Assembly: GCA_028710495.1 (NCBI GenBank)
Contig: JAQUST010000008.1
Coordinates: forward strand, 17,009-55,319
Source of the DNA: Clostridia bacterium
GTDB lineage: Bacteria; Bacillota; Clostridia; Christensenellales; CAG-917
DNA: 38,311 bases
Reading direction: 5' to 3'
Position 1 is the first letter of the stretch. Each line of letters opens with the position of its first letter. Made by a program: the position numbers and the translations under genes. The notes below the pieces were generated by a model. The model was not told the origin of the DNA, did not search any database, and was given only the letters and a program-made list of their open reading frames with translations. Below are positions 1 through 38,311 of this stretch, piece after piece.

Positions 1-3000
1 GTGCCGACTTCGCCAAGAGTTTTGGTGATCTTGATATCAGTAATTTTTGATAAATCAGAAGTTGCGCCAGCATATTGATATCCGCTGATGACGAGTTGGT
101 CGCCTTCAAATGAGAAATAAGCAAAGGTCGGAGCATCAAGTGTATTTGTCAAGGAGTTTGCAGTGTCAAACTTTGGATTGACATTTTCATTGTTGCCATA
201 TGTGTAATATTTCTCGCCCATTGTGCCGATTGTCATGTAGATTGTTCCGCCGTCTGCGTTGATTATATATCCGTTTTTGTCAACTGTAGAATCAACAATA
301 TTGCCGTTTTTGTCGACGACGCAAGTTGTTGTATAGGTGTGGTCGTGGCCAGCAAGAACAATATCGACTCCGTTTTCGGCAAAAAGTTTTGTAAGTTGTG
401 AGCGCATTGCAACTACTTCAATATCTCTTGAGTGAGAGCCTGCAGTGTAGAGACCTTTGTGCATCAAAACAATTGTCCATTTTGAAGTGTTTGCTTCAAG
501 ATCCGCTTGTAACCAGTCATATTGCGCAGTACCAAGTCCGTTTTTGTCTGCATCATTGGTGTTCAAAACTATAACATGTAGAGTGCCATAATCGAGTGAA
601 TAATAAAGCCCGTCTTCTGTCAGCTGTTCATCATTGACATTTTCTTCAAGTGAATAATTGAAGTAGTTGTTCAAAGCGTTTGAACCGTCTTCGTGGTTCC
701 CTGACGTAATAAACATTGAAGTATTGGCAAAATATTCAGACATTGTATCAAGTGCCCAACCCCATTGATAATAATTCTTTCCGTTGTCTGTCATATCGCC
801 GGCATTCAAAATAAAATCATAATTATTGATTTCTTCAGTTGAGGCAATCTTGTCAAAAACAGCTGATGATGCTTGATAATCAGCAAGAATTGAAGCTTGC
901 AAATCAGCTATTGCGAGGAAACTGAATGTGTCTTGGCTCGATGCAGGCGCAGTTGTCATAGTAAAATAGTCAAGTCCTGAATCAGAGAGAAGTGCAAATT
1001 CTTCATCTTTATAAGTACCATAAACTCGGTATTTATATGTAGTTCCTGTAGCAAGACCAGTGATTTTTATTGTATGATGATTTTTGTAGACTACATAGTT
1101 TGAAATATGGAGTGCGGAATTGTCTAGGTTGCCGTCTCTCATTCCTGCGGAATAGTAATATTCAACATCATTGACTTCATAAGTGATTTCAGTGTGTGTC
1201 AAGCAAAGAATTCCGAGGTCAATAAGAGGAACATATGCGGGCATTGTTGTTGTGAGCAGTGTCGCTGTGATACCGCTAGCAGTTGCAGAATTTGTGCGTG
1301 TTTCCCAACCGATTTTTCCTGGTTCGGTAAATGTTGTGTTGTATGTGATAGTTCCTTCAGGTGATGTTTCGACAGTCGCCACTAAATTATCATTTTCATC
1401 CAAAATTTCAAACTTAGTGAATATATCTTCATCAGTATAGTAGCTGAAAGTATAGGCTGATGTTGAATCAACTGTATCAAAGTTCGAAGTAATTTTTGAG
1501 GGAAGTCTACCGTTTTCTGTTGTTGCAGGATTGAAAAGCTCTGAAACAGTTTGTCCTTGGACATAAGTGTAGTAGATATCATCTTCCGGCAGATTTGAGG
1601 TGTGAACCACGGCGTATGAAGCATCTTTTACATAATTCTTTGCGTATTGAAGGAAATATGGAATTGAAAAATCACTTTGGTCTTCAACATCTTGAACAGT
1701 GTCAACACCAAAGGCAACAATAATATCTTTTACAATTCCGCCTGTGCCTGTGTAAAAACTTTCAACCATATATTTAGAAATGAAGTCTTCTGCAAACTCA
1801 ATAACTCCCATATCTCCCATATAAATTCCGAAAGTGTTTGCAAGCATTGAACTCAAAAAGCCTTGTGCAGTTTCCAAAATATTACCCAAACAGAAATTGT
1901 CAAGTGAAACCATATCATCTGTCAAAAGCGGTGAACCTTCTTCCATGAGGCTATTCAGAAGTTCGACTGCTGTTGAAAACAGCTCATTTGCGGAGGCGAT
2001 TTCAGATTCGGATAGATTCAAATCTGAAAAATCAAATTTATAAGCTAGCAAAGTTTTAAGAAGTGATGTGTCATCCAAAAGAATAGGATTGAGTAGTGAA
2101 TTGAACAATGATTCAACCATTGTACCGTCTTCGCAATTCAAAATTAAGTCTCTTAAAGCATATGCAAAATAGTAACGGTCAAATACAGCTTGGTCACTTC
2201 CGCTTGCTGGTTCTTCAGGGTTTAAAACTTGATTCAAGTTGGTAAATTCATTGCCAGTTGTATGGTTGAGCAAGATTTTCACAACTAAATTGCGGAAGCT
2301 TATTTTGTGACCATCCAAACCATAATCAGCATCAACGAAATCATCAACTACTGCATTCACCATAAGTAATAAACCAGGATTTTCATCAGTGCCAATGTAT
2401 TCAGTGCCGTTGTAGGTATAGGTCATTCCATTGAGCAATTGGTCAATCATTGAGTCTACAAGTTTGTATGTAACATCAGCGTAATCTCCAAACATACCGC
2501 CGAGCATATTGCGGAATGTGCCGTTGAAGAACGTCCCGAGTGAACCTCGCAACTCATCAATCATATCCATGCTTAGGAAATGTCCCAACATTCTTGAGAG
2601 CAACTGTGAATAAAGTTCCTCATCAATGTAATTATTGTATGTCATTGTTGAAAGGTCATGATAAAGATAACTGTAAAGGAAAAAGTCTGGATTTTCTGCA
2701 TATCTTGCAGCAAACTTTTCAGCATCGGTAGTAAGGCTTGATACATCTGTATCATGCCAAACAGCGGAAGTCAATGCAATGTTTGAAGTTTGTACTTCGG
2801 CAAGAGTTTGAAGTTCTGTTATGTTGGTATCAAGTTTTTCGGCAACGACATAATCAGTTCCGTCATAATAATAATCGCGGTTAATTTCAATATGTCTTGA
2901 TGGGGCAGAGTAGCTTACAGTTGAGCCAGTTTCAAAGTCATAAAGCACATTGCCTTCAGCATCAACATAACTTGCTATATCGCTTGAATGCATATGACCC

Positions 3001-4559
3001 GATAAAGTGTAGCGTACACCAATTTGTAGCAAATACTTTGTGACATATTCCCAGTTGTAGATTGTGAAATCTTTCAATAAATCATCTTCTTTGTCAAAGT
3101 GTGGAAGAATGTTGTGGTGGCAGGCGAAAACTATTGTTTCATCTGTTCCATCAAAGCCGCTGTTGTTTGTTGAAAAAGTGCTTCCTTCTCCATCGATGAC
3201 ATCATTTTTGAGCCAGTCTAAAAATTCTTCCGTAATTTTCCCGCCGGTAATATGATCCATACCGGTATTATAATAAACAACATTTCCTGCTGTTATTGCA
3301 GATTTAATAACTGTTTGGTCTTCTGCAAGCAATTCATATGTGTTTGTGACTTCGTTAAATGTATAAAGATTTTTACTGCTCAGAATTTGCTCTGAATTTG
3401 CAACAATAGGAACAAGACTTGTAGTGACTACTCTGTCAGATGAATCGCACATAATTATGCTGTAGCCTGTGGAGGCCGTGTCAACTTCACCGACTTTTCC
3501 GCTCATAATTTCGATTGCGTAACTTAAAATATTATTTTTGCTTGAAATACTACTGTATTGTGAAAGCAAATATGCATAGTACTCTTCTTCAGTTTCAAAA
3601 TCGCCAATTTCCGCATTTGCAATATTTTGAAGAGCATCACAGTAATAACTAATTTTTAGATTATCAGCGGTGGTGGAGTAAACATATTCTCCAGTCAAGC
3701 TGCCATACCAGTAATTAAGATCTGTAAGACCTGTGTTCAAATATGTAGATGAGCCAAATTTTACTTGTGCGCGAAGAACATTATTCAAAATTCCTTCGTC
3801 AATATCTGGAAAACCAAGTCCTGCAAAAATCATTGCAAAAAGTCTTGTATCTGCAGTATCTGCAAGGTAGCTAGAACCATCAAGAATTCCGTTGTCACGG
3901 ATGTTGTCATATAAACTGGCTGAACCGTTGTATAGGTCGTGATTCCCTGGGAAAGCAAAAACCTGAAAATTTTCAAATGGCGTTTTTGTTCCTTCATCAG
4001 TGTATGAAATCAAACGCATTTTATTTTGCATATATCTGAAAGCGTTGGCAACGTCAATCAAAGCAACACGCTCAGAATTTTTTGTTAAATCACCTGTCAA
4101 AAGTACATAATCGGGGACTGCATCCAAAGCTTCACGCGCCGCATCTTCATTTTCTGTTCCGAGAGCTTCTTCAAGCGCTGAAACTTTTTCTTCTGCAAGA
4201 CTTATTATGTTTTGAATAATAGCATTCAAAATTGCGCCGCTCTCTGTGATAAGTTTTGTATCTCCAGTTGTGGAGTCATAAAAATCTGATAATAAATATA
4301 GCTCGGAAGTTTTATCGATATAATCAATGTTGTTGCCTTCCTCATCTGTTGTGTAAGCATAACAGTATTCTAGAGGGAAGTAGTGCGTATCGCTTATGTG
4401 TGCGATAGTGATTGTTTCGCTTGAGCCTACTTCAAGTTCAGATGCTGCAAATGCAGTGCCGTCAATCAGTGTCATACTGCCGATTGAGAAGCATACTGTC
4501 AATATAAGCACTGCAATAAGCAGAAGTGGCAAGCGCTTAGAAAATGTGTTTGATTTCAT
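1..4559 (-). CDS. Secreted protein with two metallophosphoesterase domains (N-terminal calcineurin-like, C-terminal purple-acid-phosphatase-like); 3' end truncated by the window edge
   Basis: Read by eye on the minus strand from ATG at 4559 (upstream GGAGGA). Signal peptide MKSNTFSKRLPLLLIAVLILTVCFSIG. Domain 1 motifs: HISDTH, LTGDLTKN, FPGNHDLYN, CHHN, LSGHMHS. Domain 2 motifs: AIADLQ, NAGDMTDNG, SGNHED, LMHKG, LAGHDHTYT. Start, middle (GHMHS at about 2985-2999) and left-edge codons are all in the same frame. Not in the ORF track, presumably because it has no stop in the window. Confidence 0.88.
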   Translation of the reverse strand, partial: MKSNTFSKRLPLLLIAVLILTVCFSIGSMTLIDGTAFAASELEVGSSETITIAHISDTHYFPLEYCYAYTTDEEGNNIDYIDKTSELYLLSDFYDSTTGDTKLITESGAILNAIIQNIISLAEEKVSALEEALGTENEDAAREALDAVPDYVLLTGDLTKNSERVALIDVANAFRYMQNKMRLISYTDEGTKTPFENFQVFAFPGNHDLYNGSASLYDNIRDNGILDGSSYLADTADTRLFAMIFAGLGFPDIDEGILNNVLRAQVKFGSSTYLNTGLTDLNYWYGSLTGEYVYSTTADNLKISYYCDALQNIANAEIGDFETEEEYYAYLLSQYSSISSKNNILSYAIEIMSGKVGEVDTASTGYSIIMCDSSDRVVTTSLVPIVANSEQILSSKNLYTFNEVTNTYELLAEDQTVIKSAITAGNVVYYNTGMDHITGGKITEEFLDWLKNDVIDGEGSTFSTNNSGFDGTDETIVFACHHNILPHFDKEDDLLKDFTIYNWEYVTKYLLQIGVRYTLSGHMHSSDIASYVDAEGNVLYDFETGSTVSYSAPSRHIEINRDYYYDGTDYVVAEKLDTNITELQTLAEVQTSNIALTSAVWHDTDVSSLTTDAEKFAARYAENPDFFLYSYLYHDLSTMTYNNYIDEELYSQLLSRMLGHFLSMDMIDELRGSLGTFFNGTFRNMLGGMFGDYADVTYKLVDSMIDQLLNGMTYTYNGTEYIGTDENPGLLLMVNAVVDDFVDADYGLDGHKISFRNLVVKILLNHTTGNEFTNLNQVLNPEEPASGSDQAVFDRYYFAYALRDLILNCEDGTMVESLFNSLLNPILLDDTSLLKTLLAYKFDFSDLNLSESEIASANELFSTAVELLNSLMEEGSPLLTDDMVSLDNFCLGNILETAQGFLSSMLANTFGIYMGDMGVIEFAEDFISKYMVESFYTGTGGIVKDIIVAFGVDTVQDVEDQSDFSIPYFLQYAKNYVKDASYAVVHTSNLPEDDIYYTYVQGQTVSELFNPATTENGRLPSKITSNFDTVDSTSAYTFSYYTDEDIFTKFEILDENDNLVATVETSPEGTITYNTTFTEPGKIGWETRTNSATASGITATLLTTTMPAYVPLIDLGILCLTHTEITYEVNDVEYYYSAGMRDGNLDNSALHISNYVVYKNHHTIKITGLATGTTYKYRVYGTYKDEEFALLSDSGLDYFTMTTAPASSQDTFSFLAIADLQASILADYQASSAVFDKIASTEEINNYDFILNAGDMTDNGKNYYQWGWALDTMSEYFANTSMFITSGNHEDGSNALNNYFNYSLEENVNDEQLTEDGLYYSLDYGTLHVIVLNTNDADKNGLGTAQYDWLQADLEANTSKWTIVLMHKGLYTAGSHSRDIEVVAMRSQLTKLFAENGVDIVLAGHDHTYTTTCVVDKNGNIVDSTVDKNGYIINADGGTIYMTIGTMGEKYYTYGNNENVNPKFDTANSLTNTLDAPTFAYFSFEGDQLVISGYQYAGATSDLSKITDIKITKTLGEVG

Positions 4560-4697
4560 AATGTCCTCCATATATATAGATAAGTAAGTATAAGTATAAG
4601 ATATATCAATAAAATTTGCAAGAGTTAATCAACGCTAATTTTTTAAATAATGTTGATTTTTTTTCAAAATAATTGTAATATATTCAAAGGGTAATTT

Positions 4698-5999
4698 ATG
4701 CAAAATAATACAACAGAAAAAAATCAGGAGAAAGTATTCAATAAGCACATTTCTCTTGTTCACAATAATTCTCCGAAAGCAGCTTTCAAAACTTGGCAAG
4801 ACTGGCAGAAAATTATTGCTTGGTGCACATTGGTTGTTGTTTTATGCACCAGCTTCTTGATATGGAAACAGGAAAAATGGAATAGCGTGACTCCTTCGCA
4901 TGGATTTACATATCTAGGAATACGACCTGGCTTGACAATGACACAAAATTTAATTGGCGATATTGTTTTTGAAGAGGATGGAGTCACAAGCGAACGAATT
5001 GTTTTTGATGAGGCATTGGCAGAATCTGAAAGCGCAGAAGAAAAAATTCTTTTAGCTCTAAAATTGTATGAAATTGGCAATCTTTCAATGGTGACTTCAC
5101 CATATTCCGGAATTTATTCAGTTGGAAGCAGTGATAGTGTTTTGTTAGGTCAAACACTTCCGTTGCAATTGCAAACTATTGAAATCCGTGATAACACAAC
5201 GGCAGAATACTATCGTGCAAAATATCAAATTTTGAAACCTGGCACCGAACTTGATCCGATTGTTTTGGCTATGGGTTCGCAAGCGGAAAATGTTGAAAGG
5301 AAGTATTATAAGGCGGGCAATTCAGCAGTTACTTATCAGCGTACAAACAAAATTTATCAAAATCAAAGTGGGATGTTGATTGGAGACTGGTCACAACTTG
5401 CAACTGTCAGTGAGGATAGACTTGAAACTATGACACTTCCTGCACCATATACTTCAGCGGGATTTATCGGAGATGAAGGCGCGAATATCCCCAGTGTTCA
5501 ATCAACTGGTCTTTGCTATAAACTTGTTGATGGAACAAATACTTATGTTCCGCGTTACAATGACAGCTTTGACCAAAATATCGGCTATGAAAAAACTGAT
5601 CAGCATCTTTCGTATGTTCTTGACAATGTGGCGTTACAAACCATAAAAAGTGCATCTGTGGAGTACAACGAAACGACTGGAGTTTATATTGTTTCTATGG
5701 TTGCGAACACAATTACCAATTTCTATACTTGCGCTGAAACTCGCTGGTCATTGGCCGATTCAAGCGCGACAGGTGATAAAAATGCAAATTTTACCAAGTT
5801 AGAAGTCAAATTTGAGCTTTGGGACAACGGTTATTTCAAAAAATGGGAAATGTGGGAAGACTGGTTGGCAGCAAATGCACAACCTATGCCAAATTTATTT
5901 ATCGGAGAAATGAGCGCAGTGCAGTATTATTGTGAAGAATTCACTTACAATTCTGAAGATTGCGACTTGTCGCGATTTGATTTTTGGAGTGCGAATTAA
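4698..5999 (+). CDS. Uncharacterised single-pass membrane-anchored protein (433 aa)
   Basis: ORF track; N-terminal TM segment IIAWCTLVVVLCTSFLIW followed by a long probable extracytoplasmic region; no family recognised. Confidence 0.75.
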   Translation: MQNNTTEKNQEKVFNKHISLVHNNSPKAAFKTWQDWQKIIAWCTLVVVLCTSFLIWKQEKWNSVTPSHGFTYLGIRPGLTMTQNLIGDIVFEEDGVTSERIVFDEALAESESAEEKILLALKLYEIGNLSMVTSPYSGIYSVGSSDSVLLGQTLPLQLQTIEIRDNTTAEYYRAKYQILKPGTELDPIVLAMGSQAENVERKYYKAGNSAVTYQRTNKIYQNQSGMLIGDWSQLATVSEDRLETMTLPAPYTSAGFIGDEGANIPSVQSTGLCYKLVDGTNTYVPRYNDSFDQNIGYEKTDQHLSYVLDNVALQTIKSASVEYNETTGVYIVSMVANTITNFYTCAETRWSLADSSATGDKNANFTKLEVKFELWDNGYFKKWEMWEDWLAANAQPMPNLFIGEMSAVQYYCEEFTYNSEDCDLSRFDFWSAN

Positions 6000-6142
6000 C
6001 ATAATTTTATAAAATATTATTTGAAAACTTTCTATTCTATTTCAAAATATGATAATCTCTGCGGAAGCACCTTGTATGAGTGCTCGAAAAAAGATTGATT
6101 TTTTCTTTTCAACATAAATGAAACATTAAAAAAAAGTAGTAT

Positions 6143-6437
6143 ATATGCTTCTTCAATTCCGTAAACTAGCGCGAGCTAAGACAAAATCTTTGATTTTGCT
6201 TCCCCAAATAATTGGAAAATAAAAAAAGAAGCACATGTGCTTCTTCTTCAATTCCGTAAACTAGCGCGAGCTAAGACAAAATCTTTGATTTTGCTTCCCC
6301 AAATTATTGAAAAATAAAAAAAGAAGCACATGTGCTTCTTCTTCAATTCCGTAAACTAGCGCGAGCTAAGACAAAATCTTTGATTTTGCTTCCCCAAATT
6401 ATTGAAAAATAAAAAAAGAAGCACATGTGCTTCTTCA
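6143..6437. repeat. About three tandem copies of a 95-bp unit, each ending in a GAAGCACATGTGCTTC palindrome
   Basis: Anchor 'aattccgtaaactagcgcgagctaagacaaaatctttgattttgcttcccc' recurs at 6155, 6250 and 6345 (exact 95-bp steps), with only a few substitutions visible. Confidence 0.95.
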
Positions 6438-6438
6438 C
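6415..6438 (-). terminator. Intrinsic terminator downstream of tRNA-Glu (also duplicated in the two other repeat units)
   Basis: Minus strand reads AAGAAGCACATGTGCTTCTTTTTTTATTTT: 8-bp stem, CATG loop, U-tract. Confidence 0.75.
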
Positions 6439-6451
6439 TACTTCTTAATTT

Positions 6452-6526
6452 TGGTACCCCCGTGGGGAATCGAACCCCAGATTCCGCCGTGAGAGGGCGA
6501 CGTCTTAACCGCTTGACCACGAGGGC
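6452..6526 (-). tRNA. tRNA-Glu (anticodon CTC), CCA encoded
   Basis: Cloverleaf by eye on minus strand: GCCCTCG acceptor, anticodon arm TCGCC-CTCTCAC-GGCGG, T-arm CTGGGGTTCGATTCCCCA(C), 3' ACCA. Confidence 0.93.
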
Positions 6527-6620
6527 ATATAATAAATCATTTAGGCAAGACGGATTATATCATAGAAAAAATATTTGCACAAGCAAAATGAATTATATTT
6601 TTTCATTCAATAAAAATAGC

Positions 6621-6813
6621 AAAAAAAATCCCGCGCATCCGTGTGAGTGAAAATTTTTAAACCTGCATTTGCAGGGTGGGTTTATGGCTATCGGTTATCG
6701 CTGTCTTCCACTGATTATCTGAGGCCTGACATTAAATTCCGAACACGCCATCCCGTATTAAAAATTTGTGGTTCAAAATGTATCACCATCACGAGAATAG
6801 CAGGATTTTTTTT
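6621..6813 (-). ncRNA. ssrS: 6S RNA (ssrS) candidate
   Basis: About 193 nt on the minus strand; closing stem AAAAAAAATCCTGC...GCGCGGGATTTTTTTT; 'GATACATTTTGAACC' and an overall long interrupted hairpin resembling Firmicutes 6S RNA; T-rich 3' end. Not confirmed with a covariance model. Confidence 0.7.
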
Positions 6814-6910
6814 CAATTACATACTAACATAAAGCAAATAATATTACAAGTCTTGATTTTTTTGAGTGTTTGTGTTACACTATATTATAGTTTTGATTTA
6901 GGAGGAATTT

Positions 6911-8044
6911 ATGCAAGAAAATCCGAACATTGAGGTTATCCAAGATTTGGATAACATTCCAACACTCAATAAACCGATAACAAGAAACACTAAAACATTT
7001 TTTGCTTCTATTTGGTTTATTCTTATTTTTGGAACGCTTCTTACGCTCGCATCGTTTTTTGACCTTCAAATAAGCAAAATTATGACCGCAGGAACTTTAC
7101 CTGACGGGCAGTATTTTTCAACAAATCAGTTTGGATTATTTTTTGAAACAATTGGCAGCGCACCGATTTGGATTATGAGTGCAATAGCTACCACGATTTT
7201 TTTCTGGAATGTAGTTCGCGAACTTAAACATGGAATTAAAATTCCAGTTGCTATTTTGCTTGCAATTCTTGTTGTCGCAATTCTTTATTTCTTCTTTTCT
7301 GACATATTCAAGTATGTTCTTGAAAAGGTCGATGCAAAAGAATATGCGGATACAATTTATGTTATGGCAATAAAAATCTTGCTTGCTACAATATTTGGCG
7401 GAATGTTGATTTTGCTTTGGAAGAATATCAAGCCGGAAACAACGAAAATTTTGATAAAGTGGGCTATCGTTATTCTTTGTGTCGCAGCCTTCTATCTTCT
7501 TATCAATTTTTTGAAAGGACCTATTGGCAGAGTCAGATTTAGAGCAATGAATGCAATTGGTGACAATGTTGCTTATGCAAACTTCACAAACTGGTGGGTT
7601 ATCAATGGTGACCGTGCAATCTTTGGTTTGCCATCGGATGCCTGCAAGTCTTTCCCGTCAGGGCATACTTTCTCTGCGGGAGTCATCTACACACTTATTT
7701 GCTTGCCACATCTCATTCCATCAATGAACAAACTTTGGACAAAGATTGCGATTTGGTCAGGCTGTATTGTTTATACAGGTGCTGTTGCTATAAGTCGTAT
7801 TGTTGTTGGAGCACATTTTTTCTCCGATGTCCTGTTCGGAGGAACAATAGCTTTTCTTGCAACAATTTTGTTCCGTGAAATTTTTGTAGACAAATGTGCT
7901 CATTTTATCGCATTAAAAGAATTATCATTCAAAAGTAAAGCTAAAAAATTTGCGCCTACTGAAGCAGAGAGAAAGGAATGCAGTGACATTGCAAAAGAAG
8001 AAAAACAAGATCTCAAGCAGGCTGCAAAGGATTTAAAAAAGTAG
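6911..8044 (+). CDS. Phosphatase PAP2 family integral membrane protein
   Basis: PAP2 motifs FPSGHTFSAG and SRIVVGAHFFSDVLFGG, multiple TM helices, RBS aggagg upstream. Confidence 0.9.
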   Translation: MQENPNIEVIQDLDNIPTLNKPITRNTKTFFASIWFILIFGTLLTLASFFDLQISKIMTAGTLPDGQYFSTNQFGLFFETIGSAPIWIMSAIATTIFFWNVVRELKHGIKIPVAILLAILVVAILYFFFSDIFKYVLEKVDAKEYADTIYVMAIKILLATIFGGMLILLWKNIKPETTKILIKWAIVILCVAAFYLLINFLKGPIGRVRFRAMNAIGDNVAYANFTNWWVINGDRAIFGLPSDACKSFPSGHTFSAGVIYTLICLPHLIPSMNKLWTKIAIWSGCIVYTGAVAISRIVVGAHFFSDVLFGGTIAFLATILFREIFVDKCAHFIALKELSFKSKAKKFAPTEAERKECSDIAKEEKQDLKQAAKDLKK

Positions 8045-8061
8045 TTTTCTATAAAGCAAAC

Positions 8062-8090
8062 AAAAAAGAGCGCTCAAGCGTTCTTTTTTT
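8062..8090 (+). terminator. Intrinsic terminator after the PAP2 gene
   Basis: AAAAAAGAGCGCTCAAGCGTTCTTTTTTT hairpin plus T-run. Confidence 0.85.
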
Positions 8091-8309
8091 ATAAAAAATA
8101 TTTTGATAAAAATAGTTTTGTTGATATATATTATATATTTTTTCGGCGTAGAAATAGTATAAAGCATAATTAGTGTAAAAATGATAAGTAAGTTGTATTT
8201 TAATAATTTAAAGATTAAAAACTGCAAAATTGCGAATTTGCTTTTCAAATTATGCAAAACAATTGATTTATAATTCGGTATTTGTTATAATGCAAAAGCT
8301 ATAAATATT

Positions 8310-8385
8310 GCTGGAGTAGCTCAGATGGTAGAGCGATTCACTCGTAATGAATAGGTCAAGGGTTCGATTCCCTTCTTCAGCTCCA
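8310..8385 (+). tRNA. tRNA-Thr (anticodon CGT), CCA encoded
   Basis: GCTGGAG...CTTCAGC acceptor, anticodon arm ATTCA-CTCGTAA-TGAAT, T-arm GGGTTCGATTCCC, 3' TCCA. Confidence 0.95.
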
Positions 8386-8417
8386 AAAAAAGAAAGCATA
8401 TTGTGCTTTCTTTTTTT
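8386..8417 (+). terminator. Intrinsic terminator after tRNA-Thr
   Basis: AAAAAAAGAAAGCATATTGTGCTTTCTTTTTTT. Confidence 0.85.
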
Positions 8418-8693
8418 ATAACTATAAATTTTTTAGTTTGCTGATAACAAACAGTTAAGCAGTTTGGTTGTCTATAAAAAATCAATATAAATACAGAAAT
8501 TATAATCATATACTACTTCAAAATAAAGAAATCAAAACATTTGCTACATTATAAAAACAAATTATCATAATCAATACAACATTCATAAGCAAGATTAAAT
8601 ATTTATTCAAGATATTATTTTGAGAAAACAATATTCAATAACTATAATCAATGTATAGAATCAATAATTAAAAATTCAATGAAATATTTCTTG

Positions 8694-9950
8694 TTAGATT
8701 ATTTTTTGGGGGTCAACAGGTATTCCGCCGTTATGTCTTGATTTTTCCGCAGCCATAACAATTTGGTGTGATGCAATAGTGTCGGAAATGAAGGTCACAT
8801 CTTGCATAAGCGATTCATCAAGTTTTCCGTTGAGTAGTTTGCAAAACGCAATTACAGTGCGGTAATCGCCTTCAATATGTCCAGTAATTAAACTTCCGGC
8901 AATAAGAGTGCGCTTTCTTCCGCCAAAAATGTTTAGTACAAGTTTTTTGTCGGTGGCAATAAGTTCGCCTTTTGTGCCGACTATTCGACTTTCTCTCATC
9001 ATTTTGTTTGAAAATGCATTTAAGGTATGAGTAGCAGTCGCACCGTTTGCAAACTGCATAGCAACAATTTGGTGGTCGCATACATCATTTTCGCTGTGAT
9101 AAACACATTTGCCATAGTCACCATTTTTTAGAGCTTCCAAAACATCGGCTTTTGATGCGCCAGTTTTGCCTGTCAATGTTCTGCGCATATATTTAACAAA
9201 TTTAGCTTTCCAAAACGGGTCTTTGAGATAAAGATTTACTGCATTATATGGACATTTTTCTACTTTGCAATCCACACATCTTTCCGCAGCGTTTGCAGGT
9301 GCATTTTGTTTTTTGAATATGGATAATTCTCCATATGATGAAACAGAGGTGCATTCGCTTCCCATAAACCATTGAATCAGGTCAAGGTCGTGACAGCATT
9401 TCGCCATGAGTGAAGGAGTGGCTGTCTTTTCTGATTTCCAGTTCCCGCGAACATAGCTATGCGCAAAATGAAAATAGCCTACATTTTCGATATGATTGAT
9501 ATTGACAATATCGCCTAAAATCCCGTCTCGTATGCAGTTCTTTATTTTTTGATAGTAGTTTGAATATCTTAAAACATGGCACACTACCATATTTACATTA
9601 TGTTGTTTTGACAAATCCATAAGCTCAATACATTCTGTGAGATTGTCAGAAACGGGTTTTTCCATAAGAATGTGGTAACCAATTTCAATCGCGCGCCTCC
9701 CTATTTCATAGTGCGTTTTATCTTGTGTGCATATGAAAACCGCATCCGAAATTTTCCCTTGCGCAAAGAAATCATTGGTTGAAGAAAAACATTTGTCCCG
9801 CGGTATCTTATAGCGTGGAGCAATATCTGTTAGCGCTTGCTCTGATGTGTCGCATAATGCAACTATTTTCACATTCTTACAAAACATTTTAACGAACATC
9901 ATATATTCAGTTCCGCGGTTGCCAAGTCCAATGACTGATATAGTTTTCAT
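8694..9950 (-). CDS. Gfo/Idh/MocA family oxidoreductase
   Basis: N-terminal Rossmann motif GLGNRG, EKPVSDN, CCHDLDLIQWFMG; internal Cys cluster CVDCKVEKCPYNA. Confidence 0.93.
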   Translation of the reverse strand: MKTISVIGLGNRGTEYMMFVKMFCKNVKIVALCDTSEQALTDIAPRYKIPRDKCFSSTNDFFAQGKISDAVFICTQDKTHYEIGRRAIEIGYHILMEKPVSDNLTECIELMDLSKQHNVNMVVCHVLRYSNYYQKIKNCIRDGILGDIVNINHIENVGYFHFAHSYVRGNWKSEKTATPSLMAKCCHDLDLIQWFMGSECTSVSSYGELSIFKKQNAPANAAERCVDCKVEKCPYNAVNLYLKDPFWKAKFVKYMRRTLTGKTGASKADVLEALKNGDYGKCVYHSENDVCDHQIVAMQFANGATATHTLNAFSNKMMRESRIVGTKGELIATDKKLVLNIFGGRKRTLIAGSLITGHIEGDYRTVIAFCKLLNGKLDESLMQDVTFISDTIASHQIVMAAEKSRHNGGIPVDPQKII

Positions 9951-10074
9951 ATCTTACCTCTTTTGTGATTACCATTATATCGCAATTGTCTATACATTTT
10001 CAAGAGTATTTTTTTTATTGAATTATATTATCATAAAAAAATATAAAATTTTTGTAAAAAATTAATAAAAACAA

Positions 10075-10103
10075 TTGACTTTTGGCACAATAAGACATAG
10101 ACT
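10075..10103 (+). promoter_or_regulatory. Sigma-A-type promoter of the heat-shock operon
   Basis: TTGACT (10075-10080), 17-nt spacer, TAGACT (10098-10103), directly upstream of CIRCE. Confidence 0.65.
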
Positions 10104-10104
10104 G

Positions 10105-10131
10105 TTAGCAGTCGATGAGATTGAGTGCCAA
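10105..10131 (+). promoter_or_regulatory. CIRCE operator (HrcA binding site)
   Basis: TTAGCAGTC-N9-GAGTGCCAA, matches TTAGCACTC-N9-GAGTGCTAA with one change per arm. Confidence 0.93.
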
Positions 10132-10211
10132 CAAGTGCTAACTTAAAATATCGTAATTGTTGCCTCAACAAGCGGAACGTATGCGGCGAATTCGTAAAAG
10201 GAGTGACCATT

Positions 10212-11381
10212 ATGGCAAAGAAAGAACTTTCGGAAAGAAAACAAAAAATATTGACAGCTTTGGTCGATGATTATATTATGTCGGCTGAACCTGTTTCGTC
10301 AAAAGATATACAGTCAAAATATATGCCTGAAGTCAGCTCCGCAACAATTCGAAGCGAGCTTTCAGCGCTTGAGGAAATGGGGTTTATTGAACAACCGCAC
10401 ACCTCGGCGGGCAGAGTACCTCTTCCTGAAGCATATCGACATTACGTTGAAAAGTTTATGGACAGAAGCAATTTGTCTTCAACAGATGTTGACTTCATAA
10501 GACAGCGTTTTCAAAATTCGCTGGGTAATGTGAGAACTTTGTCAGCAGAAGCTGCAAAGATAATCAGTGACACGACAAACTATACATCAATATTTGTGGG
10601 ACAAAATCAGAACACTATTTCTATTCAAGAAGTAAAACTTGTTCCAATGTCAAACAAAAAAGCTGTTGTGCTTGTGTTGACTGATGGCGGAATGCTCGCA
10701 GACAAAACTATAGACATTCCCGAGAGTGCAACACTAGAAGGTGTTGAAACGGCATCAAGAATTTTGAATAAAGTTTTTTCTGGCAAATGTTTGACTGATA
10801 TAGAAAGATTTCCTGCAGAAATTGAAACGGAACTAAAGGATTTTCAATCTATATTCAATGAAGTTCTTACAGTTCTAAAAAGTTATTGTGCAGAGAATGG
10901 ACAATCCGTATTTGTTGAGGGTGCACTAAAAATTCTTGATTATCCCGAGTACACAAACAAGGGAGATGCAAAGAAGTTTTTGCAAGTTATATCTGATGAT
11001 AAATGTGTTGCAGAACTTGTGAATTCAGGAAACCACGATATTGAATATTCAATCAAAATCGGAAGAGATGCCGAAGGTGGAATAGATAATTGCGCAATAG
11101 TTACTGCTGAATACAAAATCAACGGGCAGTTGCTCGGACAAGCTGGAGTTATTGGTCCTGAAAGAATGGACTATAAGAGAGTTCTCAGTGTGTTGGAATG
11201 CATAAGACAATCATTGACAACTGTTATGAATGATAAAAAGACTACAGCCAAGAATAATACTAACAAAAACAAAAATGATTTCGCAAAAGATGAAAATGAT
11301 GTAAATGGAGACAACGGCGAAAACTTTTCTGAAAATAAAGAAGAATATGTAGACGGAAGCGACAGCAACAAGGAGGATTAA
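10212..11381 (+). CDS. hrcA: Heat-inducible transcription repressor HrcA
   Basis: KKELSERKQKILTALVDDYIMSAEPVSS..., SSATIRSELSALEEMGFIEQPHTSAGRVP; start at ATG 10212 after aaaaggagtg is preferred over track start 10125. Confidence 0.95.
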   Translation: MAKKELSERKQKILTALVDDYIMSAEPVSSKDIQSKYMPEVSSATIRSELSALEEMGFIEQPHTSAGRVPLPEAYRHYVEKFMDRSNLSSTDVDFIRQRFQNSLGNVRTLSAEAAKIISDTTNYTSIFVGQNQNTISIQEVKLVPMSNKKAVVLVLTDGGMLADKTIDIPESATLEGVETASRILNKVFSGKCLTDIERFPAEIETELKDFQSIFNEVLTVLKSYCAENGQSVFVEGALKILDYPEYTNKGDAKKFLQVISDDKCVAELVNSGNHDIEYSIKIGRDAEGGIDNCAIVTAEYKINGQLLGQAGVIGPERMDYKRVLSVLECIRQSLTTVMNDKKTTAKNNTNKNKNDFAKDENDVNGDNGENFSENKEEYVDGSDSNKED

Positions 11382-11382
11382 T

Positions 11383-11946
11383 ATGGCTGAGAACAAAAAG
11401 AAAAATGCAGCTCAAACAGAAAAAGATAATAAAGTAGAAAACGCAGAAAGCAATAAAGTTGAGGGTGCTGTAAAAGAAGAAATGACGCAAGAAGAATATA
11501 TAGAATTTTTGGAAGGCGAACTAGGGAAAAATATTGCAATTGCTGATGAATGTAAAAGTTCTGCGCAAAGATTGAGAGCGGATTTTGAAAATTATAAAAA
11601 ACGCAACGCGTCACTATCTATTGAAAGCAAACAACAAGGTGAGGCACTGGTTTTGGAAGAACTGCTTCCTGCACTCGACAGTTGCGCGAGAGCCAAAACA
11701 ATGATAACAGATAAATCTGCATTAGAAGGTTTTGTTCTTTTGGAACAACAGTTGTTTGAAGTCCTTGAGAAGTTCGATGTTAAGGAAATTGATGCGATAG
11801 GCAAAGATTTTGATGCAAAGTTTATGAATGCAGTTCTCCGCGAGGTAAATGCAGAAATGGAAGGAAAGGTCATAGAAGTCTTTACAAAAGGCTATATGAT
11901 TGGCGGTAAAGTGCTTAGATACGCGGTTGTGAAAGTCGGTTGTTAA
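11383..11946 (+). CDS. grpE: Nucleotide exchange factor GrpE
   Basis: LRADFENYKKRN..., FDVKEIDAIGKDFDAKFMNAVLRE...GYMIGGKVLRYAVVKVG; position between hrcA and dnaK. Confidence 0.95.
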   Translation: MAENKKKNAAQTEKDNKVENAESNKVEGAVKEEMTQEEYIEFLEGELGKNIAIADECKSSAQRLRADFENYKKRNASLSIESKQQGEALVLEELLPALDSCARAKTMITDKSALEGFVLLEQQLFEVLEKFDVKEIDAIGKDFDAKFMNAVLREVNAEMEGKVIEVFTKGYMIGGKVLRYAVVKVGC

Positions 11947-12048
11947 TACGATAACTTCAGCTAAATTGCGTAAAATAAGCTATAAACGAAATCAATCTGA
12001 GAATTCAGAAAGATATAAATAAAACAAATTTTTTCATAAAGGAGGACG

Positions 12049-12075
12049 ATGAACATATTAGGTTCATCAAAGTAG
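12049..12075 (+). CDS. Putative 8-codon upstream ORF (MNILGSSK) immediately 5' of dnaK
   Basis: AAAGGAGG directly upstream of ATG 12049; TAG at 12073-12075, one nt before the dnaK ATG at 12077. Confidence 0.4.
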
Positions 12076-12076
12076 T

Positions 12077-13963
12077 ATGGGAAAAATAATAGGAATTGAT
12101 TTAGGAACAACAAACTCATGTGTAGCAGTTATGGAAGGCGGCGAAGCAGTCGTTATCCCAAATGCTGAAGGAATGAGAACAACACCATCTGTTGTGGCAT
12201 TCACAAAAGACGGAGAAAGATTGGTTGGCGATGTTGCAAAGCGTCAAGCGGTTGCAAATCCTGATCATACAATCATCTCTATCAAGAGAGATATGGGAAC
12301 AACAAAGAAAGTAAAAATAGAGTCAAAGGAATATACTCCACAAGAAATTTCTGCAATGATTTTGACAAAACTTAAAGAAGATGCAGAAAAATATCTTGGT
12401 CAAAAGGTTACTCAAGCAGTTATAACTGTTCCTGCGTACTTCAGCGACAGTCAGCGTCAAGCAACAAAGGATGCTGGAAAGATTGCAGGACTCGATGTTT
12501 TGCGTATTATCAATGAACCGACAGCAGCATCACTTGCTTACGGGATTGATAAGGACGAAAATAAAGCTCAAAAAGTTTTGATTTTTGACTTGGGCGGTGG
12601 AACATTCGATGTGTCATTGCTTGAACTTGGTGACGGAGTGTTTGAAGTTTTGGCAACCAGCGGTAACAATCGTTTGGGCGGTGATGACTTCGACCAAAGA
12701 ATTATAGATTATGTTGTGAGTGAATTCAAGTCGAAAGAAAAGATTGACCTTTCAACTGACAAAATGGCTTTGCAACGCATCAAGGAAGCTTCAGAAAAGG
12801 CGAAGATTGACCTTTCAGGAGTCACAAAGACAAAAATTAACCTTCCATTCATTGCAATGGCAAACGGTCAACCACTTCATATTGATATGGAATTGTCACG
12901 TGCAAAATTTGATCAGTTGACAGAGGACCTTGTTCAGAAGACAGTCACTCCAACACAACAAGCAGTCAAAGATGCAGGACTTTCTTACAATGATATCGCA
13001 AAAGTTATTTTGGTTGGTGGTTCAACCCGTATTCCGGCAGTCTATGAGGCTATCAAGAAACTTACAGGCAAAGAACCTTACAAAGGAATCAACCCTGATG
13101 AATGTGTCGCAATCGGCGCAGCAATTCAAGGCGGTGTGCTTGGCGGCGAAGTCAAAGATATGCTTTTGTTGGATGTCACACCATTGTCACTAGGTATCGA
13201 AACAATGGGCGGAGTGTTTACAAAGCTTATTGACAGAAACACCACAATACCGACCACAAAGTCGCAAATATTCTCAACAGCAGCGGATCATCAACCAGCA
13301 GTTGATGTGCATGTATTGCAAGGTGAAAGAAAGTTTGCTAAAGACAACAAAACTCTTGGTAGATTTGAATTGACAGGAATTGCTCCTGCACCAAGAGGCG
13401 TACCGCAAATCGAAGTTACATTTGATATCGATGCGAATGGTATTGTTTCAGTCAAAGCAGTTGACAAGGGCACAAACAAGTCACAAAGCATAACAATCAC
13501 CGCATCATCAAATCTTTCCGATAAAGACATTCAAGATGCAATCAAAGAAGCCGAGAAATATGCAGAAGAAGACCAAAAGCGCAAGGACTTGGTTGATGCA
13601 AAGAACGGTGCAGAACAACTTATATTTGCTATGGACAAATTTGTTATCGAAAGCGGCGACAAGCTCGAAGCTGATGATAAAGCAAAAGTTGAAGAAGCAG
13701 TAAAAGATGCAAAAGAAGCTCTTGAAAAAGCCGAAACTCAAGATGATATAAAATCACTTGTAGAAAAGATGAGCAAAATAACCGACCCAATCTTCAGCAA
13801 ATTCTATCAAGAAAACCCTGATGTGGCAGCTGCTGCAGGCGCAAATCCAAACGCTGGTACAAATCCAAACGGTGGAGCAAATGCCGGAGCATCTGGCGGA
13901 TGTGATAATTGTGGAAACGACGGCTGTGACACAGCTCCTCCAGAAGGTGGTTGGGAAGACTAA
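12077..13963 (+). CDS. dnaK: Molecular chaperone DnaK (Hsp70)
   Basis: [57 protein letters not shown]. Confidence 0.98.
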
Positions 13964-14016
13964 TTCATTTGTTAGATAAGCATATAATGAATTATGTGAT
14001 AAATTGCAGTCAAAAA

Positions 14017-14256
14017 AGCAAAAGGCTTAACGCAAGCTAAAAGCTTGATAAGAGCAAAATGCTTAACACAAGCATAAAACTTGAACAGAGCAAACGCATA
14101 TACAAAGCAAAATCTGTTAGCGCATGAGTTATAGTAAAAAACTTATAGAATAGCAGAGGACTTATATAATGCTAATAGCTTAGTAAATGCAAAGGCTTGT
14201 AAAAGCAAAAAGCTTGAAAAGCAAAAAGCTTGAAAAGAGTAAAAGGCTTAAAAAAC
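14017..14256 (+). repeat. Degenerate ~18-bp tandem array in the dnaK-dnaJ spacer
   Basis: Consecutive units agcaaaaggcttaacgca / agctaaaagcttgataag / agcaaaatgcttaacaca / agcataaaacttgaacag / ..., ending with 16-nt agcaaaaagcttgaaa twice. Confidence 0.8.
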
Positions 14257-14492
14257 AAATTTATCACAAAACTAAATTGTTATAACTCCAAGGTTATATT
14301 TGGTAAGTCACTTGCTGTCCATTATTTTGGACAGCATTAGTGGCGTTAAGGGAACAGACAATAACTTAAATTTTTCAGAAACTGAATGGATGTTCTAAAA
14401 GAAAAATTCTTACGGAAATATCGTTTGCTTTGGAATAAAAAATAGAGGATATTTATAAAAATCCTCAGTAAAAACATAGGAAAGGCGTACAT

Positions 14493-15653
14493 ATGGCAGA
14501 AAAAGATTACTACAAGTTATTAGGTGTTGAAAAGGGCGCAACTGCCGATGAGTTGAAGTCCGCTTACCGCAAGATGGCAAAAAAGTACCATCCTGATACT
14601 TTGTCAAGCTCAAGTGCCGACGACAAGAAAACCGCTGAAACGAAATTCAAAGAAATAAACCACGCGTATGATATTTTGTCTGATCCTCAAAAACGCGAAA
14701 CTTATGACCGCTTTGGAGATGAAAACGCTGGTGGAATGGGCGGTGCAGGAGGTTTTGGAGGATTTAGCCAAGGCTTTAGCGGAGCAAGTAGCGTTGATTT
14801 TGACGATATTTTGTCTTCTATTTTTTCTGGTTTTGGCGGAATGGGCGGGCAGACAAGAAGCAGCTCAAAACAAAATATTGCGCAACGCGGGCAAGATTTG
14901 CTTGTCGGACTTTCGATAAGTTTTGAAGAAGCCGCATTTGGCGCTGAAAAAACTGTGAATGTCCGTCGTGTTGAAAATTGTCCAAGTTGTAAAGGAACAG
15001 GCGCAAAAAACGGTACGTCTTTCAAAACTTGTTCAGCTTGCAATGGCACTGGTAAAGTGCAGACAATACAGCGCACTCCGTTTGGTCAGTTTTCTTCAGT
15101 TGTTCCTTGTCCGACTTGCAAGGGTCGTGGCAAGATTGTTGAAGAAGTTTGCCCGGTTTGTCAAGGAAATGCAAGACGCGAATATACGCGTGACGTCAAG
15201 GTTAATATTCCTGCAGGCATCGACAATGACCAACGCATAAATTATTCGGGCGAAGGCGGAGCTGGAATCAATGGCGGAGAGAATGGAAATCTTATAGTAC
15301 AAATAAAAGTTCGTCCGCATAAACTCTTCAAAAGAAACATAAACGATATGTTTATTGAAATCCCTATCACTATGATGGATGCAACATTGGGGTGTGTTAT
15401 TTCAGTTCCAACTTTGACAAAGCCGACAGAGCTTGATATTCCAGCGGGAACGCAAACAGGAACTGAATTCAAAATCAAAGGTCAGGGTATCAAATATATT
15501 CGCAAAAACACTTATGGAGATTTGTATGTGACTATCACTGTTGAGGTGCCGAAAAGCATTTCGAGAGAACAAAAAGATTTATTGAAGAAACTTCAATCCT
15601 CAGTCGATGTCAAACAATTTCCAAAGCAAAAAGAGTATAAGGACAAACTGTAA
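14493..15653 (+). CDS. dnaJ: Chaperone DnaJ
   Basis: J domain with HPD (KYHPDT), G/F region, four Cys motifs CPSCKGTG / CSACNGTG / CPTCKGRG / CPVCQGNA. Confidence 0.97.
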   Translation: MAEKDYYKLLGVEKGATADELKSAYRKMAKKYHPDTLSSSSADDKKTAETKFKEINHAYDILSDPQKRETYDRFGDENAGGMGGAGGFGGFSQGFSGASSVDFDDILSSIFSGFGGMGGQTRSSSKQNIAQRGQDLLVGLSISFEEAAFGAEKTVNVRRVENCPSCKGTGAKNGTSFKTCSACNGTGKVQTIQRTPFGQFSSVVPCPTCKGRGKIVEEVCPVCQGNARREYTRDVKVNIPAGIDNDQRINYSGEGGAGINGGENGNLIVQIKVRPHKLFKRNINDMFIEIPITMMDATLGCVISVPTLTKPTELDIPAGTQTGTEFKIKGQGIKYIRKNTYGDLYVTITVEVPKSISREQKDLLKKLQSSVDVKQFPKQKEYKDKL

Positions 15654-15859
15654 ATTATTTTGCCTAAAATATTAGCGATAATCTGTCAAAAGGTCTATAA
15701 TAAATCTTAGTAATGGTCTTTCAACAAGTGCTCAGCTTATTTGACTAATGAAGTCAAAGTATGCTACATAATTAGTAGAAGACAACTAGCAAAACATAAG
15801 CATTAAACAAAAGTAGATAGAAATGATATGGATTTTAACTAATTTTGAAAAGGAAAATA

Positions 15860-16756
15860 ATGAAATATACAGAAATTCAAATTGAAACAACACATTCCGA
15901 GATAGACTTGGTATCAGACGCAATGTTCAGCGCAGGTGCTGAAGGCGTTGAGATAATCGACAGCGAGGATGTTAAAGATATTTTGGCAGACAAAAGCACC
16001 TGGGACTATGTTGACAATAGTTTGCTAAAAACATCTGATAAAGCAACCGCGAAAACAGTTGTTGATTTCGAAAATAAAGAATTCATAAACAAATTGAGCG
16101 ATGAGCTAAAATTTTTGAATATAAAAAACTGTTCGATTTCTACCAAAGTTATCAATGGAGAAGATTGGGAAAATGAGTGGAAAAAGTATTTTAATCCTAT
16201 TAAAACTCATGGTATCACAGTTGTGCCAAGCTGGATTGATTATCAACAAGGCAAAAATGAAAAAATAATCAAGATAGACCCCGGAATGGCATTCGGAACA
16301 GGCGAACACGCTACAACTAGAATGTGTCTTGAAATGATGAACCCAAAAGGCAAATCAGTTATGGATATCGGATGTGGAAGCGGTATTTTGGGAATATCAT
16401 CAGCGATATTGGGTGCTACTTCAGTTTATATGTGTGATTTGGACTCTAAAGCAGTAGAGTTTTCAAAACGGAACGCTGAGGCAAATAATGTTGAATGTGT
16501 GATAGAGTGCGCCGACTTACTTGAAAAAAGTGATATGAAGGCTGACTTGATTTTTGCTAATATCACTGCTGATATTTTAATCAGACTGTCAAAATCCATA
16601 ATAGACCATTTGAACGATGGCGGAGAGATAATACTTTCAGGTATTATTGATTTAAGAGAACTAGAAGTCAAAGACGCTTACGAGGCTTTAGGGCTCAGAG
16701 TTATTGAACGAAGAGCGAAAAGCGATTGGAGAGGGTACAAACTTAAATGGAATTAA
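15860..16756 (+). CDS. prmA: Ribosomal protein L11 methyltransferase
   Basis: DPGMAFGTGEHATTRMCLEMM, MDIGCGSGILGI, IFANITADIL; start at ATG 15860 after aaaaggaaaat preferred over 15845. Confidence 0.95.
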   Translation: MKYTEIQIETTHSEIDLVSDAMFSAGAEGVEIIDSEDVKDILADKSTWDYVDNSLLKTSDKATAKTVVDFENKEFINKLSDELKFLNIKNCSISTKVINGEDWENEWKKYFNPIKTHGITVVPSWIDYQQGKNEKIIKIDPGMAFGTGEHATTRMCLEMMNPKGKSVMDIGCGSGILGISSAILGATSVYMCDLDSKAVEFSKRNAEANNVECVIECADLLEKSDMKADLIFANITADILIRLSKSIIDHLNDGGEIILSGIIDLRELEVKDAYEALGLRVIERRAKSDWRGYKLKWN

Positions 16757-17466
16757 GACGGTTTTTTGTTGATACTTCATATTGTTTTAATGATAAAATC
16801 ATCATTTGTGGTGAAGAGTTTTTGCATTTGAAAAATGTGCTTAGAATGAAAGTCGGCTTCAAGCTTATTGTTTGTTTGAATGACGGCTTAGACCGTTACG
16901 CTGAGATTGTTGCTATAAATCGCGATGAAGCGGAAGTAAAAGTTGAAAAAGTTGTACAGCGGGATGTAAAAAAACACAGACTTGTTTTGTATCCTGCGCT
17001 GTTGAAAAATAATAAGTTGGATTTTGTCATTCAAAAATCAGTGGAACTTGGAGTGAATGAAATTATTCCTTATACCTCTCAAAATACAAACGAAACAAAA
17101 TTTAATACTGAACGAGCAAACAAAATTGCGCTTGAGGCTGCAAAACAATGTGGCTCAGCGACTTTGACAGTAGTGAAAGCTGTTGTTGATTTTGATACGG
17201 TGTTGGCTGATTTCGGTCAGTATGATAATGTGATAATGCCATATGAAGACGAAATGCAGACTTCTTTTAGCGATGCAAATCATACGGGAAATAATCACGC
17301 AATTATTATTGGAAGTGAGGGCGGATTTACTCCTTATGAGATTGAAAAAGCAAAGAAAAACGAAGCTCAAATTGTTTCATTGGGTGAGCGCATACTTCGT
17401 GCAGACACTGCTTCAATAGTTTCTGTTGCATTATTGATGAATGAACTCGGGGAGTTGTCGCGATGA
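16747..17466 (+). CDS. rsmE: 16S rRNA (uracil1498-N3)-methyltransferase
   Basis: RRFFVD..., YTSQNTNETK, IIIGSEGGFTPYEIEKA, LGERILRADTASIV; overlaps prmA. Confidence 0.93.
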   Translation: MELRRFFVDTSYCFNDKIIICGEEFLHLKNVLRMKVGFKLIVCLNDGLDRYAEIVAINRDEAEVKVEKVVQRDVKKHRLVLYPALLKNNKLDFVIQKSVELGVNEIIPYTSQNTNETKFNTERANKIALEAAKQCGSATLTVVKAVVDFDTVLADFGQYDNVIMPYEDEMQTSFSDANHTGNNHAIIIGSEGGFTPYEIEKAKKNEAQIVSLGERILRADTASIVSVALLMNELGELSR

Positions 17467-18917
17467 AAATTGTTTCGTTTTCTTTAGGATGCAAAGTCAA
17501 TCAATATGAAAGTGATGCTCTTTTGGCAATCTTATCGCAAAAGGGATATGAAATTAGTGAAAAACTTGAGTTTGCAGATGTATATATTTTGAATACATGC
17601 GCAGTTACGGCAGAGGCGGAAAGGAAGTCAAGACAAACGATAACAAGAGTATTGGCAATAAATCCAAATGCGAAAGTTTTTGTGTGCGGTTGTGCTTCTG
17701 AAAATAATGTTGAGCCATATTTACTGCGTGAGCAAGTTGTGTATGCCAGTGGCACGGCAAAAAAAATGGCTATTTGTGATGCGATTGAAGAGTACTTAAA
17801 ATGCCAAAAAAGTAAAATTGTTTTGACAGAAAACCCAAAGTGTGATGATGATAATATTATTTATAGTAACAATATTGAAAATATTAAACAAAACAATAAT
17901 ATAGATGAAAACATTAAGCAAAATGTTGATAAAGACGAAAATATTGAAGTCAAATCATCAAATAATGATGATGAAATCAAAATTAATATTCTGAAAAATA
18001 ATAACGGAATTATTGAGTGCAAGAACTATGTCATTGATGCGGATAAAAAATTTGAGGAAATGGGGAACTCAATTTCTCCTCGCACTCGCCATTACATAAA
18101 AGTGCAGGACGGTTGCGATAATTTTTGTTCTTACTGTATAATTCCGTATTTGCGAGGAAGAGGCCGTTCGCGCTTGATTACAAATATTTTGAAAGAGGTC
18201 GAATTCGCTTCAACCCGAACAAAAGAAATAGTTTTGACAGGAATAAATCTATCTGCGTACGGCAAAGACATAGATAGTTCGCTTGCAAATTTATTGTGGG
18301 CACTCAAAGATTTTGATATAAGAATAAGACTTGGCTCGCTCGAAGTGGGTATTATTGATCGTGAATTGCTTGAGGCAACAAAAAAACTGCCCGCATTTTG
18401 CGACCATTTCCATTTATCGTTGCAATCGGGAGATGATAGAGTTTTAAAAGCGATGAATCGCCACTATAATACTGCTGAATTCAAAAAAGCAGTTGAATTA
18501 ATAAGAGAATACTACCCAAAAGCCGCAATAACGACGGATGTTATAGTTGGATTTCCAACAGAGAATGATGAGGAATTTCAAAATACAAAAGCATTTGTAA
18601 AAGATATTGAATTTGCAGATATTCACATTTTTAGTTTTTCACCGCGCGAGCGCACAGTTGCCGCAAAAATGCCACAACTTGACAGAAAATTGATTGAAGC
18701 AAGACATAAAGAACTAGAAAAGGTCAAACTTGATCTGCGCAATAACTACAATTCTAAATTTTTGAATCAACCGCAAGAAGTTTTGTTTGAAAGTAAGCAA
18801 AACGGTTATTATACCGGACATACGAAAAATTATATAACAGTATATCGTGCAGAAGCAAAACGAGGTGAAATTTCTACGGTTGTTTGTTCTGAGTTGTTCA
18901 ATGATGGAATGAAATAG
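17463..18917 (+). CDS. mtaB: tRNA t6A37 methylthiotransferase MtaB
   Basis: SLGCKVNQYES, NTCAVTAEAERKSRQTI, radical-SAM CDNFCSYCIIP, TDVIVGFPTE; ATGA overlap with rsmE. Confidence 0.93.
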   Translation: MKIVSFSLGCKVNQYESDALLAILSQKGYEISEKLEFADVYILNTCAVTAEAERKSRQTITRVLAINPNAKVFVCGCASENNVEPYLLREQVVYASGTAKKMAICDAIEEYLKCQKSKIVLTENPKCDDDNIIYSNNIENIKQNNNIDENIKQNVDKDENIEVKSSNNDDEIKINILKNNNGIIECKNYVIDADKKFEEMGNSISPRTRHYIKVQDGCDNFCSYCIIPYLRGRGRSRLITNILKEVEFASTRTKEIVLTGINLSAYGKDIDSSLANLLWALKDFDIRIRLGSLEVGIIDRELLEATKKLPAFCDHFHLSLQSGDDRVLKAMNRHYNTAEFKKAVELIREYYPKAAITTDVIVGFPTENDEEFQNTKAFVKDIEFADIHIFSFSPRERTVAAKMPQLDRKLIEARHKELEKVKLDLRNNYNSKFLNQPQEVLFESKQNGYYTGHTKNYITVYRAEAKRGEISTVVCSELFNDGMK

Positions 18918-18988
18918 TCGTTTATGGTTTTCGTATTGAAGCAAGTTTTTAGAAATATAAAATGAAAATTAAAAATAAAAAAGTAAAA

Positions 18989-19090
18989 AATCGAAAAGAA
19001 CATAAATCAATAAGCACATAAATCGAACAAGCACATAATTCGAGAAGTGCATAAATTGAATAAGTATAAAATGAAATAAGTAAAATATGG
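18989..19090 (+). repeat. Short degenerate tandem array (~17-bp unit) after mtaB
   Basis: aagcacataaatcgaac / aagcacataattcgag / aagtgcataaattgaat / aagtataaaatgaaat. Confidence 0.65.
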
Positions 19091-19299
19091 ATAATGTATA
19101 AATATATAAGGAAATATTAATATAAAAAAGATAGTATTTTATCAATAAGCATTAATCGCTCGAAATTAGAACAAAGTTATTCAAAATAAGGCACAAAATA
19201 ATTTAAAAAAAGAGACAAAGAAATAACAAATTTGCGCTAGATTTCGGCTTATATGTAAATAATTTTTTGTAATACATTTTAACCAAAGGAGAATGAAAA

Positions 19300-19644
19300 A
19301 TGGACAAAAACTGTGTTTTTTGCAGGATTATTGCAGGAGAAATACCATCACAAAAAGTTTTCGAAGATGAGGATATGCTCATCATCAAAGACATCAATCC
19401 AAATGCTCCCGTTCATCTTTTGCTATTGCCCAAAGAACATTATGCGAACATAATTGATATGACAGAAGCTCAATCACAAAATCTTGCGAGATGTATTAAG
19501 AAACTGTCAACAATAGTTGATGACTTAGGACTTGAAGATGGCTTCCGACTTGTTTCAAACAAGGGAGAAAACGGTTGCCAAAGTGTTGAACACTTGCATA
19601 TTCATATTCTTGGTGGTGAAAGACTTCCTGAAAAGTTGGCATGA
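19300..19644 (+). CDS. HIT (histidine triad) family protein
   Basis: CVFCRIIAGEIPS...; histidine triad VEHLHIHILGG. Confidence 0.96.
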   Translation: MDKNCVFCRIIAGEIPSQKVFEDEDMLIIKDINPNAPVHLLLLPKEHYANIIDMTEAQSQNLARCIKKLSTIVDDLGLEDGFRLVSNKGENGCQSVEHLHIHILGGERLPEKLA

Positions 19645-19800
19645 TTTGGCATAAAAAAGTTGGTGTAGTCTGAAAAGTCAGTATAACTAGAAAAGTTGTG
19701 TAATCTGAACAGTTATGTAGCAAAAATAGTCGGTGTAAACAGAATTGTTGGCATAATCTGAGAAGTTTGAGTAATTTGAACACTTTGTTGTAATCAGAAA
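19633..19800 (+). repeat. Degenerate 18-bp tandem array between the HIT gene and rpsU
   Basis: aagttggtgtagtctgaa / aagtcagtataactagaa / aagttgtgtaatctgaac / agttatgtagcaaaaat / agtcggtgtaaacagaat / tgttggcataatctgaga / agtttgagtaatttgaac / actttgttgtaatcagaaa. Confidence 0.8.
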
Positions 19801-19853
19801 ATAGCAGACTATTTTATTTATAAAGTTTTGACAATTTTTTGTAATTTATTTCG

Positions 19854-19881
19854 TTGACAAATTTTTCTGTTAGTGTATAAT
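19854..19881 (+). promoter_or_regulatory. rpsU promoter
   Basis: TTGACA (19854-19859), 16-nt spacer, TATAAT (19876-19881). Confidence 0.75.
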
Positions 19882-19946
19882 TTGTAATGTTGCTTTCTGC
19901 GTGTATACGCGAAGCAAAGATTTCTTTACCAGAGGAGGTGAGCATA

Positions 19947-20126
19947 ATGTCGACAGTGAAAGTTGGAGATAACGAGTCATTGGAAAGCGCAATTCGTCGT
20001 TTCAAAAGAAAGTGCGCAAGAGATGGTATCATCGGTGATCTGAGAAAGAAAGAGGCCTACGAAAAGCCAAGCGTTAAGAAGAAAAAGAAAGCAGAGGCTG
20101 CAAGAAAGAGAATGTTCAAATCATAA
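19947..20126 (+). CDS. rpsU: 30S ribosomal protein S21
   Basis: [47 protein letters not shown]; start ATG 19947 after gaggaggtgagc preferred over 19887. Confidence 0.96.
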
Positions 20127-20153
20127 GTTTGAAATTTATCGGGGGAATTGTAG

Positions 20154-21896
20154 ATGAACTTTAAAAGAATTTTTGCTCTAGTTTTGGCGGTTGCTATTAT
20201 TTTAGCTTCCAGCACTATGTTGTTTGCTTGTAATAGTAGCACGACAAAAACAGGCGCAGTTTACAACGAAAATTGGACTCCGGAAAAGAAGCAGGCAATG
20301 CTTCTTATTCCAGGTCTGATGGCAAGTTCATTTTACAACCTTGATGAAGAAAATTACGGCGAAGAGCTTTGGGGTGGCACTGGCTTTTTCAATCTCATAA
20401 GCAATTATTTTTCACCGCAACTAGATAAACTTAACTCGGATTTTGATGCCTTATACCCAAATGAAGATTTTTCAAGTAATGTTGAATATGTAGATGCCAA
20501 AAATGCAATAATACAGCAAATTTTGAACGGCTTGCTTGTTTGTGATGACAATGGTATTCCTAACAAACAAATTGGAATTTCAAATATGAGCAGTAGCGAG
20601 CGTTTTGCCTCTTTCAACGGAATGAAATATGTTTATGATATATTGTTCCCTTTGTATAGCGACCAATATGATATTATAGTTTGGCAGTATGACTGGCGTG
20701 GAAGTGTTGATAACGCAGGTGATGAGCTGGCAAGATTTATTGACCAATGTGGTTACGAAAAAGTTCAGTTCTTTACACATAGTTTAGGAAGCATTGTTGT
20801 CGCGAATTGGTTGCAGGAAAAAAATCATAGAGATATGACGGAGTTATTTGTTCCATTTGGCGGTCCATTTTTAGGCTCTATGGACGCAGTTACAAATCTA
20901 TTCAGTGATACTACTGAGAGCGGTATGATTGCAGACCTTCTTTCCAGTTTCAATTTATCAGTGGATCTCACACAAGTTACAACTACAATGCCGTCAGTGT
21001 ATCAATTGCTACCATTTACGCAATTCTTTGATTCCACAGGCTATGAAAGTGAATCACCAATAAAATTGAATGGTGAGAACACAACTTTTGAGGATTTTTA
21101 CAATGAACTTGTGAAGTTGGACATGTCAGCCGGCGATAATGGAACAGTAAAAAGCTTTGTTGAAGACTTGGCTGATTATCAAAACCGCTATTTTGTTAAG
21201 GCATCATACGATGAAGAAGAAGGAAAGTATGTTGAAGATGAAAATGGACAATATGTGCATGTGACTTGGCTTGTTCCAACTGAATATATTGTTGGAGTTG
21301 GAAAAAGCACAATAAAAACCGCTGATTTATCCATAGATTCTGCTCATAAAACAGCAATTATGACATCATCAACAGCGGATGCAACGGAATTTGATGCTAC
21401 AGACTCAATTTATAATAAGTATATCGGAATGATTGTTACAAGCGAAATGACAGTTGATGAAGGCGCAAAAGTAACAAGCAATTCAATAATGTATACGCAA
21501 CTACACTATGGTGCGGGTGATGGTACAGTTCCAGCATACAGCGCTAGTGCAGGGTTGCCACTTGATGCGGATAACGTGCATCTTGTATACAATATTTCAC
21601 ATGGACCTCTTGCAAACAATTCTGACAGGTTCGCTGATTATAGCCCCGATGATTTGACTGGTTTAGCTTATTTGAAAGGTATAATGAAAAATTATATCGA
21701 AAAAACAGATTTACAAATGGCTGATACAATAGCAGACGCCGGAACAACAGGAGTTATTCTGTCTGGACCATTGACAGCTCAAGAAATTGCAGGACAGGTT
21801 GTTGCGTATTCAATTCTTGGATTGATTGGCGCAGTTGGAATTGCTTATGTCACGATAAAGGCTGTAAAAAGCGGTATGTTTGTAAAAAAGAAGTAA
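20154..21896 (+). CDS. Lipoprotein with LCAT/phospholipase-like alpha/beta hydrolase domain and C-terminal TM
   Basis: Lipobox-like STMLFAC; LLIPGLMASSFY, WQYDWRGS, FFTHSLGSIVVANW nucleophile elbow, FVPFGGPFLGS, YGAGDGTVPAYSAS; C-terminal VVAYSILGLIGAVGIAYVTIKAVKSGMFVKKK. Confidence 0.78.
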   Translation: MNFKRIFALVLAVAIILASSTMLFACNSSTTKTGAVYNENWTPEKKQAMLLIPGLMASSFYNLDEENYGEELWGGTGFFNLISNYFSPQLDKLNSDFDALYPNEDFSSNVEYVDAKNAIIQQILNGLLVCDDNGIPNKQIGISNMSSSERFASFNGMKYVYDILFPLYSDQYDIIVWQYDWRGSVDNAGDELARFIDQCGYEKVQFFTHSLGSIVVANWLQEKNHRDMTELFVPFGGPFLGSMDAVTNLFSDTTESGMIADLLSSFNLSVDLTQVTTTMPSVYQLLPFTQFFDSTGYESESPIKLNGENTTFEDFYNELVKLDMSAGDNGTVKSFVEDLADYQNRYFVKASYDEEEGKYVEDENGQYVHVTWLVPTEYIVGVGKSTIKTADLSIDSAHKTAIMTSSTADATEFDATDSIYNKYIGMIVTSEMTVDEGAKVTSNSIMYTQLHYGAGDGTVPAYSASAGLPLDADNVHLVYNISHGPLANNSDRFADYSPDDLTGLAYLKGIMKNYIEKTDLQMADTIADAGTTGVILSGPLTAQEIAGQVVAYSILGLIGAVGIAYVTIKAVKSGMFVKKK

Positions 21897-22056
21897 TTCA
21901 AGTTTATTCAGTTTATTTGTATTTTCGTAAAAATAGCTAAATGAGTTTTGAAATATATATTTAAGCAGCGATACAACTGCAAGATTGGATATAACTGCAA
22001 AACTGAGAGTTTATAAAATACGTCAAGTTTTGCTAATTCAGAATATTACATAATGT

Positions 22057-22132
22057 GGGGGTGTGGCTCAGTTGGTAGAGCGATGCGTTCGCAACGCATA
22101 GGTCAGGAGTTCGAATCTCCTCATCTCCACCA
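22057..22132 (+). tRNA. tRNA-Ala (anticodon CGC), CCA encoded
   Basis: GGGGGTG...CATCTCC acceptor with G3-U70 pair, anticodon arm ATGCG-TTCGCAA-CGCAT, T-arm GGAGTTCGAATCTCC, 3' ACCA. Confidence 0.95.
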
Positions 22133-22161
22133 AAAAAAACGAACAGTATGTTCGTTTTTTT
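22133..22161 (+). terminator. Intrinsic terminator after tRNA-Ala
   Basis: AAAAAAAACGAACAGTATGTTCGTTTTTTT. Confidence 0.85.
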
Positions 22162-22489
22162 ATTTAATTTATTATAAAAATATTGATAAATTTTGAACTG
22201 GAAAACTAGTTTTAACTCCAATAATATACAAAATTTATTAATAAATTTTTTTGTGACAGAGATTGTCAATTGTCACAAATTATCATAAATTTTCTGTTAT
22301 TGTTAGTAATTTTTCTTGTAAGAACTATTAAATATTTAAAATACTATTAATAAATAATAGTAAATTTTTGTCTATAATAGAATTTTGTTTACAAAAATAA
22401 CATTATAATGTATTATAGATTAATATAGGGTATGCGCGCACGCGCGCAATGTTTGTATACTAAATTTTATAAACATACATAGGGAGATA

Positions 22490-25400
22490 ATGTTGAAAAA
22501 GAGATTGGCAGTTGTAACTGCATTTATTATTATATGTTTACTTATGATAACTTTAGGCGCGTGCAACGGGTATAAAGTGCATATTCTATTCAATAGTAAT
22601 GGTGGAGATGCAGTTTCTTCTGTGGAAATAAATGAAGACGGAAATACTGTTTTTCCTACTAATCCAACAAAAGACGGTTATATATTTGATGGCTGGTATT
22701 ATGATAACAATGTTTGGTCAAATCCTTGTGTTAGCAATCAGCTTTCAGGCAAACTCGATGATTTTGTAGTATATGCAAAATGGGTTATGTGCGGATTTAC
22801 ATTTACTCAAGTCAATACTTCCTATGCGGTCACAAATTATACAGGCACTAACAATTACGCAGAAATACCGTCACAATACAAAGGACTTCCTGTCACAACT
22901 ATTGCAAGTGATGCTTTCAGAAATAACGATTCGCTGTTGAGCGTTGTACTTCCTAGAAGCGTTGCAACTATACAAATCGGCGCGTTTAATGATTGTAATT
23001 CGGTTACATTACTTTGCGTTACTACAACAAAACCGAGCGGCTGGAATACAAACTGGAATATTGACAGCAGACCTGTTGTTTGGGATTGCGAGAATAAAAC
23101 CGTTGCTGATGATGGTTATACATATTTCACCGGTGATGATGGCAATCGCTATGCAATTTCTGGCGATGAAGTTAAATTTGTAAGATATATGGGCAATTCT
23201 TCTTCATATACTGTTCCGCAAGCAATTAATTATAATTCGATATTGTATCTTGTTACGATGATAGACTCATTTTCATTCGCGAATTATTCAAATATGACAA
23301 GCATTAGCTTACCCTCGTCAGTCAAAACTATTGGCGCATCTGCTTTTTCGAATTGCACACTTCTTAATTCATTCAACATTACCCAAAACATAACAACAAT
23401 AGAAAAATATGCATTCAATAATTGTGAATCGCTTGTTGATATTTTGATACCATCGACTGTGACAACTATTGGGTCTGAGGCATTTTATAATTGTTCTGCT
23501 TTGACTATTTATTGCAAGAGCATTTCCAAACCGAACGGTTGGCACGAATACTGGGCAATTTATTCTGAAAGCCGTCGTGACAAGCCAGTTTATTGGGGCA
23601 TTGACAGCACAAAAAACTTCCTAGAACAAAATGATTTGCAATATGTCATATTAAACGGAAGCGCGACTGTTTCAAAATATGTCGGTAATGATACATCAGT
23701 TACTATTCCTTCAAGCATTATGATAGGGAGCATACCTTATAATGTAGACACTATTGGCGATGAAGCATTTGCTTTCAATAATTCAGTTGAAAGTATTGTA
23801 GTTCCGGAAAGCATTTCTACAATCGGATTTGCATCATTTGCGAATTGCGCCTCACTAAACGATATAAATATTTCTGCAAGCATTGTTAGCATCGGAGCAA
23901 ATGCATATTCAAATTGCGATGCTTTGACAAGTATATTGATACCTGCAGGTGTGACTTATATTGGCGCGGATATCTTTAACGGCTCGGACAATGTTGTCAT
24001 AAACTGCGAAGTTGGAACAAAACGCGGCGGGTGGCGTTATGACTGGGATTACGAAAACGGAGCTCCTTCGACAAGAACTGTCAATTGGGGTTGCAACAAT
24101 ATTACAAATAATGATAAGTATAACTATGTTGTCCACAACAATGAAGTTTATTTGACAAGATACAAAGGTTCATCTTCACAAGTAGTTGTGCCTGAACAAA
24201 TTGATGGTAAAAATGTGGTTTCTTTCGGTAATATTTTTCAAGAGAATACAACACTTTCAAGTATAGTTATTCCAGAGACAATTTTAAGAATAAGCGACTA
24301 TGCTTTTTATAAATGTTTTTCATTGATAAGTGTTGACTTGCCTGCAAGTATTGTTAGCATTGGAGAATATGCTTTTGCTGGAACTGCTGAAGCTGGGGAA
24401 AATATGGCACTAGAGAGTATTTATTTGTCATATGAAATTAACCTTGTGTCTATTGGAAACAATGCCTTTGCATATTGCACTGAGCTTGCTTCATTCAATA
24501 TGCCTACTTCAACATACAGTATTGGCGAAGAAGCTTTCTATGAATGCACATCACTCTCAAATATAGTTTTACGAAATAACGTTACGAATGTGGGAATAAA
24601 CGCTTTTTATAATTGCAATGCGATAACAATTTATTGTGAATTGGCAAATGAGGAACTTACACCCGCAGGTTGGTTGACATTGTGGAAAAATACGGGTGAT
24701 GCTGAAAATCCTCTTAATATTTTGTGGAATCAAGATACTGATCAAAGCTATTCAGTCAAATATTATTATCAAAATATTGAAGATGATTCATATACTCTAA
24801 ACAACTCAGATTTGAGAGTCGGAGCAGTAGGTTCAACTGTTGTTACAACGGCAAGAATGATAACGCATTTCACTTTCATGCCTGAACTTAGCACATTGAA
24901 TGGAATGATTGTTATTGGAGGGACACTTGAGTTATCGTTGTACTATTCAAGAAATTACTACACAATTACTTTTGAATCGTCACTTGGAAGTCTTGAAAGC
25001 GGTGAGGAAACACAAACTGTCAAATATGGAGCAAGCGTTACTGTTCCAACATATTTAAGGACTGGTTATAGCATTGATGGATGGTCATCGGCTACAACTA
25101 TGATTTCAGAATCAAAAATTATCAACCCCGTTTGGACTCCTAACACCGATACGGCTTATGTTGTTGAGTATTATTTTCAAAATATAGAGGATGACAGTTA
25201 TTCTATAGATAATTTATTGACTGAAAATTTTGTTGGCACTACAGATGAAATTGCTTATGTCACTCCTGCATTCCATTCACATTTTACTTTGAATGAGAAT
25301 GTCAGCTCATTAGAAGGAACTATTCTTGCTGATGGTACTCAAGTGCTGAAAATATACTACACTCGAGATAAATATACTGTTTCATTTATTGCAAACGGCG

Positions 25401-28315
25401 GTACATTGCAGAGTGGCGAAGAAACGCATACAGTTAAATATGGTTCAGATGTTGAAGCTCCTTTGTATTCAAGAGCGGGCTACACTCAAAATGGTTGGAG
25501 CGTTGAATTCACAGCGATTGAAGAAAATCTTGAAATTTTAGCAATTTGGGAAGCTAATACCGACACAAGCTATCAAGTTAAATATTATTTTCAAAATATT
25601 GATGACAATAATTACACTGTAAATGATACATTAAATGAAAGTTGTTTTGGTACAACTGATACTTTGGCTATCGTTGAAGAACCCGCAACTTTTGAACATT
25701 TCACTTTTAATACGGAAGTGTCAGTTGTTTCCGCAAACATAAACGGAGATGGAAACCTGGTTCTTGCTTTATACTATAATAGAGATACCTACACAGTTGC
25801 TTTCAGTGGAAACGGCGGCACTTTATTAGGTGGCAATGCAACGCAAAGTATCAGATATGGTTCTGACGCCGAAGCTCCGTCATATTCAAGAGCAGGATAC
25901 ACTCAGATTGACTGGAGTGCCGATTTCACTGCAGTAGAAACCGACCTTTCAGTCCAGGCGAATTGGGAAGCGAACATCAATACTGCGTATGTTGTGAAGT
26001 ATTATTTTGAAAACTTATCAGATACGGCTTATACTGCCGATGAAGCATTGACACAAAATTTGACAGGAACTACCGACACTTTGGCAAGTATTGAAACTCC
26101 GTCAGCTATTGAACATTATGTTTTCCAGAATGCAATTTCGCTATTGCAGGGCAATATCAATGGAAATGGAACGCTACAACTTACGGTGTATTATAAAAGA
26201 GAAACATATTCTGTTACATTCTCGGCAAACGGTGGATATCACATCCTAGGTTTCGAGACGCAAACAGTAAAATATGAAGCAAATGCATTCAATGTCAATT
26301 ATGCAAAGTCTGGCTATACTCAAGATGGATGGACAGTTCCAATCACATATATAACTGAAAATATAGAAACTATGCCAAATTGGATTGCAAATGACAATGA
26401 AGTTGTGTTTAACAAAAACGGTGGGACAGGCATTATGTCCAATCTGGTCATTAAAACCAACGAAAGTGCAAATCTCACAATAAATAGCTACACAAGAGAA
26501 GGTTATACTTTTGGCGGTTGGGCGACTTCTTCGACTGGTGCTAAGGCATATGATGACGAAGCGCTTTATGAAATGGGCACTGCTAGCACTAACAATATAT
26601 ACGCTGTGTGGAATGTTATTGCTTATTACGCAACTTACAATTTGAATGGCGGTACTCTTGCAACAACAAATCCAAGTACATTTAACGTGGCTAGCGGCAC
26701 ATTGCCATTGTATTCACCGACTAAACGCGGATATACATTTGGTGGTTGGTATGATAATATTAGTTTGACAGGAAGCACATACACGACAATTTCCAGTGGT
26801 TCAATTGGCAATAAAGAATTCTTTGCTAAGTGGGTAGCTGATATATATACTATAAACTATGTTTTGAATGGTGGAGACAACAACACTTCAAATCCAAGTA
26901 GTTATACAATAGAAGATAGCAATATAACCTTACTTGACCCGACTGTAGCAGATTGCACATTTGTCGGCTGGTATGATGCAAATAGTGTATATGGCAACAA
27001 AGTCACAACAATAAAGCCAACTTTGCTTGCAAACTACACGCTTTATGCAATATGGAAATATGAAACAGAAGGAATTGAATATGTTTTGGCGAACGGTGTG
27101 GCTATTGTCTCAGGCTACACGGGCGAAGGCGGCGCAGTTGCGATACTTTCAAGTATAACTATTGGCAGTACAGTATTTTTGGTGCCAACTATTGGTGATT
27201 ATGCATTCAGCGGGAAATCCACAATCACTAATCTCTCTATTGCTGAAGGTATTACTTCAATAGGAATAAACGCATTTGATAATTGTACATCACTCACATC
27301 AATTTCAATTCCATCGACAGTGACAAGCATTGGAGATTGGGCATTTTACGGATGTAGCGCATTGAAGAGCGCAATTATTCCAAGTTCTGTCTCGAGTATG
27401 GGAGAGTGGGCATTCGCATATTGTTCATCTATGATTGCTTATTGCGGTGCGAATTCAATTCCAAGCGAATGGGATACGTACTGGAATTATTATTCAACAA
27501 ACGTTGCACATTGGGGTATCAACACAACAAACTTTATTGAATCAAACGGCTTGCAATTTGTCGTCGTAAACGGAAACGCAATTTTCACAAGATACACCGG
27601 AAACGGTACATCGGTGACAGTTCCAAGCTCAATGACAATTGCTGCTACCAATTATAATGTTACAAAAGTTGGTATGTGGGCATTTGCAAATTGTACAACA
27701 TTGACTTCCATCTCAATTCCAAGTTCCGTGACTTCCATAGAAGGACAGGCTTTGATTGGATGTTCTTCACTTACTACTTTGAATATTCCATTTGTTGGAA
27801 CAAGCAGAGCATCAACTGGAAATAGCGCTTTGTTTGGTTATATATTTGGCTGGACAGCCTTTAGCAATTCTACAGAAACTACTCAAACTTATAGAAGTGG
27901 CTACACAACGAATTTCTATATCCCGACATCGCTCACAACAGTCAACATCGAAAATGAAACAATTCTTAAGTATGGCGCGTTCTCAGGTTGTTCTACACTT
28001 GCAAGCGTGACAGTTGGCTCAGTATTGACACAAATTTCTGATTACGCTTTCTCAGGTTGTACGGGACTTAGCAATTATACTGTGGTTGGAAATGATTTAG
28101 TTCTAGACAAAATAGGTGAATATGCATTTGAAAATTGCTCAAATCTTAGCACGATATTGATTTCAGAAAGTGTGGCGACAATTGGTGAGTGCGCATTTGA
28201 CGGTTGCTCATCGTTGACAATAACTTGTGAAATTCTTGAGGAAAACATCCCTGTAGGGTGGGATGCTAGTTGGAATATTGACAACTGCACAGTGGTTTGG
28301 GGAGAAGTTATCTAA
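22490..28315 (+). CDS. Giant surface lipoprotein: BspA-type leucine-rich repeats (LRR_5) plus InlB B-repeat-like (Flg_new) and ~137-aa composite repeats
   Basis: Lipobox MITLGAC; many LRR_5 units (IGDEAFAFNNSVESIVVPESISTIGFASFANC...); InlB-type units (VTFSANGG...GYTxxGW...); RBS agggagataatg. Confidence 0.9.
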   Translation: MLKKRLAVVTAFIIICLLMITLGACNGYKVHILFNSNGGDAVSSVEINEDGNTVFPTNPTKDGYIFDGWYYDNNVWSNPCVSNQLSGKLDDFVVYAKWVMCGFTFTQVNTSYAVTNYTGTNNYAEIPSQYKGLPVTTIASDAFRNNDSLLSVVLPRSVATIQIGAFNDCNSVTLLCVTTTKPSGWNTNWNIDSRPVVWDCENKTVADDGYTYFTGDDGNRYAISGDEVKFVRYMGNSSSYTVPQAINYNSILYLVTMIDSFSFANYSNMTSISLPSSVKTIGASAFSNCTLLNSFNITQNITTIEKYAFNNCESLVDILIPSTVTTIGSEAFYNCSALTIYCKSISKPNGWHEYWAIYSESRRDKPVYWGIDSTKNFLEQNDLQYVILNGSATVSKYVGNDTSVTIPSSIMIGSIPYNVDTIGDEAFAFNNSVESIVVPESISTIGFASFANCASLNDINISASIVSIGANAYSNCDALTSILIPAGVTYIGADIFNGSDNVVINCEVGTKRGGWRYDWDYENGAPSTRTVNWGCNNITNNDKYNYVVHNNEVYLTRYKGSSSQVVVPEQIDGKNVVSFGNIFQENTTLSSIVIPETILRISDYAFYKCFSLISVDLPASIVSIGEYAFAGTAEAGENMALESIYLSYEINLVSIGNNAFAYCTELASFNMPTSTYSIGEEAFYECTSLSNIVLRNNVTNVGINAFYNCNAITIYCELANEELTPAGWLTLWKNTGDAENPLNILWNQDTDQSYSVKYYYQNIEDDSYTLNNSDLRVGAVGSTVVTTARMITHFTFMPELSTLNGMIVIGGTLELSLYYSRNYYTITFESSLGSLESGEETQTVKYGASVTVPTYLRTGYSIDGWSSATTMISESKIINPVWTPNTDTAYVVEYYFQNIEDDSYSIDNLLTENFVGTTDEIAYVTPAFHSHFTLNENVSSLEGTILADGTQVLKIYYTRDKYTVSFIANGGTLQSGEETHTVKYGSDVEAPLYSRAGYTQNGWSVEFTAIEENLEILAIWEANTDTSYQVKYYFQNIDDNNYTVNDTLNESCFGTTDTLAIVEEPATFEHFTFNTEVSVVSANINGDGNLVLALYYNRDTYTVAFSGNGGTLLGGNATQSIRYGSDAEAPSYSRAGYTQIDWSADFTAVETDLSVQANWEANINTAYVVKYYFENLSDTAYTADEALTQNLTGTTDTLASIETPSAIEHYVFQNAISLLQGNINGNGTLQLTVYYKRETYSVTFSANGGYHILGFETQTVKYEANAFNVNYAKSGYTQDGWTVPITYITENIETMPNWIANDNEVVFNKNGGTGIMSNLVIKTNESANLTINSYTREGYTFGGWATSSTGAKAYDDEALYEMGTASTNNIYAVWNVIAYYATYNLNGGTLATTNPSTFNVASGTLPLYSPTKRGYTFGGWYDNISLTGSTYTTISSGSIGNKEFFAKWVADIYTINYVLNGGDNNTSNPSSYTIEDSNITLLDPTVADCTFVGWYDANSVYGNKVTTIKPTLLANYTLYAIWKYETEGIEYVLANGVAIVSGYTGEGGAVAILSSITIGSTVFLVPTIGDYAFSGKSTITNLSIAEGITSIGINAFDNCTSLTSISIPSTVTSIGDWAFYGCSALKSAIIPSSVSSMGEWAFAYCSSMIAYCGANSIPSEWDTYWNYYSTNVAHWGINTTNFIESNGLQFVVVNGNAIFTRYTGNGTSVTVPSSMTIAATNYNVTKVGMWAFANCTTLTSISIPSSVTSIEGQALIGCSSLTTLNIPFVGTSRASTGNSALFGYIFGWTAFSNSTETTQTYRSGYTTNFYIPTSLTTVNIENETILKYGAFSGCSTLASVTVGSVLTQISDYAFSGCTGLSNYTVVGNDLVLDKIGEYAFENCSNLSTILISESVATIGECAFDGCSSLTITCEILEENIPVGWDASWNIDNCTVVWGEVI
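24740..26400 (+). repeat. Four consecutive ~137-aa coding repeats inside the giant lipoprotein
   Basis: Each: (S/T)xYxVxYY(Y/F)xN(I/L)xDxxY...GTTDxxA...HFTF...YYxRxxYxVxFxxNGG...GYTxxGWS...W. Confidence 0.85.
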
Positions 28316-28364
28316 TTTCTTTTAACAAAAGTTTTGTTTTATATTAGAAGTATTTAGTAATTGA

Positions 28365-28392
28365 AAACAGCGCAAGTATTTGCGCTGTTTTA
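28365..28392 (+). terminator. Intrinsic terminator after the LRR lipoprotein gene
   Basis: AAAACAGCGCAAGTATTTGCGCTGTTTT followed by a T-rich stretch; 12-bp stem. Confidence 0.9.
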
Positions 28393-28645
28393 TTTTTATT
28401 TCAATACTAATTATTTTAAATTTTATTTATGACTTGTTTATGACAAACTATTTATAGAATTTATAATAATAACTAATAAGCGAAAAAAAATTATCATCTA
28501 AGAAAAAAAATATTAACATCGAGTGAGAGACTTAAAATATTATATCATGATGAGATAAAAATGATACTTAAATTAGCGTGTTATGTTGAGACGCAAAAAT
28601 TAATATGTAAAACTAGATTTTGTAAAGGTGATTAAGAATTTATAA

Positions 28646-31048
28646 CTATTCTGCTTGTTTTTTCAGCCTGCTTGTCACAATAAAAATTGCAAGTGCAACA
28701 ACGGCTGTTACGCAAGATATTACAAGCGCAATTATTTGTGCAGTTGTGAGTCCGCCCATTTTAATTTCATTTGCTAAAACATAGCCGACAATACTTCCGC
28801 ATTTTACCTTTATATAACCTTCATAAGTTGATTCATCAAGCACTTGCAACTCTGTTCCGTCAGTCACAGAGTCAAGGACACTTGAGTCTGAATCGGGAAG
28901 AGCGTATATTGAAACACGCTCACCAATGCGAGAAGCCTTTGCCTTTCCATAAACGGCATAACCTTCAATTAGAGCAGAACCGTTATTGTCTGTGACATCT
29001 GTTGCTATTATATAGCCTATTTGATTTGAATTGTATTTGACCATAAACCAATTCGAGGGATTTGTGAAATTTGAAACATTGCCTATAATTTCAAGAACAG
29101 TGCCTTTCTCAACAATCGTTGACGGAGTGGACAAACTATTGAGAGGGTAAAGATATATCTTGCATAGCGGGTGCAGTGTTTTTACATTTGTTGTCACAGG
29201 CAATTCTTGCGTTGTTTCAGTCAAATCCTCTTTGTTGATATAGCCTATTTTTGTACCGTATATTGCATAAACAAAATTTGCGTTTTCACTTGTATCTTCA
29301 AAGCATACAACAATAGTGTTTACTTCTACTTCTTCAATGTACTCATAGTTTTTAGGGTCTAACAAAAAGAAAGTTGTCTTATTTGTTTCTGCCGTAAAAA
29401 TTTGTGTAGATGCGTTGATTTGAGGCGATGTTGTCGGCGTGAAGCTCGAACTGGTTGCCGGTGCAAAGATTGATGTGAATGCGACAAAACTTTCACTTGT
29501 GGCAAAATAGAGCCTTCCGTCATCTCCAATTGAAAGTGCAGTCGGAGTGCCGTTTGAAACAGTTTCGTGCATAAGTTGATTTTCAGTTGAGCTTTGGTAT
29601 GTTCCCAAGCTACGAATATTTTCTACTAATTTTCCGCTTGTGGTGATAGCATATAAATTGCCAACATAATCAATATCAATATCGGCAACAGAGTTTTCCG
29701 AAAAAGTGAGTGGAGTGCTGATATCTTTTCCTTCTTCGTTGAAAGCTTTTACGGTGGTGGATGTCAAGACATACAAAATATTCCCGTTGGCAGATGCTGC
29801 AAGTTTTACAGCATCATTGATAGATTTGAAAACCTTAAATGTGCCATCTTCCAAAACGAAGACAGCGTTTGAAGTCAAAGCATAAAGCTTGTCAGTGGTT
29901 GCAACTGAAAGTATAGTATCTGAAACTGAAAGAGAGATTTCATATTCAATTTCTCCGTTTTTAACGAAAGATACCCTGTTTTGAGAGGCAACATAAACAC
30001 CATTTGCACCTTGAGCAATACTTGTTGGAGCGGTAAAGGGAATTGTCATCATAGCTGTGCTTTCGTTTGTTTTTGTCAATGTAACGAGTCGGTTGTTTTC
30101 GGTGTCGGCAATATATGTTGTGTTTTCAATTTTGAGGATGTCTGAAGGTGACGACAAGTGTGTGTTGTCATTCGATTTCGATGCAATTGTGCGATCTAAT
30201 TGGAAGCTTACTGTTTGACTTGCGGTGAGAATTGAGTAGCAATAAACCGCAGTTGAGGCTTTGTTCAAAACATAAATTTTACTTTCGCTTGCTATCATAG
30301 TTTTTATTTCATAATCAAATGACTGAGTTCCGATAAAAGCTCCACCGATTGAATAAATTGATACTGTTGTCATATTGTTCCGCGAATAGGCGACATAAAT
30401 GTAATTATCAACTGAGAAGTGAGTGTAATTTTCATCGCGCTGTAGAATTTCGGTTTGCGAGCAAGAATTTAAAGCATCGATTGCTTGAACTACAAACTTG
30501 TTGATTGAGTTTGAGTAATCTATTGAGTATAGTTTTGTGTTTTTTGAGGCTATAGTTGAGTCAATCAAAGCAGTGCTATTGGTGGTTGCAACAAAATTGA
30601 AGTCAGAACTATATGCACGCATAGCTCCAAAATCATTTACGGCGAATAGTGTGTTTCCGTTTGAATACAATATATAATTGTCAGGTGCTCCAACTAATTC
30701 TGCTTGTCCAAGACTCGATTTTGTCGTTAAATCAAATTGTTCATAACCTAAAGAGTTTTTAGCAAAAATATAGTCGCCGAAAACAACAAGCGAGGTTGCT
30801 TCATTGCAAATTAAAACATAACTAGACTCGCCAAAAACTGTTATGCGGTCAATGGTTGGATTATAAATCGCAAGCGTTGATGAGTCTGTTGCGAGAATAG
30901 AATTTGTATCAATTTGGTAGTAGTTTTCAGTTGGGAAAATCAACTCAAAATTCGAAGTCGTTGGGAATGCAAAAGTCGCACCGATTGCGCAGCTTAGCGT
31001 GCATACTGCTATCAGCAAAATTAAGCTTAAAAAAGTCGCTTTGCGCAT
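28646..31048 (-). CDS. Membrane-anchored extracytoplasmic protein with NHL/beta-propeller-like repeats and SH3b-like domains
   Basis: N-terminal signal segment; 'ILKIENTTYIADTENNRLVTL' NHL-like unit; C-terminal SH3b-like segments (GTVLEIIGN...WFMVKYNSNQIGYI; GERVSIYALPDSDSSVLDSVTDGTELQVL...YIKVKCGSIVGYV); C-terminal TM IIALVISCVTAVVALAIFIVTSRLKK. Confidence 0.7.
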   Translation of the reverse strand: MRKATFLSLILLIAVCTLSCAIGATFAFPTTSNFELIFPTENYYQIDTNSILATDSSTLAIYNPTIDRITVFGESSYVLICNEATSLVVFGDYIFAKNSLGYEQFDLTTKSSLGQAELVGAPDNYILYSNGNTLFAVNDFGAMRAYSSDFNFVATTNSTALIDSTIASKNTKLYSIDYSNSINKFVVQAIDALNSCSQTEILQRDENYTHFSVDNYIYVAYSRNNMTTVSIYSIGGAFIGTQSFDYEIKTMIASESKIYVLNKASTAVYCYSILTASQTVSFQLDRTIASKSNDNTHLSSPSDILKIENTTYIADTENNRLVTLTKTNESTAMMTIPFTAPTSIAQGANGVYVASQNRVSFVKNGEIEYEISLSVSDTILSVATTDKLYALTSNAVFVLEDGTFKVFKSINDAVKLAASANGNILYVLTSTTVKAFNEEGKDISTPLTFSENSVADIDIDYVGNLYAITTSGKLVENIRSLGTYQSSTENQLMHETVSNGTPTALSIGDDGRLYFATSESFVAFTSIFAPATSSSFTPTTSPQINASTQIFTAETNKTTFFLLDPKNYEYIEEVEVNTIVVCFEDTSENANFVYAIYGTKIGYINKEDLTETTQELPVTTNVKTLHPLCKIYLYPLNSLSTPSTIVEKGTVLEIIGNVSNFTNPSNWFMVKYNSNQIGYIIATDVTDNNGSALIEGYAVYGKAKASRIGERVSIYALPDSDSSVLDSVTDGTELQVLDESTYEGYIKVKCGSIVGYVLANEIKMGGLTTAQIIALVISCVTAVVALAIFIVTSRLKKQAE

Positions 31049-31175
31049 AAATTCTCCTTAGTTATTTCTTAATTATACATTAAAAATCAATATGCAGTCA
31101 AGATTTTGTCCTTAAAACTAATATATTGTTGCAAACACAAGGTGTAGTGTGCTAAAATACACAAAGGAGACATAT

Positions 31176-32159
31176 ATGGCGGACAGAAAATTTTACAGAC
31201 ACAACGGGAATAAAGCAAAATCCACTTCACAAAAGCAAATAGTACAAAATCCTGAAGCGATGAAAATAAGCATTGCTGATTTGTTATTGTCCGAATCAAC
31301 GACTTCTTTGCTTGATAAAAATAATATAAAAAATGCTGCCGAACTTTGTATTCGAACTGAAAAAGATATGTACAAAATTCAGACGCTGAATAAAAGAGTT
31401 TTGGTTGAGATTTCGAATGCACTAAAAAAACATAATCTTGCATTCAGACCTTTTGAAGCACCTATAAAACAGGGTGAAGCAGTTGCCGAACAAAAGGCTG
31501 CTATAAAAACGCCTCTTGGTCGTAAAAATGAAGCAAAGCTAAGCAATGATTCAAATCAAGCTAACAATAATACAAAAAATTTACGCACTGAGAAAATAAA
31601 TACAAAAAATAATAAGTCAGTTAATATGAAAACAGATACAAACGAGACTATTGATTCAATATATCCATCAGGAAAAATCGATTTTCTTTCTTCAAGACAA
31701 AGCGATAAAAATAAAATAGATTTAAACAAAGACCAACAAAAAAGAGTTAAAGAACCTGTTATCACTAAGCCTCTACCAGTTGAAGAATGGAGAAAAATTC
31801 AAAGAGCTGGCAAGTGGGGCTTTTTTGATGGAATGAAAACTGTTATCAATCCTGAGTATGATGAGGTGTTCCATTTCAAAGAGGGCTTGGCATGTGTGGA
31901 ACTGAATGAAAAATGTGGATATATTGACAGCCAAAATAATATTGTAATTCCTATTGAATACGAAACAGCGTTTAGTTTTTCTGATGAGCTTGCAGTTGTT
32001 GTTACAAATGGGAAGTGCGGTTATATTAACAAAGAAAACGAACTTGTGTTTCCGTGTGTATACGATGCTGCTGCTCCGTTTGAAGAAGGGGTTGCGCGTG
32101 TTAAGCAAGCGGGAAGATGGGGCTTTCTGTCAAAGGATGGCGCAATTCGCTGGAAATAA
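31176..32159 (+). CDS. RNA polymerase alpha-CTD-like domain fused to WG repeats
   Basis: ISIADLLLSESTTSLLDKNNIKNAAELCIRTEKDMYKIQTLNKRVLVEISNALKKHNLAF resembles RpoA CTD; C-terminal WG repeats GKWGFFDGMKTVINPEYDEVFHFKEGLACVELNEKCGYID..., GRWGFLSKDG. Start ATG 31176 after aaaggagac preferred over 31149. Confidence 0.75.
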   Translation: MADRKFYRHNGNKAKSTSQKQIVQNPEAMKISIADLLLSESTTSLLDKNNIKNAAELCIRTEKDMYKIQTLNKRVLVEISNALKKHNLAFRPFEAPIKQGEAVAEQKAAIKTPLGRKNEAKLSNDSNQANNNTKNLRTEKINTKNNKSVNMKTDTNETIDSIYPSGKIDFLSSRQSDKNKIDLNKDQQKRVKEPVITKPLPVEEWRKIQRAGKWGFFDGMKTVINPEYDEVFHFKEGLACVELNEKCGYIDSQNNIVIPIEYETAFSFSDELAVVVTNGKCGYINKENELVFPCVYDAAAPFEEGVARVKQAGRWGFLSKDGAIRWK

Positions 32160-32190
32160 ACAGAAATAGCAACAAAAAACTTGATATATT

Positions 32191-32296
32191 AGGAAATAGC
32201 TAAAACAATAACCTAGAAAATTTTTTTTAGGAAATAACTAAAACAATAACCTAGAAAATTTTTTTTAAAAAATAACTAAAACAATAACTTTGAAAT
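32191..32296 (+). repeat. 38-bp tandem repeat, about 2.8 copies
   Basis: aggaaata(g/a)ctaaaacaataacctagaaaatttttttt at 32191 and 32229, partial third copy from 32267. Confidence 0.9.
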
Positions 32297-32381
32297 AAAA
32301 AAAGTTGTGAATAATGATTCGGACTTAAATAAAGCGTAATAAACGGAAATGGGTTGAAATAAACATAAAAATCATATGTAA

Positions 32382-32407
32382 AAAGCCGTCCAAACTTGGA
32401 CGGCTTT
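32382..32407 (-). terminator. Intrinsic (probably bidirectional) terminator between the alphaCTD-WG gene and rpsT
   Basis: AAAGCCGTCCAAACTTGGACGGCTTT; minus strand continues into TTTTT. Confidence 0.88.
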
Positions 32408-32427
32408 CATTTTTAATATTGTAAAAA

Positions 32428-32697
32428 CTATTCAGCTTTCAAATTTGTAAGCAAGCGTGACAATGAAGCAACTTTGCGGGCTGCTGTGTTTGCGTGGAAG
32501 ACTCCATCACTCTTTGCTCTGTCAATGATGCTGACAGTTGTTGGGAGCAATTGCTCTGCAAGAGTAATATCTTTTGCTGCAATAGCCGCATTGAACTTTT
32601 TGATTTCGTTTTTAACTCTGGATTTTTTTGATACATTTTCTGCAGTTTGACGAGCGGTAACTTTCACTCTTTTCTTTGCGGATTTAATATTAGGCAT
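32428..32697 (-). CDS. rpsT: 30S ribosomal protein S20
   Basis: MPNIKSAKKRVKVTARQTAENVSKKSRVKNEIKKF..., HANTAARKVASLSRLL. Confidence 0.96.
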   Translation of the reverse strand: MPNIKSAKKRVKVTARQTAENVSKKSRVKNEIKKFNAAIAAKDITLAEQLLPTTVSIIDRAKSDGVFHANTAARKVASLSRLLTNLKAE

Positions 32698-32833
32698 TTA
32701 TATTCTCCTTTCTTTGCATAACTAATTTGCTTCACTATATTATCACATCGAATATTTTTTTGCAACAGAATTTTGCCAAAAACTTTATTTTGTACTTTTA
32801 CATTGAAAATCCAACTGTGGCCATAATAAATAT

Positions 32834-33739
32834 ATGAATAAAATGAGATTTTACAGTGATATGGCGCTTGATAGCTTCGAACAATCGCGCATAAATGAGT
32901 TGATTGAAAAAAAACAACTTTCTTCGGGCATAGTAAAAAGTTCAGTAAATTTGAAAAATGCGGAAATGGCGAAAAGCATTGGAAAAAAACAAGGCGTTTA
33001 TGTTACTTTTGAATGCACTAAACCATTTTTTGAAAGCTACCAAAGCAAAACAAATTTGATAAAAGCACTCTCATCAGCAGTCAAAGAAATGACTTTGAAT
33101 TTTGGCTCTACAAGGCCGTCAGTTTTGGTCGTGGGACTTGGCAATGAAGGTATGACAGCTGATGCGTTAGGTCCGATGACAGCCTCTAAAGTTATCGTTA
33201 CTCGACATATCATTGAAAGCGGTGAAGGAGGGAGAGACTATCGCTCAAAAGTTGCATCAATTTCTCCGAATGTCTTGGGAGAAACAGGCGTGCAATCATT
33301 CGATATTGTAAAAGGTGTCGTTGATGCGATAAAGCCTAATGTTGTTATTGCAATTGACACGCTTTGCACATCGAAATCTAAACGGTTATTTTCATCTTTT
33401 CAGCTTTCAACTGCAGGAATAGCACCTGCAAGCGGAGTGGGAGAAACACGAAAAGGCTTTGATTTTGCAACTCTTGGCGTACCGATTTTAGCAATTGGAG
33501 TGCCTCTTGTTGCAAACATAAGAGATATGATGCGTGAAATAATGAAAGAATATTGCGACAACGAAAACAGAGAGTTGAAAATTTCAACTCTCGAAAAGAT
33601 TGTCTATGAAAAATTGAGTGGAAACATAATTGTTGCGCCCAAAGAAATTGATTTTGTTGTAAGCGAATGCGCTGATGTTATTGCGGAGGCGATAAACCTT
33701 GCTTTTTGTGGTAAGCGTTCAAAAGCAACTCAAGAATAG
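32834..33739 (+). CDS. gpr: GPR endopeptidase (germination protease for small acid-soluble spore proteins)
   Basis: VLVVGLGNEGMTADALGPMTASKVIVTRHI, GETGVQSFDIVKGVVDAIKPNVVIAIDTLCTSK, GIAPASGVGETRKGF; adjacent to rpsT as in many spore-formers. Confidence 0.92.
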   Translation: MNKMRFYSDMALDSFEQSRINELIEKKQLSSGIVKSSVNLKNAEMAKSIGKKQGVYVTFECTKPFFESYQSKTNLIKALSSAVKEMTLNFGSTRPSVLVVGLGNEGMTADALGPMTASKVIVTRHIIESGEGGRDYRSKVASISPNVLGETGVQSFDIVKGVVDAIKPNVVIAIDTLCTSKSKRLFSSFQLSTAGIAPASGVGETRKGFDFATLGVPILAIGVPLVANIRDMMREIMKEYCDNENRELKISTLEKIVYEKLSGNIIVAPKEIDFVVSECADVIAEAINLAFCGKRSKATQE

Positions 33740-34409
33740 AAGCGTAATTGTCAAATTGATTTTCTCCACTAAATTCAAAATCAACAGCGCCAATTCGTGA
33801 TGAAGGCGGAATAACTTTGCCGAGTTCATATATTAATTTTGAATTTCCATCAAACAGCTGTGTCTTTTGACATATTTTTTTTATCGTATCTTCAATAAAT
33901 TGGTAGTGAGAGCAACCTATCAACACATTTTCAGGTGGTCTAGTGGATAATAATTTTATGCGGAGCATATTTTCAATTGATGCAAGTATTTGAGTTTGGT
34001 TGACATCCTCTGTGTACATTTTTGTAATGAGTGAAGCTAGTTCTGGTGTGTCAATCGTGACAAATTTCCGCTCCTTCAACTGAAGTTTTTTAGTTGTGTA
34101 TGGTGTTGCAAGTACAAGAGTCGTTTGAGGTCTAAAATCGTCAAGTGGAGGCAAAAGTTTGAAAACTGTTTTGCTAGCTGTGCAACAAGAAGCCGTATTG
34201 CACCCCAACACGACGAAATCGCATTTTTCCTCGAGATATGCAATTCCTTTTTCCACTATGATATTCAACTTTTTTTCATCCAATAAGCCCAGAGGAAAAT
34301 GAGAATTGTCCGCATAAAGCAGAAAATCGCAATGTTGAAAATTCATTATTAGTTTTGCTATTGTGGTCAATCCGCCGATGCCACTATCATATACACCTAT
34401 TTTCGTCAT
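33678..34409 (-). CDS. murI: Glutamate racemase-like protein
   Basis: MTKIGVYDSGIGGLTTIAKL, YADNSHFPLG, GCNTASC, GCSHYQF; start 34409 preferred over 34478. Confidence 0.85.
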   Translation of the reverse strand: MTKIGVYDSGIGGLTTIAKLIMNFQHCDFLLYADNSHFPLGLLDEKKLNIIVEKGIAYLEEKCDFVVLGCNTASCCTASKTVFKLLPPLDDFRPQTTLVLATPYTTKKLQLKERKFVTIDTPELASLITKMYTEDVNQTQILASIENMLRIKLLSTRPPENVLIGCSHYQFIEDTIKKICQKTQLFDGNSKLIYELGKVIPPSSRIGAVDFEFSGENQFDNYASILELLLNAYHKKQGLSPPQ

Positions 34410-34567
34410 ACTAGAAACTATGAGAAAAAATGGTAAATATTCGTGTATTTGAAAAATTGGGTATTGATTAGTGTGCAAATTTATTGTAAAATAGATAAAG
34501 TAGTGATATTTCGACTACCTTGGTTGGCAATGTTGCTGCTTTTATAATAATTCAACAGGAGCAAGAT

Positions 34568-36643
34568 ATGAAGAACTTTACATCGAATGCAATTCGCAAC
34601 ATCGCTTTGATTGGTCACTCCGGCGAAGGCAAAACCTCACTCGCTGAAGCAATGCTTTACACATCAAAGATAATTGATAGACTTGGAGATGTCAACGTAG
34701 GCACTTCAACAATGGATTATGACCCGGAAGAAATCAACCGTAAAATTTCCATTAGTTTGTCAGCTGCCTACGCCATTTGGCAAGATAATAAAATCAATAT
34801 TTTGGATGTTCCCGGATTTTTCGATTTTGAAGGTGAAGTCGTTTCAGCTCTTCATGTTGCTGATTCCGCTATTGTTGTGACAAGCGCAAGTGGTTCGCTT
34901 ACCGTTGGCACAGAAAAGGCTTTGGAATCTTGTTTTGAGAAAAACATTCCCGCTCTCATTTTTGTAAATCAAATCAATAAAGACAATTCAGACTACAAAG
35001 GTACGGTTGATGCAATCATTGCAAAATACGGCGCAAAAGTTATCCCCGTTCAAATTCCAATTTTGGAAGACGGAAAAATGGTCGGCGCAGTTGATGTGAT
35101 TACAGGCAATGCATTTATGCTTGAAAATCCAAGTCAAACAATAGACATTCCGTCAAATCTACAAGCAGAGTTCGAAGACAGCAAAAACCGTTTGCTTGAA
35201 ATTATCGCAGAAACAGATGAAGATTTGATGACAAAATTTTTTGAAGGAGAACAATTTACTCCCGAGGAAATAAAAAAGGGCTTGCTTTCAGCACTTATGT
35301 CCGAATCGCTTATTCCTTTGCTTGCTGGCAATGCAACAACTTGCACCGCAATCACAAATCTTATGGACAAAATTATTGAGCTTTTGCCTTCGCCTACTGA
35401 AGGACGCGCAGTAACTGCTGTCGAAGATGACAAAATTTCTGAAGTAAAAGTCGATGAGGAAAAGCCGTTCTCTGCACAAATATTCAAAAGCATAGCCGAT
35501 CCGTTCTATGGCAAGCTTTTGATGTTCAAGGTTCAAACGGGTAAACTAAGCTCAGGCGACACGATTTTGAATGTGAATGCAGGCAAAACTGAAAAAGTAG
35601 GCACAATCTATATTATCAAAGGCAAAAAGCAAGACCCGGTTGACAGCATATCAGCAGGCGACATCGGCGCACTTTCAAAACTTGTTTACACAAACACAGG
35701 CGATACTCTCGCTGACCAAAGCATAAAATTTACATATCCTCAAATTGAGTTCCCCAAACCTGTCATTTCTTTTGCAGCAGGAGCTGCCAAAGATGGCGAT
35801 GAAGAAAAGGTTATATCAGGACTTATCAAAATGCAGGATGAAGACAACACATTCAAAGTCGAGAAGAATGTTGAGACAGGTGAAGTGCTCATTAGCGGAC
35901 TTGGCGAAGCACAACTTGACATTATGTGCAAACGCGTCAAAAACAAGTTCGGGGTTGAAGCAAAACTTTCAGAACCAAGAATAGCCTATAAAGAAACCAT
36001 CCGCAAAATGGCAGAAGCCGAAGGTAAACACAAGAAGCAATCAGGCGGAGCAGGACAATACGGCGATGTATTTATTCGTTTTGAGCCAGGCGCGGAAGAC
36101 GGCGAATTTGAGTTCGTGGATGCAATTGTTGGCGGTTCAGTACCTCGTCAATTTATTCCAGCAGTTGAAAAAGGACTTCACGAAGCTATAAAGAAAGGCG
36201 TTTTGGCGGAATATCCAATGGTAAACCTCAAAGCAACACTTTATGATGGAAAATATCATCCTGTCGATTCAAAAGAAATTGCTTTTGTTACGGCGGCAAA
36301 ACTAGCGTATACAGAAGGCTGCGCAAAAGCATCACCATGCTTTATTGAACCGATTATGCAAGCACAAATTGTTGTTCCAGACAACTATCTTGGTGATATT
36401 ATGGGTGATATGAACAAACGCCGTGCCAGAATTTCGGGAACAGACCTTGCAAACGGAAAACAAGTTATTACTGTTGAAGTTCCTATGGCAGAAATGTCAC
36501 GTTATGCGACCGACTTGCGCTCAATGACACAAGGAAGAGGAAAATTTACAATGGAGTTCTTGCGTTATGATGAAGTTCCTTCAAGCACTGCACCAAAAAT
36601 TATAGAGGATGCAAAAAAGCGTAAGGAAGCAGAAAAGAAGTAG
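34568..36643 (+). CDS. Elongation factor G-like translational GTPase (EF-G paralog)
   Basis: G1 GHSGEGKTS, G3 DVPGF, divergent G4 NQIN; EF-G domains III-V (KVEKNVETGEVLISGLGEAQLDIMCKRV..., GAGQYGDVFIRFEP, VPMAEMSRYATDLRSMTQGRGKFTMEF). Start ATG 34568 after caggag preferred over 34520. Confidence 0.93.
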   Translation: MKNFTSNAIRNIALIGHSGEGKTSLAEAMLYTSKIIDRLGDVNVGTSTMDYDPEEINRKISISLSAAYAIWQDNKINILDVPGFFDFEGEVVSALHVADSAIVVTSASGSLTVGTEKALESCFEKNIPALIFVNQINKDNSDYKGTVDAIIAKYGAKVIPVQIPILEDGKMVGAVDVITGNAFMLENPSQTIDIPSNLQAEFEDSKNRLLEIIAETDEDLMTKFFEGEQFTPEEIKKGLLSALMSESLIPLLAGNATTCTAITNLMDKIIELLPSPTEGRAVTAVEDDKISEVKVDEEKPFSAQIFKSIADPFYGKLLMFKVQTGKLSSGDTILNVNAGKTEKVGTIYIIKGKKQDPVDSISAGDIGALSKLVYTNTGDTLADQSIKFTYPQIEFPKPVISFAAGAAKDGDEEKVISGLIKMQDEDNTFKVEKNVETGEVLISGLGEAQLDIMCKRVKNKFGVEAKLSEPRIAYKETIRKMAEAEGKHKKQSGGAGQYGDVFIRFEPGAEDGEFEFVDAIVGGSVPRQFIPAVEKGLHEAIKKGVLAEYPMVNLKATLYDGKYHPVDSKEIAFVTAAKLAYTEGCAKASPCFIEPIMQAQIVVPDNYLGDIMGDMNKRRARISGTDLANGKQVITVEVPMAEMSRYATDLRSMTQGRGKFTMEFLRYDEVPSSTAPKIIEDAKKRKEAEKK

Positions 36644-36744
36644 CAAAATGCTGAAAATAATTTGAAAAGAAGTAAAAAATTTTGCAGTCGAGCTGCAATA
36701 TGATATACAAAATGTTAATAGTTTTACTAATTTCATTAAATTAT

Positions 36745-36773
36745 AAAAGCACACTCGTTTGAGTGTGCTTTTT
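36745..36773 (+). terminator. Intrinsic terminator after the EF-G-like gene
   Basis: AAAAGCACACTCGTTTGAGTGTGCTTTTT. Confidence 0.88.
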
Positions 36774-36887
36774 ATATAATCAATTTTTATTAAACTAGAT
36801 AAGTTGAACATCAATGTAAACCATTACGAAGTGGCTGGTGGAACGAAACACTTACGGTGAAAGAAATAAATTGAATATCAATGTAAG

Positions 36888-37712
36888 CTATTTCGAAGTA
36901 AACAGTTTTGGGATTATCCGTTCAAAGTTGAGACCAAAGCGGGGGTCAAAGTTTTCTTCAACAGATATATTGATACACTCATAAACAAAATCCACAGCAA
37001 TTTGTGCCGCTTGTTCAATTCCTTTCCCTCGCGAGATTTCTCCGATAAAAACACTAGAGAGGACGTCGCCTGCGCCGTGAATATATTCAGGAAAGCGTTT
37101 ATTCATTTGAAATGTTATCATACCATCATTCAAAGTTGCCACGCCACACAATTCATCATCTTCGATACCACTCAATATCACGGTTTTGAATCCGTTCGAA
37201 TTTAAGATATTCAAAATCATATTGGCATTTTCTTTGTTTGGCTCGAGTTCCATTGATAGACCCGCAAGCATTTTTCCTTCTGTAAAGTTTGGCATAAATA
37301 TGTCTGAAAGTTTGCAAAGTTCAACCATTCTTTCGTAGTATTTTTTGTCAAATATCTTATATAATTTGCCGTCTTCCGCCATAGCGGGGTCTATTGCAAT
37401 TATAGTTCCAGAATTTTTCAAGTCTTTCGCAATTTTTATTGTCGTGTCAACGCAGTCAAGCGTACCCAAAAAACCCGTATATAGACAATCAAACTTTATT
37501 CCAAGTGATTTCCAATGGTCATATGACGGCAACATATTTGAGTATAAATCATTGAAAGTAAATCCAGTTATTCCAGATGTTTGCGTAGATAATAGTGCAG
37601 TTGGGAGACCTATGACTTCGTGACCCAAAGCAGAAATAATCGGTATTGCAACAGTTAGTGAGCAACGACCGACAGATGAAAAATCTTGTATTGTTAATAT
37701 TCTCTTATTCAT
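36888..37712 (-). CDS. Pyridoxal/pyridoxamine kinase (PdxK/PdxY-like)
   Basis: MNKRILTIQDFSSVGRCSLTVAIPIISALG..., PTALLSTQTSG, YTGFLGT, DPAMAEDGKLY, PNFTEGKMLAG, HGAGDVLSSVF; start 37712 preferred over 37748. Confidence 0.9.
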   Translation of the reverse strand: MNKRILTIQDFSSVGRCSLTVAIPIISALGHEVIGLPTALLSTQTSGITGFTFNDLYSNMLPSYDHWKSLGIKFDCLYTGFLGTLDCVDTTIKIAKDLKNSGTIIAIDPAMAEDGKLYKIFDKKYYERMVELCKLSDIFMPNFTEGKMLAGLSMELEPNKENANMILNILNSNGFKTVILSGIEDDELCGVATLNDGMITFQMNKRFPEYIHGAGDVLSSVFIGEISRGKGIEQAAQIAVDFVYECINISVEENFDPRFGLNFERIIPKLFTSK

Positions 37713-37931
37713 ATTCCATATTTTATCACTCACGGTCTGTTTTGGCAAGATGTTTTGTTCAACAAATTGATTTCTGCTTAAGACTTATAGCTTCAATATA
37801 AATTTGGTTGGAGTTGTAAATAAAAAAGCATAAGAAAAACATAGTTAAATATGATTGAAAAGTATATACGGAAAATAAAACATGCAAATTTTGTAACATT
37901 TTGCTAGCTAAAATAAAATTTATTGTTTCTG

Positions 37932-37960
37932 TTGCAATTTTCTATGTAAAATGCTAGAAT
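37932..37960 (+). promoter_or_regulatory. SRP RNA promoter
   Basis: TTGCAA (37932-37937), 17-nt spacer, TAGAAT (37955-37960), 6 nt upstream of the RNA. Confidence 0.7.
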
Positions 37961-37966
37961 AATCAA

Positions 37967-38234
37967 GCCGTGCTAAACGGGGAGCTAGCGGTGCCCTGTA
38001 AACCGCAAACCGCTATAGCGGTGTTGAAAGGCGCACCTAGGCTTTCTTTATGGAATGCCGGATTGAACAAGGAATGTCGATAGCAAGGTCTCGTGCAATA
38101 TCGTGCTGTGAACCGTGTCAGGGCTTGATCGCAGCAGCACTAAGCAGATTTCGGTGTGTGCCACGAGGAAGCTTTGAAGGAGTTACCTATTTGATTATCG
38201 ATTCGGTAAGGACTGTCGAAGTGCGTCGCACGGC
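37967..38234 (+). ncRNA. ffs: Signal recognition particle RNA, large (Bacillus-type)
   Basis: GCCGTGC...GCACGGC closing stem; GGGGAGCTAGCGGTGCCCTGTAAACCGCAAACCGCTATAGC Alu-domain block; GAACCGTGTCAGG...AGCAGCACTAAG domain IV. Confidence 0.93.
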
Positions 38235-38272
38235 AAATCAAAAGACATCACGAGAGTGGTGTCTTTTGATTT
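38235..38272 (+). terminator. Intrinsic terminator after SRP RNA
   Basis: AAATCAAAAGACATCAC-GAGA-GTGGTGTCTTTTGATTT: 17-bp stem (one G-U) with a GNRA loop. Confidence 0.85.
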
Positions 38273-38286
38273 GTATCGCACTTTGA

Positions 38287-38311
38287 CACTAAGCAGATTT
38301 CGGTGTGTGCC
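38287..38311 (+). repeat. Exact 25-bp copy of an SRP RNA internal segment at the window end
   Basis: cactaagcagatttcggtgtgtgcc identical at 38138-38162 and 38287-38311 (offset 149 bp). Confidence 0.97.

Follow-up and report, generated by a model that had tools for sequence, protein, structure and literature searches.

The gene at positions 31176-32159 of the plus strand of the window, by which we mean the whole 38,311-nucleotide stretch analysed here, encodes a protein of 327 amino acids in which what is, by sequence comparison, a former RNA polymerase alpha-CTD has been joined through a disordered linker to WG repeats. This fusion is a novel architecture built from known parts. Having lost its key DNA-reading residues, the domain probably serves a new purpose, and we put at roughly 0.45 the probability that the protein is a cytoplasmic tether whose basic half sits on nucleic acid or its machinery while its acidic WG half docks a partner. 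The relevant features are as follows:

28646-31048 (-), divergent neighbouring gene, predicted secreted and membrane-anchored protein with an SH3_3 domain and a C-terminal transmembrane (TM) helix (PF08239; neighbourhoods; family search)
31163-31169 (+), ribosome-binding site AAAGGAG, 6 nt 5′ of the ATG (sequence)
31176-32159 (+), coding sequence of the alpha-CTD-like/WG fusion, 327 aa (the open reading frame has an ATG and a ribosome-binding site, and 111 genomes contain an orthologue)
31176-31262 (+), residues 1-29, MADRKFYRHNGNK..., forming a basic tail at the N-terminus (pLDDT low; positively charged in 98% of the 48 orthologues)
31263-31448 (+), RpoA alpha-CTD-like helix-hairpin-helix (HhH) domain, residues 30-91 (PF03118, PDB profile matches, AlphaFold, Foldseek)
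31380-31403 (+), second hairpin, residues 69-76, QTLNKRVL (its K73/R74 form the conserved basic pair)
31449-31784 (+), Asn/Lys-rich disordered linker, residues 92-203 (charge count; pLDDT mostly below 60)
31785-32156 (+), WG-repeat domain, residues 204-327, all beta, acidic (PF14903; model pLDDT 97.7; partial beta-propeller-like matches)
32382-32407 (+), terminator-like hairpin 3′ of the fusion gene, 11 pairs and a T-rich tail (consensus match only)

An alpha-CTD fold joined to WG repeats

As given in the first-pass annotation, the open reading frame begins with the ATG at 31176, behind a ribosome-binding site, and its stop codon ends at 32159. The candidate terminator hairpin suggests that the gene is transcribed on its own. 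Pfam family PF03118 (RNA_pol_A_CTD) matched residues 24-84 of the window protein (E 1.7e-6, 28.1 bits, cut-off 23.8) and, at E 0.01, 41 of 48 orthologues taken individually; the only NCBIfam models matching the N-terminal part of the fusion were those of rpoA, over their CTD part. A profile built from the 48 orthologues retrieved 51 PDB sequences (best E 8e-14), all of them RNA polymerase alpha, and a chance HhH resemblance was therefore ruled out. In an AlphaFold model of the fusion protein built with the 48 orthologues, residues 31-90 formed helices of the alpha-CTD type with a pLDDT of about 95-97, and Foldseek aligned the domain model with the alpha-CTDs of Bacillus subtilis (1z3e_B; TM 0.93 by target length, rmsd 1.0 Å) and Escherichia coli (1lb2_E; TM 0.90, 1.2 Å). 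The RpoA-CTD fold first proposed from the letters of the sequence is thus confirmed by Pfam, by the PDB profile and by structure; with significant profile matches and a well-modelled domain, neither an absence of RpoA-CTD/HhH matches nor a disordered N-terminal domain was encountered. Likewise, the domain had been described as detached from an RpoA NTD, and neither Pfam nor NCBIfam found an alpha-NTD in the fusion protein; nor did Pfam match Sigma70_r4 in it. The true rpoA gene of the same genome lies on another contig (G000:C2:14967) and its CTD, intact and canonical, is about 30% identical to the domain of the fusion. A third PF03118 match in this genome (G000:C30, 12 bits) fell below the cut-off, and a similar weak match in a relative (L196) lies in what appears by eye to be a DNA ligase sequence.

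The linker is charged, as initially described, and predicted to be disordered, but its length in the window protein is 112 residues and not about 130; among the orthologues it is variable (median 81, range 31-151 residues). Beyond it, PF14903 (WG_beta_rep) matched the window protein three times (E 4e-34, 116.6 bits) and was present in all 48 orthologues. The WG domain comprises three full units and a half unit, which agrees with the three to four repeats counted earlier. Its AlphaFold pLDDT was about 98 in the full model, and a structure search with the domain alone returned partial matches to beta-propellers with TM scores by query reaching only about 0.6. At best, therefore, the predicted domain resembles part of a beta-propeller, its stacked sheets making up three and a half units that look like blades. 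Median identity of the orthologues to the window copy was 52% for the WG domain, 37% for the alpha-CTD-like domain and 17-22% for the linker and tail; the tail of many orthologues begins with MANKKFYYRNK.

A search for this domain architecture, proposed at the first pass, was made in 100 relatives and then in 396 genomes of the order, apparently Christensenellales, and found the combination of alpha-CTD and WG repeats in 111 of the 396, with one match each. These genomes belong to seven families of uncultured gut Clostridia with genomes of about 1.1-2.6 Mb, designated f1 (31 genomes), f5 (31), f24 (27), f16 (12), f13 (5), f9 (3) and f7 (2); none of the order's other families among the 396 genomes had the fusion gene. 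No full-length match outside the order was found in 391 genomes from the class or 399 from the phylum. A pattern scan of 84,980 species genomes yielded 59 loci; the records holding those with both domains bear the titles Clostridia, Clostridiales, Eubacteriales, Bacillota or uncultured bacteria, and in several cases Christensenella or Christensenellaceae, titles from which the order name used here is deduced. The WG proteins retrieved from other groups were devoid of an alpha-CTD-like domain. Conservation of the combination in seven bacterial families therefore rules out both a chance match and an assembly chimera. Nearly all orthologues come from metagenome-assembled genomes, and their conservation does not imply that the gene is essential. 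Nothing relevant to an alpha-CTD joined to WG repeats was found in the open-access literature.

Residues and charge of the domain relative to RpoA

The 48 fusion orthologues were compared with 21 RpoA CTDs, from the window genome and 20 relatives. Positions are numbered as in E. coli alpha, by alignment to the E. coli sequence, so that residues K73 and R74 of the fusion are taken to be equivalent to positions 297 and 298. The four positions R265, N268, G296 and S299 were invariant in the 21 RpoAs. In the fusion proteins, arginine was found at position 265 in only four of 48; position 268 was mostly E, A or K, position 299 was N, M, I or H, and position 296 was N in 30 and G in 12. DNA binding by the alpha-CTD depends critically on R265 and N268, and neither R265A nor N268A is viable as the sole copy of rpoA (PMC11434276). 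Judged from these alignments, the UP-element DNA-binding surface is lost from the predicted domain, and even backbone DNA contacts may have gone with the four residues. Of the initial interpretation, the alpha-CTD fold without an alpha-NTD, the charged disordered linker and the WG repeats thus stand, whereas the suggestion that the domain might act on UP elements as the polymerase alpha-CTD does is not sustained, its DNA-contact residues being gone.

Other positions were retained. A basic residue (K/R) occupied the K297 position in 47 of the 48 fusions and the K298 position in all of them, the E302 position was E or D in 43, and positions 284-288 were kept as in RpoA (R 42/48, E 40/48, D/E 46/48). 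Position 261 was G in 26 of the 48 fusions versus D or E in 21/21 RpoAs. The median net charge of the domain was +3.5 in the fusions compared to 0 in the 21 RpoAs (nominal p 9e-8, a value that ignores relatedness). Over the 48 orthologues the protein is split by charge, the tail being positive in 98%, the domain in 90%, the linker in 94% and the WG domain in only 2%. By a crude hydropathy test, an N-terminal hydrophobic stretch was found in 0 of 51 fusion proteins and in 26 of 46 WG proteins that lack the domain; the fusion protein is therefore most likely cytoplasmic, and an exported WG protein was ruled out.

A putative cytoplasmic tether and its alternatives

The tether reading takes as its basis the domain make-up, the predicted fold, the distribution, the residue loss, the charge split and the lack of a hydrophobic N-terminus, all of which were observed; from these we infer nucleic-acid association, partner docking and the tether role itself. 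The N-terminal half (tail, domain and linker) would associate with nucleic acid without reading its sequence, or with a nucleic-acid machine, making contact through the lysine/arginine hairpin, which is conserved, and through its basic, flexible arms. The alpha-CTD-derived domain would no longer read UP elements, and the acidic C-terminal WG domain would dock a protein partner. A basic hairpin that is conserved, together with a basic tail and linker, would fit such a nucleic-acid tether, and the protein may yet be the transcription or nucleoid adaptor suggested at the first pass. The reading is favoured by the homology to the RpoA alpha-CTD and its fold, by a charge split kept over 48 orthologues with a domain more basic than in the RpoAs, by the near-invariant basic pair of hairpin 2 and the E/D at the E302 equivalent, by the uniform lack of an N-terminal hydrophobic stretch, and by its occurrence, always as one copy, in genomes of this size range from seven families. 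Weighing against it, R265, N268, S299 and G296 are not kept, and basic disordered regions are common to cytoplasmic proteins of all kinds. HU is present in the window genome, which disfavours a replacement of HU by the fusion protein.

Retention of positions 284-288 bears on a different, rather unlikely, explanation, that of a transcription adaptor or decoy which competes with, or replaces, the RNA polymerase alpha-CTD at activators without UP contact. The 287 side of the alpha-CTD is the face used by activators, and the genome encodes one clear CRP-type HTH protein, but the 284-288 residues may be kept for folding, and position 261, on the sigma-contact side, is not kept. Spx is an alpha-CTD ligand in Bacillus; neither Spx nor any other Spx/ArsC-family match was found in the window genome (91% complete), which disfavours a Spx decoy.

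The gene neighbourhood bears on a third possibility. In the window, the SH3/TM gene is followed by the fusion gene and then by rpsT, gpr, murI-like and EF-G-like genes, which belong to an old cluster of the Firmicutes. In 35 of the loci examined (some representing the same genome twice), from f1, f5, f16 and f24, the SH3/TM gene adjoined the fusion gene, in divergent orientation in 27, upstream on the same strand in one and downstream on the same strand in seven. This adjacency suggests a link with the fusion protein, although such linkage can be ancestral. The HhH fold might accordingly serve as a compact interaction module in a pure protein-protein scaffold that connects the membrane with a partner in the cytoplasm, for instance through the SH3 neighbour. 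In keeping with this, the two genes are adjacent in three arrangements, and six of the seven fusion-bearing families have strong single-copy SH3/TM orthologues. By coordinates, however, adjacency holds in about 14 of 18 f5, 8 of 16 f24 and 4 of 9 f16 genomes and in none of f7 or f9; the family search detected no SH3/TM orthologue in f13, which has the fusion, and found weaker relatives in families without it. In addition, the SH3/TM protein would expose no more than a short basic tail to the cytoplasm, and we regard the scaffold as doubtful. A version joining both ideas, in which a captured alpha-CTD has been remade as a chromosome- or polymerase-associated scaffold linking the transcription machinery or nucleoid, via the acidic WG domain, to the membrane-anchored SH3 protein, strikes us as a long shot. 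That the N-terminal half (tail, hairpin domain and linker) binds RNA, ribosomal or otherwise, while the WG domain caps or recruits is improbable too, for although the tail resembles by eye the basic extensions of ribosomal proteins and the fusion gene lies near rpsT in several families, the rpsT-gpr neighbourhood may be mere inheritance and an RNA-binding signature was not found in the fusion protein.

Other features were noted along the way. In most f1 genomes the next gene downstream of the fusion encodes a Subtilase (Peptidase_S8) with a C-terminal TM-like stretch (L065:6760-8808 and its f1 relatives); this subtilase is absent from the window. The germination protease gene gpr (32834-33739, +) is present in a genome of 1.57 Mb, 91% complete. 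The window further contains a gene for a predicted surface protein of 1941 aa that carries BspA-type LRR_5 and Listeria-Bacteroides (Flg_new) repeats (22490-28315, +), a 6S RNA match beside a tRNA-Glu gene (6624-6809, -; 53.5 bits against a gathering score of 46.4) and a full-length Bacterial large SRP RNA (37968-38233, +; 164 bits).

Relation to known systems

The alpha-CTD belongs to the basic regulatory equipment of bacterial RNA polymerase. With the RpoA alpha-CTD (PF03118; 1z3e, 1lb2) the fusion shares the fold, the length, the hydrophobic core, positions 284-288, the basic 297/298 pair and E302; it differs in having no alpha-NTD, in not keeping R265, N268, G296 and S299, and in being more basic. 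With WG-repeat proteins (PF14903; L119, L121-L129, L132-L159) it has the repeat motif in common, but those retrieved lacked the alpha-CTD-like domain, and a hydrophobic N-terminus was present in more than half of them, whereas the fusion protein, with three and a half repeats, is most likely cytoplasmic. As a single gene with three separable parts and a frequent neighbour, it offers a defined target for finding the binding partners of cytoplasmic WG domains.

Alpha-CTDs outside RpoA also occur elsewhere in Clostridia, where a second match not belonging to the fusion family was present in about 8 of 147 genomes. These detached alpha-CTDs (L188, L189, L191-L194) are sporadic and without WG repeats, and three of the six annotated ones (L188, L192, L194) are paired with Sigma70_r4 in proteins of up to about 1090 aa that carry R265-like arginines. 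By eye, most detached alpha-CTDs keep an R265-like arginine and an N268-like asparagine, which the fusions do not; on this sequence evidence, the fusion family is thus a separate line of alpha-CTD reuse, one in which, across largely uncultured gut families, the fold was reused, the DNA-reading residues were dropped and WG repeats were joined to it.
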